64,000 bases of DNA from Sulfuricaulis limicola. GTDB taxonomy: Bacteria > Pseudomonadota > Gammaproteobacteria > Acidiferrobacterales > Sulfurifustaceae. Shown piece after piece: positions 1 through 64,000 of the stretch. Made by a program: the position numbers and the translations under genes. The stretch's first letter is position 1, and each line of letters opens with the position of its first letter. The notes under the pieces were generated by a model that saw nothing but the letters and a program-made list of their open reading frames with translations, searched no databases and was not told the origin of the DNA. The DNA lies in the NCBI RefSeq assembly GCF_002355735.1, contig NZ_AP014879.1, positions 1,302,001 through 1,366,000 on the forward strand. Reading direction: 5' to 3'.

Positions 1-108
1 CACAACCCCAAGCGCGAAGAGCAGCGCCTGAACGACGCCTACAACGCCGGCTACGATGACGGCCACGCGGGCAAGACCGACGGCTATTCATCCTGGTCCA
101 AGAAGTAA
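1..108 (+). CDS. C-terminal end of a hypothetical protein (5' truncated by window)
   Basis: An open frame runs in from the window edge and stops at TAA 106-108, leaving 35 residues. The visible tail is hydrophilic, rich in Asp, Gly, Tyr and Lys (YNAGYDDGHAGKTDGYSS), and ends in SWSKK. No family can be named from so little. A perfect hairpin follows 13 bases after the stop and separates it from the convergent Sel1 gene, which supports this as a true gene end. Confidence 0.55.
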   Translation, partial: HNPKREEQRLNDAYNAGYDDGHAGKTDGYSSWSKK

Positions 109-121
109 CGTATCCGTCGCG

Positions 122-146
122 ACAGGCTGTGCCGTGCACAGCCTGT
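122..146. terminator. Perfect 11-bp hairpin between convergent genes
   Basis: ACAGGCTGTGC and GCACAGCCTGT pair perfectly around a 3-base loop. It lies between two convergent coding ends, at 108 and 152. There is no T-run on either side, so factor-independent termination is only suggested. Confidence 0.5.
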
Positions 147-151
147 TCGCT

Positions 152-580
152 TCAGGAATTCTGCTGCGCCTTTTCGTACCACTTTTTGGCTTCGGCTTCG
201 TTCTTCTCCACGCCGATACCCTGCTCGTAGAGCATCCCGAGCGTCATCTGTGATCCGGCCAGCCCCTGTTCGGCGGCGCGGCGGAACCATTCGGCCGCCT
301 GCTTTTCATCCTTCGGCGTGCATTCGCCCTGCAGGTACATGAAGCCCAGGCCGTGCTGCGCCAGCGAATTGCCCTGCTCGGCGGCGGCGCGCATCCATTT
401 GAGCGCCATCATGTCGTTGCGCACGTGTCCGAGGCCGTTCTGGTACATGACGGCAAGGCGGTACTGCGCCTGATCGTTGCCGGTTTCCGCCAGCGGCGAG
501 AGGAACTTGAACGCCTTGGCGAATTCCTTGGCCTCAAAGGCGGAAATCCCGCTGACAAGATTCATATCCGTTTCCGGCAT
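152..580 (-). CDS. Sel1-like repeat protein
   Basis: The 142-residue protein has three Sel1-like (TPR-related) repeats, recognisable as A-Q-x-x-L-G-x-M-Y-x-x-G followed by A-x-x-W-x-x-x-A-A-E-Q-G, covering roughly residues 40-140. Such alpha-solenoids are protein-interaction scaffolds; no enzyme motif is present. The frame stays open upstream to 664, but the ATG at 580 (MPETDMNL) is preferred because the extra residues are arginine-rich and look like non-coding sequence. No signal peptide is seen, so it is probably cytoplasmic. Its partner is unknown. Confidence 0.75.
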   Translation of the reverse strand: MPETDMNLVSGISAFEAKEFAKAFKFLSPLAETGNDQAQYRLAVMYQNGLGHVRNDMMALKWMRAAAEQGNSLAQHGLGFMYLQGECTPKDEKQAAEWFRRAAEQGLAGSQMTLGMLYEQGIGVEKNEAEAKKWYEKAQQNS

Positions 581-695
581 GGTGCGACTCCGCGTCTGAT
601 GACCCGCTATTTTGCCAGAGACGCGCGCCACGCGCGAAGCAATAACGGACAATCCGTGCGGCATCTCCGCGATTCCGCGTCGCGGTGAATCTCCC

Positions 696-701
696 TATAA
701 T
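696..701 (+). promoter_or_regulatory. TATAAT -10 element, possibly leaderless
   Basis: A perfect TATAAT ends 7 bases before the ATG at 709, so transcription would start at or next to the start codon. No Shine-Dalgarno sequence precedes that ATG, which fits a leaderless message. A clear -35 box was not found. Confidence 0.5.
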
Positions 702-708
702 GCGCGCC

Positions 709-1269
709 ATGTCGATCCGCCTGAAAACCAAATTTCGCAAGAAAGGCCCGAAGACCATCGAGGACCGCGCCAGCGTGGTGGCCTCGAACATCTGGCGCAT
801 CGCGCAGGAGTCCGCGCGCCACATGGAAAAGGAGGGCTATGCGCTGGGCGGTGACCGCCAGGTGGCCGCGGTGATCACCGAGTTCATCGCGTTCCTGATC
901 CAGATCGCGGATCGCATCGTGTACGGGCAATTGAGCGAGGAGGAGCGCGTCCGTTTCGTCAACGCGCTCGGCAAGCACACGGCCCGCATCACCTCCACCA
1001 ACCTCGCGGAGTTCGTCGGCGAGGGGCGTTATGCCCGGGACTTTGTGGACACGGTGAACGCCCGTTTGGCCGACTACTCGGAGCTGGAATTCAACGGCCG
1101 CGACCCCAGCTATTCGGTGCTGCGCTACCTGGGCGAGAAGGTGTCCGATGCCATGCAGGCGACCGACAGCAAGTGGGTGCTGGAGCAGGTGGTGGACATC
1201 GAGGCACCCGAGGCGGTGAAGCTGATCAAGAAAGCAGTGGGTGAAATACTCGGAGTAAAGATCGCCTAG
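709..1269 (+). CDS. Conserved-looking hypothetical protein
   Basis: The 186-residue product is mostly helical and charged, with no signal peptide or convincing membrane segment. I do not recognise a family. A hydrophobic helix near residues 55-70 (AAVITEFIAFLIQIADRI) is followed by amphipathic helices. The frame is open from a GTG at 685, but TATAAT lies inside that extension, so ATG 709 is chosen. Codon usage is GC-rich like its neighbours. The 93 bases after it, up to prfB, are unusually AT-rich and hold no gene. Confidence 0.65.
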   Translation: MSIRLKTKFRKKGPKTIEDRASVVASNIWRIAQESARHMEKEGYALGGDRQVAAVITEFIAFLIQIADRIVYGQLSEEERVRFVNALGKHTARITSTNLAEFVGEGRYARDFVDTVNARLADYSELEFNGRDPSYSVLRYLGEKVSDAMQATDSKWVLEQVVDIEAPEAVKLIKKAVGEILGVKIA

Positions 1270-1362
1270 ACATTTCTGTATTTAAAAAGTATCTTAGAAA
1301 AAATACATAAAAGACTGATTTCAAAAAGTAAAGTTTTGATATTTATTCGGGCACCAAAACCA

Positions 1363-2470
1363 ATGGAAGACCTCAATCCCCTGTTCAACAAGCTGCGCGA
1401 TCTGCACGACCGGTCCCAGGTCTTACGGGGGTATCTTTGACTTCGATACCAAGCAGCAGCGCCTGACCGAAGTCCAGCGCGAACTCGAACAGCCCGAACT
1501 CTGGAACAAGCCCCAGCGCGCGCAGGAACTTGGCCGCGAGCGCGCCAAACTTGAATCCGAGGTCGGCACGCTCACGCGCCTGCACACCGAACTCACCCAT
1601 TCACGCGAACTGCTGGAGCTCGCGCGCGAGGAAGACGACGCCGAAGTCGCCGTCTCCGTGGCCGGTGACCTCGAGAAGCTGGAAAAAGAGCTGGCGGCGC
1701 TTGAGTTCCGGCGCATGTTCTCGGGTGAGATGGACGCCAGTAACGCCTTCCTGGACATTCAGTCCGGTTCCGGCGGCACCGAGGCCCAGGACTGGGCCAA
1801 CATGCTGCTGCGCATGTACCTGATGTGGGGCGACCGGCGCGGGTTCAAGACCGAGATTCTGGAAATTTCCGAGGCCGAGGTGGCCGGCATCAAGAGCGCC
1901 ACGGTCAAGTTCACCGGACCCTATGCCTATGGCTACCTGCGCACCGAAACCGGCGTGCACCGCTTGGTGCGAAAATCCCCGTTCGATTCCGGCAACCGCC
2001 GCCATACCTCGTTTGCCGCGGTTTTTGCCTATCCCGAAGTCGAGGAGAGTATCGAGGTAGCGATCAATCCGGCCGATCTGCGCATCGACACCTATCGTGC
2101 CAGCGGCGCCGGCGGACAGCACGTCAACCGCACCGATTCTGCCATTCGCATCACGCACATTCCGACCGGGATTGTGGTTCAATGCCAGTCTGACCGCTCC
2201 CAGCACCGCAACCGCGCGGCGGCCATGGCGATGCTGAAATCCAAGCTGTTCGAGCGCGAATTGCAGGCGCGCAACAAGGAAAAACAGAAGCTGGAAGACA
2301 GCAAGTCTGACATCGAATGGGGCCACCAGATCCGCTCCTACGTGCTCGACCAGTCGCGCATCAAGGATCTGCGTACCGGGGTGGAGACGGGTAATCCGCA
2401 GGCGGTGCTGGATGGCGATCTCGACAAGTTTATCGATGCCAGCCTCAAAAGCGGGCTGACAAACAGTTAA
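1363..2470 (+). CDS. prfB: Peptide chain release factor 2, with programmed +1 frameshift
   Basis: RF2 recognises UGA and UAA stop codons and triggers peptide release. Codons 1-25 run from ATG 1363 to an in-frame TGA at 1438-1440; translation then continues in the +1 frame from GAC 1439 to TAA 2470, giving about 368 residues, close to the usual 365. The tripeptide SPF (stop recognition in RF2) lies in [10 protein letters not shown], and the catalytic GGQ in [10 protein letters not shown]. lysS follows after 46 bases, a common arrangement in gammaproteobacteria. Annotation in one frame would lose the N-terminus. Confidence 0.96.
1427..1441 (+). promoter_or_regulatory. prfB: prfB programmed frameshift site
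   Basis: The site reads GGGGGTATCTTTGAC: an internal Shine-Dalgarno-like G run, three bases, the slippery CTT, then TGA and C. Spacing is the same as in the classical Escherichia coli site. In that system slow decoding of TGA when RF2 is scarce lets the ribosome slip +1 on CTT, so RF2 controls its own synthesis. The same logic is inferred here. Confidence 0.95.
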
Positions 2471-2516
2471 TCTGAAATATCAGTGAAAACATATAAATAT
2501 CTAATTTATAAATAAA

Positions 2517-4025
<1,509 letters not shown>

Positions 4026-4026
4026 G

Positions 4027-4112
4027 TTTGAACCGCGGAGATCGCAGAGAGCGCAGAGGTTTTCAAATTTAGGATTTCTTCTCTGCGTTCTCTGCGCCCT
4101 CTGCGGTGAAAT
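4027..4112. repeat. Intergenic hairpin repeat, family A (GCAGAG unit)
   Basis: Three GCRGAG units spaced 9 bases apart are followed by AT-rich sequence and then the inverse (CTCTGC) units, so the whole folds as a long imperfect hairpin between lysS and miaA. Related copies are at 21203-21290, 22670-22747 and 50683-50767. Confidence 0.85.
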
Positions 4113-4121
4113 TTCATATTA

Positions 4122-5066
4122 ATGTCTTCTACCATTCTTCCACCTGCCATTTTCCTCATGGGCCCCACGGCGGCGGGGAAGACCGCGCTTGCACTGGAGC
4201 TGCACGATGCATTCCCGCTGGAAATCATCAGCGTGGACTCGTCGCAGGTATATCGCGGCATGGACATCGGCACCGCCAAGCCCACGCCGGCGGAACAGGC
4301 GCGCGCGCCGCACCGCTTGATCGACATCCGCGATCCCGCCGAGGGTTATTCGGCCGCGGAATTTTGCGCCGATGCCTTGCGCGAGATGGAAGCCATCACG
4401 CGTGCCGGCAAAATTCCGCTGCTCGCCGGCGGCACCATGTTCTATTTTCATGCGCTGGAATTCGGGCTGTCCGATCTGCCGTCCGCCGATCCGGAAATTC
4501 GCGAACGTTTGAGTGCGGAGGCGGCGCAGAAGGGCTGGGAGGAGTTGCATCACCGGCTCCAGTCTGTCGATCCGGAGTCCGCGCGGCGAATACATCCTAA
4601 CGACGCCCAGCGCATCCAGCGTGCGCTCGAAATTTACGAGCTCACCGGCCAGTCCTTGAGCGATCTTTCCTCAAATAGCCAGAGGACTGCGCTGCCATAC
4701 CGTTTGATTAAAATCGCACTCTGGCCGCAGGACCGGAAGCAGTTGCACGCGCGCATCCAGCAACGTTTCCATGCCATGCTGGAGCAGGGTTTTTTACCGG
4801 AAGTGGAGAAACTTTATGCGCGTGGTGACCTCAAAGCCACGATGCCATCAATGCGCATGGTCGGTTACCGGCAGATATGGGAATACTTGACCGGAAAGAT
4901 CAACTATAGTGAAATGACCGAACAGGCACTGGCGGCGACGCGACAATTTGCCAAGCGGCAGATCACCTGGTTACGCAGTTATCCTGATATTCATGTGCTG
5001 GACAGCGCCGTTTCCCCGCCAATCAGGGAGAGTTCGGACTATTTAAGCGCCATGATCCGTCATTAG
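4122..5066 (+). CDS. miaA: tRNA dimethylallyltransferase
   Basis: Transfers a dimethylallyl group to N6 of A37 in tRNAs reading U-starting codons. The P-loop [15 protein letters not shown] is at residues 12-26, followed by the substrate-binding [17 protein letters not shown] and the conserved GGTMFY. At 314 residues it is full length. It starts just after a family A repeat and precedes hfq, the usual miaA-hfq-hflX order. The ATG at 4122 has no strong Shine-Dalgarno; no better in-frame start exists. Confidence 0.96.
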
Positions 5067-5170
5067 GGCCCGCTGTGCGGGTATACTATTTAACTAACCG
5101 GCCGGGAGTAAGGCCGGATGTCTGTAAAACAGCCGCAAGGCACGACGAACATAAGAACAGGAGAACTGTC

Positions 5171-5440
5171 ATGAGCCAGCAAAAAGGGCAAGCCTTACAA
5201 GACCCTTTCCTTAACGTTCTGCGCAAGGAACATGTCCCCGTATCCATCTTTCTGGTCAACGGCATCAAATTGCAGGGACAGATCGAGTCTTTCGATCAAT
5301 TCGTGGTCTTGCTCAAGAATTCAGTGAGCCAGATGATCTACAAGCATGCCATTTCCACGGTGGTGCCCAGCCGCCCGGTCAAGTTCCACATCGAAGGCAT
5401 GGATTCCCCCGACAGCAGCAAGGGCCCTGGCAACGAATAA
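5171..5440 (+). CDS. hfq: RNA chaperone Hfq
   Basis: Hexameric Sm-like protein that pairs small RNAs with mRNAs. The 89-residue product has the Sm1 motif ([20 protein letters not shown]) and the Sm2 motif with the diagnostic [10 protein letters not shown], then a short acidic tail (DSSKGPGNE). ATG 5171 is set by an AGGAG about 8 bases upstream; the frame also opens earlier at 5075 but that stretch lacks Hfq-like sequence. It lies 104 bases after miaA and 7 bases before hflX. Confidence 0.97.
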
Positions 5441-5447
5441 TCCGGCA

Positions 5448-6767
5448 ATGAATTCTGCATCGGGGGCGCGCTCACGTGAGCGCGCTCTGTTGGTGCAGTT
5501 GCGCCTGTCCGGGCGGCTGGAGCCGGAGGTGCTGGAGGAATTGCGCCTGCTGGCGGTTTCCGCCGGCGCCGACGTCTGCGGTACCATCCTGGGTAGTCGC
5601 CAGGTACCGGATGCGGCGACCTTCGTCGGCAAGGGCAAGGCCGAGGAAATCCGCGATGTTGTGGCGCGCGAGCAGGCCGATCTCGTGCTCGTCAACCACG
5701 ATCTGTCGCCCGCGCAGGAACGTAATCTCGAAAAGATCGCCAATTGCCGCGTGCTCGATCGCACCGGCCTGATCCTGGATATCTTCGCGCAACGCGCGCA
5801 CTCCGCCGAAGGCAAGTTGCAGGTCGAGCTGGCCCAGCTGGAGCATATGTCCACACGCCTGGTGCGCGGGTGGACCCACCTCGGACGGCAAAAGGGCGGT
5901 ATCGGCCTGCGCGGTCCCGGCGAAACGCAGCTGGAAACCGACCGCCGCCTGATCCGCGACCGCATCAAGAAGCTCAACGAGCGCCTGGAGCAGGTGTCCG
6001 TCCAGCGCCGCAGCCGGCGCAAGGCGCGACACAAGGTTCCCATCCCCACCGTGTCCCTGGTGGGTTACACCAACGCCGGCAAGTCCTCGCTGTTTAACCG
6101 CCTGACCGCGTCCGCGGTGTATGCCGCCGATCAATTGTTCGCCACGCTTGACCCCACAATGCGGCGCATCGAGCTGCCGGGAAAGGCCTCGGTGATCCTG
6201 GGGGATACCGTGGGTTTCATCCGCCATCTGCCGCACGACCTGGTGGAGGCCTTCAAGTCAACGCTGGAAGAGGTGGCCGAGGCGGATCTGCTGTTGCACG
6301 TCGTCGATGCCGCCAATCCCGAGCGCCTGGACCAGATGCAGCAGGTGAACAACGTGCTGGCGGAGATCGAGGCGCAGTCGATTGCGCAAATAACGGTGTT
6401 CAACAAGATCGATCTGACCGGCGAAGCGCCGCGTTTCGAACGTGATGCCAATGGACATATTTCACGCGTGTGGGTGTCGGCGCGCACCGGCGAGGGCATG
6501 GACCTGCTGTTGCAGGCGCTGGCGGATCACTTCCGCCGTCACCGGCAACGTTACCGGTTCTGTCTCCCCCCGGAGGCCGGCCGGCTGCGCGCCGTTTTGT
6601 ATGAACGCTTCGACGTGATCCGCGAGACGGCGCCGGAGACCGGCGGCTGGATGCTGGAGCTGGCGCTGGAACCGGCCCAGCTGGCATGGCTGCGGCAACA
6701 GAGCGATTTTCGCGAGTCCTATCAGGTACCGGAAGCCGAGTCCATCCTTGCTCCCACCGGGTCCTGA
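5448..6767 (+). CDS. hflX: GTPase HflX, ribosome-associated
   Basis: HflX binds the 50S subunit and splits or rescues stalled ribosomes, especially after heat stress. The 439 residues contain the N-terminal nucleotide-binding HflX domain and the glycine-rich linker GRQKGGIGLRGPGETQLE. The G domain has GYTNAGKSSLFN (G1), DTVGFI (G3) and NKID (G4). ATG 5448 was chosen over the longer open frame because the extra 34 residues overlap hfq in another frame. It is probably co-transcribed with hfq. Confidence 0.95.
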   Translation: MNSASGARSRERALLVQLRLSGRLEPEVLEELRLLAVSAGADVCGTILGSRQVPDAATFVGKGKAEEIRDVVAREQADLVLVNHDLSPAQERNLEKIANCRVLDRTGLILDIFAQRAHSAEGKLQVELAQLEHMSTRLVRGWTHLGRQKGGIGLRGPGETQLETDRRLIRDRIKKLNERLEQVSVQRRSRRKARHKVPIPTVSLVGYTNAGKSSLFNRLTASAVYAADQLFATLDPTMRRIELPGKASVILGDTVGFIRHLPHDLVEAFKSTLEEVAEADLLLHVVDAANPERLDQMQQVNNVLAEIEAQSIAQITVFNKIDLTGEAPRFERDANGHISRVWVSARTGEGMDLLLQALADHFRRHRQRYRFCLPPEAGRLRAVLYERFDVIRETAPETGGWMLELALEPAQLAWLRQQSDFRESYQVPEAESILAPTGS

Positions 6768-6823
6768 CCCTAAAATGCCGCTCTTTGCCGAGTTTTCGCG
6801 TTAAATCATCCGAGGTGTAAATC

Positions 6824-8038
6824 GTGGCATGGAATGAACCTGGCAAGCCCGGGGACAAAGATCCCTGGGGTCAGCGCCGCAAGCCGGGCGCCGGCGGCCC
6901 TGACATCGACCGTATCGTGAAAGATATCCAGCAGAAGTTCGCCGGCCTTTTCGGCGGTTTGTTCGGCGGCGGGGGCAGGGGCGGCGATTCGCATGCCAGC
7001 GGTTTCGGTTTCGGGCTGATCCTGGTGGTGGCGCTGATGATCTGGCTCGCCACCGGTTTCTACGTCGTCAACCAGGGCGAGCGCGGCGTGGTGCTGCGTT
7101 TCGGCAAGGAGACCCAGATCACGGACGCGGGCCTGCGCTGGCATCTGCCATTCCCGCTGGAGAGCGTCGAGAAGGTGAACGTGGAGAAGGTCTCCACCAT
7201 CGAGATCGGCTATCGCAGCAACCCCCGCACCGGCGGCAAGAGCAAGGTGCCGAAAGAGGCGCTGATGCTGACCGAGGACGAGAACATCATCGATATCGAG
7301 TTCGCGGTGCAGTACAAGATCAAGGATGCCGCTCAATACCTGTTCAACGTGCGCGATCCCGAGACCACCATCGCCCAGGCCACCGAATCCGCGGTACGCG
7401 AGGTGGTCGGCAAGAGCACGCTCGATTTCGCGCTGACCGAGGGGCGCGACCAGGTATCGCGCAGTTCGCGCGAGCTGCTGCAGCAGATTCTGGACCGCTA
7501 CAACACCGGCGTGCACATCGTGACGGTCGAAACCCAGAAGGCGCAGCCGCCGGACGAGGTCAAGCCCGCCTTCGACGACGCCGTCAAGGCGCGCGAGGAC
7601 GAACAGCGCCTGATCAACGAGGCCGAGGCCTATGCCAACGACGTGATCCCGCGCGCCCGCGGCGGCGCCGCGCGCCTGATCCAGGAGGCCGAAGGCTACA
7701 AGTCGAGCGTGATCGCGCGCGCCGACGGCGACGCGCGCCGCTTCAGCCAGATCGCCAATGAGTACGTGAAGGCGCCCGCAGTCACGCGCGAGCGCCTGTA
7801 TATCGAGACCATGGAGCAGGTGCTGTCCAGCACCACCACGATTTTCATCGATCAGAAGGCCGGCAATAATCTTATATACCTGCCGCTCGACAAACTCGTG
7901 CCGATGGGCGAGGCGGCCGGGGCGGTGCCGTATGTGCCGCCGCTCACGGAGGCTGACGCGACGGCGGCGGGAGCGGCGCGCAACGGCGCCGCCAGCCGCG
8001 GCCGCACCGATCTTCGCAGCCGGGGGGCGACGCCATGA
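6824..8038 (+). CDS. hflK: FtsH protease modulator HflK
   Basis: HflK pairs with HflC in a large membrane complex that surrounds and restrains the FtsH protease. The 404 residues have a Gly/Pro-rich cytoplasmic N-terminus, one membrane segment at about 63-81 (GLILVVALMIWLATGFYVV) and a periplasmic SPFH/band 7 domain, then a disordered Ala/Arg tail. It starts with GTG at 6824 behind GAGGTG. The stop overlaps the hflC start (ATGA at 8035-8038), indicating translational coupling. Confidence 0.95.
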   Translation: MAWNEPGKPGDKDPWGQRRKPGAGGPDIDRIVKDIQQKFAGLFGGLFGGGGRGGDSHASGFGFGLILVVALMIWLATGFYVVNQGERGVVLRFGKETQITDAGLRWHLPFPLESVEKVNVEKVSTIEIGYRSNPRTGGKSKVPKEALMLTEDENIIDIEFAVQYKIKDAAQYLFNVRDPETTIAQATESAVREVVGKSTLDFALTEGRDQVSRSSRELLQQILDRYNTGVHIVTVETQKAQPPDEVKPAFDDAVKAREDEQRLINEAEAYANDVIPRARGGAARLIQEAEGYKSSVIARADGDARRFSQIANEYVKAPAVTRERLYIETMEQVLSSTTTIFIDQKAGNNLIYLPLDKLVPMGEAAGAVPYVPPLTEADATAAGAARNGAASRGRTDLRSRGATP

Positions 8039-8904
8039 ACCAGAACAAACTGCTGGCGCTGCTGGGTATCGTGCTGCTGGTGCTGATCACGGTGAAGTCC
8101 GCCGTTTATACGGTGGACGAACGCGAAAAAGTCATCATCGTCCGTTTTGGCCAGGTGTTGCGCTATGACGACGGCCCGGGCCTGCATTTCAAGACGCCGT
8201 TCCTCGACGAGGCGCGCTATTTCGATTCGCGCATTCTGACGCTGGATTCCGACCCGCAGCCGTTCCTGACCAAGGAAAAGAAGTACGTGGTGGTGGATTC
8301 CTTCGTCAAATGGCGCATCGAAGACGCGCTCAAGTATTACCTTACCGTCGGCGGCCAGGAAACGGACGCGCGCCGCCGTCTCGAGCAGGTCGTCAACAGC
8401 GGTCTGCGCGATGAATTCGGCAAGCGCGAGGTGAAGACCGTCATTTCCGCCGACCGCAACAAGATCATGCAGATCCTGACCGAATACACCGACCGCGAGG
8501 CGCGCAAGTTCGGCATCGTGGTGACGGACGTGCGCATCCAGCGCGTCGACCTGCCGGAAGAGGTCAGCCAGTCGGTGTACCAGCGCATGAAGGCGGAACG
8601 TTCGCGCATCGCCAACGAGCTGCGCGCGCAGGGCGCGGAGGCGGCGGAAAAGATCCGCGCCAACGCCGAGCGCCAGCGCCAGGTGCTGCTGGCCGAGGCC
8701 TACGGCAAGGCCGAGCGCGTGCGCGGCGAGGGCGATGCCCGGGCCACGGCGCTTTACGGCCAGGCCTACGGGCGGGCGCCGGAATTCTATTCGCTGTATC
8801 GCAGCCTCGGCGCCTACAAGGAAAGCTTCCGGTCCAAGGAAGACATCCTGATCGTGGATCCGAGCTCGGATTTCTTCCGCTACATGAAGAAGCCCACCCG
8901 CTAG
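8035..8904 (+). CDS. hflC: FtsH protease modulator HflC
   Basis: Partner of HflK in the HflKC complex. The 289 residues begin with a membrane anchor at about 5-22 (LLALLGIVLLVLITVKSA) followed by the SPFH domain (YTVDEREKVIIVRFGQV) and the Ala/Glu-rich coiled coil EKIRANAERQRQVLLAEAYG. Length is slightly below that of E. coli HflC. The ATG overlaps the hflK stop. Confidence 0.95.
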   Translation: MNQNKLLALLGIVLLVLITVKSAVYTVDEREKVIIVRFGQVLRYDDGPGLHFKTPFLDEARYFDSRILTLDSDPQPFLTKEKKYVVVDSFVKWRIEDALKYYLTVGGQETDARRRLEQVVNSGLRDEFGKREVKTVISADRNKIMQILTEYTDREARKFGIVVTDVRIQRVDLPEEVSQSVYQRMKAERSRIANELRAQGAEAAEKIRANAERQRQVLLAEAYGKAERVRGEGDARATALYGQAYGRAPEFYSLYRSLGAYKESFRSKEDILIVDPSSDFFRYMKKPTR

Positions 8905-8925
8905 CCGCGCTTGGCCGGAGTGGCG

Positions 8926-9114
8926 ATGTGGCATGAACTGTGGATCGCGCTGGCGCTGCTGCTGATCGTGGAGGGCATTTTCCCGTTTCTCAGCCCGGAC
9001 GGGGTGCGCAAGGCTCTTGCGGCCATACACCAACTGAGCGATTCGCAGTTGCGTTTTGCGGGCATGACCAGCATGCTGGTCGGCGTGGTGCTTTTGTACA
9101 TAATTAACCGCTAA
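8926..9114 (+). CDS. DUF2065 small membrane protein (YjeT-like)
   Basis: A 62-residue protein with two hydrophobic helices: WIALALLLIVEGIFPFLSP near the N-terminus and GMTSMLVGVVLLYII at the C-terminus. This matches the DUF2065 family, which is usually found right after hflC, as here. The ATG at 8926 has GGAG upstream (8917-8920); a TTG at 8911 is also in frame but less likely. Its function is unknown; position suggests a link to the HflKC complex or the inner membrane. Confidence 0.85.
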   Translation: MWHELWIALALLLIVEGIFPFLSPDGVRKALAAIHQLSDSQLRFAGMTSMLVGVVLLYIINR

Positions 9115-9145
9115 CATAAGCGTTTCCCGTTTCGAAACCGTTCCT

Positions 9146-10330
9146 ATGTCCACCAAAGAACGCTGGCTGCTGCCCGATGGCGTCGAAGAGATCCTGCCCG
9201 CCGAGGCCCGGCGCGTGGAGCATCTGCGTCGCCGGCTGCTCGACCTGTTCGAGACCTGGGGCTACGAGTTCGTAATGCCGCCGCTCATCGAATATCTCGA
9301 GTCGCTGCTGGTCGGCGCCAGCCGCGACCTCGACACCCAGACGTTCAAGGTCACCGATCACCTGACCGGCCGTCTCATGGGCGTGCGCCCGGACATGACG
9401 CCGCAGGCGGCGCGTCTGGACGCGCACTACCTCAAGCGCGGCGCGCCGACGCGCCTGTGCTACGTCGGCTCGGTGCTGCGCACGAAGCCGGACGGCTTCG
9501 GCGGTTCGCGCGAACCGTTGCAGCTCGGCGCCGAGCTTTTCGGCCACGGCGGTCCGGAAGCGGATGCGGAAATTCTGAGCCTCATGATCGAGTCGCTGCG
9601 TCTGGCGGAGATCCGCGAGGCGCATTTCGATCTCGGACACGTCGGGGTATTTCGCGGACTGGCGACGCAGGCGAAGCTGAATGCCGAACAGGAAATGGAC
9701 CTGTTCGACGCCCTGCAGCGCAAGGCCAGCAACGACGTCGAGGCGGTGCTGGCCGCAAGCGATGCGCCGGCGACATCGAAACGCATGCTGGCGGGTTTGC
9801 TCGATCTGAGCGGCGGACGCGAGGTGCTGGCGCGCGCCCGCAAGCAGTGGCGCGAGGCACCGAGGCCGGTAACGCGCGCGCTCGACGAGCTGGAGGCGGT
9901 GGCCGACCGGGTGGCAAAACGCTCCGGGGCGCCGGCGTTGTACTTCGATCTGGCCGAGCTTTCCGGTTATCACTATTACACCGGCGTGGTGTTTTCCGCG
10001 TTCGTGCCCGGCTATGGCCAGGCGATCGCGCGCGGCGGGCGCTACGACGGGATCGGGCGCGCCTTCGGCCGCGATCGCGCCGCCACCGGTTTCGGCGCCG
10101 ACCTGCGTCAGTGGCTTCGAGTTTCCGCGATGGCCGCGCCGGTGCTGACCGGGATCCTTGCGCCGAACGGCGATGACACGGCATTACAGGACGAGGTCGC
10201 ACGCTTGCGCGCCGAGGGCCAGCGCGTCGTGACGCGGTTGCCGGGCGACAAGTCACCCGCGTCCGAGTCTGGTTGTGACCGCGAGCTGGTGAAGAAAGGC
10301 GGCCGTTGGGTGATAGAAACTGTTAAATAA
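9146..10330 (+). CDS. hisZ: ATP phosphoribosyltransferase regulatory subunit
   Basis: HisZ is a HisRS paralogue without aminoacylation activity that joins the short form of HisG to make a working first enzyme of histidine synthesis. The 394 residues begin with the class II synthetase-like RWLLPDGVEEILP and carry motif 2-like VRPDMTPQAAR plus the HisRS-like GRYDGIGRAFGRDRAATGF. The C-terminal anticodon domain typical of HisRS is reduced. The hflC-hisZ-purA order is typical of gammaproteobacteria that use HisZ. Confidence 0.93.
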   Translation: MSTKERWLLPDGVEEILPAEARRVEHLRRRLLDLFETWGYEFVMPPLIEYLESLLVGASRDLDTQTFKVTDHLTGRLMGVRPDMTPQAARLDAHYLKRGAPTRLCYVGSVLRTKPDGFGGSREPLQLGAELFGHGGPEADAEILSLMIESLRLAEIREAHFDLGHVGVFRGLATQAKLNAEQEMDLFDALQRKASNDVEAVLAASDAPATSKRMLAGLLDLSGGREVLARARKQWREAPRPVTRALDELEAVADRVAKRSGAPALYFDLAELSGYHYYTGVVFSAFVPGYGQAIARGGRYDGIGRAFGRDRAATGFGADLRQWLRVSAMAAPVLTGILAPNGDDTALQDEVARLRAEGQRVVTRLPGDKSPASESGCDRELVKKGGRWVIETVK

Positions 10331-10334
10331 TTTT

Positions 10335-11787
<1,453 letters not shown>

Positions 11788-11945
11788 AGGGACGCTTTCG
11801 GAAATCCCGCCGGCAAGCGGTTTGGCCGGCGTTACCCCGGTTTTCCCGGCCCTTGTATAGCCGCGCGTCAATCCCCATAAACGGAATCAAGACGGCGGTT
11901 CGTTGTCTAATTCGGACCGGTTCAACAGGGCAACCCATCCCTATC

Positions 11946-12383
11946 ATGAAACCCGCGAAGCTGTTTCTGGTTTTCCTGGCATCGTTTTTGCTGGCGGCGT
12001 GCGCCACCACCGCGCGCTTCGAGCAGATGATGGACGGCTATCTCGGCACACCGGTCAGCGAGCTGCAGCAACGGTTTGGCTACAACTATATCGAGCGGCA
12101 GCTTCCCGATGGCCTGCGCGCCTATACCTGGGTCTGGAAGGAGCAGGGCGTGTTCCCCGGTTACGAGACGCCGACCACCATCCAGACCTTTTCCTCGGAC
12201 AAGGGGCAGCATGTCATCGTCATCCCCGGTACCTATTTCCCGTCAACCCCGTACGAAACCAATTGCGAGTTCACTTTCATCACCGACGCATCCGGCAAAA
12301 CGGTGACGTGGCGCGCCCACGGCAACGGTTGCGCCCACTACAGCGGGCCGGGCAAGGTCCTGGCGCCGGCCGCCCGGCCCTGA
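11946..12383 (+). CDS. Small lipoprotein, unknown function
   Basis: The 145-residue product has a lipoprotein signal, KLFLVFLASFLLAAC, with the lipobox Cys at residue 20, followed by an SmpA/OmlA-like start (FEQMMDGYLGTPVSELQQRFG). The rest is Thr/Tyr-rich with two later Cys residues (CEFTF and GCAHYSG) that could form a disulfide in the periplasm. ATG 11946 was chosen as the start of the signal peptide. The 158 bases before it hold no gene, only a GC-rich hairpin after purA. Confidence 0.75.
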   Translation: MKPAKLFLVFLASFLLAACATTARFEQMMDGYLGTPVSELQQRFGYNYIERQLPDGLRAYTWVWKEQGVFPGYETPTTIQTFSSDKGQHVIVIPGTYFPSTPYETNCEFTFITDASGKTVTWRAHGNGCAHYSGPGKVLAPAARP

Positions 12384-12591
12384 CGGGAGCATTGCCGGAG
12401 CGGCATCCAGCCGGGGCGGAGTCCGCCCGCGGCTTTGTATTTTCAATCGGGATCGGGAGCGAGAAGCCGGCGCGCGGGCATGGTACACTGCGCGCCGTTC
12501 CACCCATTCAATTTCAAGGAAAATGCTTCGCGGGAAGCCTGAAGGATGTGTCTTCGGCCCGCTACAACGAGAGCCGCTTACAGTAAAAGAG

Positions 12592-12676
12592 TGGTACCGA
12601 GGAGAGGACTTGAACCTCCACGAGTTTCCCCACTAGAACCTGAATCTAGCGCGTCTACCAATTCCGCCACCTCGGC
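12592..12676 (-). tRNA. tRNA-Leu (anticodon CAG)
   Basis: The minus strand gives a complete class II tRNA starting GCCGAGGTGGCGGAATTGG. The acceptor stem GCCGAGG pairs with CCTCGGT, with the G-U first pair known from other bacterial leucine tRNAs. The D-loop is GAATTGGTAGAC, the anticodon arm is CTAGA-TTCAGGT-TCTAG with CAG in the loop, the long variable arm is present, and the T arm is GAGGTTCAAGTCCTC. The CCA end is encoded at 12592-12594. It reads CUG codons and is divergent from rnr. Confidence 0.96.
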
Positions 12677-12689
12677 ATGCAGCCCGTGA

Positions 12690-12695
12690 ATTATA
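12690..12695 (-). promoter_or_regulatory. -10 element for tRNA-Leu
   Basis: On the minus strand a perfect TATAAT lies about 14 bases before the tRNA 5' end, inside the short palindrome CCCGTATAATTCACGGG. No good -35 box was found at 16-18 bases. Confidence 0.55.
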
Positions 12696-12738
12696 CGGGA
12701 CACGGCAGGACGGCGCACTCTACCGAGAGATAAATTTC

Positions 12739-15018
12739 ATGTCAACGCGAAAACCCAAAAAACCGTTTCAAGACCCCATGGCGGAACGGGAACAGCAAAA
12801 ATACGAACACCCCGTTCCCAGCCGCGAGGCCATTCTCGCCGTGCTGACCGAACGCAACGAACTGTTGCCGTTCCGCGAACTGGCGGATGCGCTCGCCGTG
12901 CACGGCGAGCGCGACGAAGATGCCTTCAGCCGCCGCCTGCGCGCGATGGAACGCGACGGCCAGATACTGAAAAACCGTCGCGGCCTGTATGGGCTGGCGC
13001 ACAAGATGGACATGGTGTCGGGGCGCGTCAGCGGCCATCCGGACGGTTTCGGTTTCCTGATCCCCGATGAAGAGGGCGAGGACCTGTTCCTTTCTCCCGC
13101 CGAAATGCGCCAGCTGATGCACGGCGACCGCGTGATGGCGCGCGTCACCGGCGTCGACCAGCGCGGCCGGCGCGAGGGCGCTGTGGTCCAGGTGCTGGAG
13201 CGCGCGCACCCGACCGTGGTCGGGCGCTTCGTCACACAGCACGGCATGAGCTTCGTGGTGCCCTCCGACAAACGTATCACCCAGGACATTGCGATCTCGC
13301 GCGGCGACGAAGGCGCCGCGAAGGAAAACCAGCTGGTGGTGGCGGAAATCACGCTGCCGCCGACGCGCCATCGCCCGCCCGCGGGCCGCGTGGCGGAAGT
13401 ACTCGGCGACCATATGGCGCCGGGTATGGAGATCGAGGTCGCCATTCGCGCGCACAGTATTCCGCATGTCTGGCCGGGCGATGTGCTGGACGAGATCAAG
13501 GGATTGACACCCGAAGTCCCGGCGCACGCCAGCGACGGACGTTTCGATCTGCGCGGCATTCCGCTGGTCACGATCGACGGCGAGGACGCGCGTGATTTCG
13601 ACGACGCCGTGTTTGCCGAACACGACGGTCGCCAGTGGCGCCTGATCGTGGCGATTGCCGATGTATCCTATTACGTCAAACCTGGCACGGCGCTGGACCG
13701 CGAGGCCTACCAGCGCGGCAACTCGGTGTATTTCCCGCAAAACGTCGTCCCCATGCTGCCGGAAATATTGTCGAACGGCCTGTGCTCGATCAATCCGAAA
13801 GTGGACCGCCTGTGCATGGCCTGCGAGATGCTGATCGACGCCCATGGCAATATCAGCCGCTACCGCTTTCACGAGGCGGTCATGCGCTCGCGCGCGCGCC
13901 TGACCTACACCAAGGTCGCCGCCATGCTGGTGGAGAAGGACGCCGCCCTGCGCCAGGAATATGCCGAGGTGGTACCGCATCTCGAAGCCCTGTACGGCCT
14001 GTACAAAATCCTGCACAACGCGCGCATGAAGCGCGGCGCGGTGGACTTCGAGCTGCCGGAGACGCGCATCGTGTTCGACGAACAGCGCAAGATCCGCGAG
14101 ATCGTGCCGCTGCAGCGCAACGACGCCCACCGCCTGATCGAGGAATGCATGCTGGCGGCCAACGTCTGCGCCGCGGAGATTCTGAAAAAACACAAAGTGC
14201 CCGCACCTTACCGTATTCATGAAGGACCGACCACAGAGAAGCTGAGCAACCTGCGCGAGTTCCTTACCGAGATCGGTCTCTCCCTCGGGGGTGGTGACAA
14301 GCCGCAGGCGCAGCATTATTCCAAACTCATCAAGCAGGTGGAGAAGCGCCAGGATTCGCGTCTGATCCAGACCGTGCTGCTGCGCTCGCTGTCGCAGGCG
14401 GTGTACAGCCCGGACAACATCGGCCACTTCGCGCTCGGTTACCCGAACTACACCCATTTCACCTCGCCGATACGCCGCTATCCGGACCTGCTGGTGCACC
14501 GCGCCATCAAGGACATCCTGGCGAAGCGCCCGGCGACAATCACGCCGGAGCTGGCCAAGCAGCAGGGCGAGCACTGTTCCCTGACAGAGCGCCGCGCCGA
14601 CGAGGCCACGCGCGAAGTGACGCGCTGGCTCAAGGCCGAGTTCATGATGGACAAGATCGGCGAGGAGTTCGACGGCTACATCAGCGGCGTCACCAATTTC
14701 GGCATCTTCGTGGAGCTGGTGCAGTTCTACGTGGACGGGCTGGTGCACATCACCGCGCTGGGCAACGATTATTATCACTTCGACGCGGCGCATCATCGCC
14801 TGATGGGCGAGCGCACGCGCCAGATCTACCGCCTCGGCGACAAGGTGCGCGTGCGCGTCGCGCGCGTGGACCTGGACGAAACCAAGATTGATTTCGAGCT
14901 GGTCGGGGTGGAGAGCACCGGGCGCGGCAAGGCCGGAAAGGCCCCCAAGCAGGGCCGTCCCGAGGGGAAACGCGCGCCCAAGTCCTCCGCTAAAGGTTCG
15001 AGGAAACGCCGGCGCTGA
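12739..15018 (+). CDS. rnr: Ribonuclease R
   Basis: A processive 3'-5' exoribonuclease that degrades structured RNA. The 759 residues show an N-terminal winged helix (about 30-90), cold-shock domains, the RNB catalytic core and a C-terminal S1 domain (EEFDGYISGVTNFGIFVELV). The RNB core has the metal-binding DGEDARDFDDAV near residues 279-290. A basic tail (KSSAKGSRKRRR) is typical. The ATG at 12739 has only a weak GAGAG upstream. rlmB follows after 1 base, the classic rnr-rlmB pair. Confidence 0.96.
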   Translation: MSTRKPKKPFQDPMAEREQQKYEHPVPSREAILAVLTERNELLPFRELADALAVHGERDEDAFSRRLRAMERDGQILKNRRGLYGLAHKMDMVSGRVSGHPDGFGFLIPDEEGEDLFLSPAEMRQLMHGDRVMARVTGVDQRGRREGAVVQVLERAHPTVVGRFVTQHGMSFVVPSDKRITQDIAISRGDEGAAKENQLVVAEITLPPTRHRPPAGRVAEVLGDHMAPGMEIEVAIRAHSIPHVWPGDVLDEIKGLTPEVPAHASDGRFDLRGIPLVTIDGEDARDFDDAVFAEHDGRQWRLIVAIADVSYYVKPGTALDREAYQRGNSVYFPQNVVPMLPEILSNGLCSINPKVDRLCMACEMLIDAHGNISRYRFHEAVMRSRARLTYTKVAAMLVEKDAALRQEYAEVVPHLEALYGLYKILHNARMKRGAVDFELPETRIVFDEQRKIREIVPLQRNDAHRLIEECMLAANVCAAEILKKHKVPAPYRIHEGPTTEKLSNLREFLTEIGLSLGGGDKPQAQHYSKLIKQVEKRQDSRLIQTVLLRSLSQAVYSPDNIGHFALGYPNYTHFTSPIRRYPDLLVHRAIKDILAKRPATITPELAKQQGEHCSLTERRADEATREVTRWLKAEFMMDKIGEEFDGYISGVTNFGIFVELVQFYVDGLVHITALGNDYYHFDAAHHRLMGERTRQIYRLGDKVRVRVARVDLDETKIDFELVGVESTGRGKAGKAPKQGRPEGKRAPKSSAKGSRKRRR

Positions 15019-15019
15019 C

Positions 15020-15760
15020 ATGGATGATCAACATGTCTGCGGCGTGCACGCGGTGCTCGCCGCGCTCAAGTCCAGACCGGACCTGGTCGAGGAAATCTGG
15101 GTCAGCGAGGCACGCGGCGACAAGCGCATGGCCGCGGTGTTGGACGCCGCCCGCGCGGCGCAGATCAAAATCCATAAGTCCCCGCGCGCCGCTCTGGACC
15201 GCCTGGCCGATGGCGTGAAGCACCAGGGTGTGGTGGCGCGGGTGCGCGAAACTCCGGTGCAGAAGGAGCAGGACCTCGAATCCTTCCTCGCGAATCTGCC
15301 GCCGCTGCCGTTGCTGCTGGTGCTGGATGGCGTGCAGGACCCGCATAATCTCGGCGCCTGCCTGCGCAGCGCCGATGCCGCCGGCGCGCATGGCGTCATC
15401 GTTCCGCGCGAGCACAGCGCACCACTCTCGGCGGTGGCCCGCCGCGCCGCCAGCGGCGCTGCGGAAACCATTCCCGTGTTTCAGGTCGTGAATCTCGCAC
15501 GCGCGCTGCGTGAACTGAAGCAAGCCGGCGTCTGGCTTGCCGGTGCCAGTCAGGAGGCCGATACTGATATTTTTCATGCCGACCTGCGCCGCCCGCTGGC
15601 CATCGTGCTGGGCGGGGAGGGCAAGGGCCTGCGGCGGTTGACGCAGGAAGAATGCGACATGCTGATACGCATCCCCATGGCCGGCACGGTGGAAAGCCTG
15701 AACGTATCGGTCGCGGCGGGGATCTGCCTGTTCGAAGCCGTGCGCCAGCGCAGCGGTTGA
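15020..15760 (+). CDS. rlmB: 23S rRNA (guanosine-2'-O)-methyltransferase RlmB
   Basis: A SpoU-family enzyme that methylates the 2'-O of G2251 in 23S rRNA. The 246 residues have the N-terminal substrate-binding domain starting CGVHAVLAALKSRP. The knotted SPOUT core follows with LDGVQDPHNLGACLRSAD (motif 1), VLGGEGKGLRRL (motif 2) and IPMAGTVESLNVSVAAG (motif 3). ATG 15020 was chosen because it falls directly after the rnr stop and starts the conserved domain. Confidence 0.95.
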   Translation: MDDQHVCGVHAVLAALKSRPDLVEEIWVSEARGDKRMAAVLDAARAAQIKIHKSPRAALDRLADGVKHQGVVARVRETPVQKEQDLESFLANLPPLPLLLVLDGVQDPHNLGACLRSADAAGAHGVIVPREHSAPLSAVARRAASGAAETIPVFQVVNLARALRELKQAGVWLAGASQEADTDIFHADLRRPLAIVLGGEGKGLRRLTQEECDMLIRIPMAGTVESLNVSVAAGICLFEAVRQRSG

Positions 15761-15825
15761 ACTCCGCCAGGGAGTCGCCGTCGAAGTCTGGCTGACATTA
15801 ATAAGCCACAGGCGGGAGAAGACAC

Positions 15826-16461
15826 ATGCTCGACTTCATGAAGAAGCCCAAAATGCCCGCGCCACACGAGGCGCTGCCCGGGCGCGCCGAGAAGATGCCG
15901 CTGTCGGAAAAGCATTTCGTCAACGGCCGCCCGCTTGCGCCGCCGTTTCCGGCGGGCATGGAGCAGGCCCAGTTTGGGCTCGGCTGTTTCTGGGGCGCGG
16001 AAAAATATTTCTGGCAGCTGCCGGGTGTGTACGTGACCGCTGTCGGTTACGCCGGCGGCCATACGCCCAATCCGACCTACCGCGAAGTCTGCAGCGGCAT
16101 GACCGGCCACAACGAGGTCGTGCTGGTGGTTTACGATCCGCGGCAGGTGAGCTACGAAAATCTGCTGAAGCTCTTCTGGGAGGCGCATGATCCGACGCAA
16201 GGCATGCGTCAGGGCAACGATGTCGGCACGCAATACCGCTCCGGCATCTACGTCTACAACGAAGCGCAGAAGCAGGCGGCGCAGGCTTCGCTCGCGCGTT
16301 ACCAGGAAGAGCTGAAGAAATCCGGCTTCCCGCCGATCACCACCGAGATCCTCGACGCGCCCGAGTTCTATTACGCCGAGGATTACCACCAGCAGTACCT
16401 GGCGAAGAATCCGAACGGCTACTGCGGCCACGGCGGCACCGGCGTGACCTGCCCACTCTAG
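15826..16461 (+). CDS. msrA: Peptide methionine sulfoxide reductase MsrA
   Basis: Reduces the S-form of methionine sulfoxide in proteins. The 211 residues contain the catalytic [11 protein letters not shown] with the nucleophilic Cys near residue 52, [12 protein letters not shown] and the TGHNEVV motif. The C-terminal [12 protein letters not shown] supplies resolving cysteines. There is no signal peptide, so it is cytoplasmic. A GGGAGAAG ribosome-binding site precedes ATG 15826. The next gene begins 1 base after its stop. Confidence 0.94.
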
Positions 16462-16462
16462 C

Positions 16463-17005
16463 GTGACGCTCACGCTCTACACCGTCGGTCACGGCAATCG
16501 CCAGATCGGGGAATTGATAGCGTTGCTGAAGGAAGCCGGGGTGGACACGCTGGTGGACGTGCGCGCGCAACCGCGTTCGCGCCACAACCCGCAGTTCAAT
16601 GACGACGCGCTGCGGCTGGCCTGTGAGCATGCCGGCATCGTCTACCACTGGGCCGGAAAACAGCTGGGCGGGATGCGCGACCCGCGTCCGGAGTCGCCGC
16701 ACCGGGCGCTGCCGGAGGGCCTGCGCGGTTTCGCCGACCACATGGACACCGACGCCTTCCAGAAGGGCGCGGCACAGCTCCGGAACCTGGCCGATCGCGG
16801 CACCTGCGCCATTCTCTGCGCCGAGCGCGACCCGGCGCACTGTCATCGATCTCTGATTGCCGACTACCTGACGCTCCAGGGCGCGCGCGTGATACACCTG
16901 ATCGCCCCCGGCGAAATGCGCGAACATGCGCTTTCGCCCGCCGTGCGGCGCGAATCCGCGGCCCTGGTCTATGATCGGCAGGTCAACGGCGAGTTGGGCC
17001 TGTAA
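16463..17005 (+). CDS. DUF488 family protein
   Basis: The 180 residues begin LYTVGHGNRQIGELIALL and continue with VDTLVDVRAQPRSRHNPQF, the hallmark N-terminus of DUF488. CAILCAERDPAHCHRSLIADYL supplies the conserved Cys/His pair near the C-terminus. Family function is not established. It starts with GTG one base after the msrA stop, so it is probably co-transcribed with and translationally coupled to msrA. The hairpin right after its stop may end this unit. Confidence 0.88.
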   Translation: MTLTLYTVGHGNRQIGELIALLKEAGVDTLVDVRAQPRSRHNPQFNDDALRLACEHAGIVYHWAGKQLGGMRDPRPESPHRALPEGLRGFADHMDTDAFQKGAAQLRNLADRGTCAILCAERDPAHCHRSLIADYLTLQGARVIHLIAPGEMREHALSPAVRRESAALVYDRQVNGELGL

Positions 17006-17028
17006 AAATTGGAGTGACCCCAATTTTT
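17004..17028. terminator. AT-rich hairpin after the DUF488 gene
   Basis: AAAAATTGG and CCAATTTTT pair perfectly around a 7-base loop and overlap the stop codon. The stem ends in five T, giving a possible terminator. The ATTGGAGTGACCCCAAT core resembles REP-like palindromes near Y1 transposases, so it could instead be a solo repeat. Confidence 0.5.
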
Positions 17029-17053
17029 CCACGCTGTTCAATCGGGGCATAAC

Positions 17054-17133
17054 AGTAGGGCGGAATAGCGACAGCGTATTCCGCCGGATGCCCGCTCCAT
17101 CCGGCGCAATACGGTTGCGCCTATTGCGCCCTG
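17054..17133. repeat. GTAGGG-type palindromic repeat (family E)
   Basis: It starts AGTAGGGCGGAATAGCG, contains two nested palindromes (GCGGAATAGC/GCGTATTCCGC and GCGCAATA/TATTGCGC), and ends with the inverse GCGCCCTGC. A related element is at 26666-26743. The 348-base gap from 17006 to 17353 otherwise holds only the hairpin above and the S6 promoter. Confidence 0.7.
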
Positions 17134-17217
17134 CGTTAAGGAGCCTGCCCGCGGCACGACCCGGTCGAAAACGCCTTTATATGCGGGTTTTTGACGCCCC
17201 AGCCGGCCATATCCGCC

Positions 17218-17247
17218 TTGCCCCGGCCGGGGGGTTTCCAGTAGAAT
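17218..17247 (+). promoter_or_regulatory. Candidate promoter of the S6-S18-L9 operon
   Basis: TTGCCC (17218-17223) and TAGAAT (17242-17247) lie 18 bases apart, about 105 bases before rpsF. The leader between may carry the ribosomal-protein autoregulatory structure known for S6:S18 operons, but I could not fold it. Confidence 0.45.
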
Positions 17248-17353
17248 GCGCCGCTCTTTTGAGCTTTGCCCCTCGAGGGCCCCTTGCCTTACCGGCCGAT
17301 AATAACGACAAAACGGCAGCGGAAGGCTGATGTTTATCCATAAGGAGTGTTGC

Positions 17354-17764
17354 ATGCGTCATTATGAAGTCGTTTTCATGGTCCACCCGGACCAGAGTGA
17401 TCAGGTGCCCGCGATGATCGAGCGCTACCGCTCGATGATCGAATCCGCCAAGGGCGCGATCCACCGCCTCGAGGACTGGGGCCGCCGCCAGCTCGCTTAC
17501 CCCCTGAACAAGGTGCACAAGGCGCACTACGTGCTCATGAACATCGAGTGCGAGCTCGAGACTCTGCGCGAACTGGAGTCGGCGTTCCGCTTCAACGACG
17601 CGGTGCTGCGCTCGCTAGTCATCAAGCGCAAGCACGCCGTCACCACGCCGTCGCCGCTGGTCAAGGAAAACGAGGAGAAATCCGCGGCGCCCGCGCCGGC
17701 AGCAGCGGAAATCGATAGCGGCGACAGCGAAGCGGCCGAACCGGCCGCGCCCGATCAGGTTTAA
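17354..17764 (+). CDS. rpsF: 30S ribosomal protein S6
   Basis: Binds 16S rRNA with S18 on the platform of the small subunit. The 136 residues begin [15 protein letters not shown], contain [14 protein letters not shown], and end in an Ala/Glu-rich acidic tail often seen in gammaproteobacteria. ATG 17354 follows AAGGAG at 17341-17346; an upstream ATG at 17330 lies before this ribosome-binding site and was rejected. It heads the rpsF-rpsR-rplI operon. Confidence 0.97.
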
Positions 17765-17775
17765 GGAGCAAGACC

Positions 17776-18000
17776 ATGTCACGTTTTTTCAGACGCAAGA
17801 AATTCTGCCGCTTCACGGCCGAGAAAGTTGAAGAGATCGACTACAAGGACATCGCCGTGCTCAGCGGCTTCATCACCGAGACCGGCCGCATCATCCCGTG
17901 CCGCAATACCGGCACCAAGGCCCGCTACCAGCGACAGCTGACGCGCGCCATCAAGTATGCGCGCTTCCTGGCGCTGATGCCCTACTGCGACAGTCACTGA
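17776..18000 (+). CDS. rpsR: 30S ribosomal protein S18
   Basis: The 74-residue, basic protein has the family signature [20 protein letters not shown] and [20 protein letters not shown] split across its C-terminal half. It forms a heterodimer with S6 on 16S rRNA. AAGGAGCAAGACC is the ribosome-binding site. It follows rpsF by 11 bases and precedes rplI by 23 bases. Confidence 0.97.
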
Positions 18001-18023
18001 ACGAATACGGCGAGGTTTGAACG

Positions 18024-18473
18024 ATGGAAGTCATTCTGCTGGAAAAAGTGCGTAACCTGGGAAATCTTGGCGAACAGGTCAAGGTAAAGTCGGGTTTCGC
18101 GCGCAACTATCTCATTCCCTACGGCAAGGCGGTCACCGCCAACGAGGCGAATCGCGCCAAGTTCGAGGCGCAACGCGCCGAGCTTGAAAAGGCCCAGGCC
18201 GACGCGCTCGGCAAGGCCCAGGCGCGCGCCGAGAAGATGACCGGTTTCACGGTCCAGATCGTGCGCAAGGTCAGCGAAGAGGGCAAGCTTTTCGGTTCCG
18301 TCGGCATCCGCGACATTTGCGACGCCATGGAGCAGGCCGGCTTCGAGCTGGCGCGATCGGAAGTTCATCTCGATCGCGGCCCGCTCAAGGAAATCGGCGA
18401 TCACGAGATTTCCGTGTCGCTGCATCCTGAAGTCAACTTCAAGCTCATCGTCTCCGTCATCGGCGAGAAATAA
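18024..18473 (+). CDS. rplI: 50S ribosomal protein L9
   Basis: The 149 residues show the typical two-lobed L9: an N-terminal rRNA-binding domain (MEVILLEKVRNLGNLGEQV, then KSGFARNYLIPYGKA), a long connecting helix rich in Glu, Ala and Lys, and the C-terminal domain (GSVGIRDICDAM). Length equals E. coli L9. It ends the ribosomal operon, with dnaB 117 bases downstream under its own candidate promoter. Confidence 0.97.
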   Translation: MEVILLEKVRNLGNLGEQVKVKSGFARNYLIPYGKAVTANEANRAKFEAQRAELEKAQADALGKAQARAEKMTGFTVQIVRKVSEEGKLFGSVGIRDICDAMEQAGFELARSEVHLDRGPLKEIGDHEISVSLHPEVNFKLIVSVIGEK

Positions 18474-18501
18474 GCTGGAATTACCTGTAAACGACGCGCG
18501 G

Positions 18502-18530
18502 CTGTTCATCAGCGCGCGCCGCGCTATAAT
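18502..18530 (+). promoter_or_regulatory. Candidate dnaB promoter
   Basis: A perfect TATAAT (18525-18530) has CTGTTC 17 bases upstream as a weak -35. It lies 60 bases before the dnaB start, within a GC-rich stretch after rplI. Confidence 0.5.
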
Positions 18531-18590
18531 GCGTGACGCAAGTGCCGTCCGGTAAAGAAACGGCAATCCAGGATTGAGAGGGGGAGGTCG

Positions 18591-19982
18591 GTGGAAGAAC
18601 GCGCCTTTTCCAGACGTGGACCGGAGTCGGTGACCGACCTGATCAAGGTCCCGCCGCAATCGGTCGAGGCCGAGCAATCCGTGCTCGGCGGGCTCCTGCT
18701 CGACAACCAGAGCTGGGACCGCATCGCCGACATCCTCACCGCCGACGATTTCTACCGGCGCGAACACCGCCTCACCTTCAATGCCATCGCCGCGCTGTGC
18801 GAGGAAAGCAGCCCGGCCGACGTGGTCACGGTTTCCGAATGGCTGGAACGCAGCGGCGAGCTGGAGCACGCCGGCGGCCTGGCCTATCTCGGTTCGCTCG
18901 CCAACAACACCCCCAGTGCCGCCAATATCGTCGCGTACGCCGCCATCGTGCGCGAAAACTCGGTCATGCGCGAGCTGGTGCGGGCGGCCGGGGAGATCAG
19001 CGGCGCCGCCTACGCGCCCGAGGGCCGGTCCGCCAACGAGCTCCTGGATTACGCCGAAAAGCGCATCATGGACATCAGCGAAAAGGGCCACCGGCGCGGC
19101 GATTTCCAGCCCCTCAACAGCCTGCTCAGCAAGGCCGTCGACCGCATCGACACCCTGTTCCGCTCCAAGTCGTCCATCACCGGCGTGGCCACCGGCTATA
19201 CCGATCTCGACGAGATGACCTCCGGCCTGCAGCCGTCCGACCTCGTCATCATCGCCGGTCGTCCGTCCATGGGCAAAACCAGTCTGGCCATGAACATCGC
19301 CGAGAATGCGGCGGTCGGCAACAAGATCCCGGTGGCGGTGTTCAGCATGGAAATGCCCGGCACACAGCTGGCGTTGCGCATGATGGCTTCGCTCGGGCGC
19401 ATCAACGCGCACCGCGTGCGCACCGGTAAGCTCGACGATGACGACTGGCCGCGCCTGACCTCGGCCGTGAGCCTGCTCAACGAGGCCCCGATCTTCATTG
19501 ACGATTCGCCGGGGCTGACGCCGATGGAACTGCGCGCCCGCGCGCGCCGCCTGAAACGCGAAAATGGCCTCGGGATGATCATCGTTGACTACCTCCAGCT
19601 CATGCAGTCCACGGAAAGGAACGAGGAGAACCGCGCCACGGAAATCTCCAACATCACGCGCGCGCTCAAGGGCCTGGCCAAGGAGCTGGACGTACCGGTG
19701 ATCGCCATGTCGCAGCTCAACCGCAGCGTGGAAAGCCGCACCGACAAGAAACCGGTCATGTCCGACCTGCGTGAATCCGGCGCCATCGAGCAGGACGCCG
19801 ACGTGATCCTGTTCATTTACCGCGACGAGGTCTACAACAAGGACAGTCCGGTCAAGGGTACCGCCGACATCATCATCGCCAAACAGCGTAACGGACCGAT
19901 CGGTGAGGTGCGCCTGACCTTCCTCGGGGAATACACGCGCTTTGAAAATTACACTTCCGCCGGGTTCGACTCGAATTTTTAA
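18591..19982 (+). CDS. dnaB: Replicative DNA helicase DnaB
   Basis: Hexameric helicase that unwinds DNA at the replication fork. The 463 residues have the N-terminal primase-interaction domain (VPPQSVEAEQSVLGGLLLDN) and the RecA-like C-terminal domain with Walker A GRPSMGKTSLAMN, Walker B IIVDYLQLM and MSQLNRSVESR. No intein interrupts it. The GTG at 18591 follows GGGGGAGGTCG; its position right after a strong ribosome-binding site supports this start. Confidence 0.96.
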   Translation: MEERAFSRRGPESVTDLIKVPPQSVEAEQSVLGGLLLDNQSWDRIADILTADDFYRREHRLTFNAIAALCEESSPADVVTVSEWLERSGELEHAGGLAYLGSLANNTPSAANIVAYAAIVRENSVMRELVRAAGEISGAAYAPEGRSANELLDYAEKRIMDISEKGHRRGDFQPLNSLLSKAVDRIDTLFRSKSSITGVATGYTDLDEMTSGLQPSDLVIIAGRPSMGKTSLAMNIAENAAVGNKIPVAVFSMEMPGTQLALRMMASLGRINAHRVRTGKLDDDDWPRLTSAVSLLNEAPIFIDDSPGLTPMELRARARRLKRENGLGMIIVDYLQLMQSTERNEENRATEISNITRALKGLAKELDVPVIAMSQLNRSVESRTDKKPVMSDLRESGAIEQDADVILFIYRDEVYNKDSPVKGTADIIIAKQRNGPIGEVRLTFLGEYTRFENYTSAGFDSNF

Positions 19983-19985
19983 AAT

Positions 19986-20097
19986 TTTTATCCGCAGATA
20001 AACGCAGATATAAAAAACGGATGAACGCAGATAATCCAGGAACAGATATGCCGAATCTGCGTTTATCTTCTTATGCATCTGCGTGCATCTGCGGATG
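19986..20097. repeat. Intergenic hairpin repeat, family B
   Basis: GCAGAT units about 10 bases apart at the left are inverted as ATCTGCG units at the right, filling the dnaB-alr gap and folding into a long imperfect hairpin. It may also end dnaB transcription. Confidence 0.85.
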
Positions 20098-20121
20098 CCT
20101 TGATCTTAAGATGGTTTCTGG

Positions 20122-21198
20122 ATGAGCCGGCCGGCGCGGGCGCTGCTGGACGCCGGGGCGCTCAAACATAATCTGCAACAGGTCCGCCATCACGCGCCGC
20201 GGGCGCGCGTGATGGCCGTGGTCAAGGCCAACGGCTACGGGCACGGGCTGGCCTGGGTCGCCCGCACTCTCAGCGAATCAACAGACGCCTTCGGCGTTTC
20301 CAGCATCGAAGAGGGCGTGCAGCTGCGCTTGGCCGGCGTGACGCGGCCGGTCTGCCTGCTCGAGGGTTTTTTCACCGCCGACGAACTGCCGCTGTTGTCG
20401 AAACAGCAACTCGAACCGGTGGTTCACAGCGAGGCCCAGCTCCGGGCGCTGGCGACGGCGCCCGCATCGTCGCCGCTTACGGTCTGGATCAAGGTGGACA
20501 CCGGCATGCACCGCCTCGGATTCCTGCCTGCCGTCGTGCCGGATGTTCTGAAGCAGTTGCGCAATTGCCCCGCCGTGACGAAGGTGCGCATCATGTCGCA
20601 TTTCGCGCGCGCGGAATTTCCCGACGACCGCGTCACCCGGTCGCAGATCGAGGATTTCGCCGGTCTGACGCGGAGCCTGGCGCTGGAGACGAGCATCGCC
20701 AATTCCGCCGGCATCCTGGCCTGGCCGGCGAGCCACCTCGACTGGGTCCGCCCCGGCATCATGCTTTACGGCGCTTCGCCGCTTATGAATAAAGCGGCGG
20801 CACAACTTGATTTGAGGCCCGTGATGACGCTCGAATCGGCGCTGATCGCGGTGCAGCCGCGCAAAAAAGGCGACGCCATCGGCTATGGCGGCGACTGGCG
20901 CTGCCCCGAGGACATGCCGGTGGGCGTGGCCGCCATCGGCTATGGCGACGGTTACCCGCGCCACGCGCCGCCGGGCACGCCGGTGCTGGTGAACGGCCGG
21001 CGCGTGCCGACCGTGGGGCGGGTTTCCATGGACATGATCACGCTCGACCTGCGCTCCCAGCCGCAGGCGAAGATCGGCGACCCGGTGCTGCTGTGGGGCC
21101 GGGGTCTGCCGGTGGAAGAGGTGGCGGAAAGCGCCGGCACCCTGTCGTACGAGCTGCTGTGCCACGTGACTGAGCGCATCCCGCGGGTTGCTGTTTAA
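20122..21198 (+). CDS. alr: Alanine racemase, PLP-dependent
   Basis: Interconverts L- and D-alanine for peptidoglycan. The 358 residues start with the catalytic PLP-lysine motif AVVKANGYGHG (Lys about residue 36), and the opposite catalytic Tyr region is GYGDGYPRHAP. GRVSMDMITLDL is the second family signature. Full length. ATG 20122 has no good Shine-Dalgarno within the family B repeat just upstream. dnaB-alr-radA is a common gammaproteobacterial order. Confidence 0.95.
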   Translation: MSRPARALLDAGALKHNLQQVRHHAPRARVMAVVKANGYGHGLAWVARTLSESTDAFGVSSIEEGVQLRLAGVTRPVCLLEGFFTADELPLLSKQQLEPVVHSEAQLRALATAPASSPLTVWIKVDTGMHRLGFLPAVVPDVLKQLRNCPAVTKVRIMSHFARAEFPDDRVTRSQIEDFAGLTRSLALETSIANSAGILAWPASHLDWVRPGIMLYGASPLMNKAAAQLDLRPVMTLESALIAVQPRKKGDAIGYGGDWRCPEDMPVGVAAIGYGDGYPRHAPPGTPVLVNGRRVPTVGRVSMDMITLDLRSQPQAKIGDPVLLWGRGLPVEEVAESAGTLSYELLCHVTERIPRVAV

Positions 21199-21202
21199 AT
21201 AT

Positions 21203-21290
21203 TTTTGCCACAGAGTGCACAGAGAACACAGAGAAATCAAAATTAAAAATACATCAACTCTGTGCCCTCTGTGATCTCTGTGGCTGAAAA
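21203..21290. repeat. Intergenic hairpin repeat, family A (CACAGAG variant)
   Basis: Three CAGAG units spaced 9 bases apart are mirrored by CTCTGTG units 60 bases on. It lies between alr and radA and is paired with a sister copy on the other side of radA (22670-22747). Confidence 0.85.
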
Positions 21291-21295
21291 TTAAA

Positions 21296-22657
21296 ATGGC
21301 TAAACTCAAAACCAAATCGGTCTACACCTGCAACGAATGCGGCGCAAGTTCGCCCAAGTGGGTCGGGCAGTGCCCGTCCTGCGGCGCGTGGAACACGCTT
21401 TACGAGACCACCGTCACTCCCGCCGCGCACGTCCGTGCCGGTGGCCGGTACGGCGCGCCGGCAGAGGTGCATAACCTGGCCGAGGTTTCGGCGGAAAAAA
21501 TTTACCGGCATCCCACCGGCATCAGCGAGCTCGACCGCGTGCTGGGCGGCGGACTGGTCGCCGGTTCGGTGGTGCTGATCGGCGGCGATCCGGGCATCGG
21601 CAAATCGACATTGTTGACGCAGGCCATGGCCACCATCGGGCAGGTCGCGAAAGTGCTCTACGTCAGCGGCGAGGAATCCTCGGACCAGATCGCGCTGCGC
21701 GCGCAACGCCTCGGGCTGCGCGGCGACCGTTTGCGCCTGCTGACCGAAAACCAGGTCGAGACCATTCTCGCGAGCGCCCAGAACGAGCAGCCGCAGGTCA
21801 TCGTCGTGGATTCCATCCAGACCATGTACACGGAGATTCTCCAGTCGGCACCCGGCAGCGTGGCGCAGGTGCGTGAATCGGCGGCGCAGCTGGTGCGCTA
21901 TGCCAAGCAGACCGGCACCGCCCTGTTTCTCGTGGGTCACGTGACCAAGGAAGGCACGCTCGCCGGCCCGCGTGTGCTGGAGCACATGGTGGACACGGTG
22001 CTGTATTTCGAGGGCGATACCGGTAGCGCCTTTCGCATCATCCGCGCCATCAAGAACCGCTTCGGCGCGGTGAATGAAATCGGCGTGTTCGCCATGACCG
22101 AGACCGGCCTGCGCGAGGTCGGCAATCCGTCCTCGATGTTCCTCAGCCGGCAGGGCGACGCCGTGCCGGGCAGCATCGTGCTGGCGACGCAGGAAGGCAC
22201 GCGCCCGCTGCTGGTGGAGGTGCAGGCGCTGGTGGACCAGAGCCATCTGGGCAACCCGCGGCGCGTGTGCGTGGGGCTGGACACCAACCGCCTGGCCATG
22301 CTGCTGGCGGTGCTGCACCGCCACGCCGGCATCGCCACCTACGATCAGGACGTGTTCGTCAACGTGGTCGGCGGCGTGCGCGTGCTGGAAACTGCGGCGG
22401 ATCTGGCGATCCTGGCGGCCACGGTGTCGAGCCTGCGCAATCGTCCGCTGGGAAAGGACCTGGTGGCGTTTGGCGAAGTCGGCCTGGCGGGAGAGGTGCG
22501 GCCGGTACAGCGCGGGCAGGAACGCATCCGCGAGGCGGCCAAGCTCGGTTTCAAGCGCGCCCTGGTCCCGGCCGCCAATATGCCGAAAAAGGGCGATGCC
22601 GGCATTGAATTGCTGCCGGTGCGGCGCCTGACCGAGGCGCTGGAAATTCTGGGGTGA
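21296..22657 (+). CDS. radA: DNA repair protein RadA
   Basis: RecA-like ATPase that drives branch migration in recombination. The 453 residues carry an N-terminal C4 zinc finger (CNECGASSPKWVGQCPSCG), Walker A GGDPGIGKST, the diagnostic KNRFG motif (KNRFGAVNEIGVF) and a C-terminal Lon-like domain (DVFVNVVGGVRVLETAADL). Full length. Family A hairpins lie on both sides, one 5 bases before the ATG, so the message may begin and end in structured RNA. Confidence 0.96.
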   Translation: MAKLKTKSVYTCNECGASSPKWVGQCPSCGAWNTLYETTVTPAAHVRAGGRYGAPAEVHNLAEVSAEKIYRHPTGISELDRVLGGGLVAGSVVLIGGDPGIGKSTLLTQAMATIGQVAKVLYVSGEESSDQIALRAQRLGLRGDRLRLLTENQVETILASAQNEQPQVIVVDSIQTMYTEILQSAPGSVAQVRESAAQLVRYAKQTGTALFLVGHVTKEGTLAGPRVLEHMVDTVLYFEGDTGSAFRIIRAIKNRFGAVNEIGVFAMTETGLREVGNPSSMFLSRQGDAVPGSIVLATQEGTRPLLVEVQALVDQSHLGNPRRVCVGLDTNRLAMLLAVLHRHAGIATYDQDVFVNVVGGVRVLETAADLAILAATVSSLRNRPLGKDLVAFGEVGLAGEVRPVQRGQERIREAAKLGFKRALVPAANMPKKGDAGIELLPVRRLTEALEILG

Positions 22658-22669
22658 ATTAAGTATTAA

Positions 22670-22747
22670 TTTTCAGCCACAGAGAGCACAGAGTTTATTG
22701 CACAGATATTTTAACTCTCTGTGTACTCTGTGATCTCTGTGGCTTAA
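22670..22747. repeat. Intergenic hairpin repeat, family A (CACAGAG variant)
   Basis: CCACAGAGAGCACAGAG at the left is mirrored by CTCTGTG units ending CTGTGGCT at the right. It sits between the convergent ends of radA and the FHA gene and could act as a two-way terminator. Confidence 0.85.
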
Positions 22748-22753
22748 ATAATA

Positions 22754-23467
22754 TTACTTCAAATAAAACTGCAAACGCGTGCCGGCGACCTCGATCACGT
22801 CGCCGTTCTTCAGTTTGCTGCCCTCGTGCGGAATCGGCCGGCCGTTCAGCTTCGGGGTCTCGTCGGCGCCCGGCGCCAGCATGAAGCCCTCGGTGATTTG
22901 CATGATGGCGCCGGCGCGCTTGCCGGCGCTGCCAAGGTTGGTGATCTTCTTGGTCAGATCGATGCGCTTGCCGCTGTTCACTCCGCTCAGGACAAAAATC
23001 GCCCCGACGCGTTCGACCCTGGCCGCCGTTTCCTTCGGTTTGGTCTCCAGGGTAATGGCCGCGCGGTCGGGGGCCGGCGCCGGTGCTGGTGCGGCGGGCT
23101 TGGGTTCCACCGTGCGCGACGGGCTGATGATGACGGTCTTGGCGAATTCATTCGGTGTGGCGCCGACAGCGGAGCGGGTCGACTCGGTCAGATAGATCAG
23201 CGAGTGCTTGCCGATGACGACCGTGTCGCCGTTCTTCAGGTGATGCTTGGTGATCTTCTTGTTGTTGATGAAGGTGCCGTTGGTGCTGCCCAGATCCTGG
23301 ATGAAGGAATCGTCGCCCACGGTGAAGACGTTGGCGTGCTCGCCGCTCACGGACAGATTGTCGATCTGGATCTCGCAGCCCGGCTTGCGGCCGATTTTCA
23401 TGTCGCCCTGTTTCAATTCGACGTGATCCACCACGTCGTTGTTGAACTTGATGATGATCTTGGCCAT
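22754..23467 (-). CDS. Protein with two FHA domains
   Basis: FHA domains bind phosphothreonine peptides. In this 237-residue cytoplasmic protein the first FHA (about 5-95) keeps the binding residues: KIGRKPGCEIQI, the S-x-x-H in LSVSGEHANV, and STNGTFINNKKI. A linker rich in Pro, Ala and Glu follows, then a second, degenerate FHA-like region (about 155-237) with LNGRPIPHEGSKLKNGDVI but no clear S-x-x-H. ATG 23467 is preferred to an upstream TTG. A PP2C gene lies 61 bases upstream on the same strand, implying a joint Ser/Thr phospho-signalling role. Confidence 0.85.
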   Translation of the reverse strand: MAKIIIKFNNDVVDHVELKQGDMKIGRKPGCEIQIDNLSVSGEHANVFTVGDDSFIQDLGSTNGTFINNKKITKHHLKNGDTVVIGKHSLIYLTESTRSAVGATPNEFAKTVIISPSRTVEPKPAAPAPAPAPDRAAITLETKPKETAARVERVGAIFVLSGVNSGKRIDLTKKITNLGSAGKRAGAIMQITEGFMLAPGADETPKLNGRPIPHEGSKLKNGDVIEVAGTRLQFYLK

Positions 23468-23528
23468 ATTCGTATCCCAATCCCGTTTCAATAATCAGCT
23501 ATATTCGTGACGGTTGCCGCGGCAAGTC

Positions 23529-24326
23529 TCAATCCTGGTCCCGCAGTTTCCGCAGCGTCTCCGGGTTGCGCACGAAACCGCGTCGCGTGCGCACCAGAAT
23601 GACCGATATGTTGTCCGGACCGCCGCGCGCGTTGGCAGTATCCACCATCTGCCGCGCGGTGGATTCGAGATTGCGCCCAAGCTCGGTGAGCATCATCTCG
23701 AGGTCGCCATCGGCGAGGACGTCGTTCAGACCGTCGGAGCAGAGCAGGTAGACGTCGTCGTCGTATACATCGTGCTCGGCTACGTCGGCCTCCACGTCGG
23801 GATCGATTCCGAGCGCGCGCGTGACCAGGTTCTTGCTGATCGACTGGCGCGCCTCTTCCGCCGTCACCAGGCCGCGGCTGATCAGTTCCTGCACCACCGA
23901 GTGATCCTCCGTGACCTGTTCCAGTATGGTGTCGCGGAAGCGGTACAGGCGTGAATCGCCGACGTGGCCGACGCACAGCTTGTCGCCGTAGAACAGGGCG
24001 ACCACCACGGTCGAACCCATGCCGGCGTATTCCGGATTTTCGCGTGCGCACTCGAATATCGCCCGGTTGGCGCGCAGGATGGCATCGCGCACCACGGCAA
24101 CCTCGATGCTGCCATTGCCGTCCGTTTCTGTCTCGGCCAGGGTATCGACGATATGTCGCCGGATGGTGTCGACCGCCAGCCGGCTGGCCACCTCGCCGGC
24201 GCGATGGCCACCCATGCCGTCCGCCACCACGACCAGCCCGGCCTCGGGCGCCATGGCGATGTTGTCCTCGTTCTGCTCGCGCATCCGGCCGGCATCGGTC
24301 AGGCCGCTGATCAGGAACTCGCTCAT
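23529..24326 (-). CDS. PP2C-type serine/threonine protein phosphatase
   Basis: The 265-residue protein has all main PP2C motifs: QNEDNIAM, VVADGMGGHRAGEVAS (metal-binding Asp and Gly), GHVGDSRLYRF, LLCSDGLNDVL and GGPDNISVILV. It should dephosphorylate Ser/Thr with two metal ions. The frame is open upstream to 24533, but MSEFLISGLTDAGRMREQNE at 24326 is where the family starts. The FHA gene follows on the same strand. No Hanks-type kinase is visible in the window. Confidence 0.9.
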   Translation of the reverse strand: MSEFLISGLTDAGRMREQNEDNIAMAPEAGLVVVADGMGGHRAGEVASRLAVDTIRRHIVDTLAETETDGNGSIEVAVVRDAILRANRAIFECARENPEYAGMGSTVVVALFYGDKLCVGHVGDSRLYRFRDTILEQVTEDHSVVQELISRGLVTAEEARQSISKNLVTRALGIDPDVEADVAEHDVYDDDVYLLCSDGLNDVLADGDLEMMLTELGRNLESTARQMVDTANARGGPDNISVILVRTRRGFVRNPETLRKLRDQD

Positions 24327-24615
24327 GCGCCCGCCGGTCCCGGGCATGCCCGTGTCGGGCCCGGGGGAAACAGGGCAGGCTTGCCGCATCCGGGCGGGCG
24401 GGTGATCCTGGCGGGGATGCCAACGGTGTAGTGCTTCACGCGGGTTCCAGTTTTTCCTGTGTGCCGTTTCCGCATTCGTACGGCATCGTGTTGTACCAAA
24501 GTATAGGTTCTTCTTCCTTGTCTCTGGTGCCAATGAGACCCATTCAACGGCCTGAATTTTATCCAGAATACAGGCTAATTATAGTAAGTATTTATATGAT
24601 TTTTATAATAAAAGT
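24327..24615. other. Promoter-bearing gap between dapE and the PP2C gene
   Basis: These 289 bases hold no convincing gene. The half near dapE is AT-rich and on the minus strand contains TATAAT (24578-24583) and a later TATACT, either of which could serve the phosphatase-FHA pair with a long leader. No clear -35 boxes were found. Confidence 0.4.
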
Positions 24616-25755
24616 TTAAGCCGTTCTCACGAGCAGATTTTCCAGGATACGGCGGTATACCCGCGCCAGCCGGCCCAGGTCCTCGACCGCGATACATTCG
24701 TCGATCTGGTGGATGGTGCGATTGAGCGGACCGAGCTCGACCACTTCGGTCCCGGTGGGGGCGATAAAGCGGCCGTCCGAGGTGCCGCCGCTGGTGGAGG
24801 CCTCGGTCTCGATGCCGAGTTCGTCCTTGACGGCCCGGCGCACGGACTCGATCAGGGCCGTGCCGCGGGTCAGGAACGGGTGGCCGGACAGGATCCACTG
24901 GAGCTGATGTTCCACCCCGTGGCGCCCGAGGATCTCCTCCACGCGCCGGCGCAGCTCGGCGTCGGTCACGGCGGTGGAGAAGCGGAAATTGAACACCACC
25001 TCGAGCCGGCCGGGGATGACGTTCTCGGCCCCGGTCCCGCCGTGGATATTCGAAACCTGGAAGCTGGTCGGCGGAAAATCCGCGTTGCCCTGGTCCCATA
25101 CGGTCGCGGCCAGTTCTGCCAGCGCCGGGGCCAGCTTGTGGATGGGGTTATTGGCCAGATGCGGATAGGCCACGTGCCCCTGCTTGCCATGCACGAACAG
25201 GCGGCCGGTGAGGGAGCCACGCCGGCCGATCTTGATGGTGTCGCCCAGGGTTTTGACGCAGGAAGGCTCGCCGACGATGCAGTGGTCGATCCTGATGCCC
25301 TGTTTGCCAAGCCACTCCATGACCTTTACGGTGCCGTGTACCGCCGGGCCTTCCTCGTCCGAGGTGATCAGCAGCCCGATGGCGCCCTGGTGCTGCGGGT
25401 GTTTGGCCAGAAAATCCTCGATCGCCGTGACGAACGCCGCCAGCGAGGACTTCATGTCGGCCGCGCCGCGGCCATACAGGTGGCCGTCGCGCACCTCGGG
25501 CTGGTAGGGGTCGCTCTTCCATGCGTCGCGCGGGCCGGAGGGGACAACATCGGTATGCCCGGCGAACACCACCAGCGGCTTGGCGCTGCCGCGCACCGCC
25601 CACAGGTTCTCGACGTCGCCGAAGGGCAGGCGCTCGCACCGGAAACCGAGCGGCGCCAGGCGCTTGATCATGATTTCCTGACAGCCTTCGTCGCGCGGCG
25701 TCTGTGAAGGGCGCTCGATCAGCTGCTTCGCTAGTTCTAGCGTCTTATCAGGCAT
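24616..25755 (-). CDS. dapE: Succinyl-diaminopimelate desuccinylase
   Basis: Releases succinate from N-succinyl-LL-diaminopimelate in lysine and peptidoglycan synthesis, using two zinc ions. The 379 residues show the M20 peptidase ligands: [25 protein letters not shown], the general-base pair in [12 protein letters not shown], and GGTSDGRF near the C-terminus. It is the last gene of a minus-strand series dapC-dapD-dapE; the gap to dapD is 51 bases. Confidence 0.95.
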
Positions 25756-25806
25756 TTTTAATAATTATCTGATAAAAATAGGAAAAGTTTATCGAAATCG
25801 CGACGC

Positions 25807-26628
25807 TCAGATGTCGCGCAATAACTCATTAATGCCGACCTTGGAGCGGGTCTTTTCGTCCACCTGCTTCACGATCACGGCGCAGTAGAGGCTGTACTTG
25901 CCATCGGACGAGGGCAGGTTGCCCGAGACCACCACGGCGCCCTTGGGCACCCGGCCGTAGCTGACCTCGCCAGTCAGGCGGTTGTAGATCTTGGTGCTCT
26001 TGCCGATGTACACCCCCATGGAGATCACCGCACCTTCCTCGACGATTACCCCCTCGACGATCTCGGAGCGGGCGCCGATGAAGCAGTTGTCCTCAATAAT
26101 CGTGGGCGCGGCCTGCACCGGTTCCAGCACGCCGCCGATGCCGACGCCGCCGGAGAGGTGTACGTTCCTGCCGATCTGGGCGCAGGAACCGACCGTGGCC
26201 CAGGTATCCACCATGGAGCCTTCGTCCACGTAGCCGCCGATGTTCACATAAGAAGGCATGAGCACCACCGAGGGCGCGATATAGGCGCCCTTGCGGATAG
26301 CCGCCGGCGGCACCACGCGAAAGCCGCCCTCGCGGAAGGCCTTGGAGTTGTAATCGCCGAACTTGGACGGCACCTTGTCCCAGTAATTGGTGTAGCCGCC
26401 CTTGATGAACTGGTTGTCCTCGATGCGGAAATAGAGCAACACCGCCTTTTTCAGCCATTCGTTCACGACCCACTGGCCGTTCTTTTTCTCGGCCACGCGC
26501 GCCTTGCCGCTGTCCAGCAGGTTAATCGCCTCGTGCACGGCGTCCTTGACCAGCGTATCGACGTTGCGCGGGGTGATATTCGCGCGCCGCTCGAAGGCCT
26601 CGTTGATGATGGACTGTATGTCACTCAT
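25807..26628 (-). CDS. dapD: Tetrahydrodipicolinate N-succinyltransferase
   Basis: Adds succinate from succinyl-CoA to tetrahydrodipicolinate. The 273 residues have an N-terminal helical domain and a left-handed beta-helix of hexapeptide repeats (for example [20 protein letters not shown] and [19 protein letters not shown]). ATG 26628 has AAGGAAACC just upstream; a TTG-type extension to 26655 was rejected. Full length for the family. dapC lies 177 bases upstream across two repeats. Confidence 0.96.
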
Positions 26629-26665
26629 GATGGTTTCCTTAACAGTATTTCGCAATTCATCAAAT

Positions 26666-26743
26666 GTAGGGTGCGCTGAGCGTTAGCGAAGCGCACCGAA
26701 TGAGGCCGCACGGTGCGCAACGCTTCGCTTTTGTGCACCCTAC
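26666..26743. repeat. GTAGGGTGCGC palindromic repeat (family E)
   Basis: GTAGGGTGCGC at the left and its inverse GCACCCTAC at the right enclose a second inverted pair, GCGAAGCG/CGCTTCGC, over 78 bases between dapC and dapD. Similar in layout to 17054-17133. Confidence 0.75.
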
Positions 26744-26745
26744 AA

Positions 26746-26796
26746 AATCTCGTTAAATCCAGTAAATCCTGAAAAATCCCGTTAATTCTGTGAAAT
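26746..26796. repeat. Degenerate one-armed family C repeat
   Basis: AATCC-type units (TAAATCCAGTAAATCCTG, then AATCCCGTTAATTCTGTG) spaced roughly 9-10 bases resemble one arm of the family C elements at 57742 and 58576. The opposite arm is missing, so it cannot form the full hairpin. Confidence 0.5.
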
Positions 26797-26804
26797 TAAA
26801 ATAG

Positions 26805-28013
26805 TTAACCCAGCGATTCTACATAATTTCGGATGCGCTGTGCGGCCTCGGTGCACTCGGCCAGCGGCGCCACCAGCGCCAGGCGCACGCGGTTCCGGCC
26901 CGGGTTTACGCCCTCGAACTCGCGCGACAGGTAGGTTCCCGGAAGCACCAGCACGTTTTCGCGCGCATACAGCTCGCGCGCGAAGGTTTCGTCATCCTTG
27001 GGCAGTTTCGGCCACAGGTAAAAGCCGGCCTCGGGTTTGTCCACGTCCAGCGCCGGTTTGAGGATTTTCAGCACCGCGTCGAACTTGGCGCGGTACTGGT
27101 CGCGGTTGGCGCGCACATGCGCCTCGTCGTTCCAGGCCGCGGCGCTGGCCGCCTGCGTCGGCGGCGGCAGGGCGCAGCCGTGATAGGTGCGGTACTGGTG
27201 ATACTGCTCCATCACCGCGCCATCGCCGGCGACGAAACCGGAACGCAGCCCCGGCAGGCTGGAGCGCTTCGACAGGCTGTGGAACGCCAGGCAATGTTTG
27301 TAATCCTGGATGCCGAGCTCGTCCGCCACCTGCAACAGCCCGAGCGGCGGTTTGTCTTCGTCGAAATAGATTTCGGAATAGCACTCGTCCGAGGCGATCA
27401 GGAAATCGTGCTTGTGCGCCAGCCCGATGAGGCGCGCGAAATCGTCGCGCCGCAGCACCGCGCCGGTCGGGTTGCCGGGGGAGCAGATGTACACCAGCGG
27501 CACCTTGGTCCAGATTTCATCCGGCACGTCGGTGAAGTCGGTGCGAAAGCCGTTGTCCTCCGAGGCGTTCAGGAAATACGGCCGCGCCCCGGCCAGCAGC
27601 GTCGCACCTTCGTATATTTGATAAAACGGATTCGGCATGACCACGGACGGGCGCTGCGAGTTCACGCGCCGGTCGATCACGGCCTGGGCGATCGAGAACA
27701 GCGCCTCGCGCGTGCCGGCGACCGGCAGCACATGCCGTTCCGGGTCGAGGGCGATCTTGTTCAGCTGAAACCGGCGCGTGGCCCACTTGGCGATGGACTG
27801 ACGCAGCTCGGCCGAGCCTTTGGTTACCGGGTAGTGCGACAGCCCGACGAGACGGGATGTGAGGGCTTCCAAAACGAAAGCGGGCGCGGCATGTTGCGGC
27901 TCGCCGAGGGACAGCCGTATCGGTTTCTTGTCCGCGGGCGGGGTGATGCCTTGGAGGAGCTGGGCGAGCCGCTGGAACGGGTAGGGCTGCAGGCTCGCGA
28001 GTCGGGAATTCAT
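26805..28013 (-). CDS. dapC: Succinyldiaminopimelate transaminase
   Basis: PLP-dependent class I/II aminotransferase that converts N-succinyl-2-amino-6-oxopimelate to N-succinyl-LL-diaminopimelate. The 402 residues have the PLP-lysine motif FHSLSKRSSLPGLRSGFVAG, the PLP-phosphate region and the C-terminal NRVRLALVAPL with the substrate-carboxylate Arg. The start MNSRLASLQPYPFQRLAQLL matches the family N-terminus. First gene in the dapC-dapD-dapE series. Confidence 0.9.
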   Translation of the reverse strand: MNSRLASLQPYPFQRLAQLLQGITPPADKKPIRLSLGEPQHAAPAFVLEALTSRLVGLSHYPVTKGSAELRQSIAKWATRRFQLNKIALDPERHVLPVAGTREALFSIAQAVIDRRVNSQRPSVVMPNPFYQIYEGATLLAGARPYFLNASEDNGFRTDFTDVPDEIWTKVPLVYICSPGNPTGAVLRRDDFARLIGLAHKHDFLIASDECYSEIYFDEDKPPLGLLQVADELGIQDYKHCLAFHSLSKRSSLPGLRSGFVAGDGAVMEQYHQYRTYHGCALPPPTQAASAAAWNDEAHVRANRDQYRAKFDAVLKILKPALDVDKPEAGFYLWPKLPKDDETFARELYARENVLVLPGTYLSREFEGVNPGRNRVRLALVAPLAECTEAAQRIRNYVESLG

Positions 28014-28140
28014 CGCGAAAATTATACGGTAAGCCTGCCGCGTCGGCCAATCGAACCGCGGGTATCAGTCCGGTCGAAGTCTGCTCATCCGTGCCGGCAT
28101 GGTGGCGACCGGGATCCGTTGCGCTCCGCGGCGCCCGGCC

Positions 28141-31100
28141 TCACATCGCCCTTGCCGTTTTTGCCTTCCATCTGGATTTTGATAACCAGTCATTGAACGC
28201 GCTCACAGGCAGCGGGCGACTGATGTAATAGCCCTGCGCCTGGTCGCAGCCGAGCAGCTTGAGTGACGTATAGTTGGTTTTGTCCTCGACGCCTTCAGCG
28301 GTGACACTGAGACCGAGACTATGCCCGAGCTCCACGGTGCCGCGCACAATGGCGCCATTTTTCGGGTCACGCATGTCGATGATGAACGATTTGTCGATCT
28401 TCAGATGCCTGACAGGCAACTGTCGCAGGTACGCCAGCGATGAGTAGCCGATGCCAAAGTCGTCGATCGCGAGCTGGACGCCGAGTTTGTGCACCGCCTC
28501 GAGTTCGCGCATGGCGTTCACCGGGTCCAGCATGATGGTGCTCTCCGTGACTTCGAGAATCAGGCGTTCGGGCGCAAAAGCGGTTTGCTGCAGCAGCTCC
28601 CTGACCGAGGAAACCAGAAACATTTCATGCAGGCTGCGCGTCGAGATATTCACGGCTATTTCGAGCATCAGTCCCTGCGCTTCCCAGTGTTTTCCCTGAA
28701 ACATCGCGGTACGCAGTACCCACAGCGTCAGTTCGTCGATCAGGCCGGTTTTTTCCGCGGCGGGAATGAATTCGTCGGGAGGGATCAATCCGCGCTTCGG
28801 GTGCTGCCAGCGCACCAGGGCCTCGACACCGACCAGCGAACGTTTGCGAAAATCGATGCGCGGCTGATAGTGCAGCTGCAGCTGGTCGGTCGCGATGGCC
28901 AGCCGCAGCTCCGCCATGAGACTGAGCCGCTGGGGGTCATAAACGTCAATGGCAGGATCGTAGATCGTGTACGCTTCATGTTTCGTCTTGGAGGCGTTCA
29001 GCGCCACGTCGGCATGTTGATATAAGGTGCTGGTGTCGCTGCCGTGTTCGGGGTAAAGGGCGATGCCGATGGCCGGGCGCACTTCGAGCGGTATGCCGGC
29101 GATGGTGACCACCGGTTTCAGCGCCTCGAGCATTTTGCGCACCACCAGCTCGATGTCGTCACGCCGGGCCAGACGCGGCAGGAGCACGGCGAATTCATCG
29201 CCCGTCAGGCGCGCGATGATGTCCGATTCCCAGAGAGCATGGCGCAGCCGGGACGCTACTTCCACCAGGAACCGGTCGCCATTCTCGTGCCCGAGTGTGT
29301 CATTGATGTCACGGAAATCCTTGATGTTGATCAGCAACAAGCCCAACGTCTGTTGTTTTGCCTGCGCATTCAGGATGGCTTCTTTCAGGCGCTGGAGCAG
29401 GGACGCACGGTTGGGCAGGTCAGTCAGGGAATCGACGTAGGCCAGCCGTTGAATCGTCTGTTCGGTGCGCTTGCGATCGGTAATGTCCTGTACCACACCA
29501 GCGAGATTGACCGGGCGGCCCAGGTCGTCAAAAGTGACATCGGCGCGTTCCGTCACCCAGCGTTCGGTACCGTCCGGGCGCCGGATGCGATGATCCAGGG
29601 TGTACGGTTTATGGGCCGCAATCGACTGTTGCACGGCTTGTTGAATCGCCGCCCGGTCGTCGGGATGAGTCGCGGCGAAAAACGTATCGTTGTCGATCGC
29701 GGTTCCCTCCTCGATGCCGAATATCCTGTATGTCTCGCTCGACCACCACAGGCGCTTGTCCGGGCCGAGGCTCGATACCCAGCTGCCGATGCCGCCGATT
29801 TCCTGCGCCTGCGTGAGGAACGACTGGCTGCGGAGCAGGGCCTGATCGGCGCGTATTCTGTCGGTAATGTTGCGTGAGACGGTGGAGGCTCCGCGAATCG
29901 CGCCGGTCGCGTCGCGAATCGGAGAAATGGTGAGCGCAACGAAGATCCGCTGGCCGTCCTTGCGGACGCGCTCGGTTTCAAGACGGTGAATCTCCACGCC
30001 GCTCCGGATAGACTCCAGAATCCTCGACATGTCGTCGAGGCGGTCCGGGGGCGTGAGAACCGAGATCGGACGGCCGATCATTTCACTGGCGGTGTAACCG
30101 TATATTTTTTCCGCGCCGTAGTTCCAGGACAGAACGACGCCATCCAGGGTCTTGCCGACGACCGCGTCGCCCGTGGACTCCACCAGGGTCGCGAGCCAGC
30201 GGCTCGATTCCTCGGCCTCTTTTCGCCTGGTGACGTCACGCATCACGCCGGTGAACAGGCGCAGGTTTCCCTGCGAGGATTCGCCGAAGGAAACCTCGAG
30301 AGGGATTTCGTGTCCGTCCTTGTGCCGGCCGAGCAGTTCAACGCCATCCCACGCGACGTGCTTCTGTCCGGTGAGGACATAATGCTCAAACGACGTCTGG
30401 TGTCTGGAGCGCAGCCGTTCCGGCATCAGCATGGCCAGGTTCTGGCCGATCATTTCGGAAACGCGGTAACCAAACAGTTTCACGGCCGCTGCGTTGATGT
30501 AGAGGATCTCGCTGCGCTCGTTGATGGTGATGACGACGTCGCGCGCGGTTTCGACCACGCTGTTGTATTTGCGCTCACTGTAAGCCAGCTCCTGTTCCGT
30601 GCGCCGGCGTTCCGCGACCACGGCCGCCAGGCTCAGGAAGGTTATCGCCACGATGCTCATGCAACCCTGCAGCAACAGCAGCGCCTCGTTCGCCGGATAG
30701 CCGGAAAACGGTCCGCTGCCCGCGAACGTGCTGGCGATGGCGATGCCGGACAGAATCAGGATCGCGGTCGCGGTTTCGGGTGAACCGACGCGGAAGGCAA
30801 ACCAGACCACCACCGGCAGCGCCAGCAGATAAACCGGGTAGCTCCGGATGTCGGACAGGGACAAGTCGCTGAAAACGATCACGCCGACGACCAGCAACGA
30901 CAGCAACAACAAGGCGGCTTCCAGAACCCGCGTCCGGTCCCGGTCGCGAATGTAGTTGGCCCAGAGAATAAGCACCGGCGCGACGATCAGGGCGCCGGTG
31001 GCGTCACCCAGCCACCAGGTCAGCCAGACGTGCGGGACATTGGATGGCAGTGCGAGTCCGTTCAGGAGCAGGCTGGCCACGCCGATGGTGGCGCTGATGG

Positions 31101-31494
31101 CCGTGCTGGCCATGCCGGCCAGCACGATGAACCGGAAAATATCCCGCGCACGCTCGAACACGTGCCGGCCGTTGGCGTAACGGTTGACCAAGTATGCCCC
31201 GGCGAGGGCTTCGAGCGCATTGCCGCCCGCGATCATGAGCGATGCCGGGATCGAGCCGGAGGTGGTGAGGTTGACCAGAAACGCGCCCGCCAGAATTGCC
31301 GGCCAGGCGCGGTAACCGAGGATCAGCAGCGCGGCAATCGCGATTCCCGTCGGCGGCCACACCGCCGTGGCGCTGGGATTCACGATCGCCAGCGCCAGCC
31401 CCAGCTTGCCCGCCGCGAAATAGAGCAGGGTGAGCAGCGCCAGCGCCGCTATTTTTTTCAACGATTCTTTGGCCGATCCGGCATCTCGTGACAC
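28141..31494 (-). CDS. MASE1-PAS-GGDEF-EAL membrane sensor, probable c-di-GMP phosphodiesterase
   Basis: The 1117 residues comprise an N-terminal MASE1-type sensor with about 8 membrane helices (15-295) and three PAS domains (about 305-425, 430-550, 555-675). A GGDEF domain (680-850) and an EAL domain (855-1110) follow. The GGDEF core reads TGDEF (764-768), and the first metal-binding Asp is Asn (LLINIKDF, N723), so cyclase activity is doubtful. The EAL core is intact: EALVRWQ (891), AVNIS, EVTES, AIDDFGIGYSSL, LKIDKSF and AEGVE. It probably breaks down cyclic di-GMP in response to a signal. It stands alone. Confidence 0.92.
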   Translation of the reverse strand: MSRDAGSAKESLKKIAALALLTLLYFAAGKLGLALAIVNPSATAVWPPTGIAIAALLILGYRAWPAILAGAFLVNLTTSGSIPASLMIAGGNALEALAGAYLVNRYANGRHVFERARDIFRFIVLAGMASTAISATIGVASLLLNGLALPSNVPHVWLTWWLGDATGALIVAPVLILWANYIRDRDRTRVLEAALLLLSLLVVGVIVFSDLSLSDIRSYPVYLLALPVVVWFAFRVGSPETATAILILSGIAIASTFAGSGPFSGYPANEALLLLQGCMSIVAITFLSLAAVVAERRRTEQELAYSERKYNSVVETARDVVITINERSEILYINAAAVKLFGYRVSEMIGQNLAMLMPERLRSRHQTSFEHYVLTGQKHVAWDGVELLGRHKDGHEIPLEVSFGESSQGNLRLFTGVMRDVTRRKEAEESSRWLATLVESTGDAVVGKTLDGVVLSWNYGAEKIYGYTASEMIGRPISVLTPPDRLDDMSRILESIRSGVEIHRLETERVRKDGQRIFVALTISPIRDATGAIRGASTVSRNITDRIRADQALLRSQSFLTQAQEIGGIGSWVSSLGPDKRLWWSSETYRIFGIEEGTAIDNDTFFAATHPDDRAAIQQAVQQSIAAHKPYTLDHRIRRPDGTERWVTERADVTFDDLGRPVNLAGVVQDITDRKRTEQTIQRLAYVDSLTDLPNRASLLQRLKEAILNAQAKQQTLGLLLINIKDFRDINDTLGHENGDRFLVEVASRLRHALWESDIIARLTGDEFAVLLPRLARRDDIELVVRKMLEALKPVVTIAGIPLEVRPAIGIALYPEHGSDTSTLYQHADVALNASKTKHEAYTIYDPAIDVYDPQRLSLMAELRLAIATDQLQLHYQPRIDFRKRSLVGVEALVRWQHPKRGLIPPDEFIPAAEKTGLIDELTLWVLRTAMFQGKHWEAQGLMLEIAVNISTRSLHEMFLVSSVRELLQQTAFAPERLILEVTESTIMLDPVNAMRELEAVHKLGVQLAIDDFGIGYSSLAYLRQLPVRHLKIDKSFIIDMRDPKNGAIVRGTVELGHSLGLSVTAEGVEDKTNYTSLKLLGCDQAQGYYISRPLPVSAFNDWLSKSRWKAKTARAM

Positions 31495-31735
31495 GGGTAT
31501 TTCTCCCTACGCCATTTTTATTGCCGCGCACACCGCTTTGGATGGATAACGGGGTCGGGACCGCGATGAATTTTCAACTACATGGTATTTAAGTGTAGGC
31601 CACCTTGGCCCGGCAGGAGGTGATGGGAACGCTATTATGCTATTTAATGTAGGGGGAAAGGCAGGGCCTGTTTAAGCGAATTTATTACATGGAGGCCGGT
31701 TCGTTGAAAAAAAAGAAACATAGGGGGAGCCCCTG

Positions 31736-32620
31736 ATGTCCTCCAGCGACACGCGGCGTTTTTATCCGGTAGCGGCCCTGCTGACCGGCGCCAGCATGTG
31801 GGGCGTGATCTGGTACCCCATGCGCCTGCTCGAAGGCGGCGGCCTCGGCGGCATCTGGCTCACGCTCACGCTCTACGGCGCGGCGTTCGCCGTGACCCTG
31901 CCGTTCACGCTCAAATCGCTTCCGGAATTCACCCGCTACCCCGGCTGGCTCGCCTTGCTCATGGTGACCGCCGGCTGGACCAACATCGCCTTCGTCGAGG
32001 CAGTGCTGGAAGGCAACATCCTGCGCGTGTTGCTGCTGTTCTATCTCTCGCCGCTGTGGGCCACGCTCATGGCCTGGGCCATCCTGCGCGAGCACATCAC
32101 GCGCATGGGTTACGCCAGCCTCGCCATCGCCATGGCCGGCGCGCTGCTGATGCTGTGGAATCCGGTCCTCGGCGCGCCCTGGCCGCAGGGCAAGGCCGAC
32201 TGGATGGCGCTTACCGCGGGCTTCGCCTTCGCGTTGTCCAACACCGTTACACGTCGCCTGCACGACGTGTCTATCGAGGCGAAGGTTTTATCTGTCTGGG
32301 CCGGCGTCAGCATCCTGGCGCTGGTCATGATCGCGCTTTTTTCCCTGCCCATGCCGCAGCCGTCGCTCTCAATATTTACCGGCGCGGTGGCGCTTGGCGT
32401 GTTTGGCATTTTGCTCATGACATTGCTGGTGCAATACGGCGTGACGCACATGCCGGTGCACCGTTCGGCGGTGCTGGCTTTGATCGAGCTGGTCGCCGGG
32501 GCGATCGCGCAGCAGTTGCTGACGGATGAGGTGGTGACGGTGAGGGAGTGGATAGGAGGGGGGTTGATTGTTTTGGGGGCTTATCTGTCGGCGAGGGCTT
32601 CATCGCCGAAGGATTATTAG
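31736..32620 (+). CDS. DMT-family (EamA) transporter
   Basis: The 294 residues form about ten hydrophobic helices in two EamA halves, a typical drug/metabolite transporter size; substrate unknown. Signature regions include AALLTGASMWGVIWYPMRLL at the N-terminus and ALIELVAGAIAQQLLTDE in the last EamA repeat. ATG 31736 has GGGGGAG 7 bases upstream. A 15-codon open frame ends by overlapping this start (TGATG). Downstream lies a repeat-rich gap. Confidence 0.88.
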   Translation: MSSSDTRRFYPVAALLTGASMWGVIWYPMRLLEGGGLGGIWLTLTLYGAAFAVTLPFTLKSLPEFTRYPGWLALLMVTAGWTNIAFVEAVLEGNILRVLLLFYLSPLWATLMAWAILREHITRMGYASLAIAMAGALLMLWNPVLGAPWPQGKADWMALTAGFAFALSNTVTRRLHDVSIEAKVLSVWAGVSILALVMIALFSLPMPQPSLSIFTGAVALGVFGILLMTLLVQYGVTHMPVHRSAVLALIELVAGAIAQQLLTDEVVTVREWIGGGLIVLGAYLSARASSPKDY

Positions 32621-32640
32621 TTTTATTTTTCCACTCAGCC

Positions 32641-32669
32641 GTTCGCCCTGAGCCTGTCGAAGGGCGAAC
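32641..32669. repeat. Palindrome GTTCGCCC...GGGCGAAC
   Basis: Eight-base arms enclose TGAGCCTGTCGAA. The CCTGAGCCTGTCGAAGG core is a widespread intergenic palindrome in proteobacteria. Located 20 bases after the transporter stop, it may double as a terminator. Confidence 0.75.
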
Positions 32670-32684
32670 ACTTTGTTGGTTGTC

Positions 32685-32704
32685 ATTCCCGCGAAAGCGG
32701 GAAT
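32685..32704. repeat. Palindrome ATTCCCGC-GAAA-GCGGGAAT
   Basis: A perfect 8-bp stem with a GNRA-type GAAA loop, followed by CCAG. This is a widely distributed intergenic palindrome in beta- and gammaproteobacteria. Confidence 0.8.
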
Positions 32705-32720
32705 CCAGTCTTTAAATGGT

Positions 32721-32739
32721 TCGCGCGCTTTGCGCGCGA
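32721..32739. repeat. Palindrome TCGCGCGC-TTT-GCGCGCGA
   Basis: A perfect 8-bp, all-GC-rich stem with a 3-base loop in the repeat-dense gap. Confidence 0.7.
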
Positions 32740-32775
32740 CTCAAAAGCATAATTGCGGTTTCCGCACCGCGGGCG

Positions 32776-32811
32776 GGTGACTTCTCTTTGCTCGTGCAAA
32801 GAGAAGTCACC
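32776..32811. repeat. Perfect 16-bp inverted repeat with TCGT loop
   Basis: GGTGACTTCTCTTTGC and GCAAAGAGAAGTCACC pair perfectly around TCGT, the strongest hairpin in the window. Similar palindromes followed by CAAGAGAAAGCACGCCC are common in xanthomonad-like genomes. Confidence 0.85.
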
Positions 32812-32961
32812 AAGAGAAAGCACGCCCGGAGCGCGCGACAGCCTCCTCCGTTCCTCGCCCCACCGGGCGCTCGACCAACTCGCCGGGCGCAAACCACGCG
32901 CCTCGGGCTCGAACACGGTCTCGCTTAAACGCTCCCGGTGGGACTGCGGTACTCGGCGCGC

Positions 32962-33148
32962 GCTACGGGGTGGGTTAGCAAAACCTTTGTGACTTCGAAT
33001 GGATTTGTAGAATTAATTGAGCCTGGCCCCTTTAATTCGACGGCCGCTCGCGACGGTTTTGAAGCATCCGCCGAACGCTACGGGGCGGTTAGCAAAACCT
33101 TAATTGAGCCTGGCCCCTTTAATTGGCCCCTTTAATTCGGGCCCCTTT
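32962..33148. repeat. Tandemly duplicated block with GGCCCCTTTAATT units
   Basis: CGCTACGGGGTGGGTTAGCA at 32962 recurs as CGCTACGGGGCGGTTAGCA at 33076. Each copy is followed by TTAATTGAGCCTGGCCCC plus TTTAATT, and the second adds two more CCCCTTTAATT units ending at 33148. No coding sequence is evident between 32621 and 33180. These units resemble sequences found beside Y1/REP-associated transposases, but no transposase is present. Confidence 0.7.
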
Positions 33149-33158
33149 AATTCTATTT

Positions 33159-33165
33159 GTTGGGC
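33159..33165 (-). other. Possible truncated attC (R'' core only)
   Basis: On the minus strand GCCCAAC, 15 bases after the stop of the 33181-33720 gene, fits the integron R'' consensus RYYYAAC. The rest of an attC is missing; GGCCCCTTTAATT repeats begin 10 bases further on. One 7-base match is weak evidence alone. Confidence 0.35.
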
Positions 33166-33180
33166 CGGCTGACCGATGCC

Positions 33181-33720
33181 TCATAAGAGCCCCTTGTGTT
33201 CCAGGGCTCTTTCGAGAAACTCGTGGCCTAATGCTAACTGTTCACTTCGCTTTTTCGTAGAAAGGCCGGGGAAGACCTTCTTCGACGTTATAACTGGTTC
33301 GGAGTCGTGACCGATTTTTTCTGGATAGAGGGCCAAATACCAGATCTGAAAAGCCTGCATCGAAAATGACAACTGATGACCTAGCTCACCGCACTCCAGG
33401 GACGCAACGAACAGCAGATGGTCATTCTCCTCTTCATCAAATGAAAGTGTCGAATCTGGGTCTCGATCGGCGTGTTTCAGATAGTTCTGCGCCGCATTGA
33501 GGACCTGTAGGGCATCCTTCTTACTCAGCCCAGAGTCTTCAACCATCTTGGTTCTCCAAGATGATCCTCGATTCTGATTCTCCGCAAGGTCGGCCAAGAT
33601 GCCGTGGGCTGCTGCGGCAAGTGTACGTACTGCGAGAGGATCCCCGTCCGTAAGTAGCAGGGCGATAGCAACATCAATCTGCCTTACCGCCGCCTCTCGT
33701 TTCGTGCATGTGACTTTCAT
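33181..33720 (-). CDS. Hypothetical protein in a gene cassette
   Basis: The 179-residue soluble protein is largely helical. Its start (TKREAAVRQIDVAIALLL, then LAVRTLAAAAHGILADLAE) and the motif NYLKHADRDPDS (79-90) look like a conserved family, but I cannot name it; a HEPN-like fold is only a guess. Its ATG lies 3 bases after GTTAGGC, the right-hand core of an attC-like site, exactly where integron cassette genes begin. The base composition is less GC-rich than in flanking genes, consistent with transfer. Confidence 0.75.
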   Translation of the reverse strand: MKVTCTKREAAVRQIDVAIALLLTDGDPLAVRTLAAAAHGILADLAENQNRGSSWRTKMVEDSGLSKKDALQVLNAAQNYLKHADRDPDSTLSFDEEENDHLLFVASLECGELGHQLSFSMQAFQIWYLALYPEKIGHDSEPVITSKKVFPGLSTKKRSEQLALGHEFLERALEHKGLL

Positions 33721-33723
33721 AGG

Positions 33724-33815
33724 GCCTAACGTTCCGGATGTGCGGCGCCGGCCACAGTAGCATCAGGAAACATGGCGCGTTGTCTCCGGCGTCCGCACGA
33801 GCCGGTTGTTTAGGT
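33724..33815 (-). other. Integron attC-like recombination site
   Basis: In minus-strand sense the 92 bases run from ACCTAAAC (R'', one base longer than RYYYAAC) to GTTAGGC (R', exact GTTRRRY). The inner arms, + strand 33734-33751 and 33786-33805, pair over 16 positions (CCGG, GTGCGG, CGCCGG) with one small internal loop and a single unpaired base, and enclose a 34-base variable loop. This is attC architecture, placed between two genes of the same direction. No integrase gene is in the window. Confidence 0.75.
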
Positions 33816-33841
33816 TCGCATCAAAAGTCTTGCAAAGATTG

Positions 33842-34729
33842 CTAAAGACTAGATACCAGTCGTCTTTGTATTTCATCATCGCTAACCGATACCCCAAGAC
33901 GTGGATTTAGAGCCCATTGCTGAGTATGCACAAGAATATTTCTTGCCTCTGAGCTGGACATGAAAGCAAATCGAACAATTGTTCCAATGATCTTGCGATT
34001 TCTTCGCGTATACACCTTCTGCCAAATATGGGAGAACTCCTTCATGAATTGATCCATCATCCGATCTACCGAACTCATGAGGGCAGTATCGTTCTCGCTA
34101 ACGAAAATCTTGTCACCCGCATTGAGAATCTTCGATATATCGAAAGCCACAATTCCGCGATGACCAGAACCTATCTGTCTTTTGAGAATGTCCTCCAGTT
34201 GTCTGGAGGCTTTTCGTGCATTGCTTTCGATCTTATTGGTCGTTGTTATTCGTTTGCATTCCACCCATATTTTCTTCCCGTCAATACTGATTCCGGTATC
34301 AGACTTAGCATCGAGAATTGTTGTAACGCCTTTGTCGGGACGGTAGGCTCTTGCGGCAACACTAGCTTCGAACAAAAAGTTTCGCGCAGTTGTTGAGTCA
34401 GGGGTTTCTTCCACCGCGTTTATCGGGCCATTTACCGCTTTCTGCAATTTTTCTGTGATTGATGTCAGCTGACCATTCGGAACCTCTTTAAGAGCGCTAT
34501 AAATACTCACAAAGTCGTAGATTTCGTATATTGAACTTACGAAGTCTGGAAATATTTTCTTCCCCTCTTCGGCTGAGGCTGTCTTGTACGTATCTTTCCA
34601 ATACCCGACGATCTTTTCATAGTGAGAGGTCCTCCCAGGACCAATCTTCACACCTATGTTCTTCATCCACGCAATCGCCGCTGAATATTGCGTATAGATT
34701 GCTTCAAATGACTCCGTTGGTATGTTCAC
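33842..34729 (-). CDS. Putative PD-(D/E)XK nuclease in a gene cassette
   Basis: The 295-residue protein has a candidate PD-(D/E)XK core: Glu121 in ARNFLFEASVAARA, Asp144 in DAKSDTGISI, and Glu157-Cys-Lys159 in IWVECKRI, then a helix RQLEDILKRQ and a strand RGIVAFDISK. The N-terminal 100 residues are helical with no match I know. It starts with GTG behind GTTAGGT, a GTTRRRY core, and ends 27 bases before the attC-like site. Lower GC than its neighbours. A DNA-targeting or anti-phage role is inference from fold and context. Confidence 0.7.
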   Translation of the reverse strand: MNIPTESFEAIYTQYSAAIAWMKNIGVKIGPGRTSHYEKIVGYWKDTYKTASAEEGKKIFPDFVSSIYEIYDFVSIYSALKEVPNGQLTSITEKLQKAVNGPINAVEETPDSTTARNFLFEASVAARAYRPDKGVTTILDAKSDTGISIDGKKIWVECKRITTTNKIESNARKASRQLEDILKRQIGSGHRGIVAFDISKILNAGDKIFVSENDTALMSSVDRMMDQFMKEFSHIWQKVYTRRNRKIIGTIVRFAFMSSSEARNILVHTQQWALNPRLGVSVSDDEIQRRLVSSL

Positions 34730-34764
34730 GCGAACCTAACTAGAAGTAGACAGCATAGAAACTT

Positions 34765-34822
34765 CCAGAAACAGTTTCCATATATAGAACCATGTTGCTA
34801 TATCCGTAAACATGTTTCTGGA
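34765..34822. promoter_or_regulatory. Two operator-like palindromes over the nuclease promoter
   Basis: Palindrome 1 is GAAACAGTTTC (34768-34778). Palindrome 2 is TCCGTAAACATGTTTCTGGA (34803-34822), with a perfect AAACATGTTT centre; centres are about 40 bases apart. Between them on the minus strand lie TATATA (34781-34786) and an 18-base spacer from TTTACG. This gives a promoter with one site over the -35 box and one near the start point, as in repression. No regulator gene is adjacent. Confidence 0.55.
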
Positions 34823-34875
34823 TTTGGAACCATTTAACGCTTTGAAATCCGGAATTAAAGGGCTAGGCTCAGATT

Positions 34876-35238
34876 TCAGCGGCGCCGCTTTTTGGGTGAT
34901 TGTTTGCGGCGCTTGGCGTTTAACGCCGTGCCGATGGCCTGTGTGGCCCAGGCTTGCATGGCCTCTGGTTCCTCGAAGACCTCAGGCGGGGCTTCGTAGT
35001 ATTGCAGGGTCTGGGTCTTGCCGCGGGCGACATAGGTGAAGGGCGCCAGGCTCAGTTTGGTGAATGTCTCGCGCGTAACGGCATCGGCTTTGAAATACAG
35101 TTGGTCATCGACGATGATGGCGAACATGATCTCGCCCCGATAAATCCCGTGGCCGCCGAACATGGCGCGCGCCCGGACGTTGCCGAGCGGCGCCAGCAGT
35201 TCGACGACGAATTCAACAAATTCGCTTTGCCGGGCCAT
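34876..35238 (-). CDS. TfoX N-terminal domain protein
   Basis: A 120-residue protein with one TfoX_N domain: FVVELLAPLGNVRARAMFGG near the start, then GHGIYRGEIMFAIIVDDQLY and the TPFTY-like APFTYVARG. It lacks the C-terminal TfoX/Sxy domain, so it is not a full competence regulator; stand-alone TfoX_N proteins have no settled function. A basic tail (KRRKQSPKKRRR) could bind nucleic acid. ATG 35238. The methyltransferase gene lies 32 bases upstream on the same strand. Confidence 0.85.
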   Translation of the reverse strand: MARQSEFVEFVVELLAPLGNVRARAMFGGHGIYRGEIMFAIIVDDQLYFKADAVTRETFTKLSLAPFTYVARGKTQTLQYYEAPPEVFEEPEAMQAWATQAIGTALNAKRRKQSPKKRRR

Positions 35239-35270
35239 GGCAAGGGGCTGGCCACGGTTGCCAGATTTCT

Positions 35271-36119
35271 TTACTTGGTGCCGACGGCGACGTGAGTAAT
35301 GCCATGAAGATAAACGCGCCCGGGCTTTGAGCTGCGCGCCTCAGCTTCCTGAGCGATTTCCTTCTTGACGCGTTCTTGCGTTTCCGCCGGCAGCTGTGCA
35401 TACAGGCTCGCCACGGGTCCCGCGAGTTCGCGTATGAAGACGTCGTATTCGGCGCCGGTCGGGAAATCGGCCATTGGGATTTGCACCTGTTCGATCGCCA
35501 CGTCGCGGAAACCCGCTTCGGCAAAAATGCTGCGCAGCCGGTCGGGGTTGGCGAGCGCGAAGATGCCGGGCGCGCCCGGAGGCGGGGTGGGAACATCCAT
35601 GTGTCGCTTGAGCACGCCGAGTGGCACCGTGACGAAGGGGTTATTCGCCGCCTCGGTCCAGACGCTGATCACCGCTTTTCCGCCTGGCTTGAGGGCGGTA
35701 TAGGCGCAATGCATGCACTTGCCCGGATCGGGCATGAACATGAGGCCCCAGCGCATGGTCACGGCGTCGAACGAGTTTTTCATCGCGTCGATGACTTCGC
35801 CGTCGACACAACGGAACTCGATGTTTGAGAGTGCGCGTGCCTGTGCTTTTGAGCGCGCGTAGCCGATCATCTCCTCGACAAAGTCGGTGGCGAGCACCGC
35901 GCCCCCGGGACCGACCCGCTCGGCGATGGTCAGCGCCGGTTCGCCCGCGCCGCAGGCGATGTCGAGCACGCGCGAGCCCTCGCGAATGGCCGCCAGCGCG
36001 ATCATGCGATCGGTTACCGGCTGTGCCCAGGTGCGCATTTGCGGATCGTACTTGCCCCAACCCGGGGCGACCATGGTCCAACTCTTATGCTGATTCTTTT
36101 TAGCCTCTACCATGTCCAT
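35271..36119 (-). CDS. Class I SAM-dependent methyltransferase
   Basis: The 282-residue enzyme has the SAM-binding motif I SRVLDIACGAGEPALTIAE (about 50-68), motif II-like VLATDFVEEMIGYARSK and a conserved MRWGLMFMPDPGKCM region. It resembles the UbiE/COQ5 group, but no substrate can be assigned. ATG 36119 (MDMVEAKKNQ) is the first start in frame. It is followed on the same strand by the TfoX-domain gene. Confidence 0.82.
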   Translation of the reverse strand: MDMVEAKKNQHKSWTMVAPGWGKYDPQMRTWAQPVTDRMIALAAIREGSRVLDIACGAGEPALTIAERVGPGGAVLATDFVEEMIGYARSKAQARALSNIEFRCVDGEVIDAMKNSFDAVTMRWGLMFMPDPGKCMHCAYTALKPGGKAVISVWTEAANNPFVTVPLGVLKRHMDVPTPPPGAPGIFALANPDRLRSIFAEAGFRDVAIEQVQIPMADFPTGAEYDVFIRELAGPVASLYAQLPAETQERVKKEIAQEAEARSSKPGRVYLHGITHVAVGTK

Positions 36120-36294
36120 ATTCAGTCTCCTCTTGTCCAGGTTCGAATTATTCTGTCATCTCCGCTACAAGCGGTTTCAATCATATCCTTCCCGGTTGTG
36201 CGACCGCTACCCGGGTGATGCCGGCGTGCCGGGAGCTGGCGCTTCCTGCGTTTTTCACGCAAGATCATGATCTCAACCACCAAGGAGCACGACA

Positions 36295-36408
36295 ATGAGC
36301 AAGGGTATGGACAGTAAAAAGCAGACCAAGAAGGAACCGGCCAAGACCATGAAGGAAAAACGTGCGGCGAAGCGGGCCAAGAAGGCGGCGCGGGGTAGCA
36401 TGGGTTAG
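36295..36408 (+). CDS. Small lysine-rich protein (37 residues)
   Basis: ATG 36295 follows CAAGGAGCACGACA, a strong ribosome-binding site at ideal spacing, and the frame stops at TAG 36408. The product is highly basic: repeated KK and KRAAKRAKKAARG, with Ala and Met. No fold or family is recognised; it could bind nucleic acid or be a small stress protein. The DoxX gene begins 50 bases later on the same strand. Confidence 0.65.
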   Translation: MSKGMDSKKQTKKEPAKTMKEKRAAKRAKKAARGSMG

Positions 36409-36458
36409 GGTTTTGGGGGCCGATATCAACCGTCTTTCAACCAAAAGGGACTTTGAAA

Positions 36459-36863
36459 ATGAATACGGCATTTCTCAATTCGTGGCAGTCGCGCGTGCTG
36501 GCGGTCCTGCGCATTGTCACGGCGTATCTGTTTATGGCGCACGGCACTGCCAAGCTGTTCGGCATGCCACACGTAGCGATGTTTGACGGCTTGCAGCTGA
36601 TGTCGCTGGTGGGGCTCGCCGGAGTGCTGGAGGTCGGCGGCGGGGCGCTGCTGCTGATCGGGCTGTTCACGCGGCCGGTGGCTTTCGTCCTGTGCGGATT
36701 CATGGCCGTGGCGTATTTCATGGCGCATGCGAACCAGGGGAATGCGCTGCTGCCGATGCTGAACGGGGGCGAGCTCGCGGTGCTCTACTGCTTCGTGTTC
36801 CTGTATTTCGTCTTTGCGGGCGCCGGGGCCTGGAGCGTGGACGCGGCCCGGAGACGGCGGTAA
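36459..36863 (+). CDS. DoxX family membrane protein
   Basis: The 134-residue protein has four hydrophobic helices and the DoxX signature: VLRIVTAYLFMAHGTAKLFG at the N-terminus, LAGVLEVGGGALLLIGLFTR, then MAVAYFMAHANQG. DoxX-like proteins are associated with oxidoreductase or thiosulfate:quinone chemistry in some organisms, but most are uncharacterised. ATG 36459 is chosen over an in-frame TTG six bases before. A strong hairpin terminator follows. Confidence 0.88.
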   Translation: MNTAFLNSWQSRVLAVLRIVTAYLFMAHGTAKLFGMPHVAMFDGLQLMSLVGLAGVLEVGGGALLLIGLFTRPVAFVLCGFMAVAYFMAHANQGNALLPMLNGGELAVLYCFVFLYFVFAGAGAWSVDAARRRR

Positions 36864-36877
36864 GCGTCATCCAACAC

Positions 36878-36902
36878 AAAAGCCGCCCGGTGGGCGGCTT
36901 TT
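36878..36902. terminator. Bidirectional rho-independent terminator
   Basis: AAAAGCCGCCC and GGGCGGCTTTT form a perfect 11-bp stem with a 3-base loop, T-tailed on both strands. It lies between the convergent DoxX gene and the secreted-protein gene. Confidence 0.9.
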
Positions 36903-36933
36903 GTTTATTTGCACTTGGTCTTAAATAACGCGA

Positions 36934-37404
36934 TCAGTTTGGTTTCTTGGGCACACCCAGGACGCTTTCCATTTTCTTCGGATCGACGTGCTTGCCAAGC
37001 TGGGCGACATAACCGGCAACGCCAGGATCGGAGAACAGCCCCCGTCCGGCGACCTGGCCGAGCACCTGGAATGCCGCTTCGATTGTGCCCGGGCCTTCAT
37101 ATTTCACCGCCTGCTGGGTCTGCGCCTTGCAGGATTCGGTGAGCAGTCTTTCAAACAGCTTGGCGATTTTCACGTTCAGCTCGTTGCGCTGCGAATCGGA
37201 AATGGAGCTGATCGATTTGACGGCGGGGTGCAGGGACGCGGCGGCGAATATCCACTTCACGAGAAAATTCTTGTCGGCCTCGCTGGTCGAGGTGACGAGG
37301 CATTTGGCCATTTCATCGGAGTACGGGCCGGCGAACACGGATGGCGAGGCCAGCAGGGCCAGCGAAAACGCGGCGCCGATGGTAGCGACCTTGATGTGTT
37401 TCAT
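36934..37404 (-). CDS. Secreted protein of unknown function
   Basis: The 156-residue product has a clear signal peptide (MKHIKVATIGAAFSLALLAS, cleavage likely after VFA at residue 25). The mature, helical domain has two Cys residues (MAKCLVTS and TESCKAQ) that may form a disulfide. I do not recognise the family. ATG 37404 follows GGAGTTTCC on the minus strand. The gene is followed by the terminator at 36878-36902. Confidence 0.75.
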   Translation of the reverse strand: MKHIKVATIGAAFSLALLASPSVFAGPYSDEMAKCLVTSTSEADKNFLVKWIFAAASLHPAVKSISSISDSQRNELNVKIAKLFERLLTESCKAQTQQAVKYEGPGTIEAAFQVLGQVAGRGLFSDPGVAGYVAQLGKHVDPKKMESVLGVPKKPN

Positions 37405-37468
37405 CGGAAACTCCTTTTCAACGTATCAGGATGGAAATGAGGTGGTCGGTGACGCAGTCCGGAGATAT

Positions 37469-37696
37469 TTATGCCCGCTTCAGCAGGAACTCGAAATCGC
37501 CCTCGGGGGTCTTTTTCGACTCAAGCAGGGTGTCACCCGAGCTTTTCACGTAGGCCTTGAAGTCCGGCACGGTTCCCGGGTCCGTGGCGAGCACATGCAG
37601 CGTCTGGCCGCTGGCCATGGACTGCATTTTTTTCTTGATGCGCATGACAGGCACCGGGCAATTCAGTCCACGCAAGTCCAGTTCATGGTCAGCCAT
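37469..37696 (-). CDS. TusA-like sulfur-carrier protein (copy 1)
   Basis: The 75-residue protein has the TusA core: LDLRGLNCPVPVMRIKKKM, with the active-site Cys in a C-P-x-P motif, followed by LHVLATDPGTVPDF. TusA proteins carry persulfide sulfur for tRNA thiolation or sulfur oxidation. It is nearly twice-copied at 37771-37998: the two share the start, the ATDP motif and an almost identical C-terminus (DFEFLLKRA). Neither is adjacent to dsr or hdr genes here. Confidence 0.9.
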   Translation of the reverse strand: MADHELDLRGLNCPVPVMRIKKKMQSMASGQTLHVLATDPGTVPDFKAYVKSSGDTLLESKKTPEGDFEFLLKRA

Positions 37697-37770
37697 GGTT
37701 GTTTCTCCCGTTCACAAAATTAAAATATGGACCGCTTGTACATTCGAGCAACCTTGAGCTGTTTTTGTTT

Positions 37771-37998
37771 TTACGCCCGTTTCAGCAAAAACTCGAAATC
37801 GCCCTTGGCGGTTTTTTTCGATTCGAGCAGGGCGTTGCCCGAGCCCCTGGCGTAGGCATCGAAGTCCGTAACCGTGGCGGGATCCGTCGCCAGCACGCGC
37901 AGTGTCTGGCCGACCTTCATGGCCAGCATGATTTTCGCCGCACGCATGACCGGCAACGGGCACGTCATGCCACGCGCGTCGAGTTCCTGATCCGCCAT
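37771..37998 (-). CDS. TusA-like sulfur-carrier protein (copy 2)
   Basis: Same length (75 residues) and layout as copy 1, 74 bases upstream of it. The active-site region is LDARGMTCPLPVMRAAKIML, then LRVLATDPATVTDF, and the tail GDFEFLLKRA is shared. The pair clearly came from a tandem duplication, with the N-terminal half now more diverged than the C-terminal half. A preceding ribosome-binding sequence (CGGGAGACATCG) sets ATG 37998. Confidence 0.9.
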   Translation of the reverse strand: MADQELDARGMTCPLPVMRAAKIMLAMKVGQTLRVLATDPATVTDFDAYARGSGNALLESKKTAKGDFEFLLKRA

Positions 37999-38118
37999 CG
38001 ATGTCTCCCGGAATAACGAAATAATTGAAATACAAGCTCAACTATAGATCGTTTTTGCGGTTTTGCTGCCCCGCTCGGCGGTGATTTCCCCGTTACTTTT
38101 GGGCCAATAAAGCCGGGT

Positions 38119-38307
38119 TTATTTCTTGATGAAATCCAGCGCGCTCTTCAGGCGGTCGAGGGCGCGGCGGCCGGGGCTTTTGCGGCGGATGGGGCTGTCC
38201 GTGTCCCAGCGCGGCTGGTCGCGGCGTTCCTTGCCGAGGCGCCGCATCTTCTTGCGGCGGTCACGATCAGGGGCCGGAGGGTTACCGGAATTGTCGTTGT
38301 CGGTCAT
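38119..38307 (-). CDS. Small basic hypothetical protein
   Basis: The 62-residue product is hydrophilic, with an acidic/Asn-rich start (MTDNDNSGN), an Arg/Lys-rich middle (RDRRKKMRRLGKERRDQ) and a short amphipathic end (LKSALDFIKK). There is no family match and no clear Shine-Dalgarno, so it is only moderately supported. It lies 31 bases after the small lipoprotein gene on the same strand. Confidence 0.5.
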   Translation of the reverse strand: MTDNDNSGNPPAPDRDRRKKMRRLGKERRDQPRWDTDSPIRRKSPGRRALDRLKSALDFIKK

Positions 38308-38338
38308 GGAATTCGGATGGTCCGATTTTTATCCGGAT

Positions 38339-38548
38339 TTACTTTTTCAGTTCTTCCTGTCTTTGTCTTTGATATTCGTCATAACCCTCGCTCTCCAGCG
38401 CCTTCAGACATTCCTCGCGCGCCGAGGGCGGCATCTTGTAGCATTCGTTGCGCTGGCTCTGCTTGGTGCCTTCGTACCACGCCCGTTCGGTGCAGCCTGC
38501 CGCGGACAACGCGCCCACCACGGCCAGACAAACAATAATTTCTCTCAT
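38339..38548 (-). CDS. Small putative lipoprotein
   Basis: A 69-residue product with a lipoprotein signal (MREIIVCLAVVGALSAAGC, lipobox AAGC, Cys 19). The short mature domain contains two more Cys (NECYKMPPSAREECLKALE) spaced like a small helical hairpin. Its ATG overlaps the stop of the upstream membrane-protein gene (38545-38548), showing coupling. A long upstream open frame was rejected because it is antisense-like and overlaps that gene. Function unknown. Confidence 0.7.
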   Translation of the reverse strand: MREIIVCLAVVGALSAAGCTERAWYEGTKQSQRNECYKMPPSAREECLKALESEGYDEYQRQRQEELKK

Positions 38549-39159
38549 GCCGGCACGGTTTTGGCGCGCACACGCCGGACACGGGGTTTGGCGGGCGCTT
38601 TGGGGGCCGACGCGGCTTTGGAGGCCGCCGCCACCAGCGATTCGTACTGGTAATAGTAGAAGGCGTCGGCCGCGACGACGGCAGCGAGTACAAGCGCCGG
38701 TATCTCCATGTTCAGGGAACCGACCGCGACGATGAGATAAACCAGCGCAAACGCCGTGTCGGTCTCGACCTCGACGCGTTTTCGGGGTGGCCATTTCTCG
38801 CGCAGGTGTCCCCAGCATTCCCACCACAGCGCCGCGAGCTTGGTGCCGAGCAGCCACCACGCCGGGTGGACGGCGGGGAAAAGGTTCTCGCCGAGAATGG
38901 CGTTGCCCGCGATGAAGAGACAGGCAACGATCACCAGGTCGGCCAGGAACCTGCCGGATGTGTAGGCTTTGCGATTGCCCTCGCTGACGGAGTGGGCGTA
39001 GTCCATGACGTAGAGAACGAAGAGGGCAAGCGCCAGGAACGCCTGCTCGCCCCAGATCGCATGGCCCGAGAATTCATTGAAGCCGGTATAGATCAGTGTT
39101 CCGAGTACGGCGGGGTACAGCAGGTTGTTCATCACGACACACCAGCGCACGTCATTCAT
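38545..39159 (-). CDS. Integral membrane protein, unknown function
   Basis: The 204-residue product has about five hydrophobic helices (for example QAFLALALFVLYVMDYAHS, ADLVIVACLFIAGNAILGE, IPALVLAAVVAADAFYYYQY) and a cytosolic Ala/Pro/Arg tail. Trp-rich stretch PAWWLLGTKLAALWWECWG is distinctive. No family recognised. Two starts are possible, MNDVRW at 39159 or MNNLLYP nine residues later. It is coupled to the small lipoprotein gene. Confidence 0.7.
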   Translation of the reverse strand: MNDVRWCVVMNNLLYPAVLGTLIYTGFNEFSGHAIWGEQAFLALALFVLYVMDYAHSVSEGNRKAYTSGRFLADLVIVACLFIAGNAILGENLFPAVHPAWWLLGTKLAALWWECWGHLREKWPPRKRVEVETDTAFALVYLIVAVGSLNMEIPALVLAAVVAADAFYYYQYESLVAAASKAASAPKAPAKPRVRRVRAKTVPA

Positions 39160-39271
39160 ACGGGCGGTTTTCCTTGTGATAGCGGGATGGAATGTGGATT
39201 AAATGGGTTAAGAATGAATTATTCAAGCCCTTCCAGACTTCCCGTCCCGGCGGTTTTCTGTGAATTCCCGA

Positions 39272-40192
39272 TTATTCCCAGGCTTCCTTTTTCTTTGGCG
39301 GCTTTTCCTTGCGGGCACGCTCCAGTCTTTCTGTCTCCACCGCCGGCAGTGACTTTATATAGACCGCAATCGCGCGGCGGTCGTCGCCGGTGAGTTGCGA
39401 GGTGCTGTTGTCGATGATCTCGGCCATGGCGTCGCCGGCAAAATCCCCGTCCGGTGTGGCGCCGGTTTCCAGGTAGTAAACCAGATCATTCGCGGTCCAC
39501 GTGCCGATGCCGGTTTTCCGGTCGGGCGTGATATTCGGTATTTTGGCATCGTCCACGCCATGAGGATTGCCGGCCAGTTGCTGTGACTGCCTGAAACCGC
39601 CGAGCAGGTTGCGCGGCGTGTGGCATTCGCCGCAATGGGCGACGGCCCTGACCAGGTACGCGCCGCGATTCCATGCCGGCGGTTTGTCGTGTTGCAGCTC
39701 GTATGCGCCGGGACCGAAAAACATCATTTTCCATATCCGCAACGTGGCGCGCGAGCGCAGGTACCACGGCAGCGCATGCGGCTTGTTGGCCTGCCGCACC
39801 GGCTTCACGCTGTGCAGGTAAGCCCAGAGCGCGCGCAGGTCGGCATCGGTGAGTTGCGTATAAGAGGTATAGGGGAAGGCCGGGTAGTAATGTTGGCCTT
39901 GCGGACTGATGCCTTCGCGCAAGGCACGCACGAAGTCGGCCTCGCTCCAGCGGCCGATGCCGGTGTCGGGATCGGGCGTGATGTTGGGGCTGTAAAAAGT
40001 GCCGAAGGGGGTGGACAGCGCCCGCCCGCCGGCCAGCGGCGTACCCTTGCTGTCCGCGTCGGTGTGACAGCCGGCACAACCGGCGGCGCGGAACAGATAT
40101 TCGCCCGGTGGCGTGTCTGCGTTGGCGGCCATGGCCGGCGCTGTCGCGACGGCCAGCCACAGCATGACCGCCGCATGGCGCTGAGCCAGCAT
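39272..40192 (-). CDS. Periplasmic diheme cytochrome c
   Basis: The 306 residues start with a signal peptide (HAAVMLWLAVATAPAMAANA) and contain two heme-binding CXXCH motifs, GCAGCHTD and HCGECHTP. Each sits in a cytochrome c domain with conserved GRALSTPFGTFYSPNITPD and GVDDAKIPNITPD. This resembles the diheme/triheme cytochrome subunits of membrane dehydrogenases, but no dehydrogenase gene is next to it. ATG 40192 marks the signal peptide. The next gene upstream on the same strand, 25 bases away, encodes another cytochrome. Confidence 0.88.
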   Translation of the reverse strand: MLAQRHAAVMLWLAVATAPAMAANADTPPGEYLFRAAGCAGCHTDADSKGTPLAGGRALSTPFGTFYSPNITPDPDTGIGRWSEADFVRALREGISPQGQHYYPAFPYTSYTQLTDADLRALWAYLHSVKPVRQANKPHALPWYLRSRATLRIWKMMFFGPGAYELQHDKPPAWNRGAYLVRAVAHCGECHTPRNLLGGFRQSQQLAGNPHGVDDAKIPNITPDRKTGIGTWTANDLVYYLETGATPDGDFAGDAMAEIIDNSTSQLTGDDRRAIAVYIKSLPAVETERLERARKEKPPKKKEAWE

Positions 40193-40217
40193 GTTTCCGG
40201 TTGTGAGCGGGTTGATT

Positions 40218-40679
40218 TCAGTCGTCTTTCTTGCGGAAATCCTTGTGGCAGGCCTTGCAGCTTTCACCCACGTCCTTGAAGCTGGCGGCGATGGTCTGCT
40301 GGTTGCTGCTCTGAACCGCCTTGGCGAAGACCTCAACCTTGTCCTTGGTGTCTTTTGCCCGCTTCTCGAAGTCCGCGCGCTTCGACCACACCTCGTCTTT
40401 GGCCTTGGTCTCGCCAAAATCGGAATCCTTCGGGAACAGCGCCGGAATGTTGCGGGTCAACGCCTGCAGGGAGCGCGAGTGCTCCAGGAGATCGGACTTG
40501 TAATCCACCTTGCCCTGCACGATCGCCCCCGCCGCGGAGGTATGTCCGCCGATGGCCTTCATCACGTTCTGGCGATACTTGATGATGTCCTCCGGCTCTG
40601 CCGCCCTCAGCGCCAGCGGCGCCAGCAGGACCAGCACCGAACCCGTTGCCAGCAGACTGCGCATTGTTACGTTTTTCAT
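40218..40679 (-). CDS. Cytochrome c'-type (class II) protein
   Basis: The 153 residues have a signal peptide (SLLATGSVLVLLAPLALRAA), a four-helix-bundle-like body starting EDIIKYRQNVMKAIGGH, and a single CXXCH (GESCKACHKDFRKKD) at the extreme C-terminus, which is the class II cytochrome c layout. Such proteins bind or detoxify nitric oxide or carry electrons. AAGGAGCACACC precedes ATG 40679. It is probably co-transcribed with the diheme cytochrome gene downstream. Confidence 0.9.
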   Translation of the reverse strand: MKNVTMRSLLATGSVLVLLAPLALRAAEPEDIIKYRQNVMKAIGGHTSAAGAIVQGKVDYKSDLLEHSRSLQALTRNIPALFPKDSDFGETKAKDEVWSKRADFEKRAKDTKDKVEVFAKAVQSSNQQTIAASFKDVGESCKACHKDFRKKDD

Positions 40680-40833
40680 GGTGTGCTCCTTGCCTGATGT
40701 TCCGGAAAACCCCGATTATCCGCGAATTCGGACGCAACTTCTGACCGGAAATGACGCCGGCAGTTCAGCGGTTATTCCGATCAACGACTTTCAGCAATGG
40801 CGATGGTGGCCGGCGCGACAGGCTTCATGTAAC

Positions 40834-41424
40834 TCAAAAAGCGGTGAACTCGATGCTGTCGAATATTTTTTGCGCCTTCGTTGCCAGTCCCTTGTCGTCG
40901 TGTCCGGGGTAGTAGCGATAGGAGTAGGCCACGATTACGGCAACTCCTTTTTGGGGGTGTTCGCAGACCAGGGAAGATGCCTCGAGAATCATGTAATCGG
41001 GGCGATCGGATCGCTTGACGGCCTTGTGGTCTTCCATCATGTCGTAGGTGCGCACACATGGCTGTCCTTTGAATTTTATCGCCTTGTCGCTATGCGACAG
41101 AAGCTTGTGACGTGTCGGATCCTCCATGGATAGCGCGGTCTTCGCGTAACCGATGAATTCATCCTGTGACTTGAACGGGGGGATTACCTGCGTGAACGCG
41201 CGAATGATATGGTTTTCATCCGTACCGGTCTGTTTGCCGAGAACGATCCCTTCGGGACGATTGGCGAGCATTAACCAGCCGCTCTCGTCCAGCGGCATCA
41301 GGGAAAATCCCTGGTGCTGTTCACGCACAGGAGGAACTGACACCTCGGTAAATTGCGGCCTCGTGGGGGCGCAGGATGCCAACAGAACGATGAGAATCGT
41401 CAGCGCAATCTTTCCGGGGTTCAT
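40834..41424 (-). CDS. Putative lipoprotein, unknown function
   Basis: The 196-residue product has a lipoprotein signal ending LTILIVLLASC (Cys 18). The mature part is unassigned; it includes HQGFSLMPLDESGWLML and a C-terminal VAYSYRYYPGHDD followed by AQKIFDSIEF, giving a compact periplasmic domain. ATG 41424 was chosen for the signal peptide; the frame stays open upstream to 41649 through sequence overlapping the yggS remnant, which is not coding. Confidence 0.75.
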   Translation of the reverse strand: MNPGKIALTILIVLLASCAPTRPQFTEVSVPPVREQHQGFSLMPLDESGWLMLANRPEGIVLGKQTGTDENHIIRAFTQVIPPFKSQDEFIGYAKTALSMEDPTRHKLLSHSDKAIKFKGQPCVRTYDMMEDHKAVKRSDRPDYMILEASSLVCEHPQKGVAVIVAYSYRYYPGHDDKGLATKAQKIFDSIEFTAF

Positions 41425-41594
41425 GATCCCTCCAATGGCGTGATATGAGCGGTTATGTCGTTGTTTGCACGTCGTTCCGGCAGGAAACATTAGCGCAACA
41501 TGCGCTGATTCAGCAAATGGAGGTAAACCGTGCAGGTGTTCGGAGTCAAAAAACGGGTTTTGCGACACAACTGACGATAACGCCGGCCTGTTTT

Positions 41595-41740
41595 TCTGAA
41601 TAATCCCGTTCTCCGTATATCGCCGTTCCCACCCGCACCATGGCCGCATCTTCCTGGATGGCCTCGATGTGACCCCCGCTCATGCCCACGGACAGCTCGG
41701 TGAAATCTTTCAGTCCGAAACGCTGCCGGCAGTCGCCCCG
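41595..41740 (-). pseudogene. Truncated, decayed copy of the yggS 3' end
   Basis: On the minus strand FGLKDFTELSVGMSGGHIEA, then MVRVGTAIYGERDYSEK, closely matches the C-terminal 45 residues of intact YggS at 45990-46715. By eye about 124 of 144 bases match. Everything upstream of this block (the first about 195 codons) is missing, and the stop is lost so the frame runs on. The copy is in the same direction as yggS and, with it, flanks the DUF2339/DUF3999 pair. Confidence 0.85.
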
Positions 41741-41869
41741 TCCATCTTGGCGTAATTGGCCGATATGTATGCGCATTACGCTGTGAAACTGCGGCATTCT
41801 GGCCCCGAATGCCCGTTTGGCAGGTTTGCTACTATTCATTGAATATGAATAAAAAGAGGAAAGTCAGGG

Positions 41870-44605
41870 ATGACTAAGCTCACCAGTGCCATTATCGGGG
41901 CGCTCGTTGGTGGTGTTTTATTTCAGTGGACCGGAGTCGTGGCGGGTTTGCTGATCGGCTTGTTTGCCGCGTTAGTCGCTGAATTGCGTCAGCGGGTGAT
42001 GCAGCTCGAGGCGCGACTCGACCAACAGGTTGTCAGCGCGAGCCCGCGCCCGGTTGCCGCGGAACCATCCCCGGCGCCGCGGGAGTCACCGAAGCCTGTC
42101 CAGGCCGTGACAATTCCTCCGCTGCCGGCGCCACGAGCCAGCACGATCTCCGCCAGCGACAATATTCCGAAACCGCGTCCCTCCGCACCGAGTCCCGCGC
42201 CAGCACCGGCACAGCCTGGCCCGCTCAAACAGGCCGTCGATTGGCTGCATGATTTTTTCACCAGCGGGAATCTGGTGGTCAAGGTCGGCGTCATCGTGCT
42301 GTTTTTCGGCGTCGGTTTTCTCCTGAAATACGCCGTCGAGCACAACAAGTTTCCCATCGAGTTGCGTCTTATCGGCACGGCCATCGGCGCCCTGGCATTG
42401 CTGGTTGTCGGCTGGCGGCTTCGGGGCAGGCGTCCCGGGTACGCGCTGATCATTCAGGGGGCCGGCATCGGTGTGCTTTACCTCACCGTCTTTGCGGCCG
42501 CCAAGCTGTATCAGTTGCTGCCGCTGGGCTTTGCCTTCGGGGTGATGGTGGCCTTGGTGGTGCTGTCGGGAATACTGGCGGTGTTGCAGGACGCGCGGGC
42601 GCTGGCAGCCTTCGGCGCGGCCGGCGGTTTCCTCGCGCCGGTGCTGGTGTCGACCGGGGCAGGCAACCACGTGATGCTGTTTTCGTATTACGCGCTGCTA
42701 AACGCCGGTATCGTCGGCATCGGCTGGTTTCGCGCCTGGCGCGAGCTCAACCTCATCGGTTTTGCCTTCACCTTCGTCATCGGCACGCTGTGGGGGCACC
42801 GTAACTATCAACCCGAGCTGTTTGCCTCGACCGAGCCTTTCCTGATCCTGTTTTTTGTTTTCTATGTCGTGATCGCGGTGCTTTTCGCGCACCGCCAGCC
42901 GTTGCAGCTGCGTGGATACGTTGACGGCGCGATCGTGTTCGGCGTTCCGGTGGTCGGCTTCGGCCTGCAGGCGGTTCTGGTCCGTCCCTATGAATACGCA
43001 TTGGCGATGAGCGCGCTGGCGATCAGCGGACTGTATATCGGTCTCGCCACCGCGCTATGGCGCCGGCAGATCACGGGCATGCGCGTATTGACGGAAGCGT
43101 TCCTGGCATTGGGTGTTGTTTTTGGCAGCCTGGCGATACCGCTGGCGCTCGATGGCAACTGGACGGCGGCGGCGTGGGCGCTGGAGGGCGCGGCGATTGT
43201 CTGGATTGGCGTGCGGCAGCGGCGCATGCTTGCGCGCGGATTCGGCTTGTTGCTGCAAGTCGGGGCCGCATTCGCATTCATGAGTCACGGATCGGGTCTG
43301 GGCCTGTTGTCGCCGGTTCATGGCCGGGTTATCGAGGCCACCGCATCAGCGCTGCCGGTCCTGAATGCAACCTGTCTCGGTGCAATCGTCATCGCGCTGG
43401 CCGGCCTGATATCCGCGTTTGTCCTGTCACGCGCGCGCAGCGAATTGCACGAGTATGAATCGCCGTTCGAGTTTATCCTGCTCGCCTGGGGTGTGGTGTG
43501 GTGGTTGACCGGAGGCGTGAACGAAATCGGCCGTTATTTCCACGGCCAGGAACAGGTTGTGCTGGTGCTGCTGTTTGTGGCCGTCAGCGTCCTGGTGGCC
43601 ACGCTGGCGGCACACGCGCTGCAGTGGAACGGTTTGGCCATGGTGCCGATCGGACTGCTCGTGGCAATGCTGCTGACGGCTGCATTCTTCATTCTCAACG
43701 GCTCGGCATCGCATCCATTCGAAGGATGGGGAAGCGTGGCTTGGGTCGTCGCGCTCGCTGCACACTATCTGGCATTGAGCCGATTCGAGCGGCGCTGGCC
43801 GGTGGAGCTGGTGCGGCTCTGGCATATCGGCGGGTTCCTGCTGATGGTGCTCCTGGCCACCATGGAAGGCAGCTGGATCATCGAACGTTATGGCCAGATT
43901 GCGCCGACGTGGAGATTTGCCGCCTGGGCGTTCATTCCCGTTGTTGCCGCGTCCGTCCTGTTGCGCTGGGGCGGACAGGCGCCATGGCCTTCCGTACGGT
44001 TTCATCGCGAGATCGGCAGCTTTGGACTTGTGCCGATCATGGCCGCGCTCGTGACATGGAGCCTGAGGGCGCTGGGCGAACGCGGCGAGAGCTATCCGCT
44101 GCCTTACCTGCCCATCGCCAATCCGATAGATATTGTGCAGCTTCTGGTGCTGGCCTTGTTGCTGCGCTGGCTGCTCTATTGGCGGGCGCAGCCGACTCTG
44201 AATCTCGGCGGCGATGGAGTGAAGCTGCTGTCTTATGGTATTGGGATGCTGGCGTTGCTCTGGCTGAGTGCGGCGGTGGGGCGCGCGGTGCATTTCTGGG
44301 CGGATGTCCCGTATACCGCACATGGTCTGTTCAGTTCGGTCACCTACCAGGCGGCGCTCACGATGACTTGGAGCACGATCGCCTTGCTGACCATGGTGCT
44401 GGCCACGCGGCGCGCCATCCGCGTCATGTGGTTTGCCGGCGCGGCGTTGCTGGGCATCGTCGTGATAAAGCTGTTCCTTGTCGACTTGACAGGCATTGGA
44501 ACCGTAGCGCGGATCATCTCGTTCGTCGGCGTGGGAATATTAATGCTGGTTATCGGCTATTTCTCCCCGCTACCGCCACGTCAAACCAGGGAGACACCGG
44601 CATGA
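41870..44605 (+). CDS. DUF2339 polytopic membrane protein
   Basis: The 911-residue protein begins with one helix, a coiled coil (ELRQRVMQLEARLDQQ), and a Pro/Ala-rich linker (70-110). More than 20 hydrophobic helices follow. DUF2339 signatures include DFFTSGNLVVKVGVIVLFFG and FLLKYAVEHNKFPIELRLIG; later helices repeat blocks such as LLVVGWRLR. Function is unknown in the family. AGAGGAAAGTCAGGG precedes ATG 41870. Its stop overlaps the next start (ATGA at 44602), so the two genes are translationally coupled. Confidence 0.9.
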   Translation: MTKLTSAIIGALVGGVLFQWTGVVAGLLIGLFAALVAELRQRVMQLEARLDQQVVSASPRPVAAEPSPAPRESPKPVQAVTIPPLPAPRASTISASDNIPKPRPSAPSPAPAPAQPGPLKQAVDWLHDFFTSGNLVVKVGVIVLFFGVGFLLKYAVEHNKFPIELRLIGTAIGALALLVVGWRLRGRRPGYALIIQGAGIGVLYLTVFAAAKLYQLLPLGFAFGVMVALVVLSGILAVLQDARALAAFGAAGGFLAPVLVSTGAGNHVMLFSYYALLNAGIVGIGWFRAWRELNLIGFAFTFVIGTLWGHRNYQPELFASTEPFLILFFVFYVVIAVLFAHRQPLQLRGYVDGAIVFGVPVVGFGLQAVLVRPYEYALAMSALAISGLYIGLATALWRRQITGMRVLTEAFLALGVVFGSLAIPLALDGNWTAAAWALEGAAIVWIGVRQRRMLARGFGLLLQVGAAFAFMSHGSGLGLLSPVHGRVIEATASALPVLNATCLGAIVIALAGLISAFVLSRARSELHEYESPFEFILLAWGVVWWLTGGVNEIGRYFHGQEQVVLVLLFVAVSVLVATLAAHALQWNGLAMVPIGLLVAMLLTAAFFILNGSASHPFEGWGSVAWVVALAAHYLALSRFERRWPVELVRLWHIGGFLLMVLLATMEGSWIIERYGQIAPTWRFAAWAFIPVVAASVLLRWGGQAPWPSVRFHREIGSFGLVPIMAALVTWSLRALGERGESYPLPYLPIANPIDIVQLLVLALLLRWLLYWRAQPTLNLGGDGVKLLSYGIGMLALLWLSAAVGRAVHFWADVPYTAHGLFSSVTYQAALTMTWSTIALLTMVLATRRAIRVMWFAGAALLGIVVIKLFLVDLTGIGTVARIISFVGVGILMLVIGYFSPLPPRQTRETPA

Positions 44606-45984
44606 GCACCTATTGGACGACGTTTCTCGGACTGCTGTTGGCTGCCAATGCCCTGGCCGCCGGGCCCGGACCCGCCATAACGCTCGACGATTTCGCCTTT
44701 GGCTACAGGCTGAACACGGCTCCCGGTCTGCCGGTTTACCAGGTGGTTCTACCGGAGGAAATGTATCGCATTTCGCGGCGCGGTGACCTTGGGGACTTGC
44801 GTGTCTTCAATGCGCAAGGTGAGGTTGTTCCCTATGCCTTGATGCGTCCCGCGCCAATTGACGAGGCATCGAAGCGGGTCAGCCTGCCTGTCTTTCCGGT
44901 GCATGGCGGCGACACCAGAAGCCATGAGTCGCTATCCGTAAAGGTGATCCGCGACCAGAATGGCACCATCATCAATATCAATGAGGCATCATCGGCGCCA
45001 AACCACCAGCCGGTGACGGCGTATTTGATTGACGCCAGCCAGGTTACCGCTCCGCTGACGAAGCTGCATGTTCGTTGGGGAAAAACCGAGAGTTTTGTCG
45101 CGAAAATCTCGCTGTCACGGAGCGATGATCTCAATCGCTGGTCGACCATCGTCGATTCAACGGCATTGGCCGAACTGGTTCATGGTGGTGAGCGCCTCAC
45201 GCGCGATGTGATCGAGTTTGGCTCCGTCAAATCCGGGTACTTCCGCCTGACTTGGCCAGCCGGGACGCAGGTCGCTTCGATCATGGCCGTCGAGGCGGAG
45301 CTGGCACCGGTGCGACAGGAACCTGCCGCGGCGTGGCTCAGGCTCGAGGGACAGCGCGTCGTGGGTGACGCAGGCCGTGAGCTGTTGACTTTTGACACCG
45401 GCGGACGCTTTCCCGTTGATCGCCTCAATATCGATCTGCCTGAACCCAACAATCTGTTGCGGGCGGCGGTCTGGTCCCGCGCCGACGACAAAACCCCCTG
45501 GCGCCAACGCTACACGGGCCTGTTTTACCGTGTGCACCCGGGCGAGCCCAGCGTCGAGTTCCGCAATGAGACCGTGTCGGTGACGCGCAGCATGGATCGT
45601 TACTGGCGCGTTGATATTGAATCGAATGACGGTCTTGGCAGCCGTCCGCCGAAACTCGAGCTTGGCTGGGTCGGCGACCGGGTGACGTTTCTCGCGCGTG
45701 GCAGCGGACCTTACCTGCTTGCCATTGGCGGTCACGATGTGAGTGGCGCCGAGCAACCTGTCGAGCAACTGTTGCGTGCGCTCGATCAGCAAAACAACGG
45801 AATCCATCCGATGGCCGTGGCTGTCGGTGAGCGTGTCGTATTGGGTGGCGCAGACCGGCTGGAACCGGGCCCGTATCCGGTTCCCTGGCGCAAGCTCGTG
45901 CTTTGGTCGGTACTGGTCGGCGGCGTGTTATTGCTGGCGGGAATGGCCGTCGGGCTCATACGGCAGATGAACAAACCGGAATAG
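44602..45984 (+). CDS. DUF3999 periplasmic, membrane-anchored protein
   Basis: The 460-residue product has a signal peptide (TFLGLLLAANALAAGPGP), a beta-rich body with VYQVVLPEEMYRISRRGDLG and VRWGKTESF, and one C-terminal membrane helix (LVLWSVLVGGVLLLAGMAVG), which leaves a short cytoplasmic tail. This matches DUF3999, regularly paired with DUF2339. The pair presumably forms an inner-membrane complex. Role unknown; family-level context elsewhere suggests envelope functions but nothing is proven. Confidence 0.88.
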   Translation: MSTYWTTFLGLLLAANALAAGPGPAITLDDFAFGYRLNTAPGLPVYQVVLPEEMYRISRRGDLGDLRVFNAQGEVVPYALMRPAPIDEASKRVSLPVFPVHGGDTRSHESLSVKVIRDQNGTIININEASSAPNHQPVTAYLIDASQVTAPLTKLHVRWGKTESFVAKISLSRSDDLNRWSTIVDSTALAELVHGGERLTRDVIEFGSVKSGYFRLTWPAGTQVASIMAVEAELAPVRQEPAAAWLRLEGQRVVGDAGRELLTFDTGGRFPVDRLNIDLPEPNNLLRAAVWSRADDKTPWRQRYTGLFYRVHPGEPSVEFRNETVSVTRSMDRYWRVDIESNDGLGSRPPKLELGWVGDRVTFLARGSGPYLLAIGGHDVSGAEQPVEQLLRALDQQNNGIHPMAVAVGERVVLGGADRLEPGPYPVPWRKLVLWSVLVGGVLLLAGMAVGLIRQMNKPE

Positions 45985-45989
45985 GGCGG

Positions 45990-46715
45990 TTATTTGGAAT
46001 AATCCCGTTCCCCGAATATCGCCGTGCCCACCCGCACCATCGTAGCGCCTTCCTGGATGGCCTCGATGTAGTCCCCGCTCATGCCCATGGACAGCTCGGT
46101 GAAATTTTTCAGTCCGAAACGCCGCTGATAGTCGTCGCGCAGCCGCCGCAGGCCCGCGAAGCAGGCACGAATTTCCTTTTCCGGGGCCGCATGGGGGCCG
46201 ATGGTCATCAGGCCGCGCAGGGGCAGGGCGGGGAAGTTCTCCTTTAAATATTTTTCGATGAAATCCGGCAGGGCTTCGGGGGTGAGGCCGTGTTTTTTCG
46301 GGTCGCGGCTGACGTTGACCTCAATCAGTATATTAATGGTTGCTGATTGTTCCGCGGCGCGTCGGGAAAGTTTACGCGCGAGTTCGAGACTGTCGAGCGA
46401 ATGCAGCCAGGAAAAATTTCCCGGAATGAACCGGGCCTTGTTGGTTTGCAGATGACCGATGAAATGCCAGTCGATGGATGGATTTGCAAGCTGTGAAATC
46501 TTCGGCAGCGCATCCTGTGTTGTACTTTCACCAAAATCTTTCTGTCCGGCCGCCATGGCGGCCGCTATCGCTTCTTTCGGATGACCTTTTGACACCGCAA
46601 TCAAGCGGATAGCGTCGGAACTTCTTGTGCACGCGCGCGCGGCGTCGGCGATGGACTGTCGTACACGGAATAAATTGCTTGCGATCGCGTCAGAAATTTG
46701 GTTCACATCTTGCAT
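45990..46715 (-). CDS. yggS: YggS family PLP homeostasis protein
   Basis: Binds pyridoxal phosphate and helps balance vitamin B6 and amino-acid pools. The 241 residues show the family PLP-lysine region IRLIAVSKGHPKEAI (Lys about 42), the ENYVQE-equivalent region DFGEST, HFIGHLQTNKARFI and the C-terminal ELSMGMSGDYIEAIQEGATMV split by one residue from RVGTAIFGERDYS. ATG 46715. It is convergent with the DUF3999 gene, 5 bases apart. A decayed copy of its 3' end lies at 41595-41740. Confidence 0.94.
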   Translation of the reverse strand: MQDVNQISDAIASNLFRVRQSIADAARACTRSSDAIRLIAVSKGHPKEAIAAAMAAGQKDFGESTTQDALPKISQLANPSIDWHFIGHLQTNKARFIPGNFSWLHSLDSLELARKLSRRAAEQSATINILIEVNVSRDPKKHGLTPEALPDFIEKYLKENFPALPLRGLMTIGPHAAPEKEIRACFAGLRRLRDDYQRRFGLKNFTELSMGMSGDYIEAIQEGATMVRVGTAIFGERDYSK

Positions 46716-46824
46716 GTTACCGCGATTTTAAAAAAATTTTCACTTGTCAACGTTGCGCGCGATTTTTATTTGAGCATAATGTCCGGCCGCGTTGGATGGA
46801 ACGAACACAAGAGGTGAAGAACCC

Positions 46825-47301
46825 ATGACAAGGAACGGACCCCGGAACGCCGGCGCACATCTGCCCGGCGAAATCCTGAAACGGGCGGGCGTGCACATGG
46901 ACAAGCTCTCCAGCCTGCTGTCGCACTGGAAGGCCAACATGGGCGAGCCGCTGGTTTCGCACAGTTTTCCCGTCAGCTACGACAACGGCCGCCTGAGCCT
47001 GCGCGCCGACACCTCGGCCTGGGCCAGCCGCCTGCGCCACAGCCAAGCGGAGATCATGGACGAGCTGCGTAACGATCCCTATTTTCACGACCTGCGCGAG
47101 CTGTACGTGCGCGTGCTGCCCGAGCGGGCGCGCGCGCCGGGTGAAAAGAGGCGCCAGTCCATCGTGCTGCCGAGCAGGATACCGGACAACGCCGCCAACC
47201 TTATCAAGAGCGTGGCGGACGACATCCTCGACCCGGCGCTGCGCCGGTCGCTGATCCGCCTGGCGGGCGCGCGCGACAAGTCGGTACCCGCAAAAAGATA
47301 A
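46825..47301 (+). CDS. DciA-like (DUF721) protein
   Basis: The 158-residue protein has the DUF721 core: WKANMGEPLVSHSFPVSYDN, then GRLSLRADTSAWASRLRHSQ and LRNDPYFHDLRELYVRV. DciA proteins load or activate the replicative helicase DnaB in bacteria lacking DnaC. That agrees with a DnaB gene in this window and no dnaC, but function here is inferred from family. ATG 46825 has AAGAGGTGAAG upstream; an in-frame TTG at 46792 precedes this ribosome-binding site. Confidence 0.8.
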   Translation: MTRNGPRNAGAHLPGEILKRAGVHMDKLSSLLSHWKANMGEPLVSHSFPVSYDNGRLSLRADTSAWASRLRHSQAEIMDELRNDPYFHDLRELYVRVLPERARAPGEKRRQSIVLPSRIPDNAANLIKSVADDILDPALRRSLIRLAGARDKSVPAKR

Positions 47302-47306
47302 TCCCC

Positions 47307-47312
47307 TATAAT
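47307..47312 (+). promoter_or_regulatory. TATAAT -10 element just before the CapA-like gene
   Basis: A perfect TATAAT ends 6 bases before ATG 47319, so the start point would fall at the start codon, as at 696-709. A convincing -35 was not found and no Shine-Dalgarno precedes the ATG. Confidence 0.5.
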
Positions 47313-47318
47313 CGGTTC

Positions 47319-48464
47319 ATGGTCCTGATCCGACATGGGCTGGGGCGGCACCTGCTGCTGGCGGCGTTTTGCGCCGCCGGCGTATCCTGCGCGACGCCGC
47401 CAGCCGTACCTCCTGAACCAGCCCCGGAAGTTGTGCCGAAGGCGGCGCCGTCACCGGCGTTGATTCCCGCGCCGGCCAGGAAGGCGCCGACGGCGTCGGC
47501 GGTCGAGCTGCGCATCGCCGCCGTCGGCGACATCATGCTTGGCGGCACGGCGGCACCGGAGATGCAGAAATACGGCTATGACTATCCGTTCGAACAGACC
47601 AAAGATATCCTGAAGCAGGCACAGATCGTTTTCGGCAATCTGGAAGGCCCGCTGACCGATGGCGGCGCCGCCGGCACGGCCAAGCAGTATGTATTCCGCT
47701 CGCCGCCGGACAAGGTCGCGCCGGCGCTGGCGCGCGCCGGTTTCAACGTCGTCTCGCTCGCCAACAACCACACGCTGGATTACGGCGCCGAGGGTCTGGA
47801 AGACACGCGCGCGGCGCTCGACAAGGCCGGTATACGCCACGCCGGAGCCGGGCGGAACGCCGCTGAGGCGCGCCAACCGGTATATATGATGGCGGACGGG
47901 GTCACGGTGGCGGTTCTGGCCTATTCCCTGACGTTTCCCGAGGAATTCTGGGCCGGGCCGGACAAGCCCGGAACAGCCTTCGGCCATGAGAAGCATGTGC
48001 GCGCGGACGTGGCGGCGGCGCGCCAGACGGCCGATATCGTGGTGGTTTCGTTCCACTGGGGACAGGAAGGCAAGACCGAGCTGCGCGACTACCAGACGCA
48101 ATTGGCGCACGCCGCCATCGATGCCGGGGCCGCCGCGGTGCTCGGGCATCACCCGCATATCCTGCAAGGCGTGGAACGTTACAAGGACGGCGTGATTCTT
48201 TACAGTCTCGGCAACTTCGCCTTCGGTTCGTTCAGCAACACCGCCACGCGCAGCGCGATCGCGCTGCTCACCTTCCGTGACCGGCAATGGCGCGAGCTGA
48301 AAATGGTCCCGCTCAACGTAAAGAACGCCGAGGTCGTATTCCAGCCGCGTCCGTTGGTCGGGCGTGACGCCGCGGAGGTCGTCGGACAATTGCAGCAATT
48401 GTCACAATCGCTCGGCACCACGCTGGAAAACCGCGACGGCGTCGCGGTGCTGCTCGCGGAATAA
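47319..48464 (+). CDS. CapA-family (PGA_cap) metallophosphoesterase-like lipoprotein
   Basis: The 381 residues carry a lipoprotein-like signal (HLLLAAFCAAGVSCATP) and a Pro/Ala-rich linker. The CapA domain has VGDIMLGG, FGNLEGPLTD, SLANNHTLDYG, SFHWGQEGK and GHHPHILQGVE, the metal-binding motifs of the calcineurin-like capsule protein CapA. Related proteins help make or export polyglutamate capsule, but no capB/capC partner is nearby, so the substrate is unknown. The TATAAT directly upstream suggests a leaderless message. Confidence 0.87.
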   Translation: MVLIRHGLGRHLLLAAFCAAGVSCATPPAVPPEPAPEVVPKAAPSPALIPAPARKAPTASAVELRIAAVGDIMLGGTAAPEMQKYGYDYPFEQTKDILKQAQIVFGNLEGPLTDGGAAGTAKQYVFRSPPDKVAPALARAGFNVVSLANNHTLDYGAEGLEDTRAALDKAGIRHAGAGRNAAEARQPVYMMADGVTVAVLAYSLTFPEEFWAGPDKPGTAFGHEKHVRADVAAARQTADIVVVSFHWGQEGKTELRDYQTQLAHAAIDAGAAAVLGHHPHILQGVERYKDGVILYSLGNFAFGSFSNTATRSAIALLTFRDRQWRELKMVPLNVKNAEVVFQPRPLVGRDAAEVVGQLQQLSQSLGTTLENRDGVAVLLAE

Positions 48465-48470
48465 TACCTT

Positions 48471-48570
48471 TGTAACCGCAGATAAACGCGGATGAACGCA
48501 GATTAAAAGCACGACCCATCCTGTCTCCCGGCATATATCTGCGTTAATCTGCGTTCATCAGCGGTTTCAC
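48471..48570. repeat. Intergenic hairpin repeat, family B
   Basis: GCAGAT, GCGGAT and GCAGAT units 10 bases apart at the left are mirrored by ATCTGCG units ending ATCAGCGG at the right, between the CapA-like gene and lolC. Confidence 0.85.
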
Positions 48571-48625
48571 GAATATTAAAAGAGCTACTTGTGCTAATGA
48601 TTTCATCTGTGTTTAATGCCGGGCC

Positions 48626-49870
48626 ATGATCCGTCCGTTTGAGCTTTTCGTTGGCCTGCGCTACACCCGCGCCCGCAAACGCAGCCACTTCATCTCCATC
48701 ATCTCGCTCATTTCCATCCTCGGCATCACGCTCGGCATCACCGCGCTCATCACCACGCTGTCGGTCATGAACGGCTTCGGCAAGGAACTGCGCGGCCGTA
48801 TCCTCGGCGTGATTTCGCACGTGACCGTCACCGAAACCACCGGCCAGTTGCACGACTGGCGGGCGACGGCCGAACGCATCCGGGATCCGCGCGTGACCGG
48901 GCGCGCGCCCTATATCGCCGGACAGGGCATGGTGACGCGCGGCAAGAGCGTGAGTGGCGTGATGGTGCGCGGGATATTGCCGTCCGAGGAGATGCAGGTA
49001 TCCGAATTCGGCAGCCGCCTGATCGAGGGCAAGCTGGACGCGCTGAAGCCGGGCGAGTTCGGCGTCGTGATCGGCAGCGCGCTGGCGTGGAAACTCGATC
49101 TCAGCGTGGGTTCGCCGGTGTCGCTGGTGATCCCGCAGGCGCTGGTGACGCCGGCCGGCCTCATGCCGCGCTTCAAGCGCTTCACCGTGGTCGGCATTTT
49201 CAAGATGGACATGTACGAATACGACAGCGGCCTGGTGCTGATGCACCTGGATGACGCCGCCAGGCTGTACCAGATGGGCGATGAGGTCAGCGGCCTGCGC
49301 CTGAAGCTCGACAATCTCGACGCCGCGCCCGCCGTGGCCGACGAACTGGCGACCGGTCTGGGACCGAATTACCTGGCGCGCGACTGGACCCGTGAGCACG
49401 GCAATTTCTTCCGCGCACTCAAGATCGAGAAGACGGTCATGTTCGTCATTCTGCTGCTGATCGTGACCGTGGCCATGTTCAACGTGGTGTCCACGCTGGT
49501 GGTCGTGGTCACCGAGAAACGCGCCGACATCGCCATTTTGCGCACGCTCGGCGCCAGTCCCCGGAGCATCATGGGCATATTCCTGGCGCATGGCTCGGTG
49601 GTCGGCGTGGCCGGCACGCTCGTGGGCACGCTCTGTGGCGTGCTGCTGGCGCTCAATGTCGAGCCCATCGTGCACGGTATCGAGCGGCTGTTCAGCACCT
49701 CCTTCATCGCGGCGGACGTGTATTTCATCAGCGAGCTGCCGTCCGACCTGCACTGGTCCGACGTGCTGCTGGTATCGGGTTGTTCGCTGGTGCTGGGCCT
49801 GCTGTCCGCGCTTTATCCGGCCTGGCGCGCCTCCAAGGTGCAACCGGCCGAGGCCTTGCGCTACGAATGA
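48626..49870 (+). CDS. lolC: Lipoprotein-releasing permease (LolC/LolE/LolF type)
   Basis: Inner-membrane subunit of the ABC complex that extracts lipoproteins for delivery to the outer membrane. The 414 residues start [18 protein letters not shown], have an N-terminal helix ([20 protein letters not shown]), a large periplasmic domain and three C-terminal helices ([19 protein letters not shown] first). It is typical in length. Only one permease gene adjoins lolD, suggesting a LolF-like homodimer rather than LolC plus LolE. The stop overlaps the lolD start (ATGA at 49867). Confidence 0.93.
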
Positions 49871-50679
49871 GCAAGAAATCCGAAAAAACCGGGAAAGCCG
49901 GCAAGTCCGCGAAAAGCGGTCCGGTCGAGACTGTCACTGCCGCGGCACCGGCGGGCGCGAGCCCGACGCCGGAACCGGCGGCGATGCCGGACAAATCCGA
50001 CAAAAAATACATCCTGCGCGCCACCGGTTTGCAGAAGGTGTTCAACGAGGGCACGTTCAACGTGCATGTGCTGAAGGGCGTGTATCTGCGCGTGGAACCG
50101 GGCGAGCGCGTTGCCATCGTCGGCGCCTCCGGCTCGGGCAAGAGCACGCTGCTGCATCTGCTGGGCGGGCTGGACCGGCCCACGTCCGGGCAGGTGGAGA
50201 TCGATGGCCAGGATCTGACGAAAATGGACGAAGCGGAGGTGAGCCTGCTGCGTAACCGCATGCTCGGCTTCGTCTATCAGTTTCATCATCTGCTGAACGA
50301 ATTTTCGGCGCTCGAGAACGTCGCCATGCCGCTGCTGTTGCGGCGCATGCCGCCGCGCGAGGCGATGGCGCAGGCACAGGACATGCTCCGGCGCGTCGGC
50401 CTCGAGGACCGCCTGCAGCACCGCCCGGGCGAGCTGTCCGGCGGCGAGCGTCAGCGCGCGGCGGTGGCGCGCGCCATGGTGACGCGGCCGCTGTGCGTGC
50501 TGGCGGACGAGCCGACCGGCAACCTCGACCGTGAAAATGCGCAGAACGTCTACGAGCTGATGCTGGAGCTCAACCGCGAGCTCGAGACCTGCTTCATCAT
50601 CGCCACGCACGACCCGGCGCTGGCGGCGAGCATGGACCGCGTGCTCAAGCTGGAAGACGGCGTATTGAAGCAGTTATAA
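49867..50679 (+). CDS. lolD: Lipoprotein-releasing ABC ATPase LolD
   Basis: Energises lipoprotein release with LolC/E. The 270 residues have Walker [21 protein letters not shown]-loop [15 protein letters not shown], signature [15 protein letters not shown], Walker [12 protein letters not shown] and the His switch ATHDPALA. An N-terminal extension of about 45 residues, rich in Lys, Ser, Ala and Pro, is longer than in E. coli LolD and likely disordered. ATG 49867 overlaps the lolC stop. Confidence 0.94.
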
Positions 50680-50682
50680 GAG

Positions 50683-50767
50683 TTTCAACCGCAGAGAACG
50701 CGGAGTACGCAGAGAAAAGATTTCTGATAAAAATCTCTGCGACCTCTGCGCTCTCTGCGGTGAAAAA
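50683..50767. repeat. Intergenic hairpin repeat, family A
   Basis: GCAGAG, GCGGAG, GCAGAG exactly 9 bases apart are mirrored by CTCTGCG units ending CTGCGGTG. It lies between the convergent ends of lolD and the DUF2062 gene. Confidence 0.88.
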
Positions 50768-50773
50768 TAATAT

Positions 50774-51298
50774 TCAGGTATTTTTTTCCCGCCTCAACTT
50801 GCGCTGTTCCCAGTCGCGCACCACGTGCCAGCGCCACAGGCCGCGTATGCCCAGGTAGCCGACGGCGGAGCAAACGGCCCCCACCAGGAATGAGCCGAGC
50901 AAAAACGGCTTCCAGATGCGGATCAGTTCCGTGGTAATCCATTCCCAGGAAAAATCATATCCGACGGCGTGCACCGGCGTGTTCAGCAGCCACGCGCCCA
51001 GGCTGTAGCAGAAATAAAAAATCGGCGGCATCGTTATCGGGTTGGTGATCCACACCAGCGCCACCGCGATCGGCAGGTTCACGCGAAACAGGATGGCCAG
51101 CGCCGCCGCCGGTATCATCTGGAACGGCATGGGCACGAAGGCCATGAACAGGCCGACGGCGAAGGCGCCGGAGGCTGAACGACGGTTCAGGTGCCACAGG
51201 TTGGGGTCGTGCAGCAGCGTGCCGAACAGGCGCAAATGCTTGTGGTCGCGGATCTTGTGGGGGTCCGGGAGGTAGCGACGTATAAATTTTTTTGCCAT
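50774..51298 (-). CDS. DUF2062 membrane protein
   Basis: The 174-residue protein has the DUF2062 pattern: a basic start (MAKKFIRRYLPDPHKIRDH), LWHLNRRSASGAFAVGLFMA, FVPMPFQMIPAAALAILFRV, and WITNPITMPPIFYFCYSLG, with three or four membrane helices. Function unknown. ATG 51298 was chosen as the conserved family start; the frame is open further upstream over the comEC start. It is divergent from comEC with 53 bases between them. Confidence 0.88.
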   Translation of the reverse strand: MAKKFIRRYLPDPHKIRDHKHLRLFGTLLHDPNLWHLNRRSASGAFAVGLFMAFVPMPFQMIPAAALAILFRVNLPIAVALVWITNPITMPPIFYFCYSLGAWLLNTPVHAVGYDFSWEWITTELIRIWKPFLLGSFLVGAVCSAVGYLGIRGLWRWHVVRDWEQRKLRREKNT

Positions 51299-51351
51299 AA
51301 ATTGCAGGTGTATATTCGCACGAAATAAAAATATCAGCCAAGGAGATTCCC

Positions 51352-53634
51352 ATCCGCACTGCCACTTTGGCATTTCTCGGCGGAGTACTGCTGGTACAGC
51401 AGCTGGCCGCGCTGCCGTCGCTGTGGTGGGCGCTGCTATTGCCACCGCTTCTATGGCTGGCCCGGCGCCGTCCCCTGTGGTTTGTCCCGGTGTTTTTCGT
51501 GGCCGGCGTGGTCTGGACGAGCCTGCGCGCCGGGTTGATCCTGCAGGACAGTCTGCCGCCGGAACTCGAGGGCCGCGACCTGCTGGTCGAGGGGCGGATC
51601 GACGACATTCCCAAGCCGACCGATTTCGGACTGCGTTTCGAGCTGGAGGTGACGCACGCCAGCCTCGACGGCGCGCCGGCGCGCGTGCCGCGCCGCATTC
51701 TGCTCAACAGCCGCGATCGCGATTTTCAGCCGCGCGCGGGCGAAACCTGGCGGTTGCTGGTGCGTCTCAAGCGCCCGCACGGTTACCAGAATCCCGGCGG
51801 CTTCGATTACGAGGCGCACCTGTTTCGCGACCGCATCCGTGCCCGCGGCTATGTGCGCGACGCCACGGCGCCGCAGCGCCTGGGCCCGGAACCGGCCTGG
51901 CATGACATCGACCGCTGGCGCCAGGACCTGGGCGATCGTATCCGCGCGCGACTGCCGGACAACGAATATGCCGGCATCATCGTGGCGCTGGCCAACGGCG
52001 ATGGCCGCGGCCTGGCCGAGGAGCAGTGGCAGATATTGCGCCGCACCGGCACGCTGCATCTGGTCGCGATCTCCGGGCTGCACATCAGTCTCATCGCCGG
52101 TGTCGTGTTTTTCATCGCCCGCTGGCTGTGGGCGCTGCCGGGGACGACCGTCCTGCGCCTGCCGGCGCCCCAGTTCGGTGCCGTCTGCGCGCTGCTGGCC
52201 GCCGCTTTTTACGCTGCGCTGGCCGGTTTCGTGGTGCCGACCCAGCGCGCGCTCATCATGCTGGCCGTGGCCATGGCCGGTATATTGTTGCGGCGACGGT
52301 TTCCGCCGTCGCAACTGCTCGCCGTGGCCGGGCTGGCGGTGCTGGTCTACGATCCGCTGTCGGTCATGGCCGCGGGTTTCTGGCTGTCGTTCGCGGCCGT
52401 GGCGGTGATTTTGTTCTTCATGCACGGCGATCGCGTGCAGATGCCGGTGGCGTGGAAGTGGGGCTACATCCAGTGGGCCATCGCACTCGGCATGCTGCCG
52501 CTGATGCTGGCGATGTTCGGACAGCTGTCGCTGGTGGCGCCGCTCGCCAACATGCTGGCGGTGCCGGTGTTCGACCTGCTGCTGGTGCCGCTGACCTTGT
52601 GCGGCGCGCTCTTGCTGGGCGTGGCGCCGGACGCGGCGGGGTGGCTGTTCGGGTTCGCGGCGTGGCTGTTGCACGGGTTGTGGCAGGCGCTGACGTGGCT
52701 CGCGGAGCCGTCGTTCAGCCAGTGGACGCAGCCCGCGCCGCCGGCATGGGCGCTGGCCTGCGGCGTCGCGGGCGTGCTGCTGTTGCTTGCGCCGCGCGGC
52801 TGGCCGGCGCGCTGGACGGGCATCGTCTGGTTGCTGCCAATGTTCCTGGTGCGGCCGCCGTTGCCGGGAACGGGCGAGGTGTGGTTCACGCTGCTGGACG
52901 TCGGTCAGGGATTGTCGGCGGTGGTGCGCACCCGGGAACACGCGCTGCTGTTCGACGCCGGGCCGCGTTTCGGCGATTTCGACACCGGCCAGGCGGTGGT
53001 CGAGCCGTATCTGCGCGCCGCCGGCGTGCGTCGTCTCGACGCCTTCATCGTCAGCCACGGCGATATGGATCATGTCGGCGGCGCGGAATCGGTGCTGCAC
53101 GCGTTGCCGGTGAGGATGCTGTTGAGCAGCGTGCCGGAAAAATTGCCGCCGGCGCAGCCATGCCGGGCCGGACAGACATGGAATTGGGACGGCGTGGAGT
53201 TCGACATCCTGGGACCGGATGACGATGCCGGAGCGAGCCGCCGCAACGACGCCTCCTGCGTGCTGCAGGTACGCAGTCGCCACGGAAATATATTATTGCC
53301 GGCCGACATCGAGGCCAAGGCTGAAAAAAAACTGGTGCAACAGCTGGGCGGGCGATTGCGCTCGGAAATCCTGGTGGCGCCGCACCACGGCAGCAAGACA
53401 TCTTCCACGCCGGCGTTCATCGAGGCGGTGGCGCCGCGGCACGTCCTGTTTCCGGTCGGTTATCGCAACCGTTATCGGCATGCCCATCCGGATGTGGTGC
53501 AACGCTACGTCGAGCGCGGCGCCGCCCTGTATGACTCGCCGAGTGCCGGCGCGCTGGAATTCCGGCTGGATGCCGCCGGCCTGAATGCCACGGCCTACCG
53601 GGTGCGGCAGCGACGCTACTGGTACGCGGACTGA
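51352..53634 (+). CDS. comEC: ComEC/Rec2 DNA-uptake channel, probable ATC start
   Basis: Forms the inner-membrane pore that takes up single-stranded DNA during transformation. From an ATC at 51352 it is about 760 residues: N-terminal membrane helices and OB-like domain, the Competence domain with HLVAISGLHISLIAGVVFF, and a C-terminal metallo-beta-lactamase-like domain with FIVSHGDMDHVGGAE (about 565-580). ATC is proposed because AAGGAG lies 6 bases before it and the resulting start xRTATLAFLGGVLLVQQL matches the family. The first standard start in frame is TTG 51367, with no ribosome-binding site. Confidence 0.88.
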   Translation: MRTATLAFLGGVLLVQQLAALPSLWWALLLPPLLWLARRRPLWFVPVFFVAGVVWTSLRAGLILQDSLPPELEGRDLLVEGRIDDIPKPTDFGLRFELEVTHASLDGAPARVPRRILLNSRDRDFQPRAGETWRLLVRLKRPHGYQNPGGFDYEAHLFRDRIRARGYVRDATAPQRLGPEPAWHDIDRWRQDLGDRIRARLPDNEYAGIIVALANGDGRGLAEEQWQILRRTGTLHLVAISGLHISLIAGVVFFIARWLWALPGTTVLRLPAPQFGAVCALLAAAFYAALAGFVVPTQRALIMLAVAMAGILLRRRFPPSQLLAVAGLAVLVYDPLSVMAAGFWLSFAAVAVILFFMHGDRVQMPVAWKWGYIQWAIALGMLPLMLAMFGQLSLVAPLANMLAVPVFDLLLVPLTLCGALLLGVAPDAAGWLFGFAAWLLHGLWQALTWLAEPSFSQWTQPAPPAWALACGVAGVLLLLAPRGWPARWTGIVWLLPMFLVRPPLPGTGEVWFTLLDVGQGLSAVVRTREHALLFDAGPRFGDFDTGQAVVEPYLRAAGVRRLDAFIVSHGDMDHVGGAESVLHALPVRMLLSSVPEKLPPAQPCRAGQTWNWDGVEFDILGPDDDAGASRRNDASCVLQVRSRHGNILLPADIEAKAEKKLVQQLGGRLRSEILVAPHHGSKTSSTPAFIEAVAPRHVLFPVGYRNRYRHAHPDVVQRYVERGAALYDSPSAGALEFRLDAAGLNATAYRVRQRRYWYAD

Positions 53635-53723
53635 ACCGCCGCGGCGCGCGGCCGTCTTTGAGGTTTTGGCCTCGTCTGATACATTAGCCGCACTTTTTTG
53701 ATAATTTTCCCCGGAATAACAGC

Positions 53724-54344
53724 ATGTTCGAACTTATCAAGGCCGGAGGCTGGGTCATGTGGCCCATCATCCTGTGTTCGGTCGCGGCCCTGGCGATTAT
53801 CGGCGAACGTTTTTGGTCCTTGCAGAAAAAATACGTCGCGCCGCCCAATCTGCTGGCGCAGGTGCAGCAGCTGCTGGCGCGCAACGAGCTCGAACCGTCG
53901 CATCTGGCGGCGTTGCGCGACAGTTCGCCGCTCGGGCGCGTCCTGGCGGCGGGCCTGGTCAACCGCGACCATGACCGGGAGATCGTCAAGGAGGCCGTCG
54001 AGAATGCCGGCCGCCAGGTGGTGCCGGAACTCGAGCGCTACCTGCGCAGTCTCGGCACGATCGCGGGGATCTCGCCGTTCCTGGGGCTGTTCGGGACCGT
54101 CATCGGCATGATCCAGATGTTTTCCGGTATCGGCCAGCACGGCGTGGGCGATCCCTCCATCGTCGCGGCCGGCATTTCGACGGCGCTGATCACCACCGCC
54201 GGCGGTCTGGCGGTCGCGATCCCGAGCCTCATGTTCTACCGCTATTTCCGCGGGCGCGTGAACGAGCTGCTGCTCGAGATGGAGCAGGAGGCCGTCAAGC
54301 TGGTGGAGATCCTGCACGGCGAGCGCGAGAGCGAGAACGGTTGA
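53724..54344 (+). CDS. exbB: MotA/TolQ/ExbB proton-channel protein
   Basis: With ExbD, turns proton flow into force for TonB-type outer-membrane transport. The 206 residues have an N-terminal membrane helix (WVMWPIILCSVAALAIIGER) and the MotA_ExbB domain (LGTIAGISPFLGLFGTVIGM, then TAGGLAVAIPSLMFYRYFRG). The exbB-exbD-msbA-lpxK order is common in gammaproteobacteria. No tonB gene is adjacent. A possible promoter (TTGAGG, 16 bases, TACATT) lies about 50 bases upstream. Confidence 0.92.
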   Translation: MFELIKAGGWVMWPIILCSVAALAIIGERFWSLQKKYVAPPNLLAQVQQLLARNELEPSHLAALRDSSPLGRVLAAGLVNRDHDREIVKEAVENAGRQVVPELERYLRSLGTIAGISPFLGLFGTVIGMIQMFSGIGQHGVGDPSIVAAGISTALITTAGGLAVAIPSLMFYRYFRGRVNELLLEMEQEAVKLVEILHGERESENG

Positions 54345-54351
54345 ATCGACC

Positions 54352-54783
54352 ATGAATTTCCGCGCCGCCCCGTCCGACGAAGAACCGGAACTGAACCTGA
54401 TCCCGCTGATCGACGTGCTGTTGATGACGTTGATCTTCCTGGTGGTCACCACCAGTTTTTCGACCGAGGCGCGCCTGAGCGTGCGCCTGCCCGAGGCCTC
54501 GGCCGAGGTGAAGCAGGAGACGCCGTCGCTGCGCGTCACCATCGACGCCAAGGGCCAGTTTTACATGGGTGATCAGCAGTTGTTGAATGCCACGCCGGAG
54601 GTGCTGCGCAGCGCCCTGGTGCGCGCCGCCGCCGGCAACAAGGATCCGCTGGTGGTCATTCATGCCGATGCGCAGACTCCGCACGAGGCCGTCGTCCGCG
54701 TGATGGACGCGGCGCGCCGCCTCGGATTCACCCGCCTGACCTTCGCCACCCAGCAGCCGTCCGGCCAGTCGGCGCGTGAGTAA
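54352..54783 (+). CDS. exbD: ExbD/TolR biopolymer transport protein
   Basis: The 143-residue partner of ExbB has one membrane helix (LIPLIDVLLMTLIFLVVTT) carrying the proton-relay Asp, then a periplasmic domain (LSVRLPEASAEVKQE). Follows exbB by 7 bases. It overlaps the GTG start of msbA by 8 bases, so energy-transduction and lipid A genes are probably in one operon. Confidence 0.93.
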   Translation: MNFRAAPSDEEPELNLIPLIDVLLMTLIFLVVTTSFSTEARLSVRLPEASAEVKQETPSLRVTIDAKGQFYMGDQQLLNATPEVLRSALVRAAAGNKDPLVVIHADAQTPHEAVVRVMDAARRLGFTRLTFATQQPSGQSARE

Positions 54784-56548
54784 GGCGAAAGACACCGGAA
54801 ACAGCCTGCGGCTCTACCGCCGACTGCTGGGCTACGCCTGGCCGTACAAATGGGTGTTTCTCGTGGCCGTGGTCGGCATGATCATGCTGTCGGCCAGCGC
54901 CGCCGGCTTCACCGCCCTGATGAAACCGCTGATGGACGAAGGTTTCGTCCAGCGCGACGTCGCGACGATCAAGATGATTCCGCTGCTGATCGTGTTGCTG
55001 TTTCTGGCGCGCGGCATCGGCAATTTCCTGGCGCAATACGGCACGGCCTGGGTCGGGCGGCGCGTCACCTTCGATCTGCGCACCAGCATTTTCCAGCGCA
55101 TGATGTATCTGCCCAGCCGCTATTACGAATCGGGTGCCTCCGGCGGGTTGATATCCCGGATCATCTACGACGTCGAGCAGCTCGCCGCCGGCGTCACCCA
55201 GGTGCCGTATGTCGTGATCGGCGACGGCCTTACGCTGCTGGCATTGGCGGGCTGGCTGCTGTACCTCAACTGGAAGCTCACCCTGGTATTCGCCGTCCTG
55301 TTGCCGGTCACGGCGCTGCTGATGCGGGCCATGAACCGGCGTTTCCTGCGCACCAGCGTCGAGATCCAGAAAAGCATGGGCGAGATATCGCAGGTGGTGC
55401 GCGAGGCCAGCGACGGCCAGCGCGTGGTCAAGGCCTTCGGCGGGCAGGCGATGGAAATCCGTGCGTTTAACCGCGGCAGCGAAAATAACCGTCACCAGAA
55501 CATGCGCAAGGTGGCCGTGTCCGCGATCGGCATGGGCCTGCTGCAGCTCGCCGGTGCGGTCGCACTCGGCCTCGTGATCTATACCGCGCTGTTGTCGGGC
55601 GAGATCACCGCCGGATCGTTCACCTCCTATCTGGTGGCCGCGCTGTGGATCATGGGACCCAGCCGGCGGCTGGCGCGCGTCAACGAAACCATACAGACCG
55701 CGCTGGCCGCGGCACACAGCACCTTTGCCGTGATGGATGAGGCACCGGAGGAGGAAACCGGCTCGGTGAACATCGAACGCGCGCGCGGCCGTGTCGAGTA
55801 TCGCCATGTCGGGTTTCGCTACCACGGCACCGAGCAGGATGTCCTGGACGACGTTTCCTTCCGGGTGGAGCCGGGACAGGTGCTGGCCCTGGTCGGCCAG
55901 TCGGGCAGCGGCAAGAGCACCATTGTCAGCCTGCTGCCGCGTTTTTATCGCGCGGCCCGTGGCGCCATCCTGATCGACGATACCGACATCAATGACCTGA
56001 CCCTGGCCAGCCTGCGCCGGCAGATCGCCCTGGTGGGCCAGGAAAATATCCTGTTCGACGATTCCATCCGCCGCAACATCGCCTACGGCGAGGAGGACGC
56101 GATCGATGCCAGCCGCCTGATGGAGGCGGCGCGCGCGGCGCACGTGCTCGAATTCGCCGAGCGCCTGCCGGAGGGGCTGGACACGCGCGTGGGCGAGCGC
56201 GGCATGCTGCTGTCGGGCGGGCAACGGCAGCGCATCGCCATCGCCCGGGCGCTGTACAAGAACGCGCCGATTCTTATTCTCGACGAGGCCACTTCCGCGC
56301 TCGATACCGAGTCCGAACGGCTGGTGCAGGCCGCGCTGCAAAAACTGATGCTGCACCGGACCACGCTGGTGATCGCACACCGGCTTTCCACCGTAGAACA
56401 TGCCGACAAAATCGTGGTGCTCGCGCAGGGACGCGTGGCGGAGAGCGGCACGCATCGCGAGCTGCTGGCGCGCAACGGTGTCTACGCGGGCTTGTATCGC
56501 AATCAATTCCAGGACAGCCCGTCGGCCGACAAGGTGACGCAAACATGA
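54776..56548 (+). CDS. msbA: Lipid A export ATP-binding/permease protein MsbA
   Basis: ABC transporter that flips lipid A-core across the inner membrane. The 590 residues have six membrane helices (residues about 15-310) and one nucleotide-binding domain with Walker A LVGQSGSGKSTIVSLL, signature LLSGGQRQRIAIARAL, Walker B ILILDEATSALD and His-loop VIAHRLSTVEH. The start is GTG 54776 (MSKAKDTGNSLRLYRRLLGY), inside the exbD end. lpxK follows after 28 bases. Confidence 0.95.
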   Translation: MSKAKDTGNSLRLYRRLLGYAWPYKWVFLVAVVGMIMLSASAAGFTALMKPLMDEGFVQRDVATIKMIPLLIVLLFLARGIGNFLAQYGTAWVGRRVTFDLRTSIFQRMMYLPSRYYESGASGGLISRIIYDVEQLAAGVTQVPYVVIGDGLTLLALAGWLLYLNWKLTLVFAVLLPVTALLMRAMNRRFLRTSVEIQKSMGEISQVVREASDGQRVVKAFGGQAMEIRAFNRGSENNRHQNMRKVAVSAIGMGLLQLAGAVALGLVIYTALLSGEITAGSFTSYLVAALWIMGPSRRLARVNETIQTALAAAHSTFAVMDEAPEEETGSVNIERARGRVEYRHVGFRYHGTEQDVLDDVSFRVEPGQVLALVGQSGSGKSTIVSLLPRFYRAARGAILIDDTDINDLTLASLRRQIALVGQENILFDDSIRRNIAYGEEDAIDASRLMEAARAAHVLEFAERLPEGLDTRVGERGMLLSGGQRQRIAIARALYKNAPILILDEATSALDTESERLVQAALQKLMLHRTTLVIAHRLSTVEHADKIVVLAQGRVAESGTHRELLARNGVYAGLYRNQFQDSPSADKVTQT

Positions 56549-56576
56549 CACCCGTGGTTTCGCGAATCCCCGAATA

Positions 56577-57560
56577 ATGCATTGGCTGGAACAGCACTGG
56601 TACCGTTTCACCCCCGTCAGCCTGCTGTTGTTGCCCGTGAGCTGGCTGTATTGCCTGCTGATGCTGTTGCGCCGGGTTTTGTACCGGCTGGGCATATTCC
56701 CTTCCATAAAATTGCCGGTGCCGGTGATCGTGGTGGGCAATCTCACGGTCGGCGGCAGCGGCAAGACGCCGCTGGTGCTGTGGCTGGCGAGCTTCCTGCG
56801 AGAGAAAGGTTTGCGACCGGGTATTGTCCTGCGCGGTTACGGCGGCAGCGCCGCCGACTGGCCGCATGGCGTCACGCCGCAGCACGATCCCGACGTGGTC
56901 GGCGACGAGGCGGTGTTGCTGGCACGGCAGAGCGAATGCCCGGTGGCGGCGGACCCCGACCGTGTCCGCGGCGCGCAGTATCTGCTGCGTGAACATCGTT
57001 GCGACGTGATCCTGAGCGACGACGGCCTGCAACATCTGCGTCTCGCGCGCGACATGGAAATCGCCGTGATCGACGGCGCGCGCCGCTTCGGCAACGGCCA
57101 CTGCCTGCCCGCCGGACCGTTGCGCGAGCCCGCCAGCCGCCTGCGCGATGTTTCCCTGTGCGTCACCAACGGCACGCCGCAGGCCGGTGAGCTCGGCATG
57201 GCGCTGACGGAGACCGGACTGTGCCGGGTAAATGCGCCGGAGTCCTGGGCCTCCGTGGGGTCGATCAAGGGCGAAACCGTGCACGCCGTGGCCGGCATCG
57301 GCAATCCGGCGCGGTTTTTCGCGCAACTGCGACGCCTGGGCCTGCAGGTCATCGAGCATCCGTTTCCCGATCATCACCGGTATGCGGCGCAGGACATCCG
57401 TTTTCCGGATAATCTGGCGGTGATCATGACCCAGAAAGATGCGGTAAAATGCGAGCGCTTCGCGGGCGATCATGTGTGGTACCTGGCGGTGGAGGCGCGG
57501 CCGGACGCGCGCGTCGGCGAAGAAGTGTGGCAACGACTCAAGGAGAAGCTGCGTGGATAA
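56577..57560 (+). CDS. lpxK: Tetraacyldisaccharide 4'-kinase
   Basis: Phosphorylates the lipid A precursor at the 4' position. The 327 residues have an N-terminal hydrophobic helix ([19 protein letters not shown]), the Walker A motif [18 protein letters not shown], and the conserved [15 protein letters not shown]. It overlaps the start of the Trm112-like gene by 8 bases. Together with msbA and kdsB this is an outer-membrane lipid A cluster. Confidence 0.95.
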
Positions 57561-57735
57561 AAAGTTGCTCGATATCCTGGTGTGCCCGGCCTGCAAGGGT
57601 CCGCTGATCTACGACAAGAAAAAATCCGAGCTGGTGTGCAAGGCCGACCGCCTGGCTTATCCCGTCCGCGACGATATTCCGGTGATGCTGGAAGACGAGG
57701 CGCGCCAGGTGGCGGAAGAAGAGTTGCCGAAATAA
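57553..57735 (+). CDS. Trm112 family zinc-ribbon protein (YcaR-like)
   Basis: The 60-residue protein has the Trm112 pattern: [17 protein letters not shown] with a CPxC knuckle, [20 protein letters not shown], and LEDEARQV. Bacterial members are often next to lpxK and kdsB; exact function is uncertain. GTG 57553 has AAGGAGAAGC before it, which decides the start over a later ATG. The expected second zinc knuckle is incomplete, with one Cys rather than two. Confidence 0.88.
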
Positions 57736-57741
57736 TTTAAA

Positions 57742-57832
57742 TGGACAGGATTAACAGGATTCACAGGATTTTTAAAATCGAAGGAAATAATTATTTATTT
57801 AATCCTGTTAATCCTGTCAATTAATTTTTTCC
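57742..57832. repeat. Intergenic hairpin repeat, family C (CAGGATT unit)
   Basis: Three CAGGATT units exactly 9 bases apart (from GGACAGGATTAACAGGATTC) are mirrored by AATCCTGTTAATCCTGTC after an AT-rich loop. Lies between the Trm112-like gene and kdsB; its sister copy is on the other side of kdsB. Confidence 0.88.
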
Positions 57833-57836
57833 TGTC

Positions 57837-58574
57837 ATGCACATTATCATCCCCGCGCGTTACGCCTCGACCCGGCTTCCCGGCAAGCCGCTCGCCGACG
57901 TTGCCGGCAAGCCGCTGATCCAGCGCGTTCATGATTGCGCCGTGAAGACCGGCGCCGCCCAGGTCGTTATCGCCACGGATGACGAACGCATTCACAGGGC
58001 AGCCGTGAGTTTCGGTGCGCGCGTGGTGATGACGTCGGCCGCGCATCGCTCCGGCACGGACCGGCTGGCCGAGGTGATCGAAAAGCTCGCCATCGGCCCG
58101 GAGGAAATTGTCGTGAACCTGCAGGGTGACGAGCCGCTGATGCCGCCGGAACTGATGCGCGAGGTGGCGGAAAAACTGGCGTCGCACAAGGAGGCGCAGG
58201 TAGCGACCGCCTGCCACGCCATTCATGATCGCGAGACCCTCACCAATCCCAATGTCGTGAAGGTGGTGCGCGACGCCAGGGGGTATGCGCTTTATTTCAG
58301 CCGCGCCGCCATTCCCTGGCCGCGTGACATGATGGCCGGGAAGGGCGATGGAGAAATCAAGGCATACCGTCATATCGGGTTGTATGCCTATCGCGCCGGC
58401 TTTGTGCGCCGCTATGCTTCCTGGCCGCCCTGTCCGCCGGAGGAGACGGAGCAGCTCGAGCAGTTGCGCGTTTTGTGGCATGGAGAGCGGATCGTGGTGC
58501 ACGAGGCGCGCCAGATGCCCGAGGCCGGTGTGGATACGCCGGAAGATCTGGAAAGAGTAAGGAAATATTTTTGA
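57837..58574 (+). CDS. kdsB: 3-deoxy-manno-octulosonate cytidylyltransferase
   Basis: Activates Kdo as CMP-Kdo for lipopolysaccharide core. The 245 residues show the nucleotidyltransferase start IIIPARYASTRLPGKPLADV, then VVIATDDERI, VVNLQGDEPLMPPEL, and HIGLYAYRAGF followed by RRYASWPPCPPEETEQLEQL. Full length. Family C repeats lie 4 bases before its ATG and 2 bases after its stop, so its message would be bracketed by hairpins. Confidence 0.95.
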   Translation: MHIIIPARYASTRLPGKPLADVAGKPLIQRVHDCAVKTGAAQVVIATDDERIHRAAVSFGARVVMTSAAHRSGTDRLAEVIEKLAIGPEEIVVNLQGDEPLMPPELMREVAEKLASHKEAQVATACHAIHDRETLTNPNVVKVVRDARGYALYFSRAAIPWPRDMMAGKGDGEIKAYRHIGLYAYRAGFVRRYASWPPCPPEETEQLEQLRVLWHGERIVVHEARQMPEAGVDTPEDLERVRKYF

Positions 58575-58575
58575 A

Positions 58576-58663
58576 TAGACAGGATTTACAGGATTAACAG
58601 GATTAGAAAAAATAAGACCCGGGTTTCTTTTGAATCCTGTAAATCCTGTTAATCCTGTCCATT
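58576..58663. repeat. Intergenic hairpin repeat, family C
   Basis: CAGGATT units 9 bases apart on the left are mirrored by AATCCTGTAAATCCTGTT and AATCCTGTCC on the right, between kdsB and the phosphatase gene. Confidence 0.88.
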
Positions 58664-58682
58664 TATTTTCTATTTATTTTCC

Positions 58683-59159
58683 ATGATAAAAGTTTTATTC
58701 GTATGTCTCGGTAATATCTGCCGCTCGCCGACGGCGGAGGGCGTATTCCGGAAACTCGTGCGCGAGCACCAGCTGGAGCATCACTTCGAAATCGATTCAG
58801 CGGGGACCCACGCCTATCATGTCGGCAAGCCGCCGGATGAGCGCGCCCAGGCCGCCTGTGCCCGTCGCGGCATCGACATCAGCCGTTTGAGCGGGCGCCA
58901 GGCCATTGCCGGCGACATCGAGAAATTCGATTACGTCCTGGCCATGGATCGCGAGAACCATGAAAATCTTCTGGAGATTTGTCCTCAGGGGTATGAATCC
59001 CGCATCCGGCTGTTCATGGAGTTCGCCCCCAGCCGCCCGGAGGAAGAGGTGCCCGATCCGTATTTCGGCGGCGCGGGTGGATTCGATCGCGTGCTCGACA
59101 TGATCGAGGATGCGGCACAGGGACTGCTGGAAGAAATCCAGCGCACGCGCCTGAAATAA
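58683..59159 (+). CDS. Low-molecular-weight protein tyrosine phosphatase
   Basis: The 158 residues have the catalytic P-loop VLFVCLGNICRSPTAEGVF (Cys 8, C-x5-R) and the general-acid loop VPDPYFGGAGGFDRVLDMIE. It should remove phosphate from tyrosine, perhaps on a polysaccharide-export kinase. No wzc-like kinase is in the window. ATG 58683 has no obvious Shine-Dalgarno. A strong terminator follows. Confidence 0.92.
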   Translation: MIKVLFVCLGNICRSPTAEGVFRKLVREHQLEHHFEIDSAGTHAYHVGKPPDERAQAACARRGIDISRLSGRQAIAGDIEKFDYVLAMDRENHENLLEICPQGYESRIRLFMEFAPSRPEEEVPDPYFGGAGGFDRVLDMIEDAAQGLLEEIQRTRLK

Positions 59160-59175
59160 TCAAGTACGAGCCTCA

Positions 59176-59209
59176 AACAAAAAACCCGCCTTGCGGCGGG
59201 TTTTTTGTT
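59176..59209. terminator. Bidirectional rho-independent terminator
   Basis: AACAAAAAACCCGCC and GGCGGGTTTTTTGTT pair perfectly around TTGC, with T tracts in both directions. It separates the convergent tyrosine phosphatase and rne genes, touching the rne stop codon. Confidence 0.95.
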
Positions 59210-61581
59210 TACTTGTTGCCTTTGTTGTCGTCGTCAAACCGGGTCTCGACCTGAACCAGCTCCGGTTTGGGAGCGGATTCACTGCTGTCGGGCGCATGAT
59301 GCGTTTCGTCATGCCCGGACGTGGGCGACGAGGGCGTGTGCCAGCCGTCGTTGTTCTGCTCCGACGGTTTGTCCCAGGACGAAGCGACGGGTGGGGTTTC
59401 CGTGAAGGTTTCCGTCACGCCGCCGGTTGCGGCGGCCGGCGGCACGTAGGAAGTTTCCTCGCGGGGAGGACGCGGGGCCGGTGCCGGACGGTCCGGCGAC
59501 CCGTTTGCTTCCGGCGCACCATTGCGCGCATTGAAATCCTGCCGCTCCTGCGGTGCTCTGCCTTCCTGGCCCCGGCCGCCGCGACGACGGCCGCGACGAC
59601 GGCGCCGTCCGCTTCCGCCCTCGGGACGCTCACGTTGAGCCTGGTTGGCATCACCGCCGGGAGCGCCGGCGGCCTGCGGCGGCTGTGGCGGGCGCTGACG
59701 GTTTTGGTCCTGACCCTGACCCTGCCCGCCGGGACGGCGATCGCCATGCGCATGACGTTCATGCCGCTGGCCGTGAGGCGGGCGATGGGGCGGGCGCCCG
59801 CCGCCATGGCCGCGGCCCGGCTGGTGTTGGCGCATCGGACGGCTTTCCGCCGCCACCGGTTTCTTTTCTTCCTCGGCTTTCTTGCCGAACAGGCCGGTGA
59901 TGATCTTTTTGATGAGGCCGCCGCCGTTGGCGGCAGCCGGCTTCGGACGTTCCGGCGGTGCGGCGCTGTGCGTGAGCGGACCGATGACCGGCTTTTCCGC
60001 TTCCGCCGACACCGGCGTGGGTTGGGTGGGCCGGCGGTCTTCGTCTTCCTCGTCCTCGACCAGATCGATCTCGTAGCTCGGTACGTCGGCCTCGGCCTCG
60101 TATTCGTCGATGCGCAGGCGGCGGATATGGTAGTGGGGAGTTTCCATGTCCGACATCGGGATGATCATGATCGGGGTGCCGATGCGCGATTCGATGGCGC
60201 TCATTTCCATGCGTTTCTCGTTCAGCAGGAAGGTCGCGGTGTCGATCGGCAGGTGCACATGCACCGCGGCGGTGTTTTCCTTCATGGCCTCTTCCTGGAT
60301 CATGCGCAGGATCGAGAGCGCGGAGGACTGCACGCTGCGGATATGGCCGGTGCCGCGGCAGCGCGGGCAGATCAGGCTGGAGGACTCGCCGAGCGACGGA
60401 CGCAGGCGCTGGCGCGACATCTCGAGCAGTCCGAAACGCGAGATGCGGCCGACCTGGGTGCGGGCGCGGTCCACCTTGAGCGATTCGAACATGCGGTTTT
60501 CCACTTCGCGGCGGTTGCGCTCGGGCGTCATGTCGATGAAGTCGATGACGATCAGGCCGCCCAGGTCGCGCAGGCGCAGCTGACGGGCGATTTCTTCCGC
60601 CGCTTCCAGGTTGGTGTTGAACGCGGTCTCCTCGATGTCGGCGCCCTTGGTGGCGCGCGCCGAGTTCACGTCGATCGTCACCAAGGCTTCGGTCTTGTCG
60701 AACACGATCGCGCCACCCGATTCCAGGCGCACCTCGCGCGAGAACGCCGACTCGATCTGATGCTCGATCTGGTAGCGCGAGAACATCGGCGTCTCGTCCT
60801 TGTACAGCTTGAGCTTGTCGATGAATTGCGGCGCCACCTGTTGCATGAATTTGATCATGCGCTCGTGGATCTCCGGGTTGTCCACCAGCACCTCGCCGAT
60901 ATCGGTCTTGAGGTAATCACGCGTGGCGCGCACCACCAGGTTGCTTTCCTGGTAGATCAGGAAAGCCGCGGCGCGCTCTTGCGAAGCCTTGTAGATGGCG
61001 TCCCACAGGTTGATCAGGTAGTCGAGGTCCCACTGCAGTTCCTCGGCCGAACGGCCGATGCCGGCGGTACGGGCGATGACGGAGTAGTCGTCCGGCAGCT
61101 TGAGCTGGGACATGGCCTCGCGCAGCTCGGCGCGTTCCTCGCCCTCAATGCGGCGCGAGATGCCGCCGCCCTTGGGGTTGTTGGGCATGAGCACCAGGTA
61201 GCGGCCGGCGAGGCTGACGAAGGTGGTGAGCGCCGCACCCTTGGTGCCGCGCTCTTCCTTGTCCACCTGCACCAGCAGTTCCTGGCCTTCGCGGATGACG
61301 TCCTTGATGCGCACCTGGCTCATCGGGGTGCGTTCGTTGAAACCCTGGAAGTAAATGCGGGAGATTTCCTTGAGCGGCAGGAAGCCCTGGCGCTCGGAAC
61401 CGTAGTCCACGAAGGCGGCTTCCAGACTCGGTTCCACGCGGGTGACCTTGCCCTTGTAGATGTTTCCCTTTTTCTGCTGGTAGGTCGAGGATTCGATGTC
61501 GAGGTCGAGCAGTTTCTGGCCGTCGACAACGGCCAACCGCAACTCCTCGGGGTGAGTTGCGTTAAACAGGATGCGCTTCAT
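59209..61581 (-). CDS. rne: Ribonuclease E
   Basis: Main endoribonuclease for mRNA decay and rRNA/tRNA processing. The 790 residues begin MKRILFNATHPEELRLAVVD, have an S1 domain with GNIYKGKVTRVEPSLEAAFV (about 38-120), the catalytic VTIDVNSARATKG and VIDFIDMTPERN with two metal-binding Asp residues, and a zinc-link CPRCRGTGHIRS near 405. The C-terminal part is shorter than in E. coli: an Arg/Gly/Pro-rich disordered scaffold ([17 protein letters not shown]) and an acidic tail. Confidence 0.95.
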   Translation of the reverse strand: MKRILFNATHPEELRLAVVDGQKLLDLDIESSTYQQKKGNIYKGKVTRVEPSLEAAFVDYGSERQGFLPLKEISRIYFQGFNERTPMSQVRIKDVIREGQELLVQVDKEERGTKGAALTTFVSLAGRYLVLMPNNPKGGGISRRIEGEERAELREAMSQLKLPDDYSVIARTAGIGRSAEELQWDLDYLINLWDAIYKASQERAAAFLIYQESNLVVRATRDYLKTDIGEVLVDNPEIHERMIKFMQQVAPQFIDKLKLYKDETPMFSRYQIEHQIESAFSREVRLESGGAIVFDKTEALVTIDVNSARATKGADIEETAFNTNLEAAEEIARQLRLRDLGGLIVIDFIDMTPERNRREVENRMFESLKVDRARTQVGRISRFGLLEMSRQRLRPSLGESSSLICPRCRGTGHIRSVQSSALSILRMIQEEAMKENTAAVHVHLPIDTATFLLNEKRMEMSAIESRIGTPIMIIPMSDMETPHYHIRRLRIDEYEAEADVPSYEIDLVEDEEDEDRRPTQPTPVSAEAEKPVIGPLTHSAAPPERPKPAAANGGGLIKKIITGLFGKKAEEEKKPVAAESRPMRQHQPGRGHGGGRPPHRPPHGQRHERHAHGDRRPGGQGQGQDQNRQRPPQPPQAAGAPGGDANQAQRERPEGGSGRRRRRGRRRGGRGQEGRAPQERQDFNARNGAPEANGSPDRPAPAPRPPREETSYVPPAAATGGVTETFTETPPVASSWDKPSEQNNDGWHTPSSPTSGHDETHHAPDSSESAPKPELVQVETRFDDDNKGNK

Positions 61582-62097
61582 TGTTGATATATGTCCCCGA
61601 CGCCCGGTTTGGCGCGCGGTTCCGCCCGCGCTGTGGTTTCAGCGCGACATGACGGAACGTCGTCCTGCCGACAGGGTGACAGAGGCCTTGGTGCAGGTTA
61701 GCGGCCTTCTGTTTTGGTCCCGCGCATCATGAAAAGGCGCAGGATGTACAATTCAGACTTTAAATTACGCCGTGAACAGGTTTTGGCTGTCCCACGCGTC
61801 GTCTGCCTGTGTGTGTCGGCAGGTGCTCGCCTATAGGAGCGTCTAATCCATACGTCTCTACATAAAGTAGGGGAGAGACGTGTTACCCTTTTTGGGCTCT
61901 GGCCGCGTTTAGGTGTCTGGCTACCGGCGCTGCGCCGGGGGCAACGGTGCGGTAGAGCCCGCGCCGGCTTTTACCTGGCGCGAAAATCCGTTGCGTTTCG
62001 TGTACTTGTGTAAAATTCCAAAGAATTTACTAAAAGTACACATAGGCACTATAGCAAACCAATTGACTTCCCAGCAATCTGTTATTATCGCCCCGGC
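61582..62097. promoter_or_regulatory. Divergent regulatory region between rne and rluC
   Basis: These 516 bases contain no convincing gene. In rne sense they form a long leader; a hairpin lies at 61852-61881 (arms ACGTCTCT/AGAGACGT), about 270 bases before the rne start. E. coli rne is known to use a long structured leader for feedback. The half near rluC is AT-rich and probably holds its promoter, though no consensus boxes stood out. Confidence 0.55.
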
Positions 62098-63048
62098 ATG
62101 AAACCGGCCGTAGACCCCGCCACTCCCGCCGTCCGTTATGTTGAAATCGATGAATCCCGTGCCGGCCAGCGGCTCGACAATTTCCTGATCGCCACCCTCA
62201 AGGGCGTCCCCAAAAGCCATATTTACCGCATTTTGCGCAAGGGCGAGGTGCGAGTTAACAAGGGCCGGGCGCGCCCGGACTATCGTCTGGAGGCGGGGGA
62301 TGTGGTGCGGATACCGCCCCTGCGACAATCGCCCCCCAAGCTGGACTCAGCCGAGGCCGCAGAAGGCTTTGCCTGGCTGCTACCGCGCATCCTGTATGAA
62401 GACGATGACCTGATGGTGGTGAACAAGCCGGCCGGCCTGGCGGTGCACGCCGGCAGCGGCGTTGCCGTGGGGCTGATCGAGGCGCTGCGCGGGCTGCGGC
62501 CGGAGGCGCCGTTCCTCGACCTGGCTCACCGCCTGGACCGGGACACCTCCGGCTGCCTGCTGCTGGCCAAGACCCGCCCGGCGTTGCTGGCGCTGCATCG
62601 CCTGTTGCGCGAGGGCGATATGGAAAAACGCTACCTCGCCCTGGTCGCCGGGACTTGGCGCGGCGGCCAGCGCGAGGTGGACGTGGCGCTGGAAAAAAAC
62701 CGGCCCCGGTCAGGCGAGCGCATGGTGGAGGTGTCCGAGACCGGCAAGCAGGCGACCAGTCTGTTCGTGCCGCACCAGCGATATGGCTCCGCCACGCTCA
62801 TGGAGATCCGGCTGCTCACCGGCCGCACCCACCAGGCGCGGGTGCATGCGGCGCACCTGGGCCACCCGATCGCCGGTGACGACAAGTACGGCGATCGCGA
62901 ATTCAACCGCCGCCTGCACAAGCTGGGGCTGCGGCGCCTGTTTCTGCACGCCGCGCGCCTGCGGTTCGCGCACCCGGTGAGCGGAGATAAAATGGATCTG
63001 GAGGCTCCGCTTCCGGATGAACTTTCCGGGGTGCTGGCAAAACTTTGA
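62098..63048 (+). CDS. rluC: 23S rRNA pseudouridine synthase RluC
   Basis: Makes pseudouridines in 23S rRNA helix region 955/2504/2580. The 316 residues have an N-terminal S4 RNA-binding domain (about 18-75, RLDNFLIATLKGVPKSHIYR) and the RluA-type core with catalytic Asp147 in HRLDRDTSGCLLLAK, then LLTGRTHQARVHAAHLGHPI. Divergent from rne, a widely conserved neighbourhood. ATG 62098. Confidence 0.93.
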   Translation: MKPAVDPATPAVRYVEIDESRAGQRLDNFLIATLKGVPKSHIYRILRKGEVRVNKGRARPDYRLEAGDVVRIPPLRQSPPKLDSAEAAEGFAWLLPRILYEDDDLMVVNKPAGLAVHAGSGVAVGLIEALRGLRPEAPFLDLAHRLDRDTSGCLLLAKTRPALLALHRLLREGDMEKRYLALVAGTWRGGQREVDVALEKNRPRSGERMVEVSETGKQATSLFVPHQRYGSATLMEIRLLTGRTHQARVHAAHLGHPIAGDDKYGDREFNRRLHKLGLRRLFLHAARLRFAHPVSGDKMDLEAPLPDELSGVLAKL

Positions 63049-63050
63049 TT

Positions 63051-63083
63051 TTGAACCGCCTTGGCGCCTTGGCGGTTAAATTT
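63051..63083. repeat. Short palindromic repeat, family D
   Basis: AACCGCCTTGGCGCCTTGGCGGTT is a near-perfect palindrome made of two CCTTGGCG units. It lies between rluC and the HAD gene. It looks like a single arm of the same kind of unit-repeat element as families A to C. Confidence 0.65.
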
Positions 63084-63099
63084 CTTTTTGTTAGATATT

Positions 63100-63789
63100 A
63101 TGAAACCAAGGCATGAACTGATTATTTTCGACTGGGATGGAACCCTCATGGATTCCATCGCCAAGATCGTGCGCTGTTTCACGGCGGCGGTGGACGATGT
63201 CGGCCTGCCGCAACCGGGCGAGGACGCCACGCGCCATATCATCGGTCTCGGACTGGCCGAGGCGGTGGCGACGCTGCTGCCGCAGGCGGACGAGGTCGCG
63301 CGCACGCAGGTGGTGGAGCGCTATCGCGAGCATTTTCTGCATATCGATCAGACCCACATGCCGCTGTTTCCCGGCGTGCGCGAGGGGCTGGAGTCGCTCG
63401 CGGCGCAGGGTTATCTGCTCGCGGTCGCGACCGGCAAGGCGCGCCGCGGGCTGGAGCGTGTGTTGCGCGACACCGGCACGACGCATCTGTTCGTGGCCAC
63501 GCGCTGTGCCGACGAGGCGTTTTCCAAACCGCATCCGCGCATGCTCGAGGACATTCTCGATCAGACCGGTTTCAATGCCGGGCAGGCTCTGATGGTGGGG
63601 GATACCACCTATGACATGCAGATGGCGCGCCATGCCGGCATGGACGGTCTGGCCGTCACCTATGGCGTGCACGGCCGCGAGCTGCTGGCGGAACACGGTC
63701 CGCTGGCCTGTCTGGATTCCTTCAGCGAGGTTTATGCGTGGCTGCAACAGGCAAGCCGTCCATCATCTGCCGCAGCCGCGAACTCGTAG
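63100..63789 (+). CDS. HAD-superfamily phosphatase (Gph-like)
   Basis: The 229 residues carry HAD motif I IFDWDGTLMDSI (nucleophile Asp 11), motif II-like LAVATGKARRG, motif III KPHPRMLEDILDQ and motif IV VGDTTYDMQMA. Close to phosphoglycolate phosphatase/PpaX-type enzymes, which also often follow rluC, but the substrate cannot be fixed from sequence. ATG 63100 was chosen because it begins the conserved domain; the upstream frame crosses the family D repeat. Confidence 0.88.
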   Translation: MKPRHELIIFDWDGTLMDSIAKIVRCFTAAVDDVGLPQPGEDATRHIIGLGLAEAVATLLPQADEVARTQVVERYREHFLHIDQTHMPLFPGVREGLESLAAQGYLLAVATGKARRGLERVLRDTGTTHLFVATRCADEAFSKPHPRMLEDILDQTGFNAGQALMVGDTTYDMQMARHAGMDGLAVTYGVHGRELLAEHGPLACLDSFSEVYAWLQQASRPSSAAAANS

Positions 63790-64000
63790 ATCGTGGGCGC
63801 GGGATACGCTTTACGGTGCGCCGCCGTGGCGAGACGACCCCGGCGTTCGTCGTCCGCTTCGATGGCGCGGCGCACGCTTATGTCAACCGCTGCGCGCACC
63901 GGTCACTGGAGCTCGACTGGATTGAAGGTGACTTCTTCGATGCCTTTGGCGAGCATCTGTTGTGCGCCACGCACGGCGCGCGTTACGCCCCCGCCAGCGG
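63738..64000 (+). CDS. Rieske [2Fe-2S] protein (3' truncated by window)
   Basis: An open frame begins with GTG 63738 behind GCGAGG and runs off the window, giving 87 residues. It contains both Rieske ligand motifs, NRCAHRSLELDW (C-x-H) and LLCATHGARYAPASG (C-x2-H), 21 residues apart. It is probably a small ferredoxin-like or dioxygenase-type Rieske protein. It overlaps the end of the HAD gene by 52 bases in another frame, implying co-transcription. Confidence 0.82.
   Translation, partial: MAATGKPSIICRSRELVDRGRGIRFTVRRRGETTPAFVVRFDGAAHAYVNRCAHRSLELDWIEGDFFDAFGEHLLCATHGARYAPAS

Follow-up and report, generated by a model that had tools for sequence, protein, structure and literature searches.

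In sequenced genomes, arrays of integron cassettes that lack an adjoining integrase gene turn up about as often as complete integrons, and it has been proposed that they are integrons in decay (PMC9024848). They are usually called CALINs (clusters of attC sites lacking an integron-integrase) when they carry at least two attC sites (PMC9024848). In Xanthomonas, CALINs are found at conserved loci away from intI, and it is stated that a functional IntI can mobilize them in trans (PMC12444791). Integrase-less arrays, mobilization in trans and conserved CALIN positions are thus already known. By comparison, attI sites outside class 1 are poorly described and are not searched for by IntegronFinder (PMC9024848). 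Since the standard tool ignores them, integrons whose docking sites are distributed over a chromosome would have gone unnoticed.

The genome examined here (G000, a single contig C1 of 2.86 Mb) resembles three described systems. As in CALINs, cassettes lie without an adjoining intI at loci that are conserved between species; however, each of these integrase-less arrays opens with an attI or attI-like site. As in sedentary chromosomal integrons, an SOS-type intI, an attI and attC arrays are all chromosomal, but small arrays occupy seven places of the chromosome instead of forming one array at intI. In a known prophage case, an attI heads an integrase-less array in a genome that also carries an intI-linked attI of the same type, as here. 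However, that case involves one extra attI in a prophage, whereas here several orphan attI sites are chromosomal, are found at orthologous loci across the genus and belong to arrays that have identical cassettes in common. Among open-licence papers, we found no description of genomes in which several orphan attI platforms are inherited vertically. We consider that this chromosome is probably a multi-site integron, in which one intI serves scattered attI docking sites in trans and one docked cassette encodes a putative PD-(D/E)XK nuclease (gene 1).

The two-cassette array of the window

The window is the whole stretch of 64 kb that was analyzed. The sequence-only reading had described two minus-strand genes, each right after a GTTRRRY core, with a 92-bp element between them and a truncated R'' after the second. 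All of these were found (Table 1), the cores being GTTAGGT at 34740-34734(-) and GTTAGGC at 33730-33724(-) and the remnant being GCCCAAC at 33165-33159(-).

Table 1. Features of the cassette array and of its borders (positions in the window)
Feature	Position	Strand	Basis
AT-rich leader from the tfoX-like gene to attI; candidate Pc location	34757..34875	-	position only
attI core (TATGCTGTCTACTTCTAGTTAGG, then T)	34734..34756	-	attI matrix and exact GTCTACTTYTAGTTRGGY match
Cassette insertion point	within GTTAGGT 34734-34740	-	inside attI core
Cassette 1 gene (gene 1), 295 aa, putative PD-(D/E)XK nuclease (E121, D144, E157, K159)	33842..34729	-	
attC of cassette 1; R' GTTAGGC, R'' ACCTAAAC (surplus A)	33724..33815	-	covariance model
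Cassette 2 gene (gene 2), 179 aa, fold unpredicted, probably helical	33181..33720	-	72-73% identical relative in L050
GCCCAAC, R'' remnant of cassette 2 attC, remainder missing	33159..33165	-	sequence
AATTAAAGGGGCCAGGCTCAATTAA repeats in place of the remainder of the second attC	33013..33158	-	direct repeats

Since a search of the window against Rfam at gathering thresholds returned one tRNA and nothing else, a purpose-built attC covariance model (R1) was used, made from 22 attCs of G000, its relatives and contig L008, with the window attC left out. Its only match in the 64 kb was 33724-33815(-) (47.4 bits, E=4.6e-9). A simple scan for cores plus fold had given many chance matches in GC-rich DNA and was replaced by this model. 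Over ~90 bp, the intI-linked array of G000 has an attC that is 89-90% identical to the matched site. Therefore, the attC architecture proposed from the letters alone stands, except that R'' has a surplus A (ACCTAAAC versus RYYYAAC).

Cassette 1 has the makeup of an integron gene cassette: 3' of its gene lies an attC that has R''/R' cores and inner arms able to pair. Furthermore, its R'' (GCGAACCTAA) is the reverse complement of the first bases of the cassette (TTAGGTTCGC), so that one attC would be restored in the circular cassette, as expected if the attC is the cassette's own. The surplus R'' base may nevertheless impair the mobility of cassette 1. The GC content of its gene is 44%, versus 62% for the window. 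The start of cassette 2 (GTTAGGC) fits its own R'' remnant with one difference. Of its attC, R'' alone is left, followed by short repeats; AATTAAAGGGGCCAGGCTCAATTAA has four copies genome-wide when up to 2 mismatches are allowed. On this structure we regard cassette 2 as now locked in, its attC having been cut off. With one complete attC and an R'' remnant, the window array falls short of the CALIN definition (at least 2 attC, no nearby intI); the array at C1:1981k, with 7 attC, falls within it. In the intergenic region downstream of the cassettes, 16-bp arms around a 4-bp loop (GGTGACTTCTCTTTGC / GCAAAGAGAAGTCACC) form a perfect inverted repeat (32776-32811).

The predicted structure of gene 2 (pLDDT 50) is too poor for use, and a PHROGs search gave nothing significant. 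Its best relative, 72-73% identical, is found on the phage contig L050 between two attC (4920-4997 and 5547-5625). We read this region as a phage-borne cassette array: right after the portal gene, positions 4343-7313 of L050 (IMGVR_UViG_3300037524_001804) contain three matches to the attC model and several cassette-like genes.

The GTTAGGT that precedes gene 1 is, on its sequence, the end of an attI and not of an attC. To score such sites, a matrix was derived from 11 intI-linked attIs of G000 and relatives, orphan sites being kept out because circularity was to be avoided. The window site ranks first in 104 kb on both strands (26.5 bits; 16.3 for the second and 9.8 for the third). The resident intI-linked attI ends with GTCTACTTTTAGTTGGGC and the window reads GTCTACTTCTAGTTAGGT. 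The 18-mer GTCTACTTYTAGTTRGGY has three exact matches in the 2.86-Mb genome, namely the intI-linked attI, the window and C1:2181k, and a further match with one mismatch at C1:1981k. A 17-mer has four exact matches in G000, and the reversed-pattern control gave 0 even with 1 mismatch. The matrix rank and the 18-mer matches rule out a chance GTTRRRY before gene 1.

Resemblance to the other attI sites of this type (class A, see below) is confined to ~23 bp; the rest of the upstream sequence is not alignable to the ~150-bp class-A unit. Pc and the palindrome are unrecognizable upstream of the window attI (14.2 bits), and sigma-70 or consensus promoter prediction gave no match at this site or in the leader. 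TTG-17-TAAAAT-like elements were read by eye at other class-A sites. Immediately ahead of the attI core, most class-A units (for instance, L023:5437-5505 and L073:1501-1568) have an inverted repeat that resembles TGTCGYTTTATAAARCGACA; this repeat is absent at the window site.

As in a complete integron, the window array is headed by an attI; no intI adjoins it. The window indeed lacks any integrase, as had been noticed, and the only one of the genome is at C1:434318-435259. The earlier description of a stranded cassette group holds for cassette 2, whose attC is cut after R''. For the array as a whole it is too narrow, because an attI heads this array and, elsewhere in the genome, there are an intact intI and further integrase-less arrays that have an attI at their head.

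The resident integrase gene and the attI sites of the chromosome

A single intact IntI scored above the family cut-off (485.6 bits, no stops); its gene lies ~0.9 Mb from the window array. A LexA-type box (ACTGTATAAATATACAGT) adjoins it on the upstream side, where the resident attI lies as well. The gene directly 3' of intI on the same strand is, judged by eye, presumably lexA, encoding the SOS repressor. The order intI then lexA-like gene is seen in L012:8594-10308 (G000 C1:433.6-435.3 kb). The integrase gene and this lexA-like gene, its likely regulator, may be co-transcribed.

The attC model detected 18 strong attCs in G000. The intI array (C1:434-438 kb) has 6-7 of them, C1:1977-1980k has 7, and 817k, 1336k (the window), 2094k, 2181k and 2233k have one each, the 817k array having an additional weaker attC. 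Hence, six arrays lack an integrase gene (C1:817k, 1336k, 1981k, 2094k, 2181k and 2233k), and at the head of each of them stands an attI or attI-like site. Three types were distinguished. The sites at 1981k and 2181k share a ~150-bp unit with the intI-linked attI (class A), of which the window shares the core only. Class-A orphan sites have a conserved 69-bp attI unit, with 89% mean column identity. The units of 817k and 2233k (class B) are 91% identical to each other over 151 bp. The head of the 2094k array is of a third, weaker type (class C) that scores 1.3 bits with the matrix and, by eye, is like the intI-linked attIs of G031 and G020. At this 2094-kb locus (L068), the single attC follows a gene with a PEP-CTERM-like product end and lies beside a Xer-like recombinase gene.

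The class-B unit adjoins an intI in G007, at a gene that we take by eye to be dcd. In G000, the dcd locus has an attI and no intI. Loss of intI is therefore one origin of orphan sites.

When searched with a sequence model, six further drafts of the genus also proved to carry class-A units, as did one more genome of the family. An intI above threshold was detected in two of the eight relatives of the genus that were searched, a count that is to be read with the reserve that drafts may miss intI. G000 and G011 are complete genomes and are free of this weakness. Three class-A loci are orthologous between species: the 1981k locus in G000, G005 and G001, a hemolysin-III-like locus in G007, G006 and G003 (degraded in G000) and a third one in G006, G005, G007, G003 and G001. 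No intI is present at any of these three loci. The first genes after the core differ between species at orthologous orphan sites; where first ORFs were found at well-kept cores, they begin 6-25 bases past the core. In G011, which belongs to another genus and has two intIs, attC clusters without intI are found at six places; the heads of three of them score 21-26 bits and a fourth head is probable by eye. The genome of G006 (99% complete) has two strong class-A units (C6:46873 and C5:41234), each followed by attC, and no integron integrase above threshold. A full LexA-type box is present at the intI-linked site of G000 and, of the two units of G006, at C6:46873; the other class-A sites have its second half only.

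Probable origin and proposed use of the orphan attI sites

The intI array and the 1981k array, which lie 1.54 Mb apart, have two cassettes (405 bp and 628 bp) in common at 100% identity, and both of these end at GTT cores. In one array they follow each other directly; in the other, a further cassette stands between them, on which ground assembly duplication was rejected as the source of the shared copies. The two cassettes apparently represent the trace expected of IntI-mediated movement to or from the 1981k array. This sharing might predate a loss of activity, but the 100% identity argues for recent movement. The cassettes of the window have no duplicate in other arrays of the genome. One of the duplicated cassettes (L012:10824-11450 and L023:2002-2629, identical in the intI array and the orphan array) looks by eye like a BrnT/BrnA-type toxin-antitoxin pair.

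In the mechanism that we propose, the single SOS-type intI gene would supply an IntI acting in trans. This IntI would take circular cassettes folded at the bottom strand of attC and would insert each one at the GTT of any attI, resident or orphan, that it recognizes. Orphan sites would be, at least in part, what is left of older complete integrons after loss of intI. Recombination in trans and its extension to the shorter attI of the window are inferred from these sequences, and class-B and class-C sites may not be recognized by the resident IntI. More broadly, it seems reasonably likely that the integron is distributed over the chromosome, attI platforms devoid of intI being inherited at fixed loci across the genus as long-lived docking sites, so that many arrays without intI would be working outposts and not relics.

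Alternatively, separate complete integrons might each have lost their intI and left orphan sites as fossils at which cassette exchange has ceased. The loss of intI at the dcd locus agrees with this view, the occurrence of three attI types in one genome suggests several past integrons, and decay is visible in the truncated second attC of the window and in one degraded class-A site (L091). However, fossils would not be expected to share two core-ended, 100% identical cassettes with the intI array, to be followed at orthologous intI-less positions by cassettes that differ by species, or to keep a conserved 69-bp unit. We therefore consider it unlikely that the orphan sites are only dead relics. 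For the window, it could also be argued that the cassettes landed near tfoX at an ordinary secondary site of the attG type and not at an attI. Insertions at attG are known for integrons (cited in PMC12444791). The sequence upstream of the window core cannot be aligned to other attI units, and the array is absent from the tfoX relatives. A comparison with related genomes, made in search of an empty site, showed that their tfoX locus is not syntenic with the window. Nevertheless, a secondary site is expected to share just a few bases around the insertion point, whereas the window has attI-type sequence well beyond the crossover bases: nothing else in 104 kb matches attI as well as its 23-bp core, and the same degenerate 18-mer recurs exactly at the intI-linked attI and at C1:2181k. 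This makes insertion at an attG very improbable.

If many arrays without intI carry an attI that is still used by a distant IntI, the unit of integron evolution would be the whole chromosome. Several places could then receive cassettes simultaneously and perhaps also allow their expression. Furthermore, comparing the heads of intI-linked and orphan arrays provides a route to defining attI outside class 1.

The putative nuclease of cassette 1

A nuclease core had been proposed for gene 1 from its translation, and structure prediction bears this out. The AF2 model (pTM 0.85) has an alpha-beta-beta-beta-alpha-beta core, predicted to be of the PD-(D/E)XK type, with the named residues in place. Helix 113-128, which carries E121, is followed by strands 135-138, 145-149 and 152-160, helix 164-184 and strand 191-197; D144 comes directly before strand 145-149, and E157 and K159 are inside strand 152-160. 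The model hence combines the core of the PD-(D/E)XK superfamily with its D and (D/E)xK residues. The order of core elements and the E...D...ExK series are those of superfamily members such as XisH (2inb), NucS (2vld) and Card1/Can2; unlike these, gene 1 has its own long helical N-terminal part and no significant sequence similarity to them. Six relatives with 47-69% identity were found on genome contigs, and E121, D144, E157 and K159 are invariant in the 7 aligned members.

Foldseek matches to gene 1 belong mostly to the same superfamily (XisH, NucS, Card1, Can2 and Nt.BspD6I) and are weak, the best of these having a probability of 0.93 and E=7.5e-3; no PDB fold match reached E <= 0.001. Searches against Pfam, NCBIfam, PADLOC and PDB sequences gave no significant match to a nuclease family. 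Matches in a viral fold library were also weak, some of them being restriction endonucleases or PD-(D/E)XK proteins. From the model, the product of gene 1 is most likely a metal-dependent PD-(D/E)XK DNA nuclease of no named family.

The gene is rare in the class (3 of 368 other genomes), and no relatives were found in plasmids, phages or viral contigs. In agreement with the cassette reading, homologues of both genes lie next to attC (see above for gene 2 and L050). The relatives of gene 1 that are flanked by or adjoin attC are found in L008 (a Legionellaceae MAG), in L118 (G247, attC on both sides) and in L120 (G387, a fragment). Those of L006, L007, L009 and L010 are without attC flanks.

The chances are about even that gene 1 is a restriction-like barrier to phages, the neighbourhoods of its homologues giving only a hint of defence. 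A PD-(D/E)XK-fold protein with a role in DNA repair or in a mobile element is possible too, at somewhat less than an even chance. The weak closest folds include NucS/EndoMS repair endonucleases, XisH-type element-excision factors and CRISPR ancillary nucleases. In PADLOC, neither gene 1 nor gene 2 matched any family up to E=1, and the L006 relative stands alone between apparent housekeeping genes. Conversely, patchy presence and low GC better suit an accessory gene, and the gene is carried as a cassette or beside attC in four places, including the window. The integrase/HNH-type neighbourhood in L010 likewise speaks against a repair or element role: there, a phage-type integrase precedes the relative, as does a protein that resembles CBASS endonuclease effectors at its N-terminus. 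This undescribed family, which recurs as a cassette, is a reasonable candidate for a phage-defence screen. In L009, the relative overlaps by 4 bases the gene of a 1197-aa TPR protein.
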